The notes beneath the pieces are model-generated. The model did not search any database. It was not told the DNA's origin and saw only the letters and a program-made list of their open reading frames with translations. A stretch of 64,000 nt of DNA from Candidatus Roseilinea mizusawaensis (GTDB taxonomy: Bacteria; Chloroflexota; Anaerolineae; J036; Brachytrichaceae), in contig JAEANN010000042.1 in NCBI GenBank assembly GCA_016841965.1, forward strand, positions 62,001 to 126,000. The letters run 5' to 3'. Made by a program: the position numbers and the translations under genes. Positions 1 to 64,000 of the stretch are shown here, piece after piece; the stretch's first letter is position 1; every line of letters begins with the position of its first letter.

Positions 1-1
1 C

Positions 2-568
2 ATGACTTTTCTGCTCATCAGCGCCATTTTTGACCTGGGCAACTCATCGGACGCCTTTCTGGTGTTGCGCGCACAGGAGCGCGGCGTCAGCGTAGCCGGC
101 GTGCTGGCCATGCTGGTCATGTTCAACCTGGTGTACACGCTGGCGTCCATCCCGGCCGGCTCGCTGTCCGATCGGATCGGGCGGCGCAAACTCATCATCG
201 GCGGGTGGCTGGTGTATGCGGCGATTTACGCCGGCTTTGGGCTGGCCCAGGAAGGCTGGCACATCTGGGCGCTGTACGCAGTCTATGGGCTGTACTACGG
301 GCTGGCATTCGGAACCGGCAAAGCCATGATCGCCGATCTGGTGCCCGAGGCGTCGCGCGGGACGGCCTATGGCACGCACAATGCTGTGCTGGGCATTCTA
401 GATTTTCCGGCTTCGTTGATCGCCGGCATCCTGTGGCACGGCCTCGGCGCATGGGAGGGCTTCGGCGCGCCGGCCCCGTTTCTATTCGGCAGCGCGTTGG
501 CGCTGATCGCAGCCGTATTGATGTGGCGCTGGCGGCCGGCGACAGGCTCATTTATCATGCAATCATGA
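2..568 (+). CDS. MFS transporter, C-terminal half (5' truncated by window edge)
   Basis: This is the last about 188 residues of a major facilitator superfamily permease. The reading frame is open at the window edge, so the ATG at position 2 is probably internal. The visible part holds about five to six hydrophobic segments and the signature loop SLSDRIGRRKLI near residues 54-65, which corresponds to the loop between helices 8 and 9 in the second half of the 12-helix fold. The opening FDLGNSSDAFLVLRAQ resembles the start of helix 7 in drug/sugar exporters. Substrate cannot be told. A 43-codon ORF overlaps its stop in an ATGA arrangement. Confidence 0.8.
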   Translation: MTFLLISAIFDLGNSSDAFLVLRAQERGVSVAGVLAMLVMFNLVYTLASIPAGSLSDRIGRRKLIIGGWLVYAAIYAGFGLAQEGWHIWALYAVYGLYYGLAFGTGKAMIADLVPEASRGTAYGTHNAVLGILDFPASLIAGILWHGLGAWEGFGAPAPFLFGSALALIAAVLMWRWRPATGSFIMQS

Positions 569-623
569 AGCGCAGCAAGCGCAGCCGCGCACCGCGCTAT
601 CAGCACGCAGCGGGAAGCTCATT

Positions 624-659
624 AAAGCCGGCGTCAAAGCCGGCGTCAAAGCCGGCGTC
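624..659. repeat. Three perfect tandem copies of a 12-bp unit
   Basis: The unit AAAGCCGGCGTC is repeated three times without a mismatch between the MFS gene and the Gfo/Idh/MocA gene. Because the unit is a multiple of three, it is in frame on any reading: KPAS x3 in the small ORF 565-696, or KAGV x3 in another frame that stays open until a TGA at 717-719. Neither ORF can be called as real. Confidence 0.9.
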
Positions 660-718
660 GCAGGGATACGCGAGGTGCGCGTCACACTGGAACTGATTGC
701 ACAAGGAGAAACCGCGTG

Positions 719-1762
719 ATGCCGATCCAGATTGCGATTGCCGGCATCGGACGAGCCGGCTGGGGTATGCACTGCCCCGAACTAGACAAGCGCGGCGACA
801 AGTTTGTGATTGTCGGCGCATGCGACATCTTGCCAGAGCGTTGCGCGATGATGCGCGAGCGCTACGGTTGCCGCACCTACACTGATTTCGAGGCTCTGCT
901 CAATGATCCCGACGTGGAGCTGGTCTCAATCGCCACACCCACCCTGCTGCACGCGCCGCAGGCTGTGCAGGCGTTGCAGGCCGGCAAGCATGTCTTCCTG
1001 GAGAAGCCAATCGCGCTGACAATGGCCGAAGCCATGCAGTTGCGCGACGCAGCAGCACGTGCAACAGGCCGGCTGTTCTTCCGCCATAACCGACGCTTCG
1101 AGCCGGCCTTTACGCACATCCGCGAAATCATCGCATCGGGCGTGCTGGGGCAGGTCTACGAAATCAAACTACGCCGCAACAGCTATCAGCGCCGCAGCGA
1201 CTGGCAAACATTGCTCGCTTGTGGCGGAGGCCTGTTGCACAACTGGGGGCCGCACCTCATCGACCATGCGCTGCAATTGCTGGAGGCTCCGGTGGCCGGC
1301 CTGTGGCGCGACCTCAAACGCATCGCCGCCGTTGGCGACGCCGAAGACCATCTCAAGATCGTGCTCACGGGTGAAAATGGCCGGATAGTCGATCTGGAGA
1401 TCAGCGGCGGGGCAGCCCTATCCGAGCCGGAGTACATCGTGCTGGGGGATCGCGGGGCGCTGATCTGCCAGGGCGACACGATCACGCTGAAGCATCTGCC
1501 GGCAGACTACGTGCCGCCCGAGGAGCATGCATCGGCAGACACGCCGGGCATGGATTACGGTTTTGGCAAGGGCGGGCCATTGCCGTGGATAACCCAGACA
1601 ACGCCGGTGGGGCCGTCGGCGGCGTGTGACATCGACAGCATCTGGGATCACCTGTACGCCGCGCTGCGCGAAAGGGCGCCTTTTCCGATCACGATGGACG
1701 AAGCATTCGAGGTGGTGAAGGTGATCGAGGCGGTACGACAGGGCACGCAGTTCGAGCGCTAA
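719..1762 (+). CDS. Gfo/Idh/MocA family oxidoreductase
   Basis: This is a probable NAD(P)-dependent sugar or inositol dehydrogenase. The N-terminal Rossmann fold shows GIGRAGWG near residues 8-15, and the family EKP motif appears in VFLEKPIAL. The C-terminal half carries HNWGPHLIDHALQLL, the usual region of the catalytic His/Asp. The length (347 aa) is normal. AAGGAG at 703-708 sits 10 nt before ATG 719 and 7 nt before GTG 716, so either could be the start. Its end overlaps the convergent glycosyltransferase gene by 4 nt. The exact substrate is unknown. Confidence 0.88.
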   Translation: MPIQIAIAGIGRAGWGMHCPELDKRGDKFVIVGACDILPERCAMMRERYGCRTYTDFEALLNDPDVELVSIATPTLLHAPQAVQALQAGKHVFLEKPIALTMAEAMQLRDAAARATGRLFFRHNRRFEPAFTHIREIIASGVLGQVYEIKLRRNSYQRRSDWQTLLACGGGLLHNWGPHLIDHALQLLEAPVAGLWRDLKRIAAVGDAEDHLKIVLTGENGRIVDLEISGGAALSEPEYIVLGDRGALICQGDTITLKHLPADYVPPEEHASADTPGMDYGFGKGGPLPWITQTTPVGPSAACDIDSIWDHLYAALRERAPFPITMDEAFEVVKVIEAVRQGTQFER

Positions 1763-2652
1763 AGCCCAAACACTTCGCGGGCGAGCTTCGATCCGCCGCG
1801 TAGCGCCAGGCCAAGCCGGATCATCCAGTCGAGCAGGAAGAATGTGTTGCGCTGGTAGTGCTTGCGATAGAACAGCCACATGGCGCGGTCAAACTCGAAT
1901 TGCGCCTTTGGACTGCGCCGGCTGGCCGCACGCTTGACATGATGCACGGTGACGCGCGGGTAGTACACCACACGATAAGGCCGGCCATCTGTGGAACGGC
2001 AGTGCTTTACGCGCAGGCACCAGTCCAGATCCTCGCCGTACATGAAGAATTGCTCATCGAGCAAGCCGGCCTGCTTCACAGCGTCGGCGCGCAGCATCAT
2101 GCACGCCCCGACGACCGAATCGACATCGGCCTGTTCGTCAATGCCGAGATAGGTGAGGTTGTAGCGCGCAAAGCGCCGGCTGCGGGGAAATAGCTTGCTC
2201 AGGCCGGTCAGCCGATAGAACGACACTTCGGGCGTGGGAAAGCTGCGCCGGCAGGCCAGGTCAAGCGCGCCGTCCATCAACAACAGTTTCGGCCCCACCA
2301 CGCCCACATCAGGATTAGCGTCGGCGAAGTCGATCAGGCCGCACAATGCGCCGGCGGGCACAACGGTGTCCGGGTTGAGCAGCATCACATAGCGCGCGCC
2401 GGGCTGGTCAGGATAACCATAGTGCCGCAGCCCCAAATTGTTGCCGGCGGCATAGCCGTTGTTGTGTGGGTTGCGGATCAGCGCCACGTCGGGATGCTTG
2501 CGCGCCACCATATCGGCGCTGCCGTCCGACGAAGCGTTATCCACCACGCAGATGGTGAAATCCAGATCACGTTGCTCGCGCAACGACATCAGGCATGCAT
2601 CGAGCAAATCCCTGGTGTTGTAGTTCAAGATGACGATAGCCAGGTCATGCAT
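1759..2652 (-). CDS. Family 2 glycosyltransferase (rhamnosyltransferase-like)
   Basis: This predicted cytoplasmic GT-A glycosyltransferase of 297 aa transfers a sugar from a nucleotide donor, probably onto a cell-surface glycan. Seen motifs are NYNTRD near residue 10, VVDNASSDGS near 37-46, NNGYAAGNN near 64-72 and LNPD with the metal-binding Asp at about residue 95. The C-terminal FMYGEDLDWCLR is typical of the WbbL/rhamnosyltransferase subgroup. No Shine-Dalgarno precedes ATG 2652. A TACAAT box lies 6 nt upstream, so the mRNA is probably leaderless. Confidence 0.88.
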   Translation of the reverse strand: MHDLAIVILNYNTRDLLDACLMSLREQRDLDFTICVVDNASSDGSADMVARKHPDVALIRNPHNNGYAAGNNLGLRHYGYPDQPGARYVMLLNPDTVVPAGALCGLIDFADANPDVGVVGPKLLLMDGALDLACRRSFPTPEVSFYRLTGLSKLFPRSRRFARYNLTYLGIDEQADVDSVVGACMMLRADAVKQAGLLDEQFFMYGEDLDWCLRVKHCRSTDGRPYRVVYYPRVTVHHVKRAASRRSPKAQFEFDRAMWLFYRKHYQRNTFFLLDWMIRLGLALRGGSKLAREVFGL

Positions 2653-2658
2653 GAGGCT

Positions 2659-2664
2659 ATTGTA
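2659..2664 (-). promoter_or_regulatory. -10 box (TACAAT) of a probable leaderless promoter
   Basis: On the minus strand TACAAT ends 6 nt before the start codon of the glycosyltransferase gene. No -35 match and no ribosome-binding site are visible. Confidence 0.55.
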
Positions 2665-2758
2665 AAGTGCCGGGCAGCGCCTGCTGCGGGATGCGCCGTA
2701 TCTGCGCTGATAAAACGCCCCGCCGCCGGCCAGCCCATCCGCACACCTGGGTTCAGAA

Positions 2759-4060
2759 TCAGCGGATTGTAGGCCGGCCCAGTTTACGTTGAAGGCGGAT
2801 CAGACGATGTTGAATTGCATCGCGCAGAGCCGGCTGATGGCACACTGCCAGGGCGCGCTGGCAAGCAGCCAGAGCCGCAGGCAAATCGACTGCATGCCAC
2901 TCGTAGTGCTTGGCCAACTCAACGATGGCCTCGGCATCATCTTGTTCGCTCAATTCTTGCCAATAGGGAAGCGCATCGGCGTGCCGATGCTGGCGCTTGA
3001 GACAGCGCGCCAGGCGGCGCAGCACAATGTTGCGCAACGCAATGTTGCGCAACGCAATGTTGCGCAACGTGCCCGATGTCTCGGCCTGTAAGGCGGCGCG
3101 ATAAGCCGACTCAGCTCCTGCAATATCACCTTCGCGCTCACACGCCAGCGCGCATGACAAGTGCTCAGCAGGTGTAGATGGGCGGGTCAGGGCTTCGGCA
3201 ATGCGCTGCGACAGCGCCACCATCGAGAGCACATCGAACAAGTTGTGATACATCACCCGATCGATATCGTCGGCCCGGCCGGTTTGCAGATACTGGCGAT
3301 ATAACTCTGGGATCAGAAAGCCGGCGATATCTTGCTGGTCTCGGCGCACATCGAGGAGGTGATATTCGATGGATGCGAGGCTGCGCGACGCCAGTGCATA
3401 GCGCCATAAGCGCCGGCTGGGCCGCAACAAATCCAAATGCGTCTTCTCAGACAGCACAGGCGGAATGCGCGCCAGAGCAAAGCGTGTTTCCAGCAACGGG
3501 GCGTCAAACCCGCGCCCGTTGAAGGTCACCAAGATGCTTTTCTGGGCGATCAGTTGATCCAGGGCGCACAACATGCCGGCCTCTACAGCCGGATCGGGCA
3601 GGAAGAACTGATCCACCACGAAGGACGATGGCGTTTGGATTGGGGATTTTTGGGTAGAAGGCGCGTCGTCTAGGTCAAATAGATCAAAGTAGCCGACGCC
3701 AACCAGAAAAGCCAGTGTGCCGGCGCCGCCAGACAGGCCGGTGGTCTCGGTATCCAGGAACAGCGCGTGACGCATATCGAAGCCGGGCACATCACCGAAG
3801 GCCGAGGGCGGCAGCGTGAGCGCAAGACTGAGGGGACGATCGCCATGCCGATAGTCGAGCGGAAAGCGCGTGCGCCGGACAAAGGCCGGACCCAACGGCG
3901 TGGGCAACTCCAGATTCCAGAGAGCGCCGGTCGCGGATTGAGACGCGGGAATTGGCGTGGGGGCCGGTGAGGAGATAGGCGCAGTTTTCAGGTGTGCCCC
4001 GCCTGTGTGAACGCCCCGTTTGCCCAGTCGTTTGAGCCGGTCGCGCAGATCGTTGTGCAC
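2759..4060 (-). CDS. YprB-like RNase H-fold exonuclease with TPR-like tail
   Basis: This 433-residue protein has a DEDD-type ribonuclease H-like domain. FLDTETTGLSGG supplies D103 and E105, VTFNGRGFDAPLLE is the second exonuclease motif, and YHNLFDVLSMVAL is the third. After it (from about residue 300) come helical TPR-like repeats with alternating Ala/Leu/Tyr. YprB-family proteins are predicted nucleases acting on nucleic acids in the cytoplasm, and their biological role is poorly defined. The 15-bp triplication at 3026-3070 adds the LRNIA repeats inside the helical region. The start is GTG 4060, 7 nt after a TATAAT box, with no Shine-Dalgarno. Confidence 0.8.
   Translation of the reverse strand: MHNDLRDRLKRLGKRGVHTGGAHLKTAPISSPAPTPIPASQSATGALWNLELPTPLGPAFVRRTRFPLDYRHGDRPLSLALTLPPSAFGDVPGFDMRHALFLDTETTGLSGGAGTLAFLVGVGYFDLFDLDDAPSTQKSPIQTPSSFVVDQFFLPDPAVEAGMLCALDQLIAQKSILVTFNGRGFDAPLLETRFALARIPPVLSEKTHLDLLRPSRRLWRYALASRSLASIEYHLLDVRRDQQDIAGFLIPELYRQYLQTGRADDIDRVMYHNLFDVLSMVALSQRIAEALTRPSTPAEHLSCALACEREGDIAGAESAYRAALQAETSGTLRNIALRNIALRNIVLRRLARCLKRQHRHADALPYWQELSEQDDAEAIVELAKHYEWHAVDLPAALAACQRALAVCHQPALRDAIQHRLIRLQRKLGRPTIR
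3026..3070. repeat. 15-bp tandem repeat, three copies, in frame in the nuclease gene
   Basis: The unit AATGTTGCGCAACGC occurs three times, the last copy with one mismatch. On the coding (minus) strand it encodes three successive LRNIA/V blocks. The unit contains the palindrome TTGCGCAA. Copy number could vary between strains without breaking the frame. Confidence 0.92.
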
Positions 4061-4067
4061 GCAGGGA

Positions 4068-4073
4068 ATTATA
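4068..4073 (-). promoter_or_regulatory. -10 box (TATAAT) of a probable leaderless promoter
   Basis: A consensus TATAAT on the minus strand ends 7 nt before the GTG start of the YprB-like gene. The leader would then be too short to hold a ribosome-binding site. Confidence 0.6.
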
Positions 4074-4290
4074 GGGGCCGGCCAAGCGAGTGGAGTAAAG
4101 ACGCGATGATATGATGGGTGACCTGGCTACGACAGATCTCAAAACAGTGGCCGACTGCCTCTGTGCTGCTTGCCGGCTCGTCCCATCGCGCCGCGACGAG
4201 GCGGCGTGAGAGCAGATTGCCGGCCGGCATGGTGAAATCTGTCAGGTGGTCAGATTAACAATCACCGAGTGTCAATCAAAGAGGCTAAAA

Positions 4291-5715
4291 ATGGCATCGA
4301 ATCCAAACACCTTTGATGTTGCTGTGCTGGGCGCCGGGCCAGGTGGCTATGTAGCAGCCATCCGCGCTGCGCAGTGCGGTTTGAAAACGGCCATCATCGA
4401 GCGCGATAACCTGGGCGGCGTCTGCTTGAACTGGGGCTGCATCCCGACCAAGGCGCTGCTGCGCAATGCCGAGATCATCGAGCTACTGCATCACGGCAAG
4501 GACTATGGTTTTGTCTTCGACAATCTGCAGGTGGACTATGCTGTGGCGCAGAAGCGCAGCCGCGATGTTTCGGGCCGGCTGGTGAAAGGCGTCGAGTTTC
4601 TGATGAAGAAGAACGCCATCACCGTCTTTCGCGGCGATGGCGAATTTGTATCGCCAAAAGCCATTCGCGTGGAATCACGCAACGAGGAGCACACCGTAGA
4701 AGCGGCGCGCTTCATCATCGCCACCGGCGCGCGCCCGCGCACCCTGCCCGGCCTGGAACCAGACGGCGTGCGCGTGTTCACCTATCGCCAGTTGTTGGAG
4801 ATGAAATCAGTTCCCAAATCGATGGCTGTCATCGGGGCCGGGCCAATCGGCATGGAATTTGCCTATGTCTTCCACGCCTACGGTGCAGACGTGACGGTGA
4901 TCGAGGCCCTGCCGCGCATCCTGCCCCTGGAAGACGAAGAAATCAGCGCGGAGATGGACAAAACCTTCAAGCGCGCCGGCATTAAGACAATCGCCGGCGC
5001 AAAAGTAGAAGGCTCGCAGGTCGGGCCGGATGGTGTGACGCTGACCTATAGCACAGCCGATGCCGCCGGACAAACCCTCAAAGCAGATTGGGTACTGGTG
5101 TCGGTCGGGGTACAGCCCAACACGTCCCACATCGGGCTGGACAAGGCCGGCGTGATCGCCGACGCGCGCGGTCTCATTCCGGTTGATGACGCCATGCGCA
5201 CCAACACAGCGCACATCTACGCCATCGGCGACGTGACGGGTAAACTGCAACTGGCCCACGTGGCCTCGGCTCAGGGCATAGTCGCCGCCGAGAAGATCGC
5301 TGCGGAGGTGGGCAAATATAGCGGCCATGTGGCCAAGCTGGACTATAACGCCATGCCGCGCTGCGTGTACACCCATCCACAAGTGGCCAGCATGGGCTTG
5401 ACCGAAGCACAGGCAAAAGAAAAGGGCTATCAGGTCAAGGTGAGCAAATTCCCCTTCCGCGCCAACGGCAAGGCGCTGGGCCTGAACTCCTATGAGGGAT
5501 TCGTCAAGATTATCGCCGACGCCAAGTACGGCGAGATTCTGGGCGTGCACATGATCGGGCCGGATGTGACCGAGCTGCTGCCAGAGCTGGTGCTGGCGAA
5601 AAACGCGGAGCTGACCCCCGACCAGATCGCGCAGTCCGTACATGCGCACCCGACCCTGAGCGAAGTGCTTATGGAAGCGGCGCTGGGGATCAACGGCATG
5701 CCGATCAGCATATAA
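4291..5715 (+). CDS. lpdA: Dihydrolipoyl dehydrogenase (E3)
   Basis: This FAD enzyme reoxidises protein-bound dihydrolipoamide with NAD+ in 2-oxoacid dehydrogenase or glycine cleavage complexes. The 474-aa protein shows the FAD-binding GAGPGGYVAAIRAAQ, the redox disulfide in GGVCLNWGCIPTK (C45 and C50), the NAD-binding GAGPIGMEF, the second FAD motif IYAIGDVTG, and the C-terminal HAHPTLSE with the catalytic His453/Glu458 pair. ATG 4291 is chosen because AAAGAGG (4278-4284) is 6 nt upstream. An in-frame GTG at 4246 lacks support. No E1/E2 genes are nearby. A GC-rich hairpin follows the stop. Confidence 0.96.
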   Translation: MASNPNTFDVAVLGAGPGGYVAAIRAAQCGLKTAIIERDNLGGVCLNWGCIPTKALLRNAEIIELLHHGKDYGFVFDNLQVDYAVAQKRSRDVSGRLVKGVEFLMKKNAITVFRGDGEFVSPKAIRVESRNEEHTVEAARFIIATGARPRTLPGLEPDGVRVFTYRQLLEMKSVPKSMAVIGAGPIGMEFAYVFHAYGADVTVIEALPRILPLEDEEISAEMDKTFKRAGIKTIAGAKVEGSQVGPDGVTLTYSTADAAGQTLKADWVLVSVGVQPNTSHIGLDKAGVIADARGLIPVDDAMRTNTAHIYAIGDVTGKLQLAHVASAQGIVAAEKIAAEVGKYSGHVAKLDYNAMPRCVYTHPQVASMGLTEAQAKEKGYQVKVSKFPFRANGKALGLNSYEGFVKIIADAKYGEILGVHMIGPDVTELLPELVLAKNAELTPDQIAQSVHAHPTLSEVLMEAALGINGMPISI

Positions 5716-5745
5716 GCATAGACCTGCGCGCATCCAGTTCATTCG

Positions 5746-5784
5746 GTCTGCGCGCGACTCGCAAAACACGGGGCGCGCGCAGAC
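5746..5784 (+). terminator. Long GC-rich hairpin after lpdA
   Basis: Arms 5746-5756 (GTCTGCGCGCG) and 5774-5784 pair perfectly over 11 bp around a 17-nt loop. A second 6-bp hairpin lies at 5797-5817. There is no clear T-run, so it may be a Rho-assisted terminator or an mRNA-stabilising structure. Confidence 0.45.
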
Positions 5785-5864
5785 TGACGCTCACAGGCAG
5801 GCTTCACTCTGGCCTGCTATGCTTGTCAAATCAGCGCCGCAGCCGCGCCGGCGTGGAAAAGTGC

Positions 5865-8129
5865 ATGAAACGCTCCGATCTAGTTACGTTGTTTGTCCTG
5901 TTCGTGATGCTGTTTGCAGTCGTCAACAGCGTCGTGGTGGCAGAATGGACCCCCGGCCTGGGGGTAACCCTATGGCCAATGATCCTGGGCCTGCTGGCCG
6001 GGATAGCACTGGCCTTCAGCAACTTTTCCGCCTGGACGGCGCACATCACCAGTTTCATCTACGGCCTGTTTGTCCTGGGCATTATCGGCGGCACACACAT
6101 CAGCATTCCCCAGAACCTTGAATGGCGCGAGCGCATTTTCGTCATCATCGGCAGGATCATCGAATGGATGGGCGTGGCGTTCAACAACGGCGGCAGCCGC
6201 GACAGCCTGATCTTTGTCCTCGTTCTGTGCGGCCTGTTTTGGCTGCTGGGGTACACCGCTGCATGGTATTCGTTTCGCCATCGACGCATTTGGCACGTGA
6301 TTTTGCCGGCCGGCGTCACACTGTTCTCGAACGTGTACTACTACGGCGGCATAGTGCCCATGTCTTCTTATCTGGTGATTTACCTGATCTGCGCACTGAT
6401 GCTGCTGGTGCAATCGCATCTGGCCGACCGCGAGGAAGCCTGGCGCGCGGAAGGCGTGCGCTTTGCCAAAGGACTGCGCGTCAGTTTCATGGTCGCCGGG
6501 CTGGGCATCGGGCTGGTTGCGCTGCTGGTTGCCTGGCGCACGCCGGCGCTGGCGTCGTCCGGCGCGGCTCAGACGATGCTCAATCAACTGAGCGAGCCCT
6601 ACAACGACCTGGTGGCCCGTTTGAACCGGCTGTTCTCGGATGTGCGCAACTACAACTTGCAGCCGATCGACAGTTTCGGCGCATCGCTCACGCTGGGTGG
6701 GCCGCGCAATCTGACCAAAGACCCAGTGATGGATGTGACCGCGCTGCCGGGGCGCTATTTCTGGCGCGCCACTGCCTACGACTATTACGATGGGTCGACC
6801 TGGACGAACTCTGGTGGTGAGGTGCGGGAACTGAGGCCACAAGATGAGTCTTTTGCGATGGTCAGTTATCTGGGGCGCATGTCGACGTCGGCCGGCTTTG
6901 TGATGTATCGCGGCACAGACACGCTCTATTTCCCGTCGCAGCCCATGCGCGCCAGTGTGCCGGCCCAAGCGGTTTTCCGGCAGACCGAAGCGGGCACGGC
7001 AGAGATGTTGCAATACCGCCTTGCCACACCGCTGCTGTCCGGCAATCGCTATACCGGCATTGGCTCGAAAAGCATCGCCACCCCCCAGCAACTGCGCGAG
7101 GCGCCTATCGATTATCCACAATGGATCGTGAGTCAATATCTTCAGGTGCCGCCTGCCGTGCCAGATCGAGTAAGAAGCCTGGCCCAAAATATCGCCGGTC
7201 GCCAAATCACCCCGTATGACAAAGCAGTAGCCATTGAGCGATGGCTGCGCGATAACATCGCTTATGACGAGAAACTGGAAGCGCCGCCGCCCGGTGTGGA
7301 AGCCAGCGATTACATACTGTTCGACACACGGCGGGCCTACTGCAACTACTACGCGACGGCGATGGTAATGATGCTGCGCTCGCTGGGGGTGCCGGCGCGC
7401 ATGGCGACCGGCTATGCCCAAGGCGAGTTGCTGCCCGAGGCCTCCAGCGCGCAAAGCGCGCGCTACCGGGTCAAAGTCGAGGACGCGCACGCCTGGGTGG
7501 AGGTGTTCTTCCCGCTATACGGCTGGGTGGAGTTTGAGCCGACGGCCGGCCAACCCCCCTTGAACCACACCGCTCGGGCAATGCAGACAGGCCAGACGCA
7601 AACAGCGCCGGCGTCGTCCCCTACCCCGCCGCCGCCCACACCCACACCGCCGCCCCAATCGCCACTGCCAGACGAACGGACACAGGCTCCACAGCCGCCG
7701 GCTGCCACGCTGGCCAACACTGCCACAACAGCGCTAGGCCATTTGTTGCGAATTTTGCTGTTTGTTTTGATCGCCGCTGCGCTCGTTGCGCTGGTAGGGC
7801 TAGGTCTGCAGTTTGCAGAGGGAGCAGGGTTTGCAGCCCTGCCACCCGTTCAGCGCGTGTACGCCATGCTGAGCCGCTGGGCGAGTTGGTTCGGCATTGG
7901 GAACACGCACACCCCCTACGAGCAGGCCGACTTGCTGGCGCAGCGCGCCCCGCGTGCAAGCCAACCGACGCGCCACATCACCGATCTGTATGTAGAGTAT
8001 CGCTATAGCGCGCGCACCTCTGCGGATGCAGCGCAGGAGGCCGCAGCAATGAGCGCCTGGCAACGTGCGCGCCTGGAATTGCGCAAAGCATGGCTGACAT
8101 TGCATTTGCGCAGACTGACGAGGCGGTAA
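5865..8129 (+). CDS. Transglutaminase-like membrane protein (TgpA type)
   Basis: The 754-aa protein begins with about six hydrophobic segments in its first 230 residues. An extracytoplasmic domain with a transglutaminase core follows. Cys493 in RRAYCNYYATAM and His542 in VEDAHAWVEVFF are the first two catalytic residues. The third is in YGWVEFEPTAG, with Glu where many relatives have Asp. A Pro/Thr-rich linker (about residues 575-615), one more membrane helix (about 623-650) and a cytoplasmic tail end the protein. TgpA relatives are often near MoxR/DUF58 genes, but none are seen here. TTG 5823 and GTG 5853 are alternative starts, and no start has a strong ribosome-binding site. Confidence 0.85.
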   Translation: MKRSDLVTLFVLFVMLFAVVNSVVVAEWTPGLGVTLWPMILGLLAGIALAFSNFSAWTAHITSFIYGLFVLGIIGGTHISIPQNLEWRERIFVIIGRIIEWMGVAFNNGGSRDSLIFVLVLCGLFWLLGYTAAWYSFRHRRIWHVILPAGVTLFSNVYYYGGIVPMSSYLVIYLICALMLLVQSHLADREEAWRAEGVRFAKGLRVSFMVAGLGIGLVALLVAWRTPALASSGAAQTMLNQLSEPYNDLVARLNRLFSDVRNYNLQPIDSFGASLTLGGPRNLTKDPVMDVTALPGRYFWRATAYDYYDGSTWTNSGGEVRELRPQDESFAMVSYLGRMSTSAGFVMYRGTDTLYFPSQPMRASVPAQAVFRQTEAGTAEMLQYRLATPLLSGNRYTGIGSKSIATPQQLREAPIDYPQWIVSQYLQVPPAVPDRVRSLAQNIAGRQITPYDKAVAIERWLRDNIAYDEKLEAPPPGVEASDYILFDTRRAYCNYYATAMVMMLRSLGVPARMATGYAQGELLPEASSAQSARYRVKVEDAHAWVEVFFPLYGWVEFEPTAGQPPLNHTARAMQTGQTQTAPASSPTPPPPTPTPPPQSPLPDERTQAPQPPAATLANTATTALGHLLRILLFVLIAAALVALVGLGLQFAEGAGFAALPPVQRVYAMLSRWASWFGIGNTHTPYEQADLLAQRAPRASQPTRHITDLYVEYRYSARTSADAAQEAAAMSAWQRARLELRKAWLTLHLRRLTRR

Positions 8130-8155
8130 CCTCCTCCATCGCAATCACCCAATGA

Positions 8156-8187
8156 CAAACCCCGGCCTCGTCTGAAGCCGGGGTTTG
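8156..8187. terminator. Bidirectional terminator between convergent genes
   Basis: CAAACCCCGGC (8156-8166) and GCCGGGGTTTG (8177-8187) form a perfect 11-bp stem around a 10-nt loop. The flanking AAA/TTT gives short T-runs on both strands. It lies between the ends of the transglutaminase-like gene and the sugar-binding lipoprotein gene. Confidence 0.85.
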
Positions 8188-8229
8188 ATTCGAATCGGGC
8201 GGGCCGAACAGGCCGGTCACATACTCGGC

Positions 8230-9750
8230 CTACTTGGGTGCGTACTCGGCAAGCAGTTGGTTGGCCTGCTCGACGGCTGCGTTCAATGCTTCGGCGGGGT
8301 CGCCTTCACCCTGCACGGCAACCTTCTGCACTGTCTCCTGGATCAGTTTGCGCACAGGGTCGTAACCGGCCACCGGCGATTCGACCGCACCATACTGGAT
8401 CCAATCGTACAGTTTGGCATAGCCCTCAGCGGCCTCTGGGAAGTTGGCGAAACGGCTAGAGTTCTTGACTTGTTCGATGGCGATTTGGGCCGCGCTCTGG
8501 CGCACCGCCATGTAGTTGGAAGTAATGGCCCAGGCAGCCGTATTCTCTTTCTCGGTGAAGTGCTTCATGAATAGCCAGGCGGCCAGCTCCTGCTCTGGCG
8601 TCGTCTTCAGGACCGACCACGACGCGCCAAACAGGTCGATCTTCGGTCGGGCATCGGCGCTGGCTTGGGGGAACATGGCGATCGTCCACTTAAACGGCTT
8701 TTCAGCGGCGTTAATAGCGCTGGCATAGAACGGCAGGCCAGAGCTGGAGGCCGGCACAAACAGCAGCTTGCCGGCAGCAAAACGGTTTTGTTCGCCGAAT
8801 CGCTCGCTGGTCGGGATAGCCACAGCGCACCCTTTCTCGAACAGACGCTTGTAAAGCGACAGTGCCTCGACGCCGGCGGGGCTGTTGAACACATAGGCAG
8901 AGGCATCCGGCGCAAGCAAGTCGCCGCCGTTGGCGAACACGAGGGCGGCAAAGTCGCTGGCATCGTTCTTCCACACGAAGCCGTAGGTTTCTTGGGCCGG
9001 ATTGGCCGCTTTGCAGGCCAACTCCTCCATTTCGGCCAGCGTCTTGGGCGGCTCGGTCGCGCCAAGCGCGTTCAGCATGTCGAGGTTGACGTACAGCACT
9101 TCCATCGAGCGCTGCGTCGGCCAACCCAAGACTTCGCCGGGGAACTGCGGGTTCTTATCGCTCTCCAGGAAGTATGGGAAGAAGTCGGCCAGATCTTCCT
9201 GCGACAAGCCATACTTCTTGCTCTGGATGAAGGGGGTCAGATCGATCACCACGCCTTCGCTGCGGTACAGGGCGGCCTGGTTCTGATACGCAATTGACAA
9301 AGCCGGCAGTTCGCCGCCACCCTGGATCGAGGCGTTGATCTTGTTGTACACGTCGTCATAGCTGGCGCCGGCCTGCTCCAGCTCCACCTTGATGCCGTAG
9401 GGATTCTTCTGATTGAAGTCGTTGGCGATTTCGAGCACCTTGGTGACTTGCGAGCCGGCGTAGCGATGCCAGAACTTGATGGTCACATTCTTGCCGGTGA
9501 GATCGATAGCATCCACCTCCTCAGGGGTGCGGGGCGGATTGTTGATTTCGACGGTCGGGGCGGCGGTGGGTTCGGGGGCTGCCGTCGCAGTGGCCTCCGG
9601 CGCAGCAGGCGGGGCCGAGGTGGCAGTGGGTTGGGGCGCGGTGGTCGGCGCGGCTTGTTGGGGGGCCGCAGTTGGCTGAGGCGCGCCGGCGCAGGCAGAA
9701 AGCGCCAGCCCAAGCGCGGCAACAAACGGAACGATCTTGCGAGTATTCAT
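8230..9750 (-). CDS. Sugar ABC transporter substrate-binding lipoprotein (family 1)
   Basis: This 506-aa solute-binding protein captures a sugar or oligosaccharide outside the membrane. A lipoprotein signal peptide ends in ALSAC with lipidated Cys at about residue 20. An Ala/Pro/Thr linker to about residue 68 follows, typical of Chloroflexota lipoproteins. The mature domain begins with VTIKFWHRYAGSQ and contains FNQKNPYGIKVE, as in MalE/UgpB-type proteins. AGGAGA lies just upstream of ATG 9750. It is the third gene after two permeases. The ligand is unknown. Confidence 0.9.
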   Translation of the reverse strand: MNTRKIVPFVAALGLALSACAGAPQPTAAPQQAAPTTAPQPTATSAPPAAPEATATAAPEPTAAPTVEINNPPRTPEEVDAIDLTGKNVTIKFWHRYAGSQVTKVLEIANDFNQKNPYGIKVELEQAGASYDDVYNKINASIQGGGELPALSIAYQNQAALYRSEGVVIDLTPFIQSKKYGLSQEDLADFFPYFLESDKNPQFPGEVLGWPTQRSMEVLYVNLDMLNALGATEPPKTLAEMEELACKAANPAQETYGFVWKNDASDFAALVFANGGDLLAPDASAYVFNSPAGVEALSLYKRLFEKGCAVAIPTSERFGEQNRFAAGKLLFVPASSSGLPFYASAINAAEKPFKWTIAMFPQASADARPKIDLFGASWSVLKTTPEQELAAWLFMKHFTEKENTAAWAITSNYMAVRQSAAQIAIEQVKNSSRFANFPEAAEGYAKLYDWIQYGAVESPVAGYDPVRKLIQETVQKVAVQGEGDPAEALNAAVEQANQLLAEYAPK

Positions 9751-9863
9751 CTGAAACTTCTCCTATAAGATTCGATTTGCAGTTCTGGAGTTGCGCTTTA
9801 GGCTTCGCGGCTTGATGAGCGCGCGAGACATGTTCATACTGAGAATTCTTCTGCTAAACGATG

Positions 9864-9876
9864 GGATCACCTCCTT
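9864..9876 (-). promoter_or_regulatory. 13-nt perfect match to the Shine-Dalgarno consensus, without a start codon
   Basis: The minus strand reads AAGGAGGTGATCC, the full complement of the usual 16S rRNA 3' end. No ATG, GTG or TTG start lies at normal spacing. The next ATG is about 22 nt further and opens only a 24-codon ORF that ends just before the binding-protein gene. It could be a stand-by ribosome site or a leader-peptide signal. Confidence 0.5.
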
Positions 9877-9920
9877 AAAAGAGGCATCAAAAAAGAGGCA
9901 TCAAACAAAAGAGGTATCAA
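9877..9920. repeat. 14-bp direct repeat, three copies, in a transporter spacer
   Basis: AAAAGAGGCATCAA occurs at 9877-9890 and 9891-9904, and with one change at 9907-9920. The repeats fill the spacer between the second permease gene and the binding-protein gene, next to the Shine-Dalgarno-like block. The AT-rich sequence contrasts with its surroundings. Confidence 0.9.
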
Positions 9921-9956
9921 AAAACAAAACAGACATGGAAAGCCCAAAATCGGCCT

Positions 9957-10883
9957 TCATCCTTTGAGTCCAGTTGTGGTAATCCCTTCGGTGAAGTAAC
10001 GCTGTGTGAAGAAATAGAGCACCACAATTGGCGCGACGACCATGGCAGCTACAGCCATAGCAAGCTGGGTTTGTGGGCCGCCTTCGGCTTGCAGGAAGTT
10101 TTGCAAACCAACGGAAATCAGGCGCATGTTGGGCTGGGCGGTGACCAGTTGCGCCCATTTGAACTCGTTCCACGTCCAGATGAAGTGGAACAGGGCTACC
10201 GTGAGAATAGCCGGCCGGGCTAGGGGGATCAACACTTGAATCATGTAACGGATATGGCCGGCCCCGTCGATGCGGGCCGCCTCGAACAAATCGAGGGGCA
10301 CCTGCTTGAAGAACTGGCGAATCAAAAAGATGCCGAAGGCACTGGCCAGAAACGGCACCGTCAGCGCAAGGTATGAGTTGAACCAATTCAGATAGTTGCG
10401 GTACATCATCACCGCGCGGGGGATAAGCGTCAGATCTTCTGGGATCATTAAGGACGTCAGCACCAGAATGAAGAGCAACGACTTGCCAGGGAAGTTCAGC
10501 ATAGCGAACGCATAGGCCGCCATGACTGAGGTGGCCGTGACGCCAAAAACCACGATAGCCGTGACCAGCGCCGTGTTAACAAACTGGCGGAAGAAGAGGG
10601 GCCAGCCGGTATCCAGGTCGATGCCGATATACACGATGGCCTGGGCATAGTTATCCCATCGGGGCAATGAATTTCCAAACGGCGGCCACGGCCAGAGTCT
10701 CATCGAGATGACATCGCCATAGTCTTTGATGGAGGTAAGCAGCATCCAAACAAAGGGCGCCAGAGCCGCCACGGCGCCGAGGATGAGAATAGCGTAGATC
10801 AATGCAGACACAGGACGAAATGTGACCCTCAAACGCGAGCTGTATATGGTCGAGGCTGATCGGGACATGGTTGTGCTGCTCAT
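9957..10883 (-). CDS. Sugar ABC transporter permease (MalG type)
   Basis: This inner-membrane permease of a carbohydrate importer has six predicted helices, about 308 aa. The cytoplasmic EAA loop reads EAARIDGAGHIRYMIQVLIP, which contacts the transporter ATPase. The C-terminus FTEGITTTGLKG is typical of MalG-type permeases. ATG 10883 is taken as start. TTG 10898 and ATG 10868 are alternatives without ribosome-binding support. It follows the MalF-type gene. The operon contains no ATPase, so a shared MsmK-type ATPase elsewhere is likely. Confidence 0.9.
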   Translation of the reverse strand: MSSTTMSRSASTIYSSRLRVTFRPVSALIYAILILGAVAALAPFVWMLLTSIKDYGDVISMRLWPWPPFGNSLPRWDNYAQAIVYIGIDLDTGWPLFFRQFVNTALVTAIVVFGVTATSVMAAYAFAMLNFPGKSLLFILVLTSLMIPEDLTLIPRAVMMYRNYLNWFNSYLALTVPFLASAFGIFLIRQFFKQVPLDLFEAARIDGAGHIRYMIQVLIPLARPAILTVALFHFIWTWNEFKWAQLVTAQPNMRLISVGLQNFLQAEGGPQTQLAMAVAAMVVAPIVVLYFFTQRYFTEGITTTGLKG

Positions 10884-10938
10884 AGGTGTTCGAGGCAATG
10901 TGCATGGGAAGCGGGGCGCGGGCCGAACTGTTCAGAAC

Positions 10939-11919
10939 TTAGTAGACTACCCGCTGGCCGGCAAAGCGATTCTGGAGGATGGTCACGATCAGGATCACCG
11001 TGAACAAGAGAAAAGCAAGGGCCGAAGCGTAGCCGGCGCGCTGGAACTCGTACATCTGGCGATAGATCAGGATGCTGGCGGTGGTTGTGCCATAATCGCC
11101 CTGGGTCATCACCCAGATATGGTTGAACGCCTTAAAGGTGCCGATAATGGTGATGAGTGATAGGAAGAACGTGGTGGGAGAGAGCAGCGGCAGTGTGATA
11201 TTGCGAAAGAGGCTCCAGCCGCTGGCGCCGTCGATGCGGGCTGCCTCGTAAAGCTCGCCGGGGATGTTGCCGAGGCCGGCCAGAAAAATCGTCATGTCAT
11301 AGCCGACAAAGACCCACGTGGTGTAGATGATGACGGCCACCAACGCCAGACTGGGGCCGGTCACGCCGGCGGGCAAGGTCACATTGAATTGTTCCGCCAA
11401 CAAGGTGAAGATACCCTTATTCTCCATCAGCCACTTCAGCGGCTGCAGCCCGAACGATTTCAGGGCCTGGTTGATAATGCCGATATCGGGGCTGTACAGC
11501 CGCGCCCACACGGCTGCCGAGGCGACTGTCGAAGTGACATAGGGCAGGAACATCGCCACACGAAAAAATCCCTTGCCGCGAATTTTCTGAAATAGCAGAT
11601 AGGCCAACATCAGGGCCAAGCTCAACTGCACCGGCACGCTCAGCAACGAGTAGACGACCGTCGTGCTTAGCGCCGACCACATCTCTGAGTTAGGTGCAAG
11701 GGCGCGGGCATAGTTGCCCAAGCCGAGAAATTCGCGCGGGACGATGCGCCAGTTGTACAGGCTGATCACCAGCCCGAAGGCGAGAGGAAACACGGTGAAC
11801 GCCAAAAAAAGCAACAGCGCTGGAGATAGCAGTGTGTAGGCCAGCAGCGCCTCACGTTTTGTGCTGGTTCTCATGCGACTACGCGCAGCGCCGCCGCGCC
11901 CAGATGCAATCACGGTCAT
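10939..11919 (-). CDS. Sugar ABC transporter permease (MalF type)
   Basis: This is the first gene of the sugar importer operon, about 326 aa with six predicted helices. An N-terminal basic segment precedes LLAYTLLSPALLLFLAFTVFP. The EAA loop is EAARIDGASGWSLFRNITLP. ATG 11919 has AGGGAGG just upstream, at a rather short distance. TTG 11952 would extend the protein but has no support. It forms the heterodimeric pore with the MalG-type partner downstream. Confidence 0.9.
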   Translation of the reverse strand: MTVIASGRGGAARSRMRTSTKREALLAYTLLSPALLLFLAFTVFPLAFGLVISLYNWRIVPREFLGLGNYARALAPNSEMWSALSTTVVYSLLSVPVQLSLALMLAYLLFQKIRGKGFFRVAMFLPYVTSTVASAAVWARLYSPDIGIINQALKSFGLQPLKWLMENKGIFTLLAEQFNVTLPAGVTGPSLALVAVIIYTTWVFVGYDMTIFLAGLGNIPGELYEAARIDGASGWSLFRNITLPLLSPTTFFLSLITIIGTFKAFNHIWVMTQGDYGTTTASILIYRQMYEFQRAGYASALAFLLFTVILIVTILQNRFAGQRVVY

Positions 11920-12020
11920 AACCTCCCTAGCACATGCATAGACGCCCTGCAACGACTGCCTAGCGTAGCATCGCCCAGTTAAGAACAGCTTAAGTGCATT
12001 GAGCGCGTGGCCGGCTGCGC

Positions 12021-13055
12021 TTAAAACTGCTCAAGAAACCGCAAATCGTTGCTCCAGAAGTAGCGAATGTCGTTGATGCCGTACAGCCGCATGGCAGTGC
12101 GCTCGACACCCATGCCAAAGGCGAAGCCCGACCATTCGGCCGGGTCGTAGCCGCCGTTGCGCAGCACTCTGGGATGCACCATGCCGGCTCCGCAAATCTC
12201 CAGCCAGCCGGTGCCTTTGGTGATCATGCGATCGCGCTCGGTTTCCATTCCCCAATACACGTCTACCTCAACGCTGGGTTCGGTGAATGGAAAGTATGAG
12301 CAGCGAAAACGGATTTTTTGCTGGCTGCCGTACATGCGGCGGGCGAACTCGGCCATCGTGCCCTTGAGGTCGGCCAGCGTGATGTTGCGGCCAATCGCCA
12401 GGCCCTCGATCTGATGGAATTGCATCTCGGAGCGGGCGGTCACCTGTTCGTAGCGATAGACCATGCCGGGCAAAATAACGCGGATCGGCTCAGGGTAACG
12501 CTCACGCATGACGCGAATCTGCCCCGGCGAGGTGTGTGTGCGCAGCACGACGCCCGGCGTAGTGGTGTGAAACGTGTCCCACATATCACGGGCCGGATGC
12601 TCCGGCGGCATATTCAGCAACTCGAAGTTGTTTTCGTCGGTCTCGACATCTGGCGAGCGATACACCTCGAAACCGAGTTGCTCGAAGACGCGAATCATAC
12701 GCCGCAAGGCTTGGGTGCTGGGATGCAGCCGGCCGCGCATCGCCGGCGCGCCGGGCAACGTCACGTCAATCGCGCCGGACTTCATCGCTGCTTGCATCTC
12801 GGCTTCTTTGATGACGGCAGCTTTGACTTCCAGGGCAGACAGAATGCTTTGCTTGACCTCATTAGCACGCTTGCCGACCGCAGGGCGCTCCTCTTTGCTC
12901 AATGTGCCCAGCAGCGACAGAGCTTGATCGAGAGCGCCTTTGGTGCGTTTGGTGCCCAAGTAGCGCGCCTGCCATGCGGTCAGCTCGGCGCCGGTGGTGA
13001 TGTGTTCGAGCGCAGACAGCGCGTCGCGCTCGAGTTGGTTCAGTTGGTCGAGCAT
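12021..13055 (-). CDS. pheS: Phenylalanine-tRNA ligase alpha subunit
   Basis: This 344-aa catalytic subunit charges tRNA-Phe. The N-terminal coiled-coil arm (about residues 1-90) contains RYLGTKRTKGAL. The class II synthetase core has HPARDMWDTFHT, LRTHTSPGQIRVM (motif 2 region), FHQIEGLAIG, and motif 3 in GFAFGMGVERTAMRLYGI. The end NDIRYFWSNDLRFLEQF is typical. pheT does not follow, so the two subunits are encoded apart. A TATAAT box 6 nt upstream of ATG 13055 and the lack of a ribosome-binding site suggest a leaderless message. Confidence 0.97.
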   Translation of the reverse strand: MLDQLNQLERDALSALEHITTGAELTAWQARYLGTKRTKGALDQALSLLGTLSKEERPAVGKRANEVKQSILSALEVKAAVIKEAEMQAAMKSGAIDVTLPGAPAMRGRLHPSTQALRRMIRVFEQLGFEVYRSPDVETDENNFELLNMPPEHPARDMWDTFHTTTPGVVLRTHTSPGQIRVMRERYPEPIRVILPGMVYRYEQVTARSEMQFHQIEGLAIGRNITLADLKGTMAEFARRMYGSQQKIRFRCSYFPFTEPSVEVDVYWGMETERDRMITKGTGWLEICGAGMVHPRVLRNGGYDPAEWSGFAFGMGVERTAMRLYGINDIRYFWSNDLRFLEQF

Positions 13056-13061
13056 ACAGTG

Positions 13062-13067
13062 ATTATA
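13062..13067 (-). promoter_or_regulatory. -10 box (TATAAT) of a probable leaderless pheS promoter
   Basis: The minus strand carries a consensus TATAAT ending 6 nt before the pheS ATG. No Shine-Dalgarno or clear -35 is present. Confidence 0.6.
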
Positions 13068-13137
13068 CGATTGACGATTGCAGATTTAGGATTGAGATGC
13101 AAATTGTCAATCCTCAATTGAAAAACTTGAACGACCG

Positions 13138-13710
13138 TCAATTGACAACGGGCTGGCCGTACAAAAACCAGAAGGTGTCGGGCGGGGCTGCCGGCTGCAA
13201 GACAGGATCCCAGATGAACGGGCCGTCGGCAAAACGGGCGCGCAGGCGCCGATCGGCGACATGCAAGCGCTGCAATTCGACAGCCGGTTGAGGTGTATCC
13301 TGCCGCAACAGTTGCAGCTTGAAACGCACATGGGCCTGTTCGACATAGCCGGCGCCTGTGGGCGACATGCCGGCCGAGGCGTTCAGCACATCGTCCAGAT
13401 ACCACGTCCAGGAATCCAGACGGCTCTTGAATTCGCGTTGCGCTTTGTGCTGGTACAGCACAGACCACAACCGGCGCACGCGCTGCACTTCGGCCACGGC
13501 GTCGTTCAGTATCGCGCGCTGTTCGGCGTCGAGCGACGATTCGACAGCCCGCACACGCCACACGGCCTCCAGCCAAGCGCCGATGGTGAGTTGCGGCATC
13601 GCCATCCCAGATACCGAACCGATTGGATAAAATAGCGCCTCGGCATTCACATACTCGTCGAATTGCTGGCCGGCAATACGAATGAAGGTCAGATCAGCAG
13701 AAGGGTTCAT
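13138..13710 (-). CDS. Protein of unknown function (190 aa)
   Basis: I do not recognise this protein. It has no signal peptide or membrane segment. The middle is helical and Arg/Trp-rich (AEVQRVRRLWSVLYQHK, FKSRLDSWTWYLDDVLN) and suggests an amphipathic bundle. The C-terminal part is mixed, ending WFLYGQPVVN. The start is ATG 13710 rather than GTG 13725, because a CACAAT box lies 6 nt before it, matching the leaderless pattern of neighbouring genes. It sits between pheS and the ResB-like gene on the same strand. Confidence 0.7.
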   Translation of the reverse strand: MNPSADLTFIRIAGQQFDEYVNAEALFYPIGSVSGMAMPQLTIGAWLEAVWRVRAVESSLDAEQRAILNDAVAEVQRVRRLWSVLYQHKAQREFKSRLDSWTWYLDDVLNASAGMSPTGAGYVEQAHVRFKLQLLRQDTPQPAVELQRLHVADRRLRARFADGPFIWDPVLQPAAPPDTFWFLYGQPVVN

Positions 13711-13716
13711 ACAGAT

Positions 13717-13722
13717 ATTGTG
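13717..13722 (-). promoter_or_regulatory. -10-like box (CACAAT) before the 190-aa gene
   Basis: CACAAT on the minus strand ends 6 nt before ATG 13710, in the same geometry as the boxes before pheS and other genes. It is weaker than consensus. Confidence 0.4.
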
Positions 13723-13738
13723 CACTGGGGTGCGCCGG

Positions 13739-15076
13739 TCACGATGCAGGCAACCGGCTGAGGGCGCGAATCAGCGCGCGCGTCCCTCGCCCACTGGCAT
13801 AGAACTCGGTCCAACGATCATGGCGTCGGATCAGCACATAGTGCGCCGGATAGAGCAGCGCCCCGATCAAGCCCGCCAGCGCCAGCGCAGCGCCCACCCA
13901 AAGCAGCGGCTGACCAGGCTGATAGTGCGCGGCAATCACTGCGCCGTCTCGCGCGTCGAATCCGATCGTCATCAGGCCGGCGGCAGCACTGATCGTGAGG
14001 CTTGGTTGGATGACAGTGTCGGTCAGCACCTGCCCGTCTGGAATGGTGAATACGCGCACCCGGTCTCCATCGCCACGCGATGAGACGATCACCCCAACGC
14101 TTGCGCCGCCCACAGCGAACGAGCGCTCAGTTTCGCCGGGCCTGAAGGTGAGCAACACCTCGGTCGCCGGCGCCGCATAGCTGGAGAGCGTGATCGTGAA
14201 CGGCGCTCCATCGGCACCACGCGCAGCCACCTGATACCCGGGAGTCAACTCGCTCAGTTGCAGGCTTAGGCAACAGGAGAAGAGATTGCTCAAAGTGGCC
14301 GGCGCCGTGGCCGGTGAGCCTTGTGTCAGCGTGATCGGTGCGCCGGCCAGGCCAAGCCGGACAACCGCGCGGTTGTCGGGCCGGCTCACCGAGATCAGCT
14401 CGACCTGATCCGCGATTGCCTCAGCCGGCAGTTGAAGGGGGCGCGCCTGGTCCACAAACAAGCGCGACGCTGACCAGCCAAGCAGGCTGTTTGTCATCGC
14501 GCCGGCCAGCGCCAACAACAAGCCGACATGCAGCGCCACCGATGCCAGCTCGGCCCACGGCGCACGATCTGCTCGAATCCAATCTTCGGGGGCGCCGGGC
14601 GGGGCTGTCTTGACCCGATAGCGCCATATGCGCAACAGGGCTGCCAGTTCGGGTAGTGGGGCCGCCTGCTCTGTAACGCGCAAGCGCAATTCATCCTGAA
14701 GCCGCTCATCGGCGCGCCCCATAGACACGAGCCGAACCAGGCGGTCGAACAAACGGGCGACAAGCACGCCGGCGAGCGCCCACATGAGCACGCGCGCCCA
14801 AATTGCCTGCGCCAGATTAAACAAGCCCAATGATTCAAGCAGCGCATAGGCCGGGCCGGCCTGCAAACGCGCTGCTGTCTGCCACTGGCTGTAGGCGATG
14901 GGATCCGCCATGCCGGCAGCCGGGGACTGGGGCAACACCAACGAGGCCAAACCAAGTAGGGCCAACACGACGCACAACGAGACCGCCAAGACATCGTTGG
15001 TCAGCACTTGCCAAAGCGATCGCCAAAGGTCGCGCTGCTCGAGCGCGTCAACTTGCCGTGATGCGGGGGCAATCAT
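13739..15076 (-). CDS. ResB-like cytochrome c biogenesis membrane protein
   Basis: The 445-aa protein has membrane segments near residues 29-50, 85-110 and 180-200, a large extracytoplasmic domain rich in beta structure, and a final helix near 390-410. This three-plus-one arrangement is that of ResB/Ccs1, which works with ResC/CcsA to deliver haem to apocytochromes c. The first helix with LGLASLVLPQSPAAG fits ResB. No ccsA gene is next to it. The domain contains an adjacent Cys pair (SCCLSL). Function is inferred from topology and weak similarity. Confidence 0.6.
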   Translation of the reverse strand: MIAPASRQVDALEQRDLWRSLWQVLTNDVLAVSLCVVLALLGLASLVLPQSPAAGMADPIAYSQWQTAARLQAGPAYALLESLGLFNLAQAIWARVLMWALAGVLVARLFDRLVRLVSMGRADERLQDELRLRVTEQAAPLPELAALLRIWRYRVKTAPPGAPEDWIRADRAPWAELASVALHVGLLLALAGAMTNSLLGWSASRLFVDQARPLQLPAEAIADQVELISVSRPDNRAVVRLGLAGAPITLTQGSPATAPATLSNLFSCCLSLQLSELTPGYQVAARGADGAPFTITLSSYAAPATEVLLTFRPGETERSFAVGGASVGVIVSSRGDGDRVRVFTIPDGQVLTDTVIQPSLTISAAAGLMTIGFDARDGAVIAAHYQPGQPLLWVGAALALAGLIGALLYPAHYVLIRRHDRWTEFYASGRGTRALIRALSRLPAS

Positions 15077-15448
15077 TGTGAATCATCATCCGGAGCGATG
15101 AGCAGGCCAAGGCCAAGGGCGCGCAGGCCGGCCTGTCGCGCAGCCATTCTAATCGATACGCGCCCCTGCGCTGCACGCGCGCCTGGCTCAAGGTAAAGAA
15201 CAAACGCATACCCCAGTTAGAAACGTCACTGTTGATGAGCGATGCTTATCCACGTTAAGCGCACGCAATCGGCGTTACAAGTTCATAATCAAAGGCTCAG
15301 GTCGGGTTGTTGGCCCGCTCAGGGCTGGCTAACCTGAAAGGCGCACGATCCTTACACCAGGCATGTGACACAAACGACACCGGCCGCCTGCGCGCAGTTT
15401 GGCCGTCCGGTTTTTCAATTCAACAACTGCGCAAGGAGAACAGTGAAC
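15077..15448. other. Divergent intergenic region, no gene seen
   Basis: This spacer separates the divergent ResB-like gene from the HtrA-like gene and should hold both promoters. I see no convincing -10/-35 pair, tRNA or hairpin. The only clear signal is the AAGGAG ribosome-binding site at 15433-15438. Confidence 0.6.
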
Positions 15449-16714
15449 ATGAACAAGCAAAAAGCACTCATGGTTATGAGCGTGCTTGTGCTCACCCTAG
15501 CAGGATGCGGCGCATTCAACATGAGGCTGCCAGTTGGCAGCAGCGCTGAGACACAACAGGCCACCACAACGGCGGGCGATAGCAAGTCGAGCGAACTGGT
15601 CAGCGAGCTGGTCAAGGTAGCGCAGATGGCGCCGACGCCAACAGCCCTCCCCGCCGAGGCAATGGCCGAGTTCGACGCCGAAGAACGTGTGCTGATCAAT
15701 CTGTATGAGCGGGTGAATCCCGCTGTGGTGTACATCCTGATCAGCCAGCAAACGCGCACCAGCCGGGGCACGATTGAGGTGCCGGCCGGCAGTGGGTCGG
15801 GCTTCGTGATCGACACGCAGGGCCACATCGTGACCAACAATCACGTGATCGCCGAAGCCGGCAACATTCGCGTGACATTTGCAGATGGCTCTACAGCGCC
15901 GGCTCGGCTGATCGGCGCAGATCCGTACAGCGACCTGGCCGTGATCAAAGTCGATGTGCCGGCAGAACAACTGGTTGTGGCGCAACTGGGCGATTCATCC
16001 ATGTTGCGTCCCGGCCAGCGCGTCATTGCGATTGGCAATCCGTTCGGCTTGCAGGGCACCATGACGATGGGCATCATCAGCGCATTGGGACGCACCCTCC
16101 CAGAGTCGAGCAATGATGGCGCCGGCGGCACGTTCATCAACCCAGACGTGATTCAAACCGACGCGGCGATCAACCCGGGCAATTCGGGCGGCCCTTTGCT
16201 GGACTCACGCGGACGGGTGATCGGCGTCAATACTGCCATTCGCACCACCAATCAGACAGGCGCCGGCCAACCTGCCAACAGCGGCATCGGCTTTGCCGTG
16301 CCGGTGAACACGGTCAAGCGCATCGTGCCAGAACTCATCGAGCGTGGAAACGTGCGCTATCCCTATCTGGGGATTACCTCGCGCGAAAGCCTCAATCTGT
16401 CCAACCTGGCAGATTCGCTCGGCGCGAATGTCAAACAGGGTGTGCTGGTGTTTAGCGTCGCGCCGGGCGGCCCGGCAGATCGCGCCGGCCTGCGCGGCGG
16501 CGATGAGAACAATACCGTAGTCGTCGACGGCGTACCTGTGCCGCTGGGTGGAGACATCATCACCGCCATCGATGGAGCGCCGGTCAAGGACTTCGGCGAC
16601 CTGATCTCCAAGCTGACCGCCAACTATCGTGTCGGAGACCGCGTCACCCTGACTATCATCCGCAATCGCCAGACACAACAGATTGAAGTTGAGCTGGGAG
16701 AGCGACCACGGTAA
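15449..16714 (+). CDS. HtrA/DegP-like serine protease lipoprotein with PDZ domain (copy 1)
   Basis: This exported, lipid-anchored quality-control protease is 421 aa long. The signal peptide ends LTLAGC with lipidated Cys20. The trypsin-like triad is His132 (TNNHVIAE), Asp162 (DPYSDLAVI) and Ser246 (NPGNSGGPL). A single PDZ domain spans about residues 305-410 and starts YPYLGITSRE. AAGGAG lies 10 nt before ATG 15449. A second, similar gene follows after 31 nt, so the pair probably arose by tandem duplication and is co-transcribed. Confidence 0.93.
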   Translation: MNKQKALMVMSVLVLTLAGCGAFNMRLPVGSSAETQQATTTAGDSKSSELVSELVKVAQMAPTPTALPAEAMAEFDAEERVLINLYERVNPAVVYILISQQTRTSRGTIEVPAGSGSGFVIDTQGHIVTNNHVIAEAGNIRVTFADGSTAPARLIGADPYSDLAVIKVDVPAEQLVVAQLGDSSMLRPGQRVIAIGNPFGLQGTMTMGIISALGRTLPESSNDGAGGTFINPDVIQTDAAINPGNSGGPLLDSRGRVIGVNTAIRTTNQTGAGQPANSGIGFAVPVNTVKRIVPELIERGNVRYPYLGITSRESLNLSNLADSLGANVKQGVLVFSVAPGGPADRAGLRGGDENNTVVVDGVPVPLGGDIITAIDGAPVKDFGDLISKLTANYRVGDRVTLTIIRNRQTQQIEVELGERPR

Positions 16715-16745
16715 GCTCGGCAAGTTTGTTAAGGTTGCAGGTGAC

Positions 16746-17912
16746 ATGAGCGCGCGCTCGATTCGAGGATTCATCGGTGTTACGGCGATGGCGGCAGGCA
16801 TGCTGGTGGGCTGCACAGGTGTTGCACGCGCGCCGGGTGCAGTCCCACAAGCCACCCAGACGCCGTGGGTCGTCACCGCTACCCCTCAGCCAGCAGACAC
16901 GCCTCAGGCAAGCGATATCGCCAACTGGGAAAATTTGTATGTGGCGTTGTATGAGCAGAGCAGCTCATCGGTCGTTCACATCACCACGCGCACGCGGGTA
17001 TGGAGCTTTTTTCGGGGGGTCGATGTACAGGCCGGCAGTGGCTCCGGATTCATCTTCGACGAGCAGGGCCACATCGTCACCAACAACCACGTTGTCGAAG
17101 GCGCAGAGCAAGTGGATGTGATCTTTGCCGATGGCACAACAATGCCGGCGACGGTAGTGGGCAGCGATGCCTACAACGACCTGACCATCTTGCGAGTCGA
17201 GGGCCAGTTACCCGAAGGCCTTCGCCCACTCCCGCTGGGCGACTCGCAGAGTCTCAAGGTTGGGATGCGCGTCGCGGCCATCGGCAACCCATTCGGCCTT
17301 GATCGCACACTGACCACTGGCGTCATCAGCGCGTTGGGGCGCACCATCGAGCGTGAAAACGAAGCCGCACTGGGCGAAATGATCCAGACCGACGCAGCAA
17401 TCAACCCCGGCAACTCCGGCGGGCCGCTGCTGAATCTGCGTGGCGAAGTCATCGGGGTAAATAGCAGCATTCGCAGCCCCAGCGGCGGCTCGGTGGGCAT
17501 CGGGTTTGCCGTGCCGGTGAACACGGTGAAACGCGTCGCGCCAGAACTTATCCGCAAAGGGCGCTACGAACACCCATGGCTGGGATTCAACGCCTACGAA
17601 ATCACGCCAGACCTGGCCGATTTTCTGAAGCTGCCAGTGAATAAGGGGTTGCTGATTGCGCAACTGCAAGCCAGCGGGCCGGCCGATCTGGCCGGAGTGC
17701 GCGGCGCATCGGAGCGCCTGCGCACCCACTTTGGCACGCTGCTGGTCGGCGGCGATATCCTGATAGCCCTCGATAATCAGCCCATTCAGACCCGCGACGA
17801 CATGACCATCTATCTGGAAAATCACAAGCGGGTGGGCGATATCGTGCAAATGACCCTGGTGCGCGATGGCAGAGAGATCGTGCTAGAGGCAACACTGCAA
17901 TCAAGACCTTGA
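16746..17912 (+). CDS. HtrA/DegP-like serine protease lipoprotein with PDZ domain (copy 2)
   Basis: This is a 388-aa homologue of the preceding gene. The signal peptide ends GMLVGC with Cys23. The triad is His115 (TNNHVVEG), Asp145 (DAYNDLTIL) and Ser224 (NPGNSGGPL). One PDZ domain begins at HPWLGFNAYEI. Compared with copy 1 the linker after the lipobox is shorter and the PDZ sequence differs, which suggests different substrates or regulators. AGGT just before ATG 16746 is a weak ribosome-binding site. The longer frame open from 16683 overlaps copy 1 and is not used. Confidence 0.92.
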   Translation: MSARSIRGFIGVTAMAAGMLVGCTGVARAPGAVPQATQTPWVVTATPQPADTPQASDIANWENLYVALYEQSSSSVVHITTRTRVWSFFRGVDVQAGSGSGFIFDEQGHIVTNNHVVEGAEQVDVIFADGTTMPATVVGSDAYNDLTILRVEGQLPEGLRPLPLGDSQSLKVGMRVAAIGNPFGLDRTLTTGVISALGRTIERENEAALGEMIQTDAAINPGNSGGPLLNLRGEVIGVNSSIRSPSGGSVGIGFAVPVNTVKRVAPELIRKGRYEHPWLGFNAYEITPDLADFLKLPVNKGLLIAQLQASGPADLAGVRGASERLRTHFGTLLVGGDILIALDNQPIQTRDDMTIYLENHKRVGDIVQMTLVRDGREIVLEATLQSRP

Positions 17913-17924
17913 CCAATACCTTGA

Positions 17925-17940
17925 CGCCTGCCCTCAGGCG
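17925..17940 (+). terminator. Small hairpin after the HtrA pair
   Basis: CGCCTG and CAGGCG pair over 6 bp around a CCCT loop, 12 nt after the stop. There is no T-run, so termination is only possible. Confidence 0.3.
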
Positions 17941-18031
17941 ACATCATGTTCAAGATGATGCCACCCGAGTGTGCACAGGGTCAATCGGCTAAAATCCAGG
18001 CCATTCGATTATCACAAGTAGGAAGCCGATC

Positions 18032-19075
18032 ATGAATACTCCGGCCCCAAAACCACGCTTTGCCCTATACATGCAAGACAAGCACCCCCTGGCCTATGAA
18101 CTGGAAATGGCCGAATATGCTGAGGCGCACGGCTTCAGCGAGATCTGGCAAGCCGACACCCGCCTGGCGCGCGATTGCATCGTCATGATGTCGGCATTCT
18201 TGGCGCGCACCAAACGACTGCGCCTGGGCAGCGGCGTGCTGCCGATCTGGACGCGCAATGCCGCTGTCATCGCTGCTTCGTGGAGCACCATGTGGGAGCT
18301 GGGCAAACAGGTGTCGGGCGACCCCGATGCACCTTCGCGGGTCATGCTGGGCCTGGGTGCGTGGTGGGAGCCGATCGCGTCGCGCGTAGGCGAAAGACGC
18401 GAGAAACCGCTAAAGGCCATGCGCGAGTACGTCGAAGCGATTCGCGCGCTGTTCTCGATGCAGGAAGTGACCTACGCCGGCGAGTTCGTCAAGCTGGATC
18501 GCGTCAGGCTGGATGTGGTGTTCGGCGACACACGCCCGCGCGACATTCCCATCTACATCGGCGCCACCGGCGACAAGATGTTGGAACTGGCCGGCGAGAT
18601 TTGCGACGGCGTGGTGCTGAACTACGTAGTGAGCGTGGACTATATCCGGCGCGCGGTGGAGCTGGTGGCGCAGGGCGCGGCCAAGGCCGGCAAGACCCTC
18701 GACCAGATCGACCGACCTGAATTGCTGGTGTGCTCGCTCAGCGACAACGATCCCCAGGCGGCCTACTTTGAGGCCAAAAAGCTGGTGGCGTATTATCTGG
18801 CGACAGAGCCGCACATCATGAAAGCCAGCGGCGTGCCGGAAGATTTGATCCAGAAAGTGCAAGCAGTCATGAGCTGGCCGGCCACCGAGGCGGAGTACAT
18901 CGCGGCGGCCAGAGTCATCCCCGATGACGTGCCGCGCATGTTGATGGCTGTCGGCACAAGCGATGAATGCGTCGCCAAAGTGCGTGAATACGTAGACGCA
19001 GGAGTGACCTGCCCAATCCTCTACCCGTTGATGGATGACATCAAGCCAGTGGTGGATGCATTTGCCCGATTTTAG
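18032..19075 (+). CDS. LLM-class (luciferase-like) F420-type oxidoreductase
   Basis: This 347-aa TIM-barrel protein belongs to the bacterial luciferase-like superfamily, near methylene-tetrahydromethanopterin reductase and F420-dependent dehydrogenases. Support comes from the opening [23 protein letters not shown] (seen in part), the [15 protein letters not shown] segment, [26 protein letters not shown] and the conserved [18 protein letters not shown]. The cofactor could be F420 or FMN, and sequence alone does not settle this. AGGAAG lies before ATG 18032. The substrate is unknown. It is transcribed separately from the HtrA genes. Confidence 0.85.
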
Positions 19076-19184
19076 ATTTCGTTTCGAATTTTGGATTGCG
19101 GGTTGCCGGCAGCCGGCGATGCGGAACCGACGCGACTGATTTTGCCGTTGCAGACCCTCGGCGTGGCGCTCTGGGCAGATGAGA

Positions 19185-19218
19185 AAAAGCCGGGCGGCGC
19201 CTGACTGGCGCCGCCCGG
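19185..19218 (-). terminator. Rho-independent terminator of the 52-residue gene
   Basis: CCGGGCGGCGCC (19190-19201) and GGCGCCGCCCGG (19207-19218) form a perfect 12-bp stem with a TGACT loop. On the minus strand the stem is followed by CTTTTT, the classic U-tract. It lies 34 nt downstream of the small gene at 19252-19410. Confidence 0.85.
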
Positions 19219-19251
19219 TAGGGCAAATGCTCGCTGCCCTCAGCAGCATAT

Positions 19252-19410
19252 TTACTTGATCATGCCGACCCGGCGCATGAACTCGAGACGCGCTTGCAAG
19301 TAGTCCAACGATACGTGCTCAGCTTTGGCTACGGCAGACCAGTCTGGCAGCCCCAGCTTGCTTGTCTTGATCGCGTCCAAAATGGCCTTCTCAATCTTGG
19401 TCGGTTTCAT
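19252..19410 (-). CDS. Small helix-rich protein (52 aa), possible winged-helix/HTH
   Basis: This gene is short but well supported. It has an ATG at 19410, GGAGGA and AGGT upstream, 52 sense codons, a TAA stop and a strong terminator 34 nt beyond. The protein begins MKPTKIEKAILDAIK and ends RLEFMRRVGMIK. The pattern helix (KIEKAILDAIKTSK), turn, helix (DWSAVAKAEH) and helix (SLDYLQARLEFMRRVGMI) looks like a small helix-turn-helix or winged-helix domain, so a DNA-binding or protein-adaptor role is possible. I do not recognise the family. Confidence 0.75.
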   Translation of the reverse strand: MKPTKIEKAILDAIKTSKLGLPDWSAVAKAEHVSLDYLQARLEFMRRVGMIK

Positions 19411-19589
19411 CTTAACCTGTTCCTCCATCCGATCCCACAGCGAGCGGTTACAAATCTTAAATTATATCCAAAACTTAGGGATTTGCAACTGGCTGTAAAA
19501 TCTCAGGCTTATGTCAAAGGACTGCTTTTGTCCACTCGCTGCGGTGAGAGAATTACATGTGAATCGAATCACAAAAGGATTAAACCAGG

Positions 19590-21326
19590 ATGAGAAACCG
19601 GATACCCCGCCCTGAATATCCACGTCCACAATGGGTTCGCGCCAGTTGGGAGAACTTGAACGGCGTGTGGGAATTCGAGATCGACCACGGGCTGTCGGGC
19701 TTGGAACGAGGACTGCACCAGAGTAAACTGTTCGCCAGCACGATTACCGTGCCTTTCTGCCCGGAGAGCGAACTGTCCGGCCTGGGAAACAAGGATTTCA
19801 TGGCCGGCGTGTGGTATCGGCGCGCCTTCAGCCTGCCTCCGGATTGGCAAAACAAGCGTATCCTGCTGCATTTCGGCGCGGTAGACTACGCGGCGACAGT
19901 GTGGGTGAACGGCAAGTTAGCCGGCCGGCACATGGGCGGGTATGCCTCGTTTACACTCGAAATCACGCCTTACCTGATCCCCGGCCAGAACACACTGACG
20001 GTGTTTGCCGCCGACGACACCCGCAGCCCCCTACAACCGACCGGCAAGCAATCCGACCGCTATGAGTCCTACGCTTGCTTTTACACGCGCACCACCGGCA
20101 TCTGGCAAACCGTGTGGCTGGAGGCCGTACCCTCCACCTACCTGCGCCGACCGCGCTACTTCACAGATCCCAACCAGGGCAGCCTGACCGTGCAGATCGG
20201 CATCGACGGGCCGGCCGATGGCCTGACTGTGCATGCAGCAGTTTCGGCGCAAGGGTCAGCCGTGGGCGAGACCGAAGCCGCCATCAACGCCAACGGGCAG
20301 ATCACTTTCACAATGACACTGCCCAACCCGCGCCTGTGGCAACCGAACGATCCATTTCTGTACGACATCACGTTCACCCTGCGTCAGGGCAATCACGTCA
20401 TCGACCACGCCGAGAGCTACTTCGGGTTGCGCGATGTGCGCATTGCGGGCAAGCGCGTACTGATCAACAATCAGTCGGTCTTCCAACGCCTCATCCTGGA
20501 TCAAGGCTTCTACCCCGATGGCATCTACACAGCGCCCAGCGACGAAGCCTTGCGCCAGGATATTGAACTAGCCCTGGCCATGGGCTTCAATGGCGCCCGG
20601 CTGCACCAGAAAGTGTTCGAAGAGCGCTTCCTGTACTGGGCCGACCGGCTGGGCTACCTCGTGTGGGGTGAGTTCCCCAGTTGGGGGATCGACACAGCGC
20701 ATCCGCAGGCGCTGGAGCGTTTCCTGCCAGAGTGGGTTGAGGTGGTCGAGCGCGACTTCAATCACCCCTCCATCATCGGCTGGTGCCCCTTCAACGAAAC
20801 GCCCACCCGTCAAAATCCGGAACTCCTGCGCGCCGTCTACCGCATTACCAAAACGCTCGACCGCACTCGGCCGGTCATCGACACCAGCGGCTACGTGCAT
20901 GTGGAGACCGACATTTACGACTGTCACAACTACGAACAAGACCCGGCCCGCTTCGCGCAAACCTACGAGCTATTTAGGTTGACCGGCGAAGAGGCCTGGC
21001 GCAACTTCCCGCAGCACGACGCGCCATACCAGGGCCAGCCCTACTTTGTCTCCGAGTATGGCGGCATCTGGTGGAACCCCGGCCAGTCCGACGAGAAAAG
21101 TTGGGGGTACGGCAATCGCCCGCGCAGCGCGGAAGAGTTTCTGGCGCGCTACAAGGCGCTGACCGAAACGCTGCTCTTCAACCCGAACATGTTCGGCTTC
21201 TGCTATACCCAGCTCACCGATGTCGAGCAGGAAGTGAACGGGTTGTACACCTACCAGCGCGCGCCCAAGTTCGACCCGGCCATCATCCGGCAGATCAACG
21301 CGCAAAAGGCGGCGATCGAAGATTAA
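19590..21326 (+). CDS. Glycoside hydrolase family 2 (beta-galactosidase/glucuronidase-like)
   Basis: This retaining exo-glycosidase is 578 aa long. It lacks the extra C-terminal domains of LacZ. The N-terminal jelly-roll sugar-binding domain contains NLNGVWEFEIDHG and FGAVDYAATVWVNGK. An immunoglobulin-like domain follows, then the TIM barrel. Predicted catalytic residues are Glu403 in GWCPFNETPT (acid/base) and Glu489 in YFVSEYGGIWW (nucleophile). No signal peptide is seen, so it acts in the cytoplasm on imported saccharides. The start has a weak AGGAT site. Confidence 0.92.
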   Translation: MRNRIPRPEYPRPQWVRASWENLNGVWEFEIDHGLSGLERGLHQSKLFASTITVPFCPESELSGLGNKDFMAGVWYRRAFSLPPDWQNKRILLHFGAVDYAATVWVNGKLAGRHMGGYASFTLEITPYLIPGQNTLTVFAADDTRSPLQPTGKQSDRYESYACFYTRTTGIWQTVWLEAVPSTYLRRPRYFTDPNQGSLTVQIGIDGPADGLTVHAAVSAQGSAVGETEAAINANGQITFTMTLPNPRLWQPNDPFLYDITFTLRQGNHVIDHAESYFGLRDVRIAGKRVLINNQSVFQRLILDQGFYPDGIYTAPSDEALRQDIELALAMGFNGARLHQKVFEERFLYWADRLGYLVWGEFPSWGIDTAHPQALERFLPEWVEVVERDFNHPSIIGWCPFNETPTRQNPELLRAVYRITKTLDRTRPVIDTSGYVHVETDIYDCHNYEQDPARFAQTYELFRLTGEEAWRNFPQHDAPYQGQPYFVSEYGGIWWNPGQSDEKSWGYGNRPRSAEEFLARYKALTETLLFNPNMFGFCYTQLTDVEQEVNGLYTYQRAPKFDPAIIRQINAQKAAIED

Positions 21327-21370
21327 GGCGCAATCGCCTGAGGCGCTTTGCTGGGGCAAGATGACGACCC

Positions 21371-22120
21371 ATGAACGACCACGATCTCAGGCAGGCCATG
21401 CAGGCCACACTGGATGGCAAGCAGCCCAGCCACGCGCTGCTGCGACAGTTTCTGGATCACGCCGGCTGGCATGTGCCGGCCGTGCGCGATGAGCGCGGTC
21501 AGATTGCGCTGCTGCGGCTGAAGGATGGCGCAGGGCAGCGCCATTTATTTCTATGCACAGACAGACGCGCCTATGCCGACTGCTTAGCGATGGTCGGCGC
21601 GGGGGTGTTGGGCGAACATTTCATCACCCTCCCCGGCGACGAGTTATTCGCCAACCTGCCCGACGCAGTAGACATGATCCGGGTCAATGCCTACTCGCCG
21701 CCGGAACTGCATTATCGTGGGGATCAGATCCCGGCGTTGCGGCAGTGGGCGCGGGCTGTGAAAGTGGAGCGCACGCTCGCCACGCCGCGGCCCGACCTCA
21801 GTCTGGTCAAGCACTTCGACGCGTTTTACATTGTGATGCAAGAACTCCCCGACGGTGGGCGCGCACTCACCCTGGCTCCCGACAAGCGCGGGCGCAAGCT
21901 GGCCGCCGTGTTCACCGCGCCGGACACACTGCAGGCGTTCTTGAACGATCAAAGCGACGGCGGCTTGAAGTTTGAACCGCTGACTGTAAAAACCCCAGGG
22001 CATCTATTGTTCGACGATCTGCAAAGCCTGCTGCTCGATGGGATTGTGTTCAACTGCGCCGGCCCGGTGGCGCCGCGCCTGTTTGTAGCCGGCTTTGCTA
22101 AAGCTGTGATGGCGGCATGA
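21371..22120 (+). CDS. SseB-like domain protein of unknown function
   Basis: The 249-aa soluble protein has two stretches resembling the SseB N-terminal fold: an N-terminal part with ERGQIALLRLKDG and HLFLCTDRRAYADCL, and a C-terminal part with KLAAVFTAPDTLQAFL and DGIVFNCAGPVAPRLF. SseB-like proteins have no settled biochemical role in most bacteria. There is no good ribosome-binding site before ATG 21371. It lies 44 nt after the GH2 gene and 63 nt before the unknown 453-residue protein, and could form a unit with either. Confidence 0.6.
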   Translation: MNDHDLRQAMQATLDGKQPSHALLRQFLDHAGWHVPAVRDERGQIALLRLKDGAGQRHLFLCTDRRAYADCLAMVGAGVLGEHFITLPGDELFANLPDAVDMIRVNAYSPPELHYRGDQIPALRQWARAVKVERTLATPRPDLSLVKHFDAFYIVMQELPDGGRALTLAPDKRGRKLAAVFTAPDTLQAFLNDQSDGGLKFEPLTVKTPGHLLFDDLQSLLLDGIVFNCAGPVAPRLFVAGFAKAVMAA

Positions 22121-22183
22121 TAAGATGCGCCTGGCCAGCCGCCGTATTCAAGCAGTACGGTGTCAGGTCAGAAGGAGTCTCAA

Positions 22184-23545
22184 ATGACTGGACACACCGG
22201 AACCGAACGGCCATCGACAGCGCAGGAAGAACTGACACAGATCATTGAATCGGCCCGGCGCATGGGCGTCGAGATAGACGAAGAGGAGGCGCTGCAATGG
22301 CTGGCTGCAATGGCCGTCGGGCATAGCGCCGACGCAGTGGAATATGACATGCGGTCGGGCGTTTTCGGCCACAAGATCACCATGCTGGACTTCAGCCCGG
22401 CCGAGTTGGAGCACTTTCGCACGGTAGGCCGGCTGGTGGAGATCTACGACGAGCCGGGCGTTGTTGAGACGGCGCTTTCACTATCCGGGTCAGCGGCGCA
22501 ATCCAAAGTGCAGACCTACCCCGGCGATGCCGATTACTTCGAGCGGGTGAACATTCGCGCGCCATCACGCGAGCAAGCCTGCCGCATCCTGGCGCGCGTG
22601 CTGCGCGAGAAAGCCCTCAGCACACTCAAAGGCCCGACATATCAATTGATCCAGGTGCGCTTCGGCAATTTCCCCTACGAGGTGATGCGCAACGGGCGCA
22701 AGATCAAAGCCGGCAGTTCCATCGGCTGGACGGCGGAAGAAGTGCAGGCCGGGCGTGTTGAAGCCAGCCGACCCGATGGCTCGCCGGCAACCATCACATG
22801 GGACGAAGTGGCCCAGGGCCCCGGCTGGTGCAAGATGGACTGGATCATCGCCGATCCGCAGCACGGCCGGCTGGCGAACGCCAGCAACATGTTCGACGTG
22901 ACATGGGAGGCCCCCAACGGCGCCATCACGCCGCTGGATGGCTATCTGGACCCATACTTCCAGGAAGTCTATCTGGACGCGCAGTCGATCCCCATCTTTG
23001 CCAAACTGGCTAAAGAGGTTGCGGCAGATGCGGTGGATCACTACATCGGTCAGCTTGAAAAGGAAGTGCGCAAGTATCTGGCCGAAGACGTGAACTATGG
23101 CAAGGTAGCCAAACGGCTGTACAACATCTTCCGCCTGAACGGGCAGTATGTCGAGGCGGCCTATGTGCGCGAGCTGTTCGATGAGCCGGCAGCGGCGCTC
23201 TATCAGGGCTGGGCGCTGATACGCTCACTGGATGAGGCTTTGCATCTCGGGCAAGATATCGCGCTCGAAAACCTGATCGCACAGGCCGATCAACTTATCT
23301 TCACCGTGATTGATGCGTTGGAAGGCGAAGAGGAGAAAGTCATCGCCGGCCGGCTGCTACAACTCCGCAAGGCACTGTCGCTGCGACAGACCGGCCAGGC
23401 TTTTGTGGATCTGGCCGAATTAGTGCGCGACGAACTGATCGACATCGCCAACGACTTCTTCCGGGACCGGCTGCTGGCCGTGCCATCGATTCGGGCATAT
23501 CTAGACCAACTGGCCGGGGAAACGGGCACATCTCAAAGCCAATAA
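22184..23545 (+). CDS. Unknown protein with nucleotidyltransferase-like signature
   Basis: I do not recognise a named family for this 453-aa soluble protein. Residues 101-118 contain SGS, then eleven residues, then DADY (Asp115, Asp117). This matches the G[GS]-x(9-13)-Dh[DE]h pattern of the DNA polymerase beta-like nucleotidyltransferase fold. A candidate third acidic residue is Asp219 in KMDWIIAD. The C-terminal third (about 270-440) is a helical bundle rich in Leu/Glu/Arg. ATG 22184 has AAGGAG at a 6-nt spacing. After the TAA, 26 more codons stay open in frame. Confidence 0.7.
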   Translation: MTGHTGTERPSTAQEELTQIIESARRMGVEIDEEEALQWLAAMAVGHSADAVEYDMRSGVFGHKITMLDFSPAELEHFRTVGRLVEIYDEPGVVETALSLSGSAAQSKVQTYPGDADYFERVNIRAPSREQACRILARVLREKALSTLKGPTYQLIQVRFGNFPYEVMRNGRKIKAGSSIGWTAEEVQAGRVEASRPDGSPATITWDEVAQGPGWCKMDWIIADPQHGRLANASNMFDVTWEAPNGAITPLDGYLDPYFQEVYLDAQSIPIFAKLAKEVAADAVDHYIGQLEKEVRKYLAEDVNYGKVAKRLYNIFRLNGQYVEAAYVRELFDEPAAALYQGWALIRSLDEALHLGQDIALENLIAQADQLIFTVIDALEGEEEKVIAGRLLQLRKALSLRQTGQAFVDLAELVRDELIDIANDFFRDRLLAVPSIRAYLDQLAGETGTSQSQ

Positions 23546-23870
23546 CGGCCGGCGTTCACCTATCCGACCTGCGACGCCAAAGCCGAAAACATTGCCGCCA
23601 TGATCGACGTTCTGCAAAAGCAGTGATGAGCTGTCGCCGGCGAGGCGTGGCTGTATCACTCTCTTCTCCCACTTCATCGTCCTTTCAGGAAATCTTTACC
23701 CGCAGCTCATCCTCTCGGACATTATTCTCATCAGACTGCCCGTACAGATTCATGTCAAGTTAATAGGCGTGTAGAGCCTCAACCTTTTGTGTGATGCAGG
23801 CATCACAACGCCTGCTTGACGTTGAACAACAGCTTGACTGTCACACCATGATAGAACAAGGAGCAAACAG
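23546..23870. other. Intergenic region with possible gene remnant and hairpin
   Basis: After the TAA of the upstream gene the same frame stays open until TGA at 23624-23626 and reads like protein (ending MIDVLQKQ). This could be a remnant of a longer C-terminus. Further down, an imperfect inverted repeat TTGTGTGATGC/GCATCACAA lies near 23788-23809. The ribosome-binding site AAGGAG for the YceI-like gene ends the region. No tRNA is seen. Confidence 0.4.
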
Positions 23871-24620
23871 ATGAAACAACCAGTAACTTATCGGACGATG
23901 ATCGGAGGTGTCCTAGCCAGCGCCGTTATGCTGGGAGCGTGCAGCGCCCCGCCGACGCCAACTGCCGCCCCTACCGCAGCCATGCAACCCCAACCCGCAG
24001 CACCTACGCTTGCCCCAACTGCAACCCCAATGGCACAAGCGGCCGAGGCAACTGCTACCACCGAACCGGTCGCAGCCGGCGCCTCCACCGTCACCTTGAA
24101 GATCGTGCCAGATGAATCCAAAGCTTCGTATGCAGTGGACGAAACGTTCCTCAACCAGAACAACCGGCTGGTCACGGCTGTCGGCGTGACCACGATCATC
24201 AATGGCGAAATCAGGCTCGATCCACAAAATCCGGCCAACACCAGCGTGGGCGAGATCACGGTGGACATCAGCGCGCTCACGTCGGACAGCGCCCGTCGCG
24301 ACAATGCTATTCGCCGCGACTGGCTAGAGTCGTCAAAGTATCCGCTGGCCAAATTTGTCCCCACGGCCTACGAAGGGCTTCCCGACAGCTACCAGATTGG
24401 GCAAGAGCTGACATTCAAGATGACCGGCGACATGACAGTGCGCGACACCACCATACCGGTCACCTGGGACGTGGTGGCTCGCTACGATGGCAGACAGCTC
24501 GTTGGCAGGGCCACAACTCAGATCAAAATGAGCAGCTTCAACTTTACAGCGCCGAATATCGCCGGCATTCTGCGCGCCGAAGACGACGCCAAACTGACGC
24601 TGGAGTTTGTGGCGCGCTGA
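23871..24620 (+). CDS. YceI-family lipoprotein
   Basis: The 249-aa protein has a lipoprotein signal peptide (VMLGAC, lipidated Cys near residue 24), an Ala/Pro/Thr linker to about residue 70, and a YceI-like lipocalin-type beta barrel. Support comes from SKASYAVDETF at the barrel start, GEITVDISALTSDSARRD, WLESSKYPLAKFV and TGDMTVRDTTIPVTWDV. Relatives bind polyisoprenoid or other amphiphilic molecules in the cell envelope. AAGGAG is 9 nt before ATG 23871. A palindromic repeat element follows directly after the stop. Confidence 0.9.
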   Translation: MKQPVTYRTMIGGVLASAVMLGACSAPPTPTAAPTAAMQPQPAAPTLAPTATPMAQAAEATATTEPVAAGASTVTLKIVPDESKASYAVDETFLNQNNRLVTAVGVTTIINGEIRLDPQNPANTSVGEITVDISALTSDSARRDNAIRRDWLESSKYPLAKFVPTAYEGLPDSYQIGQELTFKMTGDMTVRDTTIPVTWDVVARYDGRQLVGRATTQIKMSSFNFTAPNIAGILRAEDDAKLTLEFVAR

Positions 24621-24702
24621 GAGCAGAGCAGATAGCAGATAGCAGACGACAGGTGACCCTTGTCTGCGCTCTGTGACCTGTATTCTGTGTGCTCCTCTCT
24701 TC
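24620..24702. repeat. Imperfect palindromic repeat element (copy A)
   Basis: The left half has tandem AGCAGAT repeats and ACAGGT. The right half has ACCTGT and TGCTCCTCTCT, so the two halves fold as an imperfect hairpin. The reverse complement of the right half, with AGCACACAGAATACAGGTC, closely matches the element at 30104 (AGCACAGAAAACAGGTC). Both follow the stop codon of a plus-strand gene directly, so it may act as a terminator-like or REP-like element. Confidence 0.65.
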
Positions 24703-24721
24703 GACAGGCAAGGAAAGGGCT

Positions 24722-25207
24722 TCAGCGGATAAAGGCTGCTTCACGTCGCGCCAGGGCATCATCGATGCGCAGGCGGTGCGCCATCAGCGTGTTGGCCGGC
24801 AACTGCTGCGGGTCAAAGAAGCGCAGTTCGCGCCCTTCGTCCGATCCACTGAGCGTGCCGGCTTCAACGATGCATTCGAAGCACACATTGACGAATTGAA
24901 CGATGTCACCGTTGGGATACGAGGCGATATTGTAGCGCGCCGGATCAGAGTACACACCGATCAGCCGCTTGACGGATACGCGCAGGCCGGTTTCCTCGAA
25001 CACCTCGCGGACGGCGGTCTGCGCAATCGACTCGCCGATTTCAGCGCGCCCACCGGGAATGCCCCAATGTTGATTGTCGGCGCGCAACAGGAGCAACACA
25101 CGCCCGGCATCGTCGAAAATGACGGCGCTGGCCGAAACAAGCAGACGGTCGGGCCGGCGCGATACCGGCGCGCCGGTCCAGTCAAGCAGGGCAGGCAATT
25201 GGTTCAT
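24722..25207 (-). CDS. Nudix hydrolase
   Basis: The 161-aa protein has a complete Nudix box from about residue 55: G-R-A-E-I-G-E, then seven residues to REVFEETGL, giving the metal-binding REVxEE pattern. ASAVIFDDAGRVLLLLRAD precedes it and HWGIPGGR leads into the box. Such enzymes hydrolyse nucleoside diphosphate derivatives. The exact substrate cannot be read from sequence. It is divergent from the mevalonate-pathway gene, and the 76-bp gap has no clear promoter or Shine-Dalgarno for ATG 25207. Confidence 0.92.
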   Translation of the reverse strand: MNQLPALLDWTGAPVSRRPDRLLVSASAVIFDDAGRVLLLLRADNQHWGIPGGRAEIGESIAQTAVREVFEETGLRVSVKRLIGVYSDPARYNIASYPNGDIVQFVNVCFECIVEAGTLSGSDEGRELRFFDPQQLPANTLMAHRLRIDDALARREAAFIR

Positions 25208-25283
25208 CAGAGATCGATCCAGTCCATTGGCGGCGCGTCACTGCAACCGCATAGCACAGAATGATAGACTGCCGGCCACAACA

Positions 25284-26459
25284 ATGAATAGCCGCATAGC
25301 TACACAGATTCCAGAAGACTGCGCAGACATGGTCGCGCCAATGCACGCAGCGCACGCAGATATCCTGAACGCCTTGCAGCGGCACGGCATCACGTTTCCC
25401 GATTATCCACCGCTCGACCGGCCCGGCAATCCGCGCGGGGTCGGCGCCGCCCGCGCGCATCCAATGCAGGGCGTGTTGAAGTATCATGGCATGACCGACT
25501 GGGCATGGCGCATCGCCTACCTGCCCAGCATATCGGTGTGCAACAACGCCGCCTACACGCTGACATTGGTCGAGTTTGACCCAGATCTGCCAGACGATGT
25601 GGCGATCATCGGTGGGGTGATGGCGACCGGCCGCGACCTGGAGCGTGTCAAACAAAGTCTGGATGCAGTGCGGCGCGCGGCCCATCTCACGACACGGGCG
25701 CGGGTCACCTCCAAGAACGTGGCGCGCGGCGGCAAGACAGGCAAGGGGCTGGGCACCAGCGCATCGGGGTCGGCTGCGCTGGCAATGGCAGCTATCGCAG
25801 CGGCGCTGGGGCCAGAGGCCACTCTGAACACGCGCTTTGCGAGCAGCATGGCGCGCCTGCTGGCCGGCTCTGGTTGCCGCAGCGTCACGGGCGGCGTGTC
25901 GCTGTGGCTGTCTTACCCCGGCATCGCGCCGGAGGACAGTTTTGCCCTGCGGCTGGACAACGCCAACCAGCTTGCCGACATGCGCTTGATCACCGTGCCA
26001 ATCGATTCACGAATCGGTCTGAAGACGGAACTCGCGCACACCGAGGCGCCCAACAGTCCCTTCTTCAAATGCTGGATGTTGAACCGGCGCGCCGAGACAT
26101 TGCGCTGCATCGACGCTGTGCAGGCCGGCGACTGGCAAACAGTTGGACGGCTGGCCGAACTGGACAGCATCCAGTTGCACGCTGTGACGATGACCGGTAG
26201 TGAAGACGACAAGATCTTTGCCTGGGAACCGGAGAACCTGACGCTGTTCCGCGCCTGCAACGCACTACGGGCGAAGGGCGTGCCGGTGTACGCCTCAACC
26301 GACACGGGGCCGACGGTGGTGCTGCTCACCCACCGCAACGCCGTAGATCAGGTGGCATCGCACGTGCGCGCGCTGGGGTTCGACGCAATTGAAGGCGATA
26401 TCGGCGGGCCGGCGCATCTGGTGGATGTAGAGCAGGCCAGACAGGAACTGGCGCGCTAA
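25284..26459 (+). CDS. Diphosphomevalonate or phosphomevalonate decarboxylase (GHMP family)
   Basis: This 391-aa ATP-dependent decarboxylase belongs to isoprenoid synthesis by the mevalonate route. ARAHPMQGVLKYHGMTDW corresponds to the AHxNIALIKYWG region of mevalonate diphosphate decarboxylases. The GHMP phosphate loop is GKGLGTSASGSAALAMAA, and VYASTDTGPTVVLL is the C-terminal GHMP motif. About 50 extra residues precede the usual start. In related Chloroflexota (Roseiflexus) a homologue acts on phosphomevalonate and works with isopentenyl phosphate kinase, so specificity is left open. ATG 25284 is preferred, since earlier starts overlap the Nudix gene. Confidence 0.82.
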   Translation: MNSRIATQIPEDCADMVAPMHAAHADILNALQRHGITFPDYPPLDRPGNPRGVGAARAHPMQGVLKYHGMTDWAWRIAYLPSISVCNNAAYTLTLVEFDPDLPDDVAIIGGVMATGRDLERVKQSLDAVRRAAHLTTRARVTSKNVARGGKTGKGLGTSASGSAALAMAAIAAALGPEATLNTRFASSMARLLAGSGCRSVTGGVSLWLSYPGIAPEDSFALRLDNANQLADMRLITVPIDSRIGLKTELAHTEAPNSPFFKCWMLNRRAETLRCIDAVQAGDWQTVGRLAELDSIQLHAVTMTGSEDDKIFAWEPENLTLFRACNALRAKGVPVYASTDTGPTVVLLTHRNAVDQVASHVRALGFDAIEGDIGGPAHLVDVEQARQELAR

Positions 26460-26500
26460 CCGACTGATCCCGGCGCACGCCCCCGCCAGGGCTGTTCGGG

Positions 26501-27364
26501 CTACTCCTTCAGTGCGATGACGCCAAACGCCTCATTACGGGCAATGACGCGCGCGAAACCAGCCTGTTTTAGGCGCTCCATCACGCCGCGCGCCACGCGC
26601 CCGCCAGACTTGCTTTCCAGATCGCCGATGTAATGGAAGGCTCGCCCACCCGGCTGAAGCACGCGCCACATCTCGCGGTAGAAGTCACAAGAGTATAAAT
26701 CGCCGGCCAACGCAAAGGTGGGCGGGTCATGAATCACGCGCGCGAAGGACGCCGCTTCAAATTGCGCAACCACTTCGGCGCTGTCGCCAATAATCTGCCG
26801 GACATTGGGAGCCTCGAACAAACGCCGCGACCACGGATTGTGACGGGCGATCTCCTGCGCGGCGGGGTCCAGTTCAATGGTCACCACTTCGCCGGCTGCT
26901 TTAGCCGCCTCGATGGCGGTGTAGCCCAGGCCAGTGCAGGTGTCCAGCACGCGGCCGCGTGTCAATGAGGCAGCCTTGATCTTGCTCAGCGTGTCGCGCT
27001 GTGGATCGGTGCCCTTGATGCGGTGCATCGGCAAGCCCGACACCAGCATGGTCGGCGCGCCGGTCGTGGGGTACAGGCTGTAATGACGTTGAGTCAACGC
27101 AGAGAACGTCTGAATCTTACGAATGCTTCCATCGGCCTCGACAGCAAAGCAACTGGATTCGGCAGCAGCAATCTCTTCGATACAGGCCCACGACAGGCGC
27201 ACGCTGCCGGGCAAGATGAGGCCGCCATCATCGACCTCTACTACTTCCTCCATGCTGAGGCCGAGATCGAGTGATAGGAGCACCTTGGATCGCTTGTGCC
27301 GGCGAGCAACCAGCGCCGGTCGGGCCTGGACAAATGACAGAACGATGGGCGCGCCGTGGAGCAT
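26501..27364 (-). CDS. Predicted SAM-dependent methyltransferase (COG2521 type)
   Basis: This 287-aa protein resembles the predicted methyltransferase family best known from archaea. The family hallmarks are the N-terminal [10 protein letters not shown], the central [20 protein letters not shown], the SAM-binding [16 protein letters not shown] near residue 140, [13 protein letters not shown], and the catalytic-type [14 protein letters not shown]. The DPP motif suggests methylation of an amide or amino nitrogen in nucleic acid or protein. The substrate is unknown. TACAAT lies 6 nt before ATG 27364 and no ribosome-binding site is visible, so translation is probably leaderless. Confidence 0.82.
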
Positions 27365-27370
27365 GCAGCG

Positions 27371-27376
27371 ATTGTA
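27371..27376 (-). promoter_or_regulatory. -10 box (TACAAT) of a probable leaderless promoter
   Basis: The minus strand TACAAT ends 6 nt before the methyltransferase ATG. It lies downstream of the citrate-synthase-like gene on the same strand and could give an independent transcript. Confidence 0.55.
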
Positions 27377-27560
27377 ATGCCGGGTTGGGCAGCGCCTATC
27401 AATCGTCGATAGCCAGCCATGTCAGATAACATGGCTGCGCGCGGATCAGCCGCTTCGCAATCGCGCCGGCAGGCAGGGGGCAGCTTGCCGGACAGCGCCA
27501 ATGCAGTTAGAGCGATCGCCTTGGGAAGCAGATAGCTATCGATCTGAAACAACACTTCGC

Positions 27561-28700
27561 TCATGGCAATTGCGTTCTGCGGACAGCCGGCCTTTGCTCA
27601 AGCGGAATCCAGCGCCGGCCCTGCGGCCCTGTGTACACAGTTTGCGGTTGGAGCATGCGATTGGCGCGCTGCTGTTCGAGGCAATGCGCCACCCAGCCGG
27701 CTGCGCGCGCCACAGCAAATGTGGGTGTGAACAGCTCGGCCGGCAAGCCGGCGCCGTGCATGAGCAAACTGGCATAGAACTCAACGTTAGCGTACAGGCG
27801 ACGCCCCGGCTTGTACGCTGCCAACAGACGCACCGCCACTTCCTCCACCCGGCGCGCCAGCGCATAGGTCGCCACATTTTGCTCGGCCTGATACACGGCT
27901 TGTGCTGCGGCTGCCAGCACGTCGCAACGCGGATCGCGCACCTTGTAGTCACGGTGACCGAAGCCCATCAATCGCTTGCCGCGCGCCAACCGGTCGCGCA
28001 AATAAGATTCGACACGATCGAGGCTGCCGATCTCTAGCAGCATTTGCAAGGTCGGCCCCGGCGCGCCACCGTGCAGCGGCCCTTTCAGCGCACCCACCGC
28101 GCCGGCCAGCGCTGCGACCACATCTGATTGCGTAGACACAATGACCCGCGCGGCAAAGGTGGAAGCGCTGATGCCGTGATCGATCAGCGTGACCAGATAC
28201 GTTTCGACTGCCTTGACGCGGCCGGCGCTGGGCAGTCGCCCATCTAACAGGAACAGATAGTTGGCGGCATGTCCCAGATCAAGGCGCGGTTCGAGGGGGG
28301 CGTGGCCGTTCAACAGCCGCCAGCACGCCGCGACCAGGGTTGGGAAACGGGCCACAAGGGTCATCGGCGCATCATCCTGCGCGACGCCCAATCCCAGCGT
28401 GCCCACAGCCATGCCAATGGCATCGATGGGGGCCACACGCTCGGCAGCACACGCCTTCAATAGCTCCAGGCTGGCAGGGTGCAACGAACGCCGCGATGCC
28501 AGTTGGCCGGCGAAGTCGGTCAGCGCCATCGTATCCGGCAGCTCGCCGTACCACAGGAGATAGGCCGCTTCCTCATAGGTGACGCGCCCGGCCAGTTCTT
28601 CGATTGGGTAGCCGCGAATAGCAAGCCGGCCGGCTTGCCCATCGACGCTGCTCAGTTGCGTCTGCCCCACGATCGGGGCGAAGTCATTCTGGGTGCTCAC
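27561..28700 (-). CDS. Citrate synthase-family protein with Asp-to-Glu active-site change
   Basis: This 379-aa member of the citrate/methylcitrate synthase family starts like type II short enzymes (SSVDGQAGRLAIRGYPIEEL). His210 in GPLHGGAP and His249 in GFGHRDYKVRDPR occupy the positions of the two catalytic histidines. The catalytic Asp, usually in NVDFYSG, is replaced by Glu307 in NVEFYASLL. GGAP also replaces the usual GGAN. The C-terminal segment LFTPTFAVARAAGWVAHCLEQ is otherwise standard. GTG 28700 has GGAG about 10 nt upstream. Activity and substrate need not match ordinary citrate synthase. Confidence 0.85.
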   Translation of the reverse strand: MSTQNDFAPIVGQTQLSSVDGQAGRLAIRGYPIEELAGRVTYEEAAYLLWYGELPDTMALTDFAGQLASRRSLHPASLELLKACAAERVAPIDAIGMAVGTLGLGVAQDDAPMTLVARFPTLVAACWRLLNGHAPLEPRLDLGHAANYLFLLDGRLPSAGRVKAVETYLVTLIDHGISASTFAARVIVSTQSDVVAALAGAVGALKGPLHGGAPGPTLQMLLEIGSLDRVESYLRDRLARGKRLMGFGHRDYKVRDPRCDVLAAAAQAVYQAEQNVATYALARRVEEVAVRLLAAYKPGRRLYANVEFYASLLMHGAGLPAELFTPTFAVARAAGWVAHCLEQQRANRMLQPQTVYTGPQGRRWIPLEQRPAVRRTQLP

Positions 28701-29004
28701 CTTGCCCAGCTCCGATATGTCTGCCCTGCCTGCTCACGTTATATCCTTGCACAAGCAGTGAGCAAAACCAATTTTGTCTGTAGAATTAAATCTTATCCTA
28801 AAGGCGTAGCCCGTTAAGATGGGAAATAACACGTCTGCAAGCGAAGCTGCTAATCATGCTGCCCCCGCTAAGTCAGGTGCAAGTCGTGCAGCCTAGCAGG
28901 CGCCTTGGTGCGTGTCAAGCAGCAGCCAGCAGCCCAGCAGTCTGGTGTATGGCTGCGCATGATCGGCAAAGATCAGATCAAGAAGATCGGATAAAGGAAT
29001 GGAG
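28701..29004. other. Divergent intergenic region
   Basis: This spacer separates the citrate-synthase-like gene from the site-2 protease gene. A 25-residue Ala-rich ORF (28819-28896, starting MGNNTSASEAAN) has no good ribosome-binding site and is not called. AT-rich sequence near 28775-28800 may hold a promoter. No RNA gene is seen. AAAGGA at 28994-28998 serves the protease gene. Confidence 0.5.
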
Positions 29005-30105
29005 ATGAGCACACGGCTGGGCCACGAGGCAGGGCCGACAACACGAGCCAATGAAATCAACGCCTTGCGGGCGCGAGTCACCGATATCATGGCGGTTGAA
29101 GAACAATATGTAGCGAACGACCACGCCATCACATTCATCGGGAAGTTGCGCGTTGAAGCCGAAGAAGCCTTTAACAAGCTTAAAACATATTTCATCGAAC
29201 TTGGGTATGTGCCGTTACTGCGGGAAAACGACTCGGACGAGCGTCAAATTGTCGTGGCCGTTCGGGGCAAATTGCAGTCCACACTGGCTCAGCGCCCCTG
29301 GGTGAATCTGGCGCTGCTGGCAGCCAGCATGGTCACCACTGTGTTCGCCGGGGGGCAGTACGCCAGCATGCTAGCCGGCGACGACACGCTATCCCTCGCA
29401 AGCATTTTCGCGTATGGCATTCCCTTTGCTATGACGTTGCTGTTGATCCTGGGGGCGCACGAGTTGGGGCACTACGTCCAGGCGCGCCGGCACCGCTTAG
29501 CGGTGACACTGCCGTTCTTTATTCCAGTCCCGTTCGGGCTGGGCACCTTCGGCGCATTCATTCAATTGCGCGGCCCGGTGGAGAACAAGCGCGCTCTGTT
29601 CGATGTGGGTGTGGGTGGGCCGATCGCCGGGCTGCTGGTTGCCATTCCGCTATTTGTCAGCGGACTGGTCATGAGCGTTGTCACCGACGCGCCGGCCCCT
29701 CCCAGCCGCTCGATGCTGATGGAGCTTCTGATTGCCATCTTCCTGCCAGACGCGACAACCAATGGCATCCTGCTCAATCCGGTGTTGCTGGCTGCGCGCT
29801 TTGGCTTCATCATCACCGCGATCAATTTGTTGCCTATTGGGCAACTTGATGGAAGCCACATTGCCTATGCGGCATTGGGCCGGCGATGGGCGCAGTGGAT
29901 CGGCTACGCGACGATCGCAATCATGGTCGTGCTGGGCATTGTGTCGTCGCCTACGTGGTTCGTGTGGGTCGGCTTTGGGTTGCTCAGCGGCATGCGTCAC
30001 CCGGCGCCGATGAACGACATCACCCCACTGGATGTGCGGCGCAACGTTGCTTTTCTGGCAACTGCCGTACTGTTCCTGTCTCTTTTCTCGGCCACGCCCT
30101 TCTGA
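29005..30105 (+). CDS. Site-2 protease family (M50) membrane metalloprotease
   Basis: This intramembrane zinc protease is 366 aa long. A soluble N-terminal domain of about 90 residues precedes about seven hydrophobic segments. The zinc site is HELGH in LILGAHELGHYVQARRH, with the third ligand in LLPIGQLDGSHIAY. The pattern FFIPVPFGLGTFGAFIQLRGP is typical of the EGY/S2P group found in plants, cyanobacteria and Chloroflexota. Substrates are usually anti-sigma factors or membrane regulators, none of which is seen here. ATG 29005 is preferred to 28999 because AAAGGA is better spaced. Confidence 0.9.
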   Translation: MSTRLGHEAGPTTRANEINALRARVTDIMAVEEQYVANDHAITFIGKLRVEAEEAFNKLKTYFIELGYVPLLRENDSDERQIVVAVRGKLQSTLAQRPWVNLALLAASMVTTVFAGGQYASMLAGDDTLSLASIFAYGIPFAMTLLLILGAHELGHYVQARRHRLAVTLPFFIPVPFGLGTFGAFIQLRGPVENKRALFDVGVGGPIAGLLVAIPLFVSGLVMSVVTDAPAPPSRSMLMELLIAIFLPDATTNGILLNPVLLAARFGFIITAINLLPIGQLDGSHIAYAALGRRWAQWIGYATIAIMVVLGIVSSPTWFVWVGFGLLSGMRHPAPMNDITPLDVRRNVAFLATAVLFLSLFSATPF

Positions 30106-30173
30106 GAGCACAGAAAACAGGTCGCAAACCGCAGCGTGTAGATCGTAGAGCAGTGATGTCGTGTGTGCTCTGT
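30104..30173. repeat. Palindromic repeat element (copy B)
   Basis: AGAGCACA (30105-30112) and TGTGCTCT (30164-30171) are perfect inverted arms around about 50 nt. The left side AGCACAGAAAACAGGTC matches the reverse complement of the right half of the element at 24620-24702. It begins at the stop codon of the protease gene. Confidence 0.6.
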
Positions 30174-30193
30174 GGTCGATGTTGTGTTTCGAG

Positions 30194-30199
30194 TACAAT
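30194..30199 (+). promoter_or_regulatory. -10 box (TACAAT) of a probable leaderless promoter
   Basis: TACAAT ends 7 nt before the ATG of the 89-residue membrane protein gene. No Shine-Dalgarno is present. Confidence 0.55.
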
Positions 30200-30206
30200 C
30201 ACGCTC

Positions 30207-30476
30207 ATGTTGTCGAAGTTGAAGTCATGGGCAAGCCGACATCCAAAACTGGCGGCATGGATTGTGCTGGCCGTTGGCATGGTCATCATCCTTATTATTG
30301 CCGCACGCGATGTTGGCCTGCTGTGGAATCAGTGGCTGTTCCTGATTCTGGCGACGATCGGGCTGGCCGGCCTATGTGTGTGGATTATCGGGTGGGAATC
30401 GAATGAAGAAGAAGTGGAGACGGCGCCCACGCCATCTGAGCAAAGCGCCGCCGCTCCCAAAGCCGGCGCGAAGTAA
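30207..30476 (+). CDS. Small membrane protein (89 aa)
   Basis: The predicted protein starts MLSKLKSWASRHPKL, has two hydrophobic helices (about residues 16-34 and 41-63), and ends with an acidic then Ala/Pro/Ser-rich cytoplasmic-type tail (EEEVETAPTPSEQSAAA). This composition and the clean helices support coding. I do not recognise a family. The start is set at ATG 30207 because a TACAAT box lies 7 nt upstream. The gene lies between the protease and the convergent maf gene. Confidence 0.65.
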   Translation: MLSKLKSWASRHPKLAAWIVLAVGMVIILIIAARDVGLLWNQWLFLILATIGLAGLCVWIIGWESNEEEVETAPTPSEQSAAAPKAGAK

Positions 30477-30491
30477 AAATCCAGAGAGCCT

Positions 30492-31106
30492 CTACCCCCT
30501 ATCTCGTCGCGACTGATTCTGCTGACAGGTCCGCCCAGATATGCTCAGACACACTGGCGAGGGGTCGGGCAGTTGTGGCAATTGTCTGCGCAGCGCACAC
30601 AGGGGAAGCCCGATAACGTTGAGTGGGCAGCCGCGAATCTCTGCCACAGGGTGGAAGCCGGGGTGCTGCACGGCGTATGCGCCGGCTTTGTCGAAGGGGT
30701 CTCCTGTAGCAATATAGGCTTCGATCTCGTCATCCGTGTAGTCGCGCATGATTACCAGGGATGACACGATCTCCATTCTTTCCTGCGCGCCGTGCTTGAC
30801 CACAACGCACGATTGCACTTCGTGGGTGCGACCGCGCAAGCGCCGCAACATGCGCCGCGCTGCCTCGGCATCGGCCGGCTTGTTCAACATATCGCCGTCG
30901 AGCAACACAGTTGTGTCGGCGGCGATCACGATGTCGTGATCTGAGTTTGCCGCGCGGGCCTTGAGCAGCGTGATGCGATGCTGCGTGTCGAGGGGCGTCT
31001 CGCCGGGCAGCGGTGTCTCATCCACATTGGACGGGCGTACTTGGAATGCCACGCCCAGGGCTGCCAGCAATTCGCGCCGGCGGGGAGAAGCAGAGGCGAG
31101 AATCAC
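30492..31106 (-). CDS. maf: Maf-like nucleotide pyrophosphatase
   Basis: This 204-aa protein hydrolyses non-canonical or modified nucleoside triphosphates and is often linked to septum control. The start [18 protein letters not shown] is the family signature. [19 protein letters not shown] and [14 protein letters not shown] carry conserved Asp and Lys residues. About 25 poorly conserved residues extend the C-terminus. Its start overlaps the mreB stop by 4 nt, which implies translational coupling and joint expression with a cell-shape gene. Confidence 0.93.
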
Positions 31107-32110
31107 ACCATCGGTTCCGTGCGCTTGAGGACTTCGATATTTTCAAGCGCACGGCCGGTGCCAAGCGCCACACAGGCCATCGGCGCATCGGCCACATAGG
31201 CCGGCACGCCAACTTCGCGCGACATGTATTCGTCCAACTTGCGCAACAGGGCCGTGCCGCCGGTCATGGCCATGCCGCGGTCGATGATATCTGAGGCTAG
31301 TTCGGGAGGTGTGCGTTCGAGCACCGAGCGCACACAGGCGGCGATTTGAGACAAAGGCTCTTGCAGGGCCTCGGTAATCTCGGTAGAGGTGAGTTCGATC
31401 GTGCGCGGCAGGCCGGTCACCTGATCGCGGCCCTGCACCTGCATCACCAGCTCATCTTCGAGAGGCATGGCGCTGCCGATCTGAATCTTGATATCTTCAG
31501 CGGTCGGCTCGCCAATGGCCAGGTTGTACTTGCGGCGGATGAAGTTCTGGATGGCCTCATCGAGTTTGATGCCCCCCACGCGCACCGAGTTGGCAACAAC
31601 GATGCCGTTCATCGAGACGACGGCAGCTTCAGCGGTGCCGCCGCCCAGGTCGAGCACGAGATTGCCGGTGGCTGTATCGACCGGCAGGCCGGCGCCCAGC
31701 GCGGCTGCGAGCGGCTCGCGCAACAGGTAGACTTCACCGCCGCCGGCTTCGATGGCTGCCTCGCGCACGGCCCGGCGCTCTACGCTCGTCACGCCATAGG
31801 GCACCCCAATCACAATGCGAGGGGGCAGAAACTTCAGCCCTTTCACACGGGCGACGAAGTAGCCCAGCATGCGCTGAGTGACCTGATAGTCAGCGATCAC
31901 GCCGTCGCGCACGGGCCGAGCCACTTCGATTTCGTCAGGGGTGCGGCCATACATTTGCCGGGCCGCCTCGCCAACCTCCACGATCTTTTCTTCGCGGCTG
32001 ATCATCGCCACGATCGAGGGTTCCTGGATCACGATGCCCTTGCCACGCAAGTAGATGACTACGTGCACCGTGCCCAGGTCAATCCCGATTTCGGCCCGCA
32101 ACAAGCTCAT
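31103..32110 (-). CDS. mreB: Rod shape-determining protein MreB/Mbl
   Basis: This 335-aa bacterial actin guides lateral wall synthesis. Motifs are the phosphate-1 loop [18 protein letters not shown], the phosphate-2 region [17 protein letters not shown], and adenosine-binding [27 protein letters not shown] is typical of MreB. mreC and mreD do not follow; maf does, overlapping by 4 nt. The gene lies 79 nt after atpC on the same strand and may be read from the ATP synthase promoter. Confidence 0.94.
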
Positions 32111-32189
32111 TGTGATCGCCAGGTTCTGAATGAGTGGGGGTACAGAGGCTAGATGCGCCGGCCATGTTCGGGCGCATGTCCGACGCTCA

Positions 32190-32618
32190 CTAGCTCGGCA
32201 GTTCTGTGCGTCGCGTCGAGCGGCGATTGGCCGCTTTCAGGCGCGCTTCGCTTTTGCGCAACGCGGTTTCCAGGCGGAAGAAATCCTCTTTGTTCTGGGG
32301 GGCGTTCTTGAGCATCTCTTGCGCGCGCAACCGGGCAGCCTCGGCGCGAGCAATGTCGATCTCGTCGGCGCGCTCGGCGCTATCGGCTAAAACAATCACA
32401 TGGTCGCCCAGAATATCGATGAAGCCGCCGCCGATGGCAAACTCCTGGTAATCGTTGCCGATCTTAACCCGCAACACGCCTGGCTTGAGGGTAGAGAGCA
32501 CCGGCGCGTGCTTGGGCAAAATCCCCATGTCGCCGTCGCCGCCCGGCACATTGATCATGTCAACGTCGCCTTTGAATACCTCGCGCTCGCCTGTTACGAT
32601 TTCCAGAGTCAGTGGCAT
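32190..32618 (-). CDS. atpC: F1 ATP synthase epsilon subunit
   Basis: This 142-aa subunit links F1 rotation to the c-ring and can inhibit ATPase activity. The N-terminal beta barrel contains [21 protein letters not shown] and [20 protein letters not shown]. The C-terminal helical hairpin begins near residue 86 with [16 protein letters not shown]. The start is ATG 32618 ([10 protein letters not shown]); an upstream ATG at 32681 adds residues outside the family. It is the last ATP synthase gene of the cluster, 59 nt after atpD. Confidence 0.94.
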
Positions 32619-32677
32619 GAGAACTCGCTCGCTTGGTGATCGACTCAATCCTTGAAAGACGCAATCGCCGCAATTCT

Positions 32678-34096
<1,419 letters not shown>

Positions 34097-34244
34097 CTAA
34101 TGCTCCGTTTCTGGTATTCACCGTTGGTTTTTGACGTATCTTGTAGGTTTGCCTCGCGGCGCTTGCACAGGCTCGATTGGGCCGGCATGCACAGCCGCGA
34201 GATCAGCAATTCAGTCTCACACTGTCTCACACGGACTCACACTG

Positions 34245-36026
34245 TCACTGTGCCTGCAAGACAACATATACAGGCAACCCGCTCCGCTCGTGGGCGATGA
34301 AAGTCTCGACGACTTGGCGTCCCATGCTCTCTGCAATCTGTGTAAACACTAACCGCCGATTATAAACGGCAAACTGATCCCAAAGCACGATATACCGACG
34401 AGAGGGGTCAGCCAGCATCTGCTGCGCGCTCTGTCGAAATGTGTCGTCCGGCTCGGGCGAGAATCCAAACATCTCGACCGGGCGCACCCGATCAGCGGTG
34501 AGCAGGCGCACGTTCTTCTCGATGCCCCAGTCGAGCGCCACCGGCTCCACAATGCCCTGCGCATCCAGATAGTCCGCCAGCTTGTAGATGGCGTCGGAGA
34601 AGCGGCCCGAACCGCCCATCAGCCCAAGCTGTTCATGATATTGCTGATTGACCCACACGTCGCGGCTGAGCGGCAGCGCGATTAGGCTAATCGCCAGCGC
34701 GCTGCTCACCAGCTTCAAGCGGTCGTCGCCGGCGCGCAACACAATCTGCACACCCGCCTGCCCCAACCATAGGGCTGCCACAGCCATTACCATCTGAGGC
34801 AACGGGAAAAGCAGAAAGAAATGGGTCGCCCACAGATCGGACACAGTGAAGGCGCTGATTGGAAGATAGAGCGTGATGCAAGCAATCAGCGTAGCCCACT
34901 TGCGCGATTGGGGACGCTTGAGCGCCAAAGCCGAGCCAACCACGACAGACGCAACAAAGGCCGGGACTGCATAGACATTACCATAGGGAACCGGCGCCAA
35001 AAACCAAAAGTAGCTGCCGTTGAGAAAGACGGCGAAGTCTTGCAATCGCTTGTCGAGATTGGCCAGCAGATTGCGATTGTCGATGCCATATTGCGTCGGC
35101 GCGAAGAGCGACCGGAATAGCAAATCGAGTGTGGCCGGCGGTTGTCCAAGCGCCAGGCCGGCCAGGTTGAAGTACAAAAACGGCGCCGCCCCGATCGCAA
35201 ATCCCAGGATGAGCCACGGCGCTGCGCGCAACAAGTGCGCCACTGCATCAACGGGGCGGGAGCGCGTCACTGCCCAGATCCCCCCCATTACACCGAGCAG
35301 AGCAATCCACCACAAAAAGATGATTTTGGCCCACAGCCCCAGGCCCAGCAGAACGCCGGCCGCCAGCAAGATCAGACGTGGGTAGCGCATCAGATGTGGG
35401 GGCTGCAAGCCAGGGGCCAAGCCGCGCCGCCATCGATCCAAAAGCAGCCAGCTCCCTAGCGAAAACACCGTCATGATGGATGTCACCGTGATGCCCTGCC
35501 GGCTGAACCAGATAAACGACGGGTTGACGGCCAGCAGCAGCGCCGTGAGCAGCCCTGCGGCCGGCCCAAACCACACTCGCGCAATGGCGTATGCCAGAAC
35601 AATGGTGACCGCCGAGAACAGAATGGGAGACAAGCGAGCTGCCGCCACGCCCGGCCCCAACACCAGCATGAATGGCAATGTCACATAGCCGTTGAGACTG
35701 CCCATGTAATCCATGAGCATGACTGGATAGGAGTGCCCGCCAATCGTCACGCCGATGCCGCGCAACAGGGGTGTGGGGGCGCCGCGCAGGATGTCCAGCA
35801 TGGGCGTAAGGTCCAAGGCCTCGTCATAGTAGAGGCCAGGCAGATCGAGCTGGCGCAAAGCGATGGACAAAAACAGCGCGACACAAGCGGCCAGCGTAGT
35901 CGCATGGAGCAAGTTGAACGTGGCCCGTCTACCCAAAGCGCGCCCCGCCTGCGTGTCAGGACGAAGGTGCGCGACAGGAGCAACTGTTGGCACTCCGTCG
36001 TCCGTCGTCCGTTGTGCAACGCTCAT
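34245..36026 (-). CDS. GT39/PMT-like membrane glycosyltransferase inside the F1 genes
   Basis: This 593-aa multi-pass protein has about eleven hydrophobic segments. Just after the first helix it carries LPGLYYDEALDLTPML, whose acidic residues match the first-loop Asp/Glu motif of polyprenyl-phosphate-dependent mannosyltransferases. Later FIWFSRQGITVTS is also typical. A soluble C-terminal part (about 480-590) follows. It probably transfers a sugar to a surface protein or glycan. Its start overlaps the atpG stop by 4 nt, so it is translationally coupled to ATP synthase genes, an unusual position. Confidence 0.8.
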   Translation of the reverse strand: MSVAQRTTDDGVPTVAPVAHLRPDTQAGRALGRRATFNLLHATTLAACVALFLSIALRQLDLPGLYYDEALDLTPMLDILRGAPTPLLRGIGVTIGGHSYPVMLMDYMGSLNGYVTLPFMLVLGPGVAAARLSPILFSAVTIVLAYAIARVWFGPAAGLLTALLLAVNPSFIWFSRQGITVTSIMTVFSLGSWLLLDRWRRGLAPGLQPPHLMRYPRLILLAAGVLLGLGLWAKIIFLWWIALLGVMGGIWAVTRSRPVDAVAHLLRAAPWLILGFAIGAAPFLYFNLAGLALGQPPATLDLLFRSLFAPTQYGIDNRNLLANLDKRLQDFAVFLNGSYFWFLAPVPYGNVYAVPAFVASVVVGSALALKRPQSRKWATLIACITLYLPISAFTVSDLWATHFFLLFPLPQMVMAVAALWLGQAGVQIVLRAGDDRLKLVSSALAISLIALPLSRDVWVNQQYHEQLGLMGGSGRFSDAIYKLADYLDAQGIVEPVALDWGIEKNVRLLTADRVRPVEMFGFSPEPDDTFRQSAQQMLADPSRRYIVLWDQFAVYNRRLVFTQIAESMGRQVVETFIAHERSGLPVYVVLQAQ

Positions 36027-36937
36027 GCGCGCAATTGATCGGTTGCGGCGGCCTGTTTCAGTGCTTGCTCCAGCGCGCTGGTTCCGCCGGCAATGTCGAG
36101 CAGCTCGTTGGTGATGCCCTGCTGGCGAGCCTTGTTGTAGCTCAACGTCAGGCTGAAGATCAGGTCGCTGGCGCTGTCTGTGGCGTTGCGCATGGCAACC
36201 ATGCGCGCGGCATGTTCGCTGGCGAGCGATTCCAGCACAGCTACATAGACCTGCATTTCTGTCAGGCGGGGCAGCAGGCCGTCCAGGATTTCGACCGGAC
36301 CAGGCTCGAATTCATACGCCGGGCGCGGGCCGCTTTTGGACAAGTCGCCGGCCAGATCATCAGCAGCCAGGGGGAGCAGCCGGCGAATTACCGGACGCTG
36401 GGACACCATGCTGCGGAATTCGGTATAGGCCAGATAGACTTCGTCACACCGGCCATCCAGAAAATCATGAATCAGGGTGCGGGTGGCGGGGGTGGTATCA
36501 AGTAAGCCGGGGCGCGCCGGCAAATTGGCGAATTCGGCCACGATTTTTCGCCCGCGCCGATGCAGGAAATCACGGCCCTTGCGCCCGATGGTCACGTAAC
36601 TGACTGGCTTGCCGTATTGTTGCGCAAAGTCAAACGCTTCTCGGGCCACATTGATGTTGAATGCGCCGCACAGGCCACGATCCGATGTGATCAACAGAAT
36701 ATAAGCACTGTTGACCACGTCACGTCGGGTAAGCAAAGGATGACGCGTCTCGCCGCCGGCGAGCGCCGCCACATCGGCCAGCAATTGACGCGCCTTGCTA
36801 GCATAGGGCCGTGTGCCTTGCACAGCGTCTTGAGCGCGGCGCACCTTGCTGGCGCTGACTGCTTCAAGCGCGCGGGTGATCTGGCGAATATTTCTGACGC
36901 TGCGGATGCGCCGACGGATTTCTCGTGCTGTTGCCAT
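36023..36937 (-). CDS. atpG: F1 ATP synthase gamma subunit
   Basis: This 304-aa central rotor shaft begins MATAREIRRRIRSVRNIRQITRALEAVSASKVRRAQ (seen in part) and ends ITNELLDIAGGTSALEQALK, the two conserved helices that form the coiled coil. ITSDRGLCGAFNINV is the central signature. It follows atpA by 62 nt. The ATGA overlap with the next gene couples the glycosyltransferase to it. Confidence 0.95.
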   Translation of the reverse strand: MATAREIRRRIRSVRNIRQITRALEAVSASKVRRAQDAVQGTRPYASKARQLLADVAALAGGETRHPLLTRRDVVNSAYILLITSDRGLCGAFNINVAREAFDFAQQYGKPVSYVTIGRKGRDFLHRRGRKIVAEFANLPARPGLLDTTPATRTLIHDFLDGRCDEVYLAYTEFRSMVSQRPVIRRLLPLAADDLAGDLSKSGPRPAYEFEPGPVEILDGLLPRLTEMQVYVAVLESLASEHAARMVAMRNATDSASDLIFSLTLSYNKARQQGITNELLDIAGGTSALEQALKQAAATDQLRA

Positions 36938-36999
36938 GAGCGGTGAAAGCCTCGCGTGTCAGGATGTGCGGGCCACAGGGCTGTCCTGTGGCTTATAGC

Positions 37000-38706
37000 T
37001 TAGCCAGACCAGCCCCGATTGAACGCTTCGATAGCCAGACGCAGTTTGGCAATGGTGTCATCGCTCAGCCGCTTTTCGTCCATGATAGCCTTGTTGATGT
37101 CGGGGTAAGTTGTCTCCATGTATTTGATGAAGCTTTCCTCCCAGGCTACCACACGACTGACCGGTACTTTATCCAGATAGCCGTTTGTCACCGCAAACAG
37201 CGCGGTGACTTCAGCAGCCAGCGTGCGCGGCTCGTATTGGCGCTGCTTGAGAATTTCTGTTAGCCGGCGGCCGCGATCCAGCGTCGCCTGAGTTGTCTTG
37301 TCCAGGTCGCTGCCGAAGCTGGCAAATGCTTGCAGCTCGCGGAACTGCGAGAGTTCGAGTTTCAGCCGGCCGGCCACCTGTTTCATGGCGCGGGTTTGCG
37401 CATCGCCACCGACGCGGCTGACGCTGAGGCCAACACTGATGGCCGGGCGAATACCGGCGTTGAACAGGTCGGTCTCTAGGAACAACTGTCCGTCGGTGAT
37501 CGAGATGACGTTGGTGGGCACGTAAGCCGAAATATCGCCCAACTGCGTCTCAATGATTGGCAGAGCGGTCAAAGAGCCGCCGGAGCGTGGATTGCGCACG
37601 AGTTTGTATCCCTCGCCAAGCGCCTTGAGATCGTGCCTGGCCTGCTCTTCGCCCAGCGCGTCGGTGTAAATCTTGCCATTGACACTTTCGCCGTTGCCCC
37701 ACTCCGAAGAGTCCTCTTGCTTGCGAATGACGAATTCGGGCGCCAGGCGAGCAGCGCGTTCGAGCAGACGTGAATGCAAATAGAAGATGTCGCCGGGGTA
37801 CGCTTCACGGGCCGGCGGACGGCGCAGCAGCAGGGACACCTGGCGATAGGCATAGGCATGCTTGGTCAAGTCATCGTATACACACAGCGCGTCGTTGATG
37901 ATCTGGCCTTGCACCAGCACGCCATTCTCCATCACCTCTTCGCCCATCGCCGCGCCGGCATAGGGGGCGATGTATTGCAAGGCAGCAGCATCGGAGGCGG
38001 CAGCCACGACGATGATGGTGTAATCCATTGCGCCGTACTTTTCCAAGGTGGCGACGACGCGCGCGATCTGGGCCAGTTTCTGGCCGATGGCGACGTAGAT
38101 GCACACCATGCCTTTGCCTTTCTGGTTGATGATGGTGTCGACGCACACGGCGGTCTTGCCGGTGCTGCGATCGCCGATGATCAGCTCGCGCTGGCCGCGC
38201 CCGATTGGGATCAGCGCGTCGATGGCTTTGATGCCGGTTTGCACCGGCGTGTCGACATTGGCGCGCTTGACAACGCCGGGGGCGATGCGCTCCAGAGGAC
38301 GGAATTTGGTGGTGTTGATCGGCCCTTTGCCATCCAGGGGCCGGCCCAATGGATCGACCACACGACCGATCAACGCTTCTCCAACCGGCACAGAAATAAT
38401 GCGGCCGGTGGAGCGCACGGTGTCGCCCTCTTCGATATCCTGGTAATCGCCCATGACGATCACGCCGACTTCATCCGGCTCCAGGTTGAGGGCCATACCC
38501 AGCTTGCCGCTCTTGGTGAATTCCACCAACTCAGAAGCCTGCACGTTCTTCAAGCCGCTGCAACGCGCAATACCGTCGCCGATCTCAACGACTGTGCCAA
38601 CATCCACGGCTTCCAACGTGGGGGCAAATTGTTCAATCTGGGCGCGCAGGGCTTCAGCGATATTGTTCAAATCCATACCGCTGGCAGGCGAATCCGCACG
38701 AATCAT
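37000..38706 (-). CDS. atpA: F1 ATP synthase alpha subunit, with an insertion
   Basis: This 568-aa regulatory nucleotide-binding subunit is about 55 residues longer than usual. The phosphate loop is GDRSTGKTA (about 179-187), with Ser in place of the usual Gln. Most of the extra length is an insertion near residues 325-373, between [11 protein letters not shown] and [14 protein letters not shown] smaller one lies near 258-268. GGAGG is 6 nt before ATG 38706, which supports the long start. No atpH or F0 genes precede it; the upstream gene encodes a SurA-like protein. Confidence 0.95.
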
Positions 38707-38835
38707 TCATATCCTCCGCATTGTTATCATCTGCCGGACACCGCTTAGGACTCAGCCGGCGTCCAACGAGTTTGCTCCGCGTATCACAAGCCGGCATGAT
38801 ACCCGACGGGTCAAGTTTGGGCAAGACGCCGGCAA

Positions 38836-38868
38836 CAAAACTGCCCGGCAACAAGATGCCGGGACAGT
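38836..38868 (-). terminator. Rho-independent terminator after the SurA-like gene
   Basis: ACTG-CCCGGCA (38840-38850) pairs with TGCCGGG-(A)-CAGT (38857-38868), an 11-bp stem with one bulge and a 6-nt loop. On the minus strand it is followed by TTTTGTT. It lies 26 nt after the stop of the SurA-like gene and separates it from atpA. Confidence 0.75.
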
Positions 38869-38893
38869 GCGCAACAGAAACCTCACAACCCGG

Positions 38894-40225
38894 TTATGGC
38901 ACACCCGACAGATTAGCCCGTCGGAATTGATCGATCTGAGTTCTGAGAGCGGCCGGCACGATTGTGGCCGGATCGATGAGACGCTGCACCCGGGCCGGGT
39001 CGTTTTGGGCATTGCGCAGCCAATCGTCGTAAGCTTGCTGCTGAGCCGTTCTCAATTCGCTTGCTGCGCGGTCGCGGATTTCACGGCCGGTGGGCAGCAG
39101 CAAATAGGCTCCCCCCAGGCTAGATGTCACAACCGGAGAAGGCTGATTGAGGGGCGCCGTATCCAGTGCGGCCAACACATCAACGCCAAACTCTTGTTCA
39201 ACGGCTGTAGCCGTGCGCCAGTCACGCATGCCACCGGAACCGACCACCGCCGGCTGCGTGATGGCATTCGTCTGGCTGATCAACGCATCAAACGTGATAG
39301 CGCCCGAGGTCAGTTGTTGCAGACCTTGCGTGGCCGACTCGACAGTGTTGAAGCGAATGTAGCTGAACTGGTAGTGCATGGTGCGGGTCGGCACGTCGCG
39401 GCCAATCGCTTCTTGCAAACGCTGAGCGATTAGGCTGCTTTCATAGACGCGCTCGAACTCGGATTCAGGATATCCCATCGACACATAAAACTCGCGCCCG
39501 CGTTGTTTGATCTGGTCAAGATCAGCCTGGCTGATGGATGTAGGCTGAGCGGGCGGCGCAAGCGTCGGCGGCGCAAGCGTCGGCGGCGCAAGCGGGGTGA
39601 TGACGGTTGTTCCGGTGAGGCCGGCCGTGTCGGTGGGTGTCGGCAACGGTGTTGGGGTTGGGGCAGGCGTGTAGGTGGGGAACGGGGTCAAGGTGGCGCG
39701 GTAAAAACCGTTCTGGCGCTCGATCTCTTCCTGCACTTCCTGAGGCGACACGATAATGCCACGCCGCTGCGCTTCCTGCCGGATCAACTGGTCTTCGATG
39801 AGCGAGTCCAGAGCAGCATTGGCGATTTGCGCGGTGTCGATGCGATTAGCGATCTGCTGAAGTTGCTGCTGATAGAACTGGATGAGGAAATCGTTGCCCC
39901 CTTCTGCGTTCTGTTGTTGCATGGCCTGAATCTGCTGAATCACCTGGCCGTAGTTGAATGTCGCCTGCGCCAGTTCGATTCTCATCCGCGACTGCACCTG
40001 CGACACGGTGATGGGTTGGCCATCTACTGTGGCAACTGAGCGACCGGGATTGACCACAAACTCCTGTACTACGAAAGCGACGATGAGCAGGACAACCAGG
40101 ATGGTGACGACCAGAGAGCCGATCACCACGATCTGGCGAACCCGGCGCTCGCGCTGGTAGCGCGAATCGCGCGTCTGCACCAGATCAGAAATGTTGGACT
40201 GGGAAACCTTGGGCTTGTAAGGCAT
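38894..40225 (-). CDS. SurA/PrsA-like membrane-anchored foldase
   Basis: The 443-aa protein has a basic cytoplasmic N-terminus, one helix near residues 33-53, and then a SurA-type N-terminal domain starting SVATVDGQPITVSQVQSRMRIEL, with a long Gln-rich helical part. A Pro/Thr linker (about 180-232) includes the TLAPP triplication. The C-terminal part resembles a parvulin peptidyl-prolyl isomerase domain, but the match is weak and catalytic residues are unclear. It should help fold exported proteins. The gene lies between ssb and atpA on the same strand and ends in its own terminator. Confidence 0.78.
   Translation of the reverse strand: MPYKPKVSQSNISDLVQTRDSRYQRERRVRQIVVIGSLVVTILVVLLIVAFVVQEFVVNPGRSVATVDGQPITVSQVQSRMRIELAQATFNYGQVIQQIQAMQQQNAEGGNDFLIQFYQQQLQQIANRIDTAQIANAALDSLIEDQLIRQEAQRRGIIVSPQEVQEEIERQNGFYRATLTPFPTYTPAPTPTPLPTPTDTAGLTGTTVITPLAPPTLAPPTLAPPAQPTSISQADLDQIKQRGREFYVSMGYPESEFERVYESSLIAQRLQEAIGRDVPTRTMHYQFSYIRFNTVESATQGLQQLTSGAITFDALISQTNAITQPAVVGSGGMRDWRTATAVEQEFGVDVLAALDTAPLNQPSPVVTSSLGGAYLLLPTGREIRDRAASELRTAQQQAYDDWLRNAQNDPARVQRLIDPATIVPAALRTQIDQFRRANLSGVP
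39552..39596. repeat. 15-bp tandem repeat, three copies, in the SurA-like linker
   Basis: GGCGGCGCAAGCGTC occurs twice perfectly and a third time with two differences. On the coding strand it gives three successive TLAPP blocks in the Pro/Thr linker between the two domains. Confidence 0.9.
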
Positions 40226-40285
40226 GTCGTATAGGAGTAATTTGAGGTTGGCGATCCGGCCACACAGGACTTGATGCCGGCAACC

Positions 40286-40699
40286 CTAGAACGGGAAAGT
40301 CTCCTCGCTGTTGCCGCTTGCACTGTCTTCATCGTACTGATTGAAGTCGTCACGGGCGACATGCGTCCGACGCTCACCCAGTAGGATCATCTCATTGGCG
40401 ACGATTTCGGTGCGGTAATGGCGCTTGCCTTCGGCATCTTCCCATCCTCGCGTCTGGATCCGGCCCTCGATATAGACCTGCTGGCCACGCGTGAGGTGCT
40501 GTTTGCAGATCTCAGCAAGGCTGCCCCAGGCAACCACGTTGAACCATTCGCTGTCCTCTCGGCGCTCGCCCTCAGGAGTGACCCAGGTTCGCCGGGTTTC
40601 GACGGCAAATGAGGCGACGGCCTTGCCGCCGGGCGTGTATCGCAGTTCGGGATCGCGCCCCAATTGCCCGATAATCAAAACCTTGTTCAGACCGCGCAT
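40286..40699 (-). CDS. ssb: Single-stranded DNA-binding protein
   Basis: This 137-aa protein binds single-stranded DNA in replication and repair. The OB-fold starts MRGLNKVLIIGQLGRDPELRY, with SEWFNVVAWGSLAEICKQHL and GQQVYIEGRIQTRGWED. The acidic tip SEETFPF is the usual partner-binding tail, although the linker before it is short. GGAG lies upstream of ATG 40699. It follows rpsF by 83 nt; rpsR, often next, is absent. Confidence 0.95.
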   Translation of the reverse strand: MRGLNKVLIIGQLGRDPELRYTPGGKAVASFAVETRRTWVTPEGERREDSEWFNVVAWGSLAEICKQHLTRGQQVYIEGRIQTRGWEDAEGKRHYRTEIVANEMILLGERRTHVARDDFNQYDEDSASGNSEETFPF

Positions 40700-40782
40700 G
40701 GCTTTCTCCGAGTTGCATCAAGGGCGCAGTCCGGCTGAATGAGCTGGATGCGCCTTTCTGATCATAGCGCGTCGGGCAAGTA

Positions 40783-41211
40783 TCACGCAGCGGTCGGCGC
40801 GTCAGAGGGGACAGGCTCGCCGGCGTCCACAGCAACTACGGACTCAGACTCGGACTCGGTCTCAGTCTTGGACTCGGTCTCGGCAACGGCAGGCGTCTCC
40901 AACAAGCGGGTTACATCCAGGTCGTCATCGGCGCGGATCAAAAGAAAGCGAATGATGTCCTCGGTCAGCTTGAGCCGGCTTTCGATGCGGGCAATGGAAT
41001 GCGGCTCCAGTTCCAGCACATTGAAGACATAGCGGCCGTCGCGGAACTTGCGGATGGGATACATCAACCGGCGCATACCCCACGAGGTGGACTTGAGGAT
41101 TTTGCCCCCCTCAGCGGTGATGAACTCTGAGACGCGCTGCATGAGCGCAGTGGCGCCGGCGTCATCGACATCCGGCTTGATGATAAACGTCAATTCGTAA
41201 TAACGAGACAT
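40783..41211 (-). CDS. rpsF: Small ribosomal subunit protein bS6
   Basis: The 142-aa protein begins MSRYYELTFIIKPDVDD and contains GMRRLMYPIRKFRDGRYVFN, both bS6 signatures. The ferredoxin-like fold occupies residues 1-95. A long acidic tail follows, with repeated Glu/Ser/Thr (ETESKTETESES), coded by imperfect GACTCG repeats near 40840-40885. ATG 41211 is the family start. AAGGAG is about 14 nt upstream, rather far. It is the first gene of the rpsF-ssb pair. Confidence 0.95.
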   Translation of the reverse strand: MSRYYELTFIIKPDVDDAGATALMQRVSEFITAEGGKILKSTSWGMRRLMYPIRKFRDGRYVFNVLELEPHSIARIESRLKLTEDIIRFLLIRADDDLDVTRLLETPAVAETESKTETESESESVVAVDAGEPVPSDAPTAA

Positions 41212-41414
41212 TGTATAAAAAGTGACTCCTTTCCCTGGTATATCTGCCCCTGCCATCGCACCGGCTTTTGGGCGCGTCACAAGCGCCAAAAAAGCGGACA
41301 CGCTCGACGGCGCGCCCGCGGGTGAGTCGCAGGAGCGGAAAGCTACGCTACCGCCTCGGCTAGCCTTGGCGACGGGCAATCATATCACGAATCAGGCCGG
41401 CGCTGAAACCGATT

Positions 41415-41420
41415 TACAAT
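41415..41420 (+). promoter_or_regulatory. -10 box (TACAAT) of a probable leaderless promoter
   Basis: TACAAT ends 7 nt before ATG 41428 of the GNAT-like gene. No ribosome-binding site is visible. Confidence 0.6.
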
Positions 41421-41427
41421 TGCGGAC

Positions 41428-42645
41428 ATGCGCACATCGCCCGACGACACATCTGCAACCCACTCCACAGCGAGCGGCCCCGCCCATACAGCCTCACCCC
41501 ATCTCCCCGTTCAGATCGCCGAGTGCCGGACCCGCCCAGAGCGGCGTGCGTTCATCGAGTTCCAGTGGGAAATTTACCGAGACGATCCCTACTGGGTGCC
41601 GCCGTTGATCAGCGAGCGCGAGGCGTTCTACGACCAGAGTAAAAATCCCTTCTTCGAGCACGCTGAAGCAAGCATGTTTGTCGCCCGGCGCGATGGCAGA
41701 ATCGTCGGCACCATCGTCGCCGTCCTCAACTACCGGCACAACGAGTTTCATCAGGAAAAGACCGGGTTCTTTGGCGGCTTCGAGTGTGTAAATGACTACT
41801 CCGTCGCCAGGGCGCTGCTCGACACAGCGCGAGATTGGCTGCGTGCGCGCGGCATGACCGTCATGCGCGGCCCGGCCACTCTGAGCAGCAACGACGAATG
41901 GGGGTTGTTGATCGAGGGGTTTGACTCGGAGCCGATGGTGCTGATGACTTACAATCCGCCCTACTACATCGATCTACTCGAGCAGTACGGCTTCCGCAAG
42001 GCCATGGACCTGCTGGCATGGTGGGTGCCAATCGACACCGCTCGAGACAAGGTGCTGCAAGGCAAGTTCGAGCGCGTCGTCAAGGCTGTGCTCAAGCGCG
42101 GCAAATTCACCGTTCGCAACGCCGTGCTCAAGGATTTCAACAACGAGATCGAGAAACTCAAGAAAATCTACAACGGCGCGTGGGAAAAGAACTGGGGCTT
42201 TGTGCCGCTGACCGATCACGAATTGCAGCACCTGGCCAATAACCTCAAGCAATTCGCGGACCAGGATTTTATCTTCGTCACAGAAGTGAACGGCGAACCG
42301 GTCGGCTTCTCGGTGACGCTGCCCAACGTCAACCGGCCTTTGCGCAAAGCCTATCCCAATCCCAAGACGCCGGAATGGTGGACGCTGCTGAAGTTTCTGT
42401 GGTATCGGCGCACAATGGTCAACAGCGTGCGTGTGATCCTGCTGGGCCTGCTGCCCGAATACCGCGCCAGCGGTATGGACGCCGTCATGATTTACAAAAC
42501 ACTCCAAGTTGGCCTGCGCAAAGGCATGATCGGCGGGGAGATGTCATGGATTCTTGAAACGAACCAGGACATGAACCGTATCAACAAGCTGGTTGGGGGA
42601 GAAATATACAAGCGATACCGCGTGTATGACCTATCAATTGTCTGA
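41428..42645 (+). CDS. GNAT-like (YghO-type) predicted acyltransferase
   Basis: The 405-aa cytoplasmic protein has an N-terminal part with FQWEIYRDDPYWVPPLISERE and FFEHAEASMFVARRDGRIVGTI, the latter typical of a GNAT core strand. The middle carries MRGPATLSSNDEWGLLIEGF and the end GLLPEYRASGMDAVMIYK is an acetyl-CoA-binding-like turn. Relatives such as YghO are poorly characterised; a role in lipid or surface polymer modification is only a guess. It overlaps the next gene by 20 nt, so the two are probably co-expressed. Confidence 0.75.
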   Translation: MRTSPDDTSATHSTASGPAHTASPHLPVQIAECRTRPERRAFIEFQWEIYRDDPYWVPPLISEREAFYDQSKNPFFEHAEASMFVARRDGRIVGTIVAVLNYRHNEFHQEKTGFFGGFECVNDYSVARALLDTARDWLRARGMTVMRGPATLSSNDEWGLLIEGFDSEPMVLMTYNPPYYIDLLEQYGFRKAMDLLAWWVPIDTARDKVLQGKFERVVKAVLKRGKFTVRNAVLKDFNNEIEKLKKIYNGAWEKNWGFVPLTDHELQHLANNLKQFADQDFIFVTEVNGEPVGFSVTLPNVNRPLRKAYPNPKTPEWWTLLKFLWYRRTMVNSVRVILLGLLPEYRASGMDAVMIYKTLQVGLRKGMIGGEMSWILETNQDMNRINKLVGGEIYKRYRVYDLSIV

Positions 42646-44113
42646 CGCCGGCTTCGATCCGGCAGCCATGCAAGGCCGGGCCAGCCGCAGCGCGACGCAA
42701 CGCATGTTCACCAAAAGCCGCCTTCTCAACGTGTTGATTGATGCCTGCCTCATCAACATCAGTTTTGTCATCGGCTACATCATGCGCTATGACTGGCAAT
42801 GGTTTCGCGAGACCGGCTTCGAAGCCCGGTTGACCGATTACTGGCCGATCCAGTTGACGTTTACCCTGACACTGCTCGTTCTGTATCAGCTCGACGGCGT
42901 ATACGCCAACCGTCGGGCGCCCTCGTGGCTGGATCAGATGTACGCCATCACCAACGGCACAGCCAAGGGCATCATCATTGTTCTGGCCTTTATTTTCATT
43001 TTCCGGCCGCTCACCTATTCGCGGCTGCTGATCTTGCAAGCCGGCGTAATCACCATCATCCTGCTGGGCATTGCGCGCTGGGCGCGTGGCCTGATCGAGG
43101 CGTATCTGCGGCGCAAGGGCATCGGTGTAGCGCGGGTGTTGCTCGTTGGGGCGGGCGAACTGGGTCGGGCTGTGATGCGCACGATTGTTGCCCGGCCCGA
43201 GTTGGGCTATCAGTGCGTTGGCTTCGTCGACGACGACCCGGAGCGGGGGGCTACGAATATTGGCCGGTTTACGGCGCTGGGATCGCTGAGCTGCCTGCCA
43301 GAAATAATAGGCCGGCGCGCTGTGGACGAGGTGGTGATCACACTCCCCTGGTCTGCGCAGCCAAAGATCATGCAAATCATGCGCCTGTGCGAGACGCATC
43401 GCGTGCGCGTGCATGTTGCGCCGTCGCTGTTGCAACTCAACCTGACGCGCATCAATGTGGATGATTTTGGCGGCATTCCGCTCTTGACCACGAATGAGCG
43501 GCGAATTGGACGGGGCGACCAGATCGCCAAGCGCCTGTTCGACTTGCTCGGCGCGTTGCTGGTGCTGTCGCTCACCTGGCCCATTATTGCCCTCACGGCG
43601 CTGTTGGTGCGCCTGGAATCGCCCGGCTCGCCGGTGTTCTCACAGATTCGCGTTGGCCAGGATGGCCGGCGTTTCAAGCTCTACAAATTGCGCTCGATGC
43701 GCGCAGACGCGGACACCCTCAAGCATGAACTGCTGCCCTACAACGAAGCCGATGGCCCACTGTTCAAGATGCGCAACGATCCTCGCCTGACCAAAGTTGG
43801 GCGCATCATTCGCCGGCTGAGCATCGACGAACTCTTGCAATTCTGGAACGTCCTGCGCGGCGACATGAGCATCGTCGGCCCGCGCCCCAACCTACCTGAA
43901 GAAGTGGCGCGCTACGCCGAGTGGCAACGCGAACGGCTGCGGGTCAAGCCGGGCATCACCGGCCTGTCACAGATCAGCGGACGCAGCGAGCTGACGTTTG
44001 ATGAGACCTGCATGCTCGACATCTACTACATTGAAAACTGGTCGCTGTCGCAGGATATCAAGATCGCGCTGAAAACCATCCCCTACCTATTGTCTGCGCG
44101 CGGCGCCTACTGA
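42626..44113 (+). CDS. Polyprenyl-phosphate sugar-1-phosphate transferase (WbaP/WcaJ type)
   Basis: This 495-aa enzyme starts exopolysaccharide assembly by moving a sugar-1-phosphate onto undecaprenyl phosphate. Four to five N-terminal helices precede a Rossmann-like domain (RVLLVGAGELGRAVM to VITLPWS). The C-terminal catalytic domain starts KRLFDLLGALLVL and includes FKLYKLRSMRADAD, DELLQFWNVLRGDMSIVGPRP and KPGITGLSQISGRSEL. ATG 42626 lies inside the end of the preceding gene and lacks a ribosome-binding site, so coupling is likely. Earlier starts at 42593 overlap more. No other polysaccharide genes adjoin it. Confidence 0.92.
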   Translation: MTYQLSDAGFDPAAMQGRASRSATQRMFTKSRLLNVLIDACLINISFVIGYIMRYDWQWFRETGFEARLTDYWPIQLTFTLTLLVLYQLDGVYANRRAPSWLDQMYAITNGTAKGIIIVLAFIFIFRPLTYSRLLILQAGVITIILLGIARWARGLIEAYLRRKGIGVARVLLVGAGELGRAVMRTIVARPELGYQCVGFVDDDPERGATNIGRFTALGSLSCLPEIIGRRAVDEVVITLPWSAQPKIMQIMRLCETHRVRVHVAPSLLQLNLTRINVDDFGGIPLLTTNERRIGRGDQIAKRLFDLLGALLVLSLTWPIIALTALLVRLESPGSPVFSQIRVGQDGRRFKLYKLRSMRADADTLKHELLPYNEADGPLFKMRNDPRLTKVGRIIRRLSIDELLQFWNVLRGDMSIVGPRPNLPEEVARYAEWQRERLRVKPGITGLSQISGRSELTFDETCMLDIYYIENWSLSQDIKIALKTIPYLLSARGAY

Positions 44114-44152
44114 CAGACGCCCTGCGCGATACCCCGCCCCGGCTCTTGCGTA

Positions 44153-44204
44153 CGATAGTTTCGCCCGATACTTTCGCCCGATACTTTCGCCCGATACTTT
44201 CGCC
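44153..44204. repeat. 13-bp tandem repeat, four copies, upstream of the desaturase
   Basis: The unit CGATACTTTCGCC is repeated four times; the first copy has one change (AGT for ACT). The block lies between the sugar transferase gene and the TATAAT box of the desaturase gene, so it might be a series of regulator sites or only slippage. The 13-bp period is not a multiple of the helical turn. Confidence 0.93.
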
Positions 44205-44231
44205 CGAACGTGCTCGCCTCGGTCGTCCGGC

Positions 44232-44237
44232 TATAAT
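44232..44237 (+). promoter_or_regulatory. -10 box (TATAAT) upstream of the desaturase gene
   Basis: A consensus TATAAT sits 39 nt before ATG 44277. The -35 region has no clear match. The four 13-bp repeats end 27 nt upstream of this box. Confidence 0.5.
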
Positions 44238-44276
44238 CGCGCGAATTGTCAGCAATGGAGTTTGATCAAAAGAAGC

Positions 44277-45407
44277 ATGTCAACATTGTCGGTTGTAAAA
44301 CAAAGTGCCTCCCCCGTTCGTTCTGTGCCGTTCACCGGGCAAGTGGGCTTCCGCAAGGCGCTCTCTGAAAGAATCGAAGCCTACATGGCCCAGCACAAGC
44401 TACCCGCAAAAGACGTGCCGGCGATGTACCTGAAGACGGCTATCATCATGACCTGGTGGCTGGGCAGCTACCTGCTTATCATGCTGGGCGGTTTCCATCC
44501 CCTGATCAACATCGCCCTGTGCGTATCGTTTGGGCTGGCCACGGCCGGCATCGGCTTCAACATCATGCACGATGCCATTCATGGCGCTTATTCAAAACAT
44601 CGCTGGATCAACAAACTGATGGGCATGACGATGGAGTTGCTCGGCAGCTCAAGCGCGTTCTGGCGACAGAAGCACAATATCTGGCACCACACCTACACGA
44701 ACATCGCTGGGCTGGATGAGGACCTGGAAACCCATGGCTTGTTGCGCTTCAGCCCGCACGACCCATGGAGGCCCTATCACCGCTTTCAGCACCTATACGT
44801 CCCGTTCGTGTATAGCCTGGCCGGCCTGCAGTGGCTGCTGTTCCGCGATTTTCAGATCTATTTCACGGGCAAAACAGACGAGCACCACCGCTACCCCCCG
44901 CTCAGCCCCAAGGAGCACATTATTTTCTGGGGCGGCAAGCTGACCATCCTCACCCTACTGCTTGGTTTGCCGTTGTTGGTGTTCCCATGGTGGCAGGTGC
45001 TTATCGGGTTCCTCATCGTCATGTTCACCATTGGATTTGCGCTCACGACTATCTTCCAGCTCGCGCACGTGATGGACGAGGCGCAATTCCCCGAACCCAG
45101 CGGAGACCCATTGCAAATCGAGAATGAGTGGGCCATCCACCAGGTGGAGACCACCGTGAACTTTGCGCCGGGCAACAAGATTCTGAACTGGTATGCCGGC
45201 GGCCTCAACTTCCAGATCGAGCATCATTTGATGCCGCACATCTGCCACATCCACTATCCCCGGCTGTCAAAAATCGTGCAGGAGACCTGCCGCGAATTCG
45301 GCGTGAAGCACTTCACCTACCCCACTTGGCGCGCCGCCCTCCTCGGCCATCTGCGTGTACTCAAGCGACTGGGCCAGCCCCCGCAATCGGCACTGACACG
45401 CGCCTAA
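44277..45407 (+). CDS. Fatty acid desaturase, front-end type
   Basis: This 376-aa membrane di-iron enzyme introduces a double bond into a fatty acyl chain. Three His boxes are visible: HDAIHG (HDxxHG), HNIWHH (HxxHH) and QIEHH (QxxHH). The Gln in the third box is typical of front-end (delta-5/delta-6 like) desaturases, but no cytochrome b5 domain is fused. Hydrophobic pairs lie near residues 55-95 and 170-240. ATG 44277 has AAGAAG close by and GGAG farther off. The gene has its own -10 box and is followed by a strong hairpin. Confidence 0.9.
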   Translation: MSTLSVVKQSASPVRSVPFTGQVGFRKALSERIEAYMAQHKLPAKDVPAMYLKTAIIMTWWLGSYLLIMLGGFHPLINIALCVSFGLATAGIGFNIMHDAIHGAYSKHRWINKLMGMTMELLGSSSAFWRQKHNIWHHTYTNIAGLDEDLETHGLLRFSPHDPWRPYHRFQHLYVPFVYSLAGLQWLLFRDFQIYFTGKTDEHHRYPPLSPKEHIIFWGGKLTILTLLLGLPLLVFPWWQVLIGFLIVMFTIGFALTTIFQLAHVMDEAQFPEPSGDPLQIENEWAIHQVETTVNFAPGNKILNWYAGGLNFQIEHHLMPHICHIHYPRLSKIVQETCREFGVKHFTYPTWRAALLGHLRVLKRLGQPPQSALTRA

Positions 45408-45443
45408 GCCTGACACTGCGATAGATACAACATAGATACAATG

Positions 45444-45472
45444 CTGAGGCAGGGATTCACTCCCTGCCTCAG
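45444..45472. terminator. Strong hairpin between convergent genes
   Basis: CTGAGGCAGGGA (45444-45455) and TCCCTGCCTCAG (45461-45472) form a perfect 12-bp stem with a 5-nt loop. No T-run follows on either strand, but the position between the ends of the desaturase and AIM24-like genes fits a shared terminator. Confidence 0.7.
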
Positions 45473-45513
45473 AATATGCGCTCGTCTAATCGGCGCGCTC
45501 ACCCTACACGATG

Positions 45514-46314
45514 TCACCCCCCCAGATTGATGCTGAGGCCCTGCTTGCTGCCTTCGGCGCGCGGCAAGTATTCGGCAATGGCGCCGGCCAGCTTCGACAT
45601 CGGCATCGTTTGCAGCCAGACCCGTCCCGGCCCGGTCAGCGTGGCAAACAACAACCCTTCGCCGCCGAACAAAATATTCTTGAACCCCTTCACCATCTCC
45701 ACGGTGAAGTTGACCGTCGGCTCGAACATCGCCACGTGACCGGTGTCTACTTTCAGCCGCTCGCCGGCTGCCAGCGTGTACTCGACCACCTCGCCGTCCA
45801 GCGCCACAAACACAGTGCCTGGGCCGTCAAAGCGCTGCATCAGGATGCCTTCACCGCCGAAGAATGCGCCAAATTTTTTCTGGAATTGCACCGCCATGTT
45901 AACGCTCTTTTCGGCGACCAGGAACGAGTCGCGCTGTGTCACGATCGATTGTCCTTGCGCTAGATTGATCGGGATGATTTTGCCGGGGAATTCGCTGCTG
46001 AAGGCGATCATGGCATTGTCGCGCTCGGCCGTGAAGTTGGCGACGAACAAGGATTCGCCGGTGAAGACACGGCCCAGGATGCCGCCCAATCCACCCCGCA
46101 TGTTGGTATCCATCTGGATGCCGTCCTGCATCCACGAGAGCGCCCCGGTTTCGGTATAGACGGTCTGGCCGGCCCGCAGTTGCATCACCACGACCTGCAT
46201 CGTCGAGCCTAACACTTTGTACGATGCTCCGCCCATTGTGGCGCCGCTCAACGCCACAGATGGATCAGGCAAATCAAGGCGCTGGCCGGCAACATTGGTA
46301 AATGCTTCTGTCAT
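45514..46314 (-). CDS. AIM24/TIGR00266-family protein
   Basis: The 266-aa soluble protein has the repeated beta-rich fold of this family: VYTETGALSWMQDGIQMDT, then GGLGGILGRVFTGESLFVANF and GKIIPINLAQGQSIVTQRDSF (each seen in part), ending NFTVEMVKGFKNILFGGEGLLFATLTGPG in pieces. The family is widespread and named after a yeast mitochondrial protein; its molecular function is unknown. AGGAG lies 8 nt before ATG 46314. Confidence 0.9.
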   Translation of the reverse strand: MTEAFTNVAGQRLDLPDPSVALSGATMGGASYKVLGSTMQVVVMQLRAGQTVYTETGALSWMQDGIQMDTNMRGGLGGILGRVFTGESLFVANFTAERDNAMIAFSSEFPGKIIPINLAQGQSIVTQRDSFLVAEKSVNMAVQFQKKFGAFFGGEGILMQRFDGPGTVFVALDGEVVEYTLAAGERLKVDTGHVAMFEPTVNFTVEMVKGFKNILFGGEGLLFATLTGPGRVWLQTMPMSKLAGAIAEYLPRAEGSKQGLSINLGG

Positions 46315-46434
46315 TTGTTCTGCTCCTATTCTGTTCCTCCAAATTGCGATGCGCTACGCGTGGCAACCTGAAGATAGCTATCAGCATGCTTGCCGTCTGA
46401 CACGTGCCCGACAAATACCCGACAGGCGCTGCTG

Positions 46435-47061
46435 CTACATATCTTGGCGTCCTTCAAGCGCACGGCTGAGGGTAATCTCGTCGGCGTACTCCAAATCGCC
46501 GCCGACAGGCAGGCCCCGCGCCAGGCGCGTAACGCGCACCCCCGCGCCGGCCAGCTTGCGCTGAATGAACGAGGCGGTGTTCTCGCCTTCGAGTGTGGGA
46601 TTGGTGGCCAGAATGACTTCGCGCACCGGCTGTCTTGTCGCATTGGCCTTGTCGATGCGCGCCAACAATTCGCGCAGGCGCAGATCATCCGGCCCAACGC
46701 CATTCATCGGCGAAATCACGCCATGCAGCACATGGTAAACGCCGGTGAAACTACGCGAACGCTCGATGGCTACAACATCCAGCGGCTCTTCCACGACGCA
46801 GATCAGGCTATGATCACGGGCCGGGTCGCTGCAAATCTCGCATGGGTCGCGCTCGGTGATATTGAGACAGACCGAGCATAGCCGGGTGAGCGTCTTCAAG
46901 TCGCGCAGTGCATCTGCCAACGTAAGCGAGACCTCGGACGGAGCGCGCAGCAAATAGTAGGTTAGCCGCGAGGCCGACTTTGGCCCAATACCCGGCAGTT
47001 GCGCAAAGGCGTCAATTAACCGCACCACCGAGGGGGGCAGGGTTCTGTTAGGAGTAGTCAT
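46435..47061 (-). CDS. recR: Recombination protein RecR
   Basis: This 208-aa protein works with RecF/RecO in gap repair. The helix-hairpin-helix region is LIDAFAQLPGIGPKSASRL. The four-Cys zinc finger is CSVCLNITERDPCEIC, and the Toprim domain starts LICVVEEPLDVVAIE. LPVGGDLEYADEITLSRAL is the C-terminal signature. ATG 47061 is preferred over 47076; neither has a good ribosome-binding site. The order dnaX-ybaB-recR is the common bacterial arrangement. Confidence 0.95.
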   Translation of the reverse strand: MTTPNRTLPPSVVRLIDAFAQLPGIGPKSASRLTYYLLRAPSEVSLTLADALRDLKTLTRLCSVCLNITERDPCEICSDPARDHSLICVVEEPLDVVAIERSRSFTGVYHVLHGVISPMNGVGPDDLRLRELLARIDKANATRQPVREVILATNPTLEGENTASFIQRKLAGAGVRVTRLARGLPVGGDLEYADEITLSRALEGRQDM

Positions 47062-47150
47062 GCTTTCAGGGCGCATCCAGGGGCGCGGTGCGTCAATTGC
47101 ATCCCGTGCATCCCGACCCGATAGTCTTTAGGCGCCTGTGACGCGAGCAC

Positions 47151-47504
47151 TCACATTAACCCCGGAATGTTCAAGCCGCCGGTAATCGCTTCAAGCCGCT
47201 GGGCAGAATGTGTCTGCGAGGCGAGGATCGCCTCGTTCACCGCAGCAACCAGCGCATCTTCCAGCATGCCCGTGTCATTCGGGTCAACCAGGCTGGGGTC
47301 GATCTTGATGCTTTGCAGGCGCTGATGGCCGGTGATGGCAATGGTGATGGCGCCGCCGGCGGCCGTAACATTGATGATCTCATTCTCCAGCTCTTCTTGC
47401 GTCTTGCGCATTTCTTCCTGTATTTTCTGTAGCTTGCCCAGCATGTCCGCCTGTGGATTGGCCGGCCCGCGCGGGGTCCAGTCTGCTCGTCGTCCTTTTG
47501 CCAT
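47151..47504 (-). CDS. YbaB/EbfC nucleoid-associated protein
   Basis: This 117-aa DNA-binding protein has a helix LGKLQKIQEEMRKTQEELEN, a beta sheet with VTAAGGAITIAITGHQRLQSIKID in pieces, and a final helix. YbaB proteins form dimers that coat DNA. Start ATG 47504 (MAKGRRADW) has AGAGGA about 7 nt upstream; a longer frame from 47558 is less likely. It sits between dnaX and recR, as in many bacteria. Confidence 0.93.
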   Translation of the reverse strand: MAKGRRADWTPRGPANPQADMLGKLQKIQEEMRKTQEELENEIINVTAAGGAITIAITGHQRLQSIKIDPSLVDPNDTGMLEDALVAAVNEAILASQTHSAQRLEAITGGLNIPGLM

Positions 47505-47538
47505 TGTGTTTCCTCTCCGTCTCTGTATCTGTGTATCG

Positions 47539-47594
47539 TTGTCGATTGCTATCGTCAATCGTCAAATCCAAAATCTCCAAATCCAAAATCGCGA
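47539..47594. repeat. AT-rich dispersed intergenic repeat
   Basis: The minus strand reads GATTTTGGATTTGGAGATT followed by TTGGATTTGACGATTGACGA. Similar blocks with GATTTAGGATT and GACGATTG lie at 13061-13100, and GATTTTAGATT with TTTTGGATTG at 19069-19098. All three are between genes. Simple repeats of this type are known from several Chloroflexota and cyanobacteria. Confidence 0.55.
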
Positions 47595-49250
47595 TCACCC
47601 TTCGCGCACCCGGCCGCCCAAACGTTGGGCCGCCTTCACGAGCGGATCCTCGCCGGGGTCCGGCTCGGGCTGCTGGGCCGAAGATACTACCAGGCTGTAC
47701 TTGCCATTCAGCAGCCGATTGAGGGCATTCACCACGGCCAGTTTGTTTTTGGGGTCTTCCAGGCGCGTCTTGAACAAGTCATGATCGGCCTGGATGCGCA
47801 CCACGTCGCCCTCGATTGCCTGAGGCCGGCACGAACGCAACAGCGCCGCCGCCGGCTTGTTGGTGGCGTTCACCTCCTGGATCAACTGCTTCCAGCACGC
47901 CCGCAGCATGTCGAGACTGGATTCACCCGCCCGGCCAATTTTGTCTGCGCTTTCGGCGGGGCTTGCCGGTGTAGCGGACGGGACAACCGATCGCGCAGGC
48001 TCGGCCGGTGTGGTCGGCCGGCCAGAGTCACCCGGCGCTGTCTTGTCTGGCTGTGGGGCAGGCGGGCGTGGCGTGGGGCGCGCGGCCACATGCGGCGGCG
48101 CTGCCTGCTGTTCACGCGCTTGGGGTGCGAGTGCGCTATCACGCATCTCCTCTGCCACATCTGCCGTGGCGATTACGCATTCCAGCAATGCCAGTTCCAG
48201 CGCCAGTTGGGCGTCGATATTGCCGCGCATATCGTTCATAGCTGCGCTGAAGGCGCGGATGGCGCGCACGATCATGCCGGCGCTCATACCAGTGGCAAAG
48301 TCTGCCAGCTCTGCGCGCTCTGCTTCGCTCAGATCGGCCTGGCCGGCCCGCGACTCTTGCGGGGTGAGTCTGACCTGCAAAATGGCGCGCAGATAGTCCA
48401 CCATCTGGCGGGCCAGTTGGCGTGCGTCGGCGCCCTGGTCGATAGCCGACTGAATGGCATCCAGCCCGCCGGCCGGGTTGCGCCGCATCACTGCTTCCAT
48501 CACGCCGCGCACGGTCGCCGCGTCGGTGGCGCCCAACGCCTCGCGCACGTCGTCGGCGGTGATGCGCATCGAGCTGGAGGATGCCAGTTGATCGAGCAAA
48601 CTGATGGCGTCGCGCATGGCGCCGGTGGCCTGACGCGCAATCAGGGTGAGCGCGTGATCGTCTGCCTCGATCCCCTCGGCCTGGCAAATCTCGCGCAAAC
48701 GCCCAACGATGAGCCGCACCGGCACGCGCTTGAAGTTGAAGCGCTGGCAGCGCGAGAGCACTGTGGCCGGAATTTTCTGTGGGTCTGTGGTGGCAAGGAT
48801 GAACACCACATGCGGCGGCGGCTCTTCCAGCGTTTTCAGCAGCGCGTTGAACGCCGACACAGAGAGCATGTGCACTTCGTCGATGATGTAGACCTTGTAG
48901 CGCAACTCGTTCGGCTGAAAGACCACCTTATCGATGATCTCGCGCATCTTTTCGACCTGCGTATGCGTGGCTGCGTCAAACTCGATCACGTCGAGCGCCC
49001 GGCCTTCGCCGATCGCCTCGGCCAGTTGGGCTGTATGCGGACTGGCCGGATCAAGCCCTTGCAGGTTGATCTCTTTGGCCAGAATGCGGGCTGTCGTGGT
49101 CTTGCCGCATCCACGCGAGCCGACAAACAGATAGGCGTGGCCGACTCGGCCACTCGCAATCTGGTTCTTGAGTGTTACCGTGACGTGCTCCTGACCAACC
49201 ACTTCGTCGAAGGACTGAGGACGCCACTTGCGGTAAAGTGCTTGTGCCAC
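47595..49250 (-). CDS. dnaX: DNA polymerase III gamma/tau subunit, zinc cysteines absent
   Basis: This about 551-aa clamp-loader ATPase begins ALYRKWRPQSFDEVVGQEH. Walker A is GSRGCGKTTTARILAKEI, Walker B is IIDEVHML, and the sensor region is TTDPQKIPATVLSRCQRF. The four-Cys zinc module that normally follows Walker A is missing: the sequence runs INLQGLDPASPHTAQL without Cys. A Pro/Ala-rich linker and a tau-like C-terminal domain follow. GTG 49250 matches family starts; ATG 49289 is an alternative. It heads the dnaX-ybaB-recR group. Confidence 0.93.
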   Translation of the reverse strand: MAQALYRKWRPQSFDEVVGQEHVTVTLKNQIASGRVGHAYLFVGSRGCGKTTTARILAKEINLQGLDPASPHTAQLAEAIGEGRALDVIEFDAATHTQVEKMREIIDKVVFQPNELRYKVYIIDEVHMLSVSAFNALLKTLEEPPPHVVFILATTDPQKIPATVLSRCQRFNFKRVPVRLIVGRLREICQAEGIEADDHALTLIARQATGAMRDAISLLDQLASSSSMRITADDVREALGATDAATVRGVMEAVMRRNPAGGLDAIQSAIDQGADARQLARQMVDYLRAILQVRLTPQESRAGQADLSEAERAELADFATGMSAGMIVRAIRAFSAAMNDMRGNIDAQLALELALLECVIATADVAEEMRDSALAPQAREQQAAPPHVAARPTPRPPAPQPDKTAPGDSGRPTTPAEPARSVVPSATPASPAESADKIGRAGESSLDMLRACWKQLIQEVNATNKPAAALLRSCRPQAIEGDVVRIQADHDLFKTRLEDPKNKLAVVNALNRLLNGKYSLVVSSAQQPEPDPGEDPLVKAAQRLGGRVREG

Positions 49251-49335
49251 AGCGTACGCGCCTATAGGGTCATTTGGCCGTTTGATCATTCGGCCATGCG
49301 CGCTTGTGCAACACATGACCGAATGAGGCATGAAC

Positions 49336-50829
49336 TCAGTACACCGGCAGGGATGGATCGACTTCCCGCGCCCAGGCAAGAATACCACCCTTGACGTTCT
49401 TCACTTTCTTAAAGCCCATCTGGCGCAGAAAGAGCACGGCGTCGGCGCTGCGCGCGCCGCTGCGACAATGAACAAGGATTTCATCGGTCTGGCTCAACTC
49501 ACCCAGCCGGCTGGGCAGTTCGCCTTTGGGAATCAGGCGGGCAGCCGGAAGGTGGGCGATCTCCCACTCCTGCGGCTCGCGCACGTCGATCAGGATTGCA
49601 CCCGGCAGGCCGGCTGCAATCCGATCGCGCAGTTCGGTCACCGTGATCTCGGGCACATCGGGCCGCGAAGCAGATTGGCCGGTCGAGTCTGGATCAATGG
49701 CCGGCATGCCGCAAAACGCCTCATAGTCGATCAGCGCATGAATGGTGCGATGCGCGCCGCAGATGGGGCAGTCGGGGTCTTTGCGCAACTTCAACTCGCG
49801 GAAGCGCATGTCGAGCGCGTCGTACAACATCAGTCGGCCCACCAGCGGCTCGCCGATGCCGGCAATCAGCTTGATCGCCTCGGTGGCCTGAATGACCCCG
49901 ATGACCCCCGGCAGCACGCCCAGCACGCCACCCTCGGCGCACGAAGGCACCAAACCGGGTGGAGGCGGCTCGGGATACAGACAACGGTAGCAAGGCCCAC
50001 GCGCTGCCCAGAACACAGAAGCCTGCCCTTCGAAACGAAAGATGCTACCGTACACATTCGGTTTACCCAGCAGCACACAGGCATCATTGACCAGATAGCG
50101 CGTGGGGAAGTTGTCTGTGCCATCCACAATCACATCGTAGTCGGCAAATAGACGCAGCGCGTTCTGACTGGTTAACGGCTCCTCGAAGCCATCGACGCGA
50201 ATGAACGGATTGATGTCGAGCAAGCGGGCCTTGGCGCTCTCCAGCTTGGGTTTGCCGACTGCGCTTTGGCCGTGAATGATCTGCCGTTGCAGGTTTGACT
50301 CGCTAACTGTGTCGAAATCAACGATGCCGATGCGTCCCACGCCAGCAGCAGCCAGATACATGGCCGCCGGCGAGCCAAGCCCGCCCGCTCCCACCAGCAG
50401 CACGCTGCCGGCCTTCAACTTTTTCTGCCCCTGCATGCCCACTTCGGGCATGATGAGATGACGCGAATAGCGCCGGATCTCAGCGTTCGAGAGTCTTACC
50501 TCTTCCCTGGCGCCTTCAGCTTCATCGTCGTGCTCGTGCGCCAGAGCAATAGTGGGGCGGCCGCCGGCCACGCTCGGCACGATGCTCAACTGTGCCCCGT
50601 CCGGCACGGGCGTCTCGAAGCCTTGCAGATGGCGCACGTCTTCGTCTCCAAGATATACGTTGACAAACGAGCGCAGTTTGCCTGCGTCGTTGAATAGATG
50701 CCGCTTCAGATCGGGATAGCGATACACCAGCGAGGCCAGCACGCTGTCCACAGTCCCCGCTTCTGCCGTCACTTCTTTGCTGCCGCCGACATAGGGCCGT
50801 AGCGGCGTGGGTATGCGAATCGTTACCAT
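49336..50829 (-). CDS. CysO-MoeZ fusion: ubiquitin-like carrier + E1-like adenylyltransferase + rhodanese
   Basis: Three parts are fused in 497 aa. Residues 1-90 match the sulfur carrier CysO (IPTPLRPYVGGSKEV, LRSFVNVYLGDEDVR, ending VPSVAGG), with the di-Gly at 89-90 now internal. Residues 110-375 form a ThiF/MoeB-type E1 domain: GAGGLGSP at 147, Asp239 in DGTDN, zinc Cys 280/283/354/357, and the likely catalytic Cys297 in GLVPSCAEGG. Residues about 392-497 are a rhodanese with active Cys455 in HCRSGAR. The protein should adenylate and sulfurylate carrier C-termini for cysteine or cofactor synthesis. A TATCCT box lies 7 nt before ATG 50829. Confidence 0.92.
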   Translation of the reverse strand: MVTIRIPTPLRPYVGGSKEVTAEAGTVDSVLASLVYRYPDLKRHLFNDAGKLRSFVNVYLGDEDVRHLQGFETPVPDGAQLSIVPSVAGGRPTIALAHEHDDEAEGAREEVRLSNAEIRRYSRHLIMPEVGMQGQKKLKAGSVLLVGAGGLGSPAAMYLAAAGVGRIGIVDFDTVSESNLQRQIIHGQSAVGKPKLESAKARLLDINPFIRVDGFEEPLTSQNALRLFADYDVIVDGTDNFPTRYLVNDACVLLGKPNVYGSIFRFEGQASVFWAARGPCYRCLYPEPPPPGLVPSCAEGGVLGVLPGVIGVIQATEAIKLIAGIGEPLVGRLMLYDALDMRFRELKLRKDPDCPICGAHRTIHALIDYEAFCGMPAIDPDSTGQSASRPDVPEITVTELRDRIAAGLPGAILIDVREPQEWEIAHLPAARLIPKGELPSRLGELSQTDEILVHCRSGARSADAVLFLRQMGFKKVKNVKGGILAWAREVDPSLPVY

Positions 50830-50916
50830 GCGCGCAAGGATACCTTACCTTGTTGAGGAAGCTGAGCATCAGACACAAGACGGGCACATCCGCCACCTGC
50901 TGTCATCGGGAGCCGG

Positions 50917-53058
50917 TCAGACAATGTCGCCTTTAACAGCGCGCCGGGGACAAACAATGCGCGCCACGACAACGGTGCCCCGGTCGGGCGTGCTGTCAAT
51001 TGTCAGCGTCCCGCCGAGCTTTTCGATCCGCTCGCGCATCGATTTGAGGCCGAGATGGCCGGGGAAATCGCCCGCGGGGTCGAAGCCGACGCCATTGTCC
51101 CGCACCTGAAGCGTGACGCCGTCGCCATCGTTTGTCAGACGGATAGATGCCTGCGTTGCTCTGGCATGTTTGACGATGTTGTGCAACGCTTCCTGAGCGA
51201 TGCGATAGAGCGCTTCTTTGCAGTCGAAAGATAAGTCCGGCTCTTCGCAGAACTCGGTCTCCACCGCGATATGGTGACGGGCCTGCATGGAGGCGCCATG
51301 CTTGGAGAGCGCGGCCACCAACCCCTCGTTGCGCAGCGATTCCGGGCGCAACTCAAAAATGAGCGCGCGCATCTCGGCCATGCCGGCCTCTGCAAGCTGC
51401 AACACATAGTCCAGGGGCTGGGCCAACCTTTGGCGCAACAAATTGCCTGGGACAGAATCCGCAGATGCAGCGCGCAGATCATCAGCCTGCGTGGTGTCGA
51501 GCAGGCGACGGGCTGTGCGCGCTCCCAGTGCAATACCATAGAGCGCCTGCGAGACCGAGTCGTGCAATTCACGGGCCAGCCGTTGGCGCTCTTGCAAGGC
51601 GGCAAGCTGTTGAGATTCTTGATACAGGCGCGCATTCTCGATGGCAATGGCGGCCTGGTTGGCGATGGCCAGCGCCACCGAGGCGTGTTGGGCAGTGTAA
51701 TAGCCGGCCTGACTGTGATCGAGGCTCAGCACGCCGATCATACGATCTTGCACCATCAGCGGAACGCCCATCCAGCATTGGATGTGGCTGAGCAGCGTGT
51801 CCATATTCTTGCCGGCAGACTGGCGAAACGCCCGGGCCAGCCGGTGATCGCCACGCACATCCGAAATAATCACCGGGGCGCGCAGGCGAAACACCTCTTC
51901 GATAGCAGGTGGCTTGGGCAGGCCCGGCGCCAGCATCTGCTCGCGCGGCAACGGCCCCTGGTAATCCAAACAGACCAGCCGACGATCCTGCAACAGGAAA
52001 ATGGCGCAACTGGTGTAATCGATCACCGACTTCAACCGATCTAGGATCAGGCCGAGCAGAGGCTCCAGCTCCAGCGTCGAAGCCATGTCGTGCGAGACCT
52101 GCAACAGGTTGGACAATTCGCGGGTGCGCTCTGCGACACGCCGCTCCAGTTGGCGCTCGCTCTCCTGAAGTTTCTGGCGGTTGACCTTGATACGTTCAAG
52201 CATGGTCTGGAAGCCGGTTAACAGCCGCCAGCCCTCGGTGCCGGGGCTGAATTGATCAAGCGGCACCGCCGGCACATCATCGGGATTGCGACTGACATGC
52301 TCGAACAAGCGCAGCAACGTGGCATACGAACGTGCGGTGGGCAGCAGCGTCATGAAGATAGCGAGGAAGATCAACACGGTCAAGCCAAGCGTGAGCACCA
52401 ACGCATTCAGAAAATAATTCTGGGTGCGCGCCTCGATGTCGCCGAGATACATGCCCGTCCCGATATAGCTATCCCATTCCGGAATGCCCACCACGTACGA
52501 GATCTTGCGTTGCGGGACAGTGCTGCCCGGCGGCGGGTAGTCATACTCCACATACCCCTCGCCAGACGGGCCTGTTGCTGCGCGAATCAGCTCCTGAGTG
52601 ATGTTCTTGCCACTGGCATCCAGCAGATCAAACTCATTGGCGCCTTCGCGCGGCGGGGTGTACGGCAACAGCCACACTTCGCCGTCATAGGTGCCCATAA
52701 ACAGATAGTTGACGCCGGCCTCGTCGGTGTAGGTCATGCGCTGGATCAGTTCACGCCCAATCATGCGCGCCTGCTCGGCGGATAACTGGCCGTCGCGTTG
52801 CCGCTGGCGCGTTGGCTCGACTACGCTCAAGGCGACCTGCACCAGCCGTTTCAGTTCCTGGCGCCGAAACTCGACTGTGCGATCAGCATAGCTGCGCGCG
52901 AAGAAGACGAACAGCACAACATAGCCAGCCAAAACCAGCAGCACGGCGATGGAGACACGCACCAGGCTGCTCTCGAACAGCGCCAGGAGCCGGGGGAGGC
53001 GATGCAATGGCATGACACACAGACAGGCGCCTGTCAGCGCAGGCGTCCGGGTCGTCAC
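50917..53058 (-). CDS. Sensor histidine kinase: Cache, GAF, HisKA_3
   Basis: This 713-aa membrane kinase has helices near residues 35-55 and 220-240 that bracket an extracytoplasmic Cache-type domain (TDEAGVNYLFMGTYDGEVWL, IPEWDSYIGTGMYLGDI). A coiled coil, a GAF domain (about 320-480), and the kinase core follow. The phosphorylated His is His499 in RLARELHDSVSQAL. The ATPase has N-box EALHNIVKHARAT and VRDNGVGFDP. The GTG start is 9 nt after the response regulator gene, so the two form one operon. The ligand is unknown. Confidence 0.92.
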   Translation of the reverse strand: MTTRTPALTGACLCVMPLHRLPRLLALFESSLVRVSIAVLLVLAGYVVLFVFFARSYADRTVEFRRQELKRLVQVALSVVEPTRQRQRDGQLSAEQARMIGRELIQRMTYTDEAGVNYLFMGTYDGEVWLLPYTPPREGANEFDLLDASGKNITQELIRAATGPSGEGYVEYDYPPPGSTVPQRKISYVVGIPEWDSYIGTGMYLGDIEARTQNYFLNALVLTLGLTVLIFLAIFMTLLPTARSYATLLRLFEHVSRNPDDVPAVPLDQFSPGTEGWRLLTGFQTMLERIKVNRQKLQESERQLERRVAERTRELSNLLQVSHDMASTLELEPLLGLILDRLKSVIDYTSCAIFLLQDRRLVCLDYQGPLPREQMLAPGLPKPPAIEEVFRLRAPVIISDVRGDHRLARAFRQSAGKNMDTLLSHIQCWMGVPLMVQDRMIGVLSLDHSQAGYYTAQHASVALAIANQAAIAIENARLYQESQQLAALQERQRLARELHDSVSQALYGIALGARTARRLLDTTQADDLRAASADSVPGNLLRQRLAQPLDYVLQLAEAGMAEMRALIFELRPESLRNEGLVAALSKHGASMQARHHIAVETEFCEEPDLSFDCKEALYRIAQEALHNIVKHARATQASIRLTNDGDGVTLQVRDNGVGFDPAGDFPGHLGLKSMRERIEKLGGTLTIDSTPDRGTVVVARIVCPRRAVKGDIV

Positions 53059-53067
53059 ATCCCGAAG

Positions 53068-53712
53068 TTACGCATTGACCGAGCCGGCGCTGACCAGCCC
53101 GATGCGCACTGCATAGAGCGCCGCTTGCGTCCGACTTTGCACGCCCAGTTTGGACAGAATGTTGCTGACGTGCGTCTTGACGGTCTTCTCACCGATGGTC
53201 AATGTGGCGGCAATCTCTTTATTCGACTGGCCTTGCGCCAACAGGCGCAACACTTCAGTCTCGCGCTCGGTGAGCATTTCCGGGCTGTCGGGCACGCGCA
53301 CCTCGCGCATCAGCCGCGCGGCAGCCTTGGGCGAAAGCTGCACCTGACCGGCAGCGGCAGCTTTGATGGCGCGGCACAATTCGTCCGCGCGGGTATCCTT
53401 GAGCATGTAGCCAATGGCGCCGGCTTTCACCGCGCCAATCACCGACGCATCTTCCAACACACTGGTCAGCGCAAGCACCTCAGTGTCGGGCAATTCCCGT
53501 CGGATCGCTCCGATCGCAGTAATGCCATCCATAACCGGCATCAGCAAATCCATCAGCACGACGTCGGGCTTCAACTCGTGGGCCTTTTTCACCGCTTCCG
53601 CGCCATCATCAGCCTCGCCAACAATTTCCAGCTCTGGGTCGAGCGACAGGAACATGCGCAAACCCTGGCGCACAACCATGTGATCGTCGGCGATCAAGAC
53701 ACGAATGGTCAT
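53068..53712 (-). CDS. NarL/LuxR-family response regulator
   Basis: This 214-aa regulator has a receiver domain with acidic pocket IADDH (Asp9, Asp10) and phosphorylated Asp55 in VVLMDLLMP. The LuxR-type helix-turn-helix at about 148-205 contains LTERETEVLRLLAQGQSNKEIA and IGEKTVKTHVSNILSKLGV in pieces. GGAGG precedes ATG 53712. It is the first gene of the pair and is the partner of the downstream kinase. Targets cannot be told. Confidence 0.95.
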   Translation of the reverse strand: MTIRVLIADDHMVVRQGLRMFLSLDPELEIVGEADDGAEAVKKAHELKPDVVLMDLLMPVMDGITAIGAIRRELPDTEVLALTSVLEDASVIGAVKAGAIGYMLKDTRADELCRAIKAAAAGQVQLSPKAAARLMREVRVPDSPEMLTERETEVLRLLAQGQSNKEIAATLTIGEKTVKTHVSNILSKLGVQSRTQAALYAVRIGLVSAGSVNA

Positions 53713-54604
53713 TGGTCTCGTCCTCCGTTTTACGAAGATTTACGAAGATGCGCAATCGCTAGCCCACACCATTCTCTTCAAACGCTGAGCACCGTCAGCG
53801 ACCTCAAGGCCAGAACACTGCCGCGAGAGCGCCGGAAGCCAATCGGGGCGTGATACGCGAAGTAGACACTGGCGGGCGCCAATATGCGTGCGCCACATGA
53901 TGTGTGTGTCACATGTCGTCATCCGGTCGACGGTGATGGCACAGAACGGCGCGAAGATTATAACATCGGCGATTTGATCGCCTGTAGAAATAAGATGCGC
54001 CCCCAGGCAAAGGTGCGGGATGACGAGGGCGCCACAGTTCGAAGTAAAGGCGAGACAGCATGGCAATTCCAGATTGAGCAGAAGGCGATCGGAAGAGAAT
54101 GTGAAGTGAAATGTGAAATGCGAAGTTCTTGACAATGGCTGTGTAATCGTTTACACTTGCCATGTAAACGATTACAGCACCTCTTGCGCAGCCACACAGA
54201 CAATCCACATTGTGGGTCTGCTGTTCCTTATTGCTATAGAGCTGTGCTGTGCGCCAGATGTGCCTGGTCTATAATCGAAGCCGCTATGTTCTTCTGGCCT
54301 GATGTGGGTGATTGTGTTCGGCATGTGAAGGCCGGCGCATGTTTGGGAGAGCCAATAAGGCTGGTGCACGCCTTGTGCATGACCGCAACTTACTACATTG
54401 CGCTGATCTTTTGGAACATGAGCGCCCGCACAGAGGTCTGTTGCCTGAGGAGGTGAGCCAGCCAGACATACTGACAATCCACGCAGTTTTCCCCTTGCTT
54501 TGCTGATTGCACCGCGTCTTCATTGTGGCCACAACAACACCATAGATCGTGTTCAGTATTCAGAGGTCTTTAATCTATTAAGTAACAAGGAGGACGAAAG
54601 AACC
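53713..54604. other. Long regulatory region upstream of the peptide importer
   Basis: About 890 bp lie between the divergent response regulator and transporter genes. It contains a promoter with two LacI-like operators (54129-54176), another TATAAT at 54270-54275, an isolated GAGGAGGTGA at 54447-54456 without a start codon, and the transporter's AAGGAGG at 54588-54594. Short ORFs here have atypical composition and no homology I can recognise. The transcript from the operator promoter would have a leader of about 440 nt. Confidence 0.6.
54129..54176 (+). promoter_or_regulatory. Promoter overlapped by two inverted LacI-like operators
   Basis: TTGACA (54129-54134) is followed after 17 bp by TACACT (54152-54157). 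TGTAATCGTTTACA (54142-54155) covers the spacer and most of the -10. Its exact reverse complement TGTAAACGATTACA (54163-54176) follows after 7 nt. Each arm is itself nearly palindromic around a central CG, as in operators of LacI/GalR-type regulators. Repression of the downstream importer by a sugar- or effector-responsive repressor is inferred. Confidence 0.75.
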
Positions 54605-56689
54605 ATGAAGCTTGTCAAAGCACGAATTGGTTTGCTGGCCGGCGTAGCATTGCTGGCGGCAAGCTGCGGCGCCCCCGCACCTGCCCCCGAATCTCCCACA
54701 GCAGCGCCGCCGCCAGAGCCCACTGCCACCACTGCGATGGCTGCCCCCACAGAACCCCCCGCGCCTGCGGCCGCCCCATCAAAGTATCAGGAAGCGCCCG
54801 CACTGGCCGAGCTGGTCAAGAACGGCACACTGCCGCCGGTGGATGAGCGTTTGCCGGCTGATCCAGTAGTGACCCCCGTGCGCGAAGCCATCGGCAAGTA
54901 TGGCGGCACCATCCAGACCGCAAGCTGGTGGCCGGGTGTCGGCAATGTGCTGCTCTACATCTCCGAGCCGCCCATCAAGTGGAAGGCCGACCTGACCGGC
55001 TATGAGCCTGGCCTGGCCGAGAGCTACGAGTGGTCTGAGGACGGCAAGACCTTTACGCTCAAGCTGCGCAAGGGGCTGAAGTGGTCCGACGGCCAGCCCT
55101 ACACCACTGCTGACTGGCAGTTCTGGTGGGAGGATATGGTCAAAGACGACAACTACAAGGGCAGCGTGTCACGTCCGGCCTGGCTGCGCAAGTCCACCGG
55201 CGAGTTGATCGACATGGAGTTCCCCGATGACTTCACCGTGGTGTGGAAGTCCGATCAGCCGATGTGGATCAACCCCTTCTATATGGCGCAGGGCTTCTGG
55301 GAGTTTGCCAACCCGATGATGAAGCCGGCGCACTACCTGAAGCAGTTCCACCCCAAGTATGCGCCAGACAAGACCTACGAGGACTTGCAGAAGGTGGATC
55401 AGTGGTGGCAGACACCCGGCTATCCCTGCTTGTTTGCATGGTGCTTGACCGAGCTGTCTGAAGATGGGCAAAATTACAAGTTCACCCGCAACCCGTATTA
55501 CTGGCGCGTGGACGAGCAGGGCAACCAGTTGCCGTACATCGACGCGATCGCGGTCGAGCTGGTGTCTGATGAGCAGGTGCGCATCCTGAATTGCGCCCAG
55601 GGCCGCTATGACACCGCCTTCCGCATCTGCGGCGGTCCGAATGAGATCCCGCTGCTGCGCGAAAAGGCCGAGGCCGGCAACTACCGCTTCCTGGAGAACT
55701 ACATGAACGGCGCCGGCGCGTGGCCGGGCTACATGGTCAACCAGTACTACGTCGAGGGCGGCAAGAACTACCCCGATGACACGCCGGAGATGGCGGCCGA
55801 GATCCGCGCGCTGTTGCGCGACAAGCGCTTCCGCCAGGCGTTGTCCCTGGGCCTGGATCGCGAGCGCATGATCGATGTGGTGTGGGGCGGCATCGGCGAG
55901 GCCAAAGGCGCCACCATCAGCCCGCAGTCGTGGCACTTTGCCAGCCCTGAAGGCCAGGAAGTCTACAAGAAGTGGGCGAGCGCCTACGCCAACTTCGACC
56001 CCGAAACGGCCAACAAGATGCTGGACGAAATCGGCATGCAGAAGGGCGCCGATGGGTTCCGCACGCTGCCCAGCGGCAAGCCGTTTGAACTGGTCGTTGA
56101 TATCAGCGACTGGGGCGGCAGCCTGAAGGCGCAGGTGGACTCGGCAGCCGAGGCCAAAGCGCAGTGGGAAGCCAATCTCAGCATCAAGGTCAAGGTGAAC
56201 AACCTGCAGGGCCAGCCCGAACTGGACACCCGCACCAATGAAGGCCAGTACATGCTGCGCGGCGCGCACATCTCGGAGATCGACATCTGGACCTATCCGG
56301 ACTGGATCTTCCCGATCGTCAACCGCTACATGTTCCCGCTGGAAGGGCGCTGGTACGCCGAAGGCAAGGATGCCTGCAAACCCGTGGAAGGCCAGCCCTA
56401 TTCGTGTGGCGTGCAACCCGAACCGGGCAGCCCGGCGGCTCAGTTGCAGGCGCTGTATGAAAAGGGCCAGCAGACCAAGACTATCGAGGATCGTCACAAG
56501 GTGGTTTGGGAGGCCATTGATGTCATCGTCAATGAAGGCCCGTTTGTGATCGGCGTGGCCGGCGACCAACCCATGCCCATCATCGTCAAGAACTACATGC
56601 GCAACATTTTGGACTATGGCGTGGTTGGCCCGTGGGCGCCGGCAACGCCTGGCAACCAGATCGCCGCGACGTGGTGGATGGACAAATAA
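54605..56689 (+). CDS. Peptide-type ABC transporter substrate-binding lipoprotein (family 5)
   Basis: This 694-aa lipoprotein has a signal peptide ending LLAASC (lipidated Cys near residue 20) and an Ala/Pro/Thr linker to about residue 62. The binding domain has YEPGLAESYEWSEDGKTFTL and GLKWSDGQPYTTADW, the classical DppA/OppA-type signature, and AEIRALLRDKRFRQALSLGLDRERM. It is longer than typical OppA and belongs to a subgroup often linked to oligosaccharide as well as peptide uptake. AAGGAGG is about 10 nt before ATG 54605. Codon use is more biased and GCCGGC is rarer than in neighbours, fitting high expression. Confidence 0.93.
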   Translation: MKLVKARIGLLAGVALLAASCGAPAPAPESPTAAPPPEPTATTAMAAPTEPPAPAAAPSKYQEAPALAELVKNGTLPPVDERLPADPVVTPVREAIGKYGGTIQTASWWPGVGNVLLYISEPPIKWKADLTGYEPGLAESYEWSEDGKTFTLKLRKGLKWSDGQPYTTADWQFWWEDMVKDDNYKGSVSRPAWLRKSTGELIDMEFPDDFTVVWKSDQPMWINPFYMAQGFWEFANPMMKPAHYLKQFHPKYAPDKTYEDLQKVDQWWQTPGYPCLFAWCLTELSEDGQNYKFTRNPYYWRVDEQGNQLPYIDAIAVELVSDEQVRILNCAQGRYDTAFRICGGPNEIPLLREKAEAGNYRFLENYMNGAGAWPGYMVNQYYVEGGKNYPDDTPEMAAEIRALLRDKRFRQALSLGLDRERMIDVVWGGIGEAKGATISPQSWHFASPEGQEVYKKWASAYANFDPETANKMLDEIGMQKGADGFRTLPSGKPFELVVDISDWGGSLKAQVDSAAEAKAQWEANLSIKVKVNNLQGQPELDTRTNEGQYMLRGAHISEIDIWTYPDWIFPIVNRYMFPLEGRWYAEGKDACKPVEGQPYSCGVQPEPGSPAAQLQALYEKGQQTKTIEDRHKVVWEAIDVIVNEGPFVIGVAGDQPMPIIVKNYMRNILDYGVVGPWAPATPGNQIAATWWMDK

Positions 56690-56782
56690 CGCTTTGCGCC
56701 GAGTGAAGATGAGAGACGCGCGCACCATGATCGGTCAACAGGCTCCACCCCGGTGGGCCGGCTAGCAGCGCGCCGACTCATG

Positions 56783-56819
56783 AGTGGCGGATGGATTGGG
56801 CTTCCAACCATCCGCCACT
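56783..56819 (+). terminator. Intra-operon hairpin between binding protein and permease genes
   Basis: AGTGGCGGATGG (56783-56794) pairs perfectly with CCATCCGCCACT (56808-56819). Inside, after a bulged A, TTGG/CCAA closes a GCTT loop. There is no T-run, so it probably blocks 3' decay or partly stops transcription, keeping binding-protein mRNA above permease mRNA. Confidence 0.7.
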
Positions 56820-56943
56820 TGCGCTATATGCGCAGCGTGCGCCGTCTGTATTGTCTGTTCATTCGTGTCATATCCCATACACCCGGCGAGGCGAGACTTT
56901 GTGAAGGCTGCCTCCTGGGGTTTGCCCGTAAGGAGAAGCGCAG

Positions 56944-57930
56944 ATGGTGAACTATCTCATTCGTCGCGTGGGGTACGCGCTGATCATGGTTGTGCTGGTG
57001 TCTTTTGTCAGCTTTGCCATTATCGAACTGCCCCCCGGCGACTTCCTCACCCAGAAGGTTGAGCAATTGCGAGCAAGAGGCGACCGCAGCGCCGAACAAC
57101 AGGTCGAGACCTTGCGCCTGCGCTACGGTCTTGACAAGCCCTTCCTGGAGCGTTACTTCAACTGGGCCAGTAATTTTCTGCGTGGCGATTTTGGCGAGTC
57201 GTTTGAGTTCGAGCGCCCCGTCAGCGAGATCCTGGGCGCCCGGCTGGGCTATACAGTGATTCTGGCCATTGCCACTACGGTGCTCACCTGGGCGCTGGCC
57301 ATTCCGCTGGGGGTGTACTCGGCGGTTAAGCAATACTCGCCCGGCGATCAGGCCATCTCGGTGGTCAGCTTCATCGGCCTGGGCATGCCCGGCTTCCTGC
57401 TGGCGCTGATCATCATGTACTTCGCGATCATCGTCTTCAATCTGGAAGTGACCGGCCTGTTCTCGCCTGAGTTCCAAGACGCGCCCTGGAGCTTCGCCAA
57501 AGTGATGGACCTGCTGGGGCATTTGTGGATTCCAGCCCTCATCAGCGCCGTGACCGGGATTGGCGGGCTAGTGCGCATCATGCGTGGCAACCTGCTCGAC
57601 ACCCTGGGCCAGCCATTTGTCGAAGCAGCGCGCGCGCGCGGTTTGAAAAACCGCACCGTGACCTGGAAGCACGCCGTCCGCATCGCCATCAATCCCCTCA
57701 TCACAATCCTTGGCTCCGATGTGTTTCCCAGCATCATTGTTGGATCGTCGCTGGTGGCAATTGTGCTCAACTTGCCCACTATCGGGCCGGTGTTTGTGGA
57801 CTCGCTGCGCAAGCTGGACATGTATCTGGCCGGCACGTGCATCGTCTTCCTCACCATCATGTTGTTGGTGGGCAACCTGGTTGCCGACCTGCTGCTGGCT
57901 TGGGTGGACCCGCGCATCCGCCTCGAATAA
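56944..57930 (+). CDS. Peptide-type ABC transporter permease (DppB type)
   Basis: The 328-aa inner-membrane protein starts MVNYLIRRVGYALIMVVLV and has six predicted helices. RYGLDKPFLERYFNW is the periplasmic signature of DppB-type permeases. The cytoplasmic EAA loop is EAARARGLKNRTVTWKHAVR. AAGGAG lies 7 nt before ATG 56944. It pairs with the DppC-type gene that follows after 89 nt. Confidence 0.93.
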   Translation: MVNYLIRRVGYALIMVVLVSFVSFAIIELPPGDFLTQKVEQLRARGDRSAEQQVETLRLRYGLDKPFLERYFNWASNFLRGDFGESFEFERPVSEILGARLGYTVILAIATTVLTWALAIPLGVYSAVKQYSPGDQAISVVSFIGLGMPGFLLALIIMYFAIIVFNLEVTGLFSPEFQDAPWSFAKVMDLLGHLWIPALISAVTGIGGLVRIMRGNLLDTLGQPFVEAARARGLKNRTVTWKHAVRIAINPLITILGSDVFPSIIVGSSLVAIVLNLPTIGPVFVDSLRKLDMYLAGTCIVFLTIMLLVGNLVADLLLAWVDPRIRLE

Positions 57931-58019
57931 CCCGCCAGTTGACACTTCATGCGCAATACGCCACGTCATCCCGGCCTGTCCGCGTGTTGCGTGGCAGAGA
58001 GAACTGAAGGAGTTAACCG

Positions 58020-59156
58020 ATGGCTGTCGCATCTGCGCCTTCTACCTTGCCACTGGGCAAAAAGAAAGAGTTCAGCCAGAGCTATTGGAGCCTGGTCTGG
58101 TATCGCTTCAAGAAAAACAAACTGGGCGTGTTGGGTGGCATTTTCCTGATCGGGTTGTATCTGGCGTTTGTCGTGCTGCCGGAGTTTATCGCGCCCTACG
58201 CGCTGGAAAATCGCAGCAATTTCGTCGAAGCGCCCCCCACCCCGATCCGATTTGTGGACGCCAACGGGCAGTTCCAGCCGCCATTTATCTATGGCCTGGA
58301 TCGAAAGGTTGATCAAGTCAAGCGTCTGCGCACCTGGGTGGAAAATCCCGACCGCAAATATCGCGTCGGCCTGTTTGTGCAAGGGGACGCCTACCAACTG
58401 CTCGGCCTGATTTCAACGAACGTGCACTTGTTTGGGATCGAGGCTGACCAGAAAGAGGCGCGCATTTTCATTATGGGTTCTGACGCGCTAGGGCGCGACT
58501 TTTTTACGCGCATCATGTACGGAGGCCGGCTGTCTCTGATGATCGGCCTGATCGGACAATTCCTGACGCTGGCGCTGGGAGCCACGCTGGGCGTCATCTC
58601 CGGCTACTACGGCGGCGCGACCGACATGTTCGTGCAGCGCTTCACCGAGTTTCTGGCCGCTTTCCCCAACATCCCGCTCTTCATGGCGCTTTCCGCGGCG
58701 ATTCCGGCCTTTTGGTCTCCCATCGCCGTCTATTTCATGCTCACGCTCATTCTGGCTTTTCTGGGCTGGGGCGGGCTGGCCCGCCAGGTGCGCGGGCTGG
58801 TGCTGTCGCTGCGTGAGCGCGAGTACGCCCTGGCCGCCAAAAGCTTTGGCGCCAAAGACCGGCGCATCATGTTTCGCCATTTGCTGCCCGGCACCATGAG
58901 CCATGTCATCGTCATCGCCACCCTATCGATCCCGGGCATGATCCTGGCCGAGACCGCCCTGAGCTGGCTAGGGCTGGGCTTGCGCCCTCCGCTCACCAGT
59001 TGGGGTACCCTGCTGCAAGACGCCGCCACCGTGCGCGCCATTCGTTTCACCCCTTGGCTGTTGTGGACAGTGCCGCCCATTTTGTTCACCGTGCTCACAT
59101 ACAACATGTTGGGCGACGGGTTGCGCGACGCACTCGACCCCTATAGCGGACGCTAG
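58020..59156 (+). CDS. Peptide-type ABC transporter permease (DppC type)
   Basis: This 378-aa permease has a cytoplasmic start with SYWSLVWYRFKKNKLGVLGG, a long first periplasmic loop of about 100 residues (longer than in DppC), then GSDALGRDFFTRIMYGGRLS, the family signature. The EAA-type loop is ALAAKSFGAKDRRIMFRHLL, with ALAA in place of EAAR. The end GDGLRDALDPYSGR is typical. AAGGAG precedes ATG 58020. Confidence 0.93.
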   Translation: MAVASAPSTLPLGKKKEFSQSYWSLVWYRFKKNKLGVLGGIFLIGLYLAFVVLPEFIAPYALENRSNFVEAPPTPIRFVDANGQFQPPFIYGLDRKVDQVKRLRTWVENPDRKYRVGLFVQGDAYQLLGLISTNVHLFGIEADQKEARIFIMGSDALGRDFFTRIMYGGRLSLMIGLIGQFLTLALGATLGVISGYYGGATDMFVQRFTEFLAAFPNIPLFMALSAAIPAFWSPIAVYFMLTLILAFLGWGGLARQVRGLVLSLREREYALAAKSFGAKDRRIMFRHLLPGTMSHVIVIATLSIPGMILAETALSWLGLGLRPPLTSWGTLLQDAATVRAIRFTPWLLWTVPPILFTVLTYNMLGDGLRDALDPYSGR

Positions 59157-59170
59157 CATAGGAGATGACC

Positions 59171-60316
59171 ATGCAAATTAATCCTTCCCCAACCCCAACT
59201 GCTCAAGCGCCAGCCGGCCCGGCCACCGACACCCGCGAAACCCTCATCGAGGTGCGCGATCTAAAGGTCGAGTTCAACATTCGCGGCGGCGTGGTCAAAG
59301 CTGTAGACGGCCTGACCTTCGATATCAAACGCGGCCAGACGGTTGGCATCATCGGTGAAAGCGGTTGTGGCAAATCGGTCACCGCGCGCGCCATTCTGCG
59401 CATGATTCCCAAGCCGGGCAAGATCACCGGCGGCAACATTCTCTACCATCGTCGCCGCCGGCTGGCCGGCCATCAAACCGCTCCCGCCGAGACCAACGTC
59501 ATTGACCTGACCACTGTCGACCCCGATGGCGAAACCATTCGCCAGATTCGCGGCGGCGAGATCGCCATGATCTTCCAGGAGCCAATGAGTTCGCTGACGC
59601 CGGTCTACACAGCCGGCACGCATATCAACGAGGCAGTCACCCTACACCGCCTGTTGCCGGTCAAGACGCTCGGCGACCAGATGGCCGACAAGATCATGCA
59701 ATACCGCCATGTGACGCGCGAAGAAGCGCGCGACATTGCCGTGCAAATGCTGCGGCGTGTCGGCATTCCCAAGCCCGAACAGCGTGTGGATAGTTATCCC
59801 CACCAGCTCTCCGGCGGGCAACGCCAGCGCGTGATGATTGCCATCGCCCTGTCTACCGAGCCGGCCATGCTGATTGCCGATGAGCCAACCACCGCGCTCG
59901 ATGTATCCATCGAAGCCCAAATCCTGGACATCATGCGCGACCTGCAAAGAACGGCGAACATGGCCATCATGTTCATCACCCACAACTTGGGCGTCATCGC
60001 CAGCATGGCCGATGAAATTGTGGTCATGTACATGGGCAAACAAGTTGAACGCGCCGGCGTTGTCGATCTCTTCTACAACCCCAAGCATCCTTACACAAAG
60101 GCACTGTTGCAGTCTGTGCCCAAGCTCGGCCCCAAGACCGGCCAGCGTCTGGCGTCCATCGAAGGCATGGTGCCGGATCCGCTGCATCTGCCCACCGGCT
60201 GCGTGTTCCATCCGCGTTGCCCGGCGTTCATGCCCGGCAAGTGCGACCAAATTGTGCCGCGCTGGGCTGAAGCCGCACCCAATCACTGGGCACGCTGCCT
60301 GCTGTACGAGGAGTAA
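59171..60316 (+). CDS. Peptide-type ABC transporter ATPase (DppD/OppD type)
   Basis: This 381-aa ATPase has Walker [12 protein letters not shown] signature LSGGQRQR, and Walker [13 protein letters not shown]. The C-terminal oligopeptide-type domain has [17 protein letters not shown] with Cys residues known in this family to bind an iron-sulfur cluster or metal. A stretch after [14 protein letters not shown] is longer than usual. AGGAG lies 6 nt before ATG 59171 and overlaps an earlier ATG at 59165. It follows the permease closely. Confidence 0.94.
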
Positions 60317-60321
60317 TTGCC

Positions 60322-61371
60322 ATGACGCCAGCCCCCCAAACCCCGCAGACCGACAACATCCTGCTGGAAGTCAAAAGCCTGAAAAAATACTTCCCGATTC
60401 AGAAGGGCCTGTTGCGCCGCACAGTTGGCTACGTGCGCGCCGTCGATGATGTCAGCCTATATTTGCGCGAAGGCGAAACGCTCGGCCTGGTAGGCGAAAG
60501 TGGTTGCGGCAAAACCACCGCCAGTCGCTGCATCATTCGCCTGTATGAGCCGACCGCCGGCGAAGTGTGGTTCAAGTCTCGCGTGTTGTCCAACAACGGC
60601 CAGCCCCAGTCGGTCAACCTGGTCAACCTCGATCGCGAGCAGATCACCAAAATCCGCCAGGAGATCGCCATGATCTTCCAGGACCCGATCAACTCGCTGA
60701 ACCCGCGCATGTCCGTATCAGATATCATCGCCGAGCCGATGGTCATCCACGGCAAATACGATCCCCAGCACAGCGAAGAAGTCATCGTCAACCTGTTACA
60801 GCGCGTCGGATTAAGGCCCGATCATCTGCGGCGCTATCCACACGAGTTCTCCGGCGGCCAGCGTCAGCGCATCGGCATCGCCCGCGCCCTGGCGTTGAAC
60901 CCGCGCCTGGTGTTGTGCGACGAGCCGGTCTCCGCACTCGACGTGTCGATTCAGGCCCAGACACTTAACCTGCTGCAGGACTTGCAGCGCGACTTCAACC
61001 TGTCTTACATCTTCGTCGCACATGACCTGAGCGTGGTGCAGCACATCTCCGATCGCGTCGCCGTCATGTACGTGGGCAAAGTGGTCGAAATGGCATCGTC
61101 TGAGAAGCTGTACCAGGAACCACTGCATCCCTATACCGAAGCGCTGCTGTCGTCTGTGCCCAAGCCCGACCCGAAATACCAGTCCTCGCGCATCATCATG
61201 CAAGGAGATGTAGCTGATCCATCGAATCCGCCGAGCGGTTGCTACTTCCATCCGCGCTGTCGCTATGCTGTGGATCTGTGCAAGCAAAAAGCGCCAGAGT
61301 TCCGCGAGCTAAAGCCCGATCACTGGGTGTCCTGCCACCGGGCTGAAGAATTGCAGTTGACGGGCATCTGA
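60322..61371 (+). CDS. Peptide-type ABC transporter ATPase (DppF/OppF type)
   Basis: This 349-aa second ATPase of the importer has Walker [10 protein letters not shown], signature FSGGQRQR, and Walker [13 protein letters not shown]. It ends with the oligopeptide-type C-terminal domain ([16 protein letters not shown]). GAGGAG precedes ATG 60322, only 5 nt after the previous stop. The two ATPases would form a heterodimer under the two permeases, completing the transporter. Confidence 0.95.
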
Positions 61372-61433
61372 TTGCGTCTGGGCGGCAACACCGAGCGGCA
61401 ATGCTGTCCCAGAGACGCCAGAGCGCACCTCTT

Positions 61434-61778
61434 ATGAGCATGACACGGTCGCGACGCCCGCTTGTGTCGGTCGCTGTTTTCGCACTATGGCTGTTGACGG
61501 CTGCACTGACACTGTGGAATGTGTATGCGCTATGGCAGTTGTCCATTCTGTTGTACGCCCGGCTGGCCATAGACGCCGGCGCCGACATGCGCGCCGGCGC
61601 CGTGCTGGCCAATGTCCTGTTGATCGGCTTGTCGCTGGCCGGCATCGCCTTCATCATTCTCAGCGGCGAGTATCACCGCCACTATGCCGGCCAACCGCGC
61701 TCATGGCGCGTCTTTGTCATGACACTGGTGATTCAAATCGCCATTTCGTTGATCTATGCGCTTTTGGAGGCGCTATGA
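61434..61778 (+). CDS. Small membrane protein upstream of the GH13 gene
   Basis: This protein of about 114 aa has three hydrophobic segments (about residues 10-30, 45-70 and 93-113) and a short His/Arg loop (GEYHRHYAGQPRSWR). I do not recognise a family. The start is uncertain: ATG 61401, 61434 and 61440 are possible and none has a clear ribosome-binding site. Its stop overlaps the next gene's start (ATGA), so the two are translationally coupled, which supports it as a real gene. Confidence 0.6.
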   Translation: MSMTRSRRPLVSVAVFALWLLTAALTLWNVYALWQLSILLYARLAIDAGADMRAGAVLANVLLIGLSLAGIAFIILSGEYHRHYAGQPRSWRVFVMTLVIQIAISLIYALLEAL

Positions 61779-63493
61779 CCAATCCCAAATGGTGGCAGAC
61801 AGCCGTCTTCTACCAGATCTATCCGCGCAGTTTCGCCGACGGCAACGGCGACGGCATCGGTGACTTGGCCGGTATGATCGACCGGCTGGATTACCTTCAG
61901 TCGCTGGGCATCGACGCCGTGTGGTTGTCGCCGCATTTCCCCTCCCCCAACGTCGATTGCGGTTACGATGTGTCAGACTACACCGGCGTTGCTCCCGAAT
62001 ACGGCACGCTGGACGACTTCCGCCGCTTCCTCGACGGCGCTCACCGGCGCGGCATCCGTGTGCTGCTCGATCTGGTGCTGAACCACACCTCCGATCAGCA
62101 TCCCTGGTTCATCGAATCGCGCCGCAGCCGCGATAACCCCAAGCGTGATTGGTACGTGTGGCGCGACCCGGCACCCGACGGCGGTCCGCCCAACAACTGG
62201 AACTCGGCATTCGGCGGCTCCGCCTGGGAGCTTGATCCCACCACCGGCCAGTACTACTATCACTTCTTCTTCAAAGAGCAGCCCGACCTCAACTGGCGCA
62301 ATCCGGCTGTCAAACAGGCCATGTGGCAGGCTGTGCGCTTCTGGCTGGACATGGGCGTAGATGGCTTTCGCCTCGACGCCATCGGCACGATCTTCGAAGA
62401 CCCTGCCTATCCGCCGCAAACGGCCCGCCTCTCACAACTGGACATGCTACGCGCCTGGCGCGAGAATCGCCCGCCAGAAGAGCAGCAAACGCTGATGGCC
62501 GAATTCACCCGCATGTTCGAGTTCCAGGTTGGCCAGCCCGGCGTGCATGAGCTGATGAAAGACCTGCGGGCGCTGCTTGATGAATATCCCGGCGACCGCG
62601 TGCTGATCGGCGAGGATGATGACCCGGCCTACTACGGCAACGGGAATGATGAACTGCACCTGGTGTTCAACTTCCCGCTCATGCGCACCAACCGCATCAC
62701 GCCGGCCTGGGTGCGCGCCAACCAGACCGAGCGCCTCAGCAAGCTGCCGCCCGGCGCATGGCCCTGCAACACGCTCGGCAATCATGACTCGGCGCGCCTG
62801 ATCAGCGCCTTTGGCGATGGCCGGCACAACGACGGATGGGCGCGCGTGCTGGCTGCGCTGGTGCTGACCCTGCGCGGCACGCCGGTGCTTTATAACGGCG
62901 AAGAGATCGGCATGACCGATCTATTGCTCGAACGATTCGACCAGTTGCGCGACAACCAGGCAGTCAATCTTTACCGAATGGCTGTCAGCGACGGCATCCC
63001 TCCCGACCAGGCAATGGGCATGGCAGCGCGCATGACGCGCGACCGATGCCGCACCCCGCTGCAATGGGCCAATGCGCCCAACGCCGGCTTCAGCCCGGCC
63101 GGCGTCGCCACCTGGTTGCCGGTCAATCCCAACTATGCCGCCGGCGTCAATGTGGCCGATCAGGATAACGATCCTGCCTCGTTGTTGCAGTACTACCGCC
63201 GCCTGTTGCGCGTGCGGCGCGAGAATCCCGCCCTGAGCGCAGGCGACTACCTGCCGCTTCATCCTGCCGCCGAGGGCTATCTGGCCTACCTCCGTCGAGC
63301 CGCCTCCCAGACCTGTCTGGTTGTCCTCAACATGTCGTCCCGCCCTCAGGTCGTCAATTTGACCGATGCGCCCATTGAGGCTGCCGGCGCAGAATGCCTG
63401 TTCGATGGATCAGACGCGCGCGCAGCCGGCCGTCACGATGATATGTCGCAACTGGCCCTGCCGCCGTTTGGCGTTTACATTGGCAAGGTGTAG
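61775..63493 (+). CDS. GH13 alpha-glucosidase-like enzyme
   Basis: This 572-aa cytoplasmic enzyme of the alpha-amylase family begins WWQTAVFYQIYPRSFADGNG, as oligo-1,6-glucosidases and alpha-glucosidases do. The conserved regions are VLLDLVLNHTSDQHPWF, DGFRLDAIG (nucleophile Asp201), VLIGEDDDP (acid/base Glu280) and TLGNHDSARL (Asp338). A C-terminal beta domain follows. GGAGG precedes ATG 61775. It likely releases glucose from imported alpha-glucans. The link to the peptide-type transporter upstream suggests that this importer might carry oligosaccharides. Confidence 0.93.
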   Translation: MTNPKWWQTAVFYQIYPRSFADGNGDGIGDLAGMIDRLDYLQSLGIDAVWLSPHFPSPNVDCGYDVSDYTGVAPEYGTLDDFRRFLDGAHRRGIRVLLDLVLNHTSDQHPWFIESRRSRDNPKRDWYVWRDPAPDGGPPNNWNSAFGGSAWELDPTTGQYYYHFFFKEQPDLNWRNPAVKQAMWQAVRFWLDMGVDGFRLDAIGTIFEDPAYPPQTARLSQLDMLRAWRENRPPEEQQTLMAEFTRMFEFQVGQPGVHELMKDLRALLDEYPGDRVLIGEDDDPAYYGNGNDELHLVFNFPLMRTNRITPAWVRANQTERLSKLPPGAWPCNTLGNHDSARLISAFGDGRHNDGWARVLAALVLTLRGTPVLYNGEEIGMTDLLLERFDQLRDNQAVNLYRMAVSDGIPPDQAMGMAARMTRDRCRTPLQWANAPNAGFSPAGVATWLPVNPNYAAGVNVADQDNDPASLLQYYRRLLRVRRENPALSAGDYLPLHPAAEGYLAYLRRAASQTCLVVLNMSSRPQVVNLTDAPIEAAGAECLFDGSDARAAGRHDDMSQLALPPFGVYIGKV

Positions 63494-63511
63494 AAACAGG
63501 AGAAAACGGAC

Positions 63512-63946
63512 ATGTCCAATATCAAAGAGACAGCACAGTTTTTGCAGCGTGTGCCGCTCTTTCAAAACCTCAACCCGCGCCAAATCGAGATGCTGACCAA
63601 GCGCGTTGTCGAGCGCGAATTCCCAGCCGGAGCAACCATCGTCACTCAGGGGCAAGGGGGCGAGGGGTTGTTCATCGTAGCTCTCGGCAAGGCCGAGGCT
63701 ATCCGCGAGCGACGCGACGGAACGCAGGTGACTGTGAATGCTTTCGGCCCCACCGATTTCTTCGGCGAGCTGGCCCTGCTTGACGACGGCCCGCGCACCG
63801 CTTCGGTGGTCACCGTCGAGCCGACGCGCTGCCTGGTGCTCAGCCGTTGGGACTTTATGGCCGAGGTGCGCCAGGACGCCGAGATGGCCGTTCTGATTTT
63901 GCAGGAGCTGGCCAAACGCTTCCGCCTGGCGCTCGAAGCCATGTGA
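63512..63946 (+). CDS. Cyclic nucleotide-binding domain protein
   Basis: This 144-aa protein consists of one cNMP-binding domain. LFQNLNPRQIEMLTKRVVEREF starts it, QGQGGEGLFIVALGKAEAI and FGELALLDDGPRTASVV (with the phosphate-binding cassette around FGELALLDDGPRTA) are the signature. No HTH domain follows, so it is a stand-alone sensor or a partner of other proteins. AGGAG lies about 10 nt before ATG 63512, 18 nt after the GH13 stop, so it is part of the same operon. Confidence 0.9.
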   Translation: MSNIKETAQFLQRVPLFQNLNPRQIEMLTKRVVEREFPAGATIVTQGQGGEGLFIVALGKAEAIRERRDGTQVTVNAFGPTDFFGELALLDDGPRTASVVTVEPTRCLVLSRWDFMAEVRQDAEMAVLILQELAKRFRLALEAM

Positions 63947-63956
63947 TACGCTTGTA

Positions 63957-63990
63957 GTCTGGCGGAGCGGTCCCGCTCGGAAAACCAGAC
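63957..63990 (+). terminator. Nested hairpin after the last gene
   Basis: GTCTGG (63957-63962) pairs with CCAGAC (63985-63990), and inside it GAGCGG (63965-63970) pairs with CCGCTC (63973-63978). There is no T-run inside the window. It may end the transporter/GH13 operon. Confidence 0.45.
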
Positions 63991-64000
63991 GAGGCGCGCC

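Follow-up and report, generated by a model that had tools for sequence, protein, structure and literature searches.

The genes for the F1 sector of ATP synthase run canonically in the order atpA-atpG-atpD-atpC. The atp operon of Rhodopseudomonas blastica is a probable precedent for an extra gene of unrelated type between those encoding the gamma and beta subunits (atpG/atpD); a literature search returned no paper on it, the one hit being a porin reference. A glycosyltransferase inside an atp operon was likewise not described in the open-access papers searched, as covered by titles and abstract openings. Among the membrane glycosyltransferases themselves, residues D55/E56 of ArnT and D77/E78 of a protein mannosyltransferase (PMT), located between TM1 and TM2, are known to belong to the active site, according to the published account (PMC7801869).

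The present study concerns a gene for a GT-C membrane glycosyltransferase (hereafter GT) in a stretch of 64,000 nucleotides from Candidatus Roseilinea mizusawaensis, to which we refer as the window. Here the canonical order is broken, in that atpG is not directly followed by atpD and the GT gene lies between the two; none of the 14 class-level outgroup F1 loci read carries GT within its atpA-atpG-atpD-atpC run. The locus is a modest, lineage-specific operon variant, in which an ordinary kind of enzyme occupies an unusual, old and stable place.

Architecture of the locus and its encoded enzyme

The conserved run lies on the minus strand of the window in the order atpA-atpG-GT-atpD-atpC-mreB-maf. 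The identities of the atp genes are firm, resting on profiles from both Pfam and NCBIfam: atpA (F1 alpha, 37000-38706; TIGR00962, 740 bits), atpG (F1 gamma, 36023-36937; PF00231, 307.6 bits; TIGR01146, 300.4 bits), atpD (F1 beta, 32678-34096; TIGR01039, 764.9 bits) and atpC (F1 epsilon, 32190-32681; PF02823 and PF00401). The GT gene, at 34245-36026, encodes 593 amino acids and was recognized from the ORF list, a fold model and an invariant Asp68-Glu69 pair; a spacer of 148 nt (34097-34244), which carries the Shine-Dalgarno (SD) sequence of atpD, separates it from that gene. Downstream of atpC stands mreB (31103-32110; PF06723, 433 bits) and the run ends, by synteny, with a gene at 30492-31106 that is probably maf-like, as read from the sequence. 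The adjacency of atpC and mreB (window 30492-32681) is class-wide, being found in 13 of the 14 outgroup loci.

Two smaller features of the locus deserve mention. The profile matches of atpC, as well as most of the matches in relatives, start near residue 22 of the listed ORF, and the real start is probably an internal ATG some 63 nt (about 21 codons) after the listed TTG, whose use (32618-32681) entails an overlap with atpD. Positions 34210-34247, where the GT-atpD spacer begins, hold three near-copies of GTGTGAGAC, which are absent in the two relatives G001 and G002.

The window belongs to contig C59 of a 59-contig genome (G000) and contains the sole atpG and atpD locus found in that genome. 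The Fo genes are located on a separate contig, C45, beside nuoM/N-like genes, where one 262-amino acid ORF (L168:5240-6028) encodes a fused b-delta subunit with ATP-synt_B and OSCP domains. The composition of GT resembles that of its neighbours (GC 0.604, GC3 0.727) and distant relatives of GT exist within the class, which together rule out a foreign island. By the Nei-Gojobori method, three genome pairs within the window's genus give dN/dS values for GT of 0.166, 0.177 and 0.185, rough estimates given the high dS of 0.76-1.24, compared with 0.025-0.034 for atpD. GT is under purifying selection.

An AlphaFold2 model of GT, built from nine sequences (pLDDT 83.9, pTM 0.84), has its best matches among solved structures in ArnT, STT3, Pmt4, ALG12 and AglB, all of them GT-C enzymes. 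The top 30 VIA-align rows consist of GT-C enzymes or of complexes containing one, with Z values of 18.3-22.7, where values within 1 of each other are tied. The modelled structure assigns GT to the ArnT/PMT/STT3 type of GT-C fold enzymes. The Asp68-Glu69 pair stands just after the first long helix (residues 26-61) and recurs unchanged in all 69 homologues aligned, comprising 27/27 family, 23/23 class and 19/19 paralogue rows. In conjunction, the modelled GT-C fold and the active-site Asp-Glu pair make it likely that GT is a polyprenyl-phosphate-sugar-dependent transferase.

The designation 'GT39-like', given to this gene in the sequence-only reading, is too specific, as the GT-C fold class alone is supported. 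We took the Pfam gathering cut-offs of PF02366 and PF13231 as the test of GT39/PMT membership and GT falls below them: PMT_2 reaches 18.2 bits (E 0.003), under its cut-off of 26.1 bits, and a Pfam scan of GT at E 0.001 returned no families. A distant kinship with the PMTs is nevertheless likely, because PMT_2 (GT39-type) is found in eight of nine aligned GT homologues at E up to 0.1, with a best value of 6.5e-13. The NCBIfam model Agl23 matches GT weakly (19.9 bits against a cut-off of 126.25), and weak matches to archaeal STT3 were also obtained.

Gene order across the family

GT is present in all 28 genomes of the family, which spans eight genera, and the insertion is old, family-wide and inherited by the whole family. 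The exact order atpG-GT-atpD occurs in 16 of the 28 (G000, G001, G002, G007, G008, G013, G014, G017, G018, G020-G024, G026 and G027). The placement of a membrane glycosyltransferase between atpG and atpD, as proposed from the window alone, is thus borne out by coordinates, fold and synteny. The arrangement is not new in the lineage, and the spread of both gene and order comes close to the universality among relatives that the sequence-only reading had named as counting against it.

In six further genomes GT precedes atpD without an adjoining atpG. One of them is cut short, the contig of G009 ending inside GT so that its atpG side cannot be read; in the other five (G004, G005, G011, G016 and G025) a different gene or ORF adjoins GT or atpG, with a P450 or GAPDH gene upstream of GT and, downstream of atpG, a gene for NusA, an MGDG-synthase-like enzyme, an ORF without family or SecA. 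Two members of genus g5 (G006 and G012) retain atpG-GT without atpD, and their atpD-atpC-mreB genes reside on other contigs, maf being seen beside this displaced group in G006 only. In the remaining four genomes, all of genus g2 (G003, G010, G015 and G019), native F1 is gone and GT stands before mreB, with gaps of about 34 nt in G010, 221 nt in G019 and 395 nt in G003; maf is also seen in three of these four loci, the contig of G015 being cut. An F1 neighbour is therefore missing on one or both sides of GT in 11 of the 28 family genomes, and GT lies within the mreB run in 26.

The only close atpD of the g2 genomes is 63-64% identical. In the two g2 loci that were read through, in G003 (L063) and G010 (L069), this atpD belongs to an operon of atpB-E-F-H-A-G-D-C and an atpI-like ORF that immediately follows a nuoN-like gene, the gene names being read from the sequence except for the four F1 genes, which were matched in the synteny search. 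With native F1 gone at the mreB locus and a divergent nine-gene operon elsewhere, g2 has exchanged its ATP synthase while GT stayed in place. This genus constitutes a natural experiment, in which GT beside mreB marks the old F1 site after the swap.

Origin, expression and competing explanations

Of 249 class genomes searched, 71 match GT at E 1e-40, including 55 from outside the family; among the 31 of these 55 for which the places of both genes were listed, GT and atpD share a contig in none. Residues Q59, D106, Q177, W341, T394 and H464 are common to the family GTs and to 83-100% of the class GTs; the same six occur in 0-21% of the in-family paralogues (27-36% identity), which were set aside as orthologues of the class GT on account of these missing diagnostic residues. 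In 18 of the 25 class loci that were fetched (L111, L114-L120, L152, L154, L155, L157, L159 and L161-L165), the GT-C gene forms a close pair with a gene for a FecR-like membrane protein, located within 250 nt upstream of GT on the same strand and often overlapping it. The protein from L111 is FecR by Pfam (39.5 bits, cut-off 24); since the other members score under the cut-off or not at all, 'FecR-like' is used here in the sense of homologous to the L111 protein. The pair was not described in the open-access papers searched by titles and abstract openings, and it points to an undescribed couple for envelope glycosylation in the class. No FecR-like gene lies directly upstream of GT in any of the 28 family loci. 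A homologue is present elsewhere in 26 of the 28 family genomes and, in four of five loci read, has a biotin carboxylase gene beside it or close by (one confirmed by Pfam, three by eye) and no GT.

The simplest history would be that the ancestor of the family took GT into its F1 operon from another locus. A tree of 69 proteins places the 27 GT rows of the family on one side of a branch (100/100). Since the branch leading to them is long, at 1.45, and paralogues from within the family also fall on their side (100/97), the family GTs are likely rather than proven orthologues of the FecR-linked ones; the paralogue row of G009, with a branch of 10, distorts the root of this tree. The GT tree does not follow lineage throughout: it joins G010 to genus g5 (100/99), away from the three remaining g2 rows, whereas the mreB tree keeps g2 together (100/99). 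The conflict probably reflects a degree of exchange, paralogy that is hidden or an error caused by long branches.

The ATG of GT overlaps the TGA of atpG by 4 nt (ATGA), an overlap already recognized in the sequence-only reading that holds in three of three genomes of the window's genus and is absent from other genera, where GT starts some 10-180 nt after atpG; G007 offers a possible GTG/ATG start at -4/-1 relative to atpG. Predicted SD pairing in the window amounts to -9.5 kcal/mol for atpA, -5.9 for atpG, -5.8 for atpD and 0.3 for GT, against a background mean of -3.0. The lack of an SD sequence at the GT start fits translation by coupling. The relatives G002 and G001 give 0.1 and -4.1 kcal/mol, respectively, and the latter duplex indicates that missing SD pairing is not uniform. 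A consensus scan detected no promoter-like or terminator-like match inside 34097-34244. By consensus only, a promoter-like match was recorded upstream of atpA (38824-38796), such matches being no commoner in the sequence than in shuffles (3 versus 3.6), as was a terminator-like match after maf (30501-30482). Coupling of GT to atpG and co-transcription with the F1 genes are both likely in the window's genus, to judge from this layout, and the 'energy-gene control' of GT initially proposed is possible.

In our preferred reading, to which we assign a probability of roughly 0.7, the only F1 locus received an envelope GT-C gene between atpG and atpD, which was inherited by the family after relocation from its FecR-like partner and hitchhikes on the expression of its hosts. 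The family ancestor would have carried GT as the downstream partner of the FecR-like gene, as many class members still do; GT would then have moved into the F1 operon, leaving the FecR-like gene behind at another locus. Most likely the enzyme sits in the cytoplasmic membrane, where the Asp-Glu pair that follows TM1 would lie at its active site, and moves a single sugar from its polyprenyl-phosphate carrier to an acceptor on the outer face. In the window's genus its translation from the F1 mRNA probably proceeds by termination-reinitiation at the stop of atpG. The F1 neighbourhood would thus supply expression to a gene whose product is neither a component nor a modifier of ATP synthase; GT is probably a passenger rather than a part of the energy machinery. 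Its dN/dS of 0.17-0.19 and its retention beside mreB in g2 argue that GT has a selected function of its own, one that needs no ATP synthase neighbours.

An artefact of assembly, whereby a join or chimera places GT between atpG and atpD, might be entertained for a genome in 59 contigs, but its probability is negligible: 16 of the 28 family genomes, each assembled independently and among them the single-contig G021, repeat the order, which excludes such an error and settles a concern raised when the locus was first noted. The genomic context also invites the view that GT functions with mreB and maf as an envelope growth module, the F1 genes being bystanders and the class-wide atpA-atpG-atpD-atpC-mreB run having offered a home near mreB. 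In its favour, GT belongs to the mreB run of 26 of the 28 genomes and lies directly beside mreB after the loss of native F1 in g2 (G010, G019 and G003). We consider it unlikely, as GT remained with atpG in g5 (G006 and G012), where a different contig carries atpD-atpC-mreB(-maf), mreB is absent near the class orthologues in the loci fetched, and inertia in gene order would by itself account for these data.

A direct tie to ATP synthase, in which GT glycosylates an exposed part of F1Fo, tunes the ratio of F1 subunits or couples envelope glycan output to the energy state, would account for the position between gamma and beta, for the ATGA overlap without SD sequence in three of three genomes of the genus and for the retention of GT in all 28 family genomes. 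Such a tie is very unlikely: the four g2 genomes lost native F1, have a different nine-gene operon and keep GT, and five genomes have the arrangement broken towards atpG, two towards atpD. That atp neighbours are lost or split in relatives counts against any required link between GT and energy metabolism, as does topology against this tie, since F1 is cytoplasmic and GT-C active sites, as established for ArnT and PMT, face outward. It is also rather improbable that selection holds GT in the F1 operon, with termination-reinitiation at the atpG stop tying envelope glycan synthesis to F1 output; were this so, the building of the cell surface would follow energy capacity in the window's genus.

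Comparison with known systems

The best full-length fold match of GT is ArnT from Cupriavidus metallidurans, a lipid-A aminoarabinose transferase (PDB 5ezm/5f15; Foldseek E 1.6e-8), which VIA-align superimposes with a Z of 22.5 and an rmsd of 3.8 over 441 aligned residues, at an identity of only 12%. Production of lipid A is not known from this lineage. The ArnT (GT83) family model gave no match to GT in an NCBIfam scan at E 0.1 and a sequence search of the PDB returned nothing at E 1; fold comparison alone yielded matches. PMT/PMT_2 and the STT3/AglB/PglB oligosaccharyltransferases have the GT-C fold class in common with GT, with Z values of 18-23. The Asp-Glu pair that follows TM1 in GT fits the position of D55/E56 in ArnT, as that site is described in the account cited above (PMC7801869).

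With respect to its genomic setting, a core operon can evidently be interrupted by the gene for an unrelated membrane enzyme for the lifetime of a family. Insertion into this operon is not unique in the class, as three outgroup genomes illustrate. An AsnC-domain ORF occupies the atpG/atpD junction, the same as that used by GT, in G039 (L093:6291-6572); an aspartyl-protease-like ORF is found at this junction in G044 (L096:6715-7215); and two Uma2 ORFs lie between atpA and atpG in G036 (L091:4426-5683). These outgroup inserts are small ORFs, each in one genome read, whereas GT is a membrane enzyme of 593 amino acids that has been kept across eight genera.
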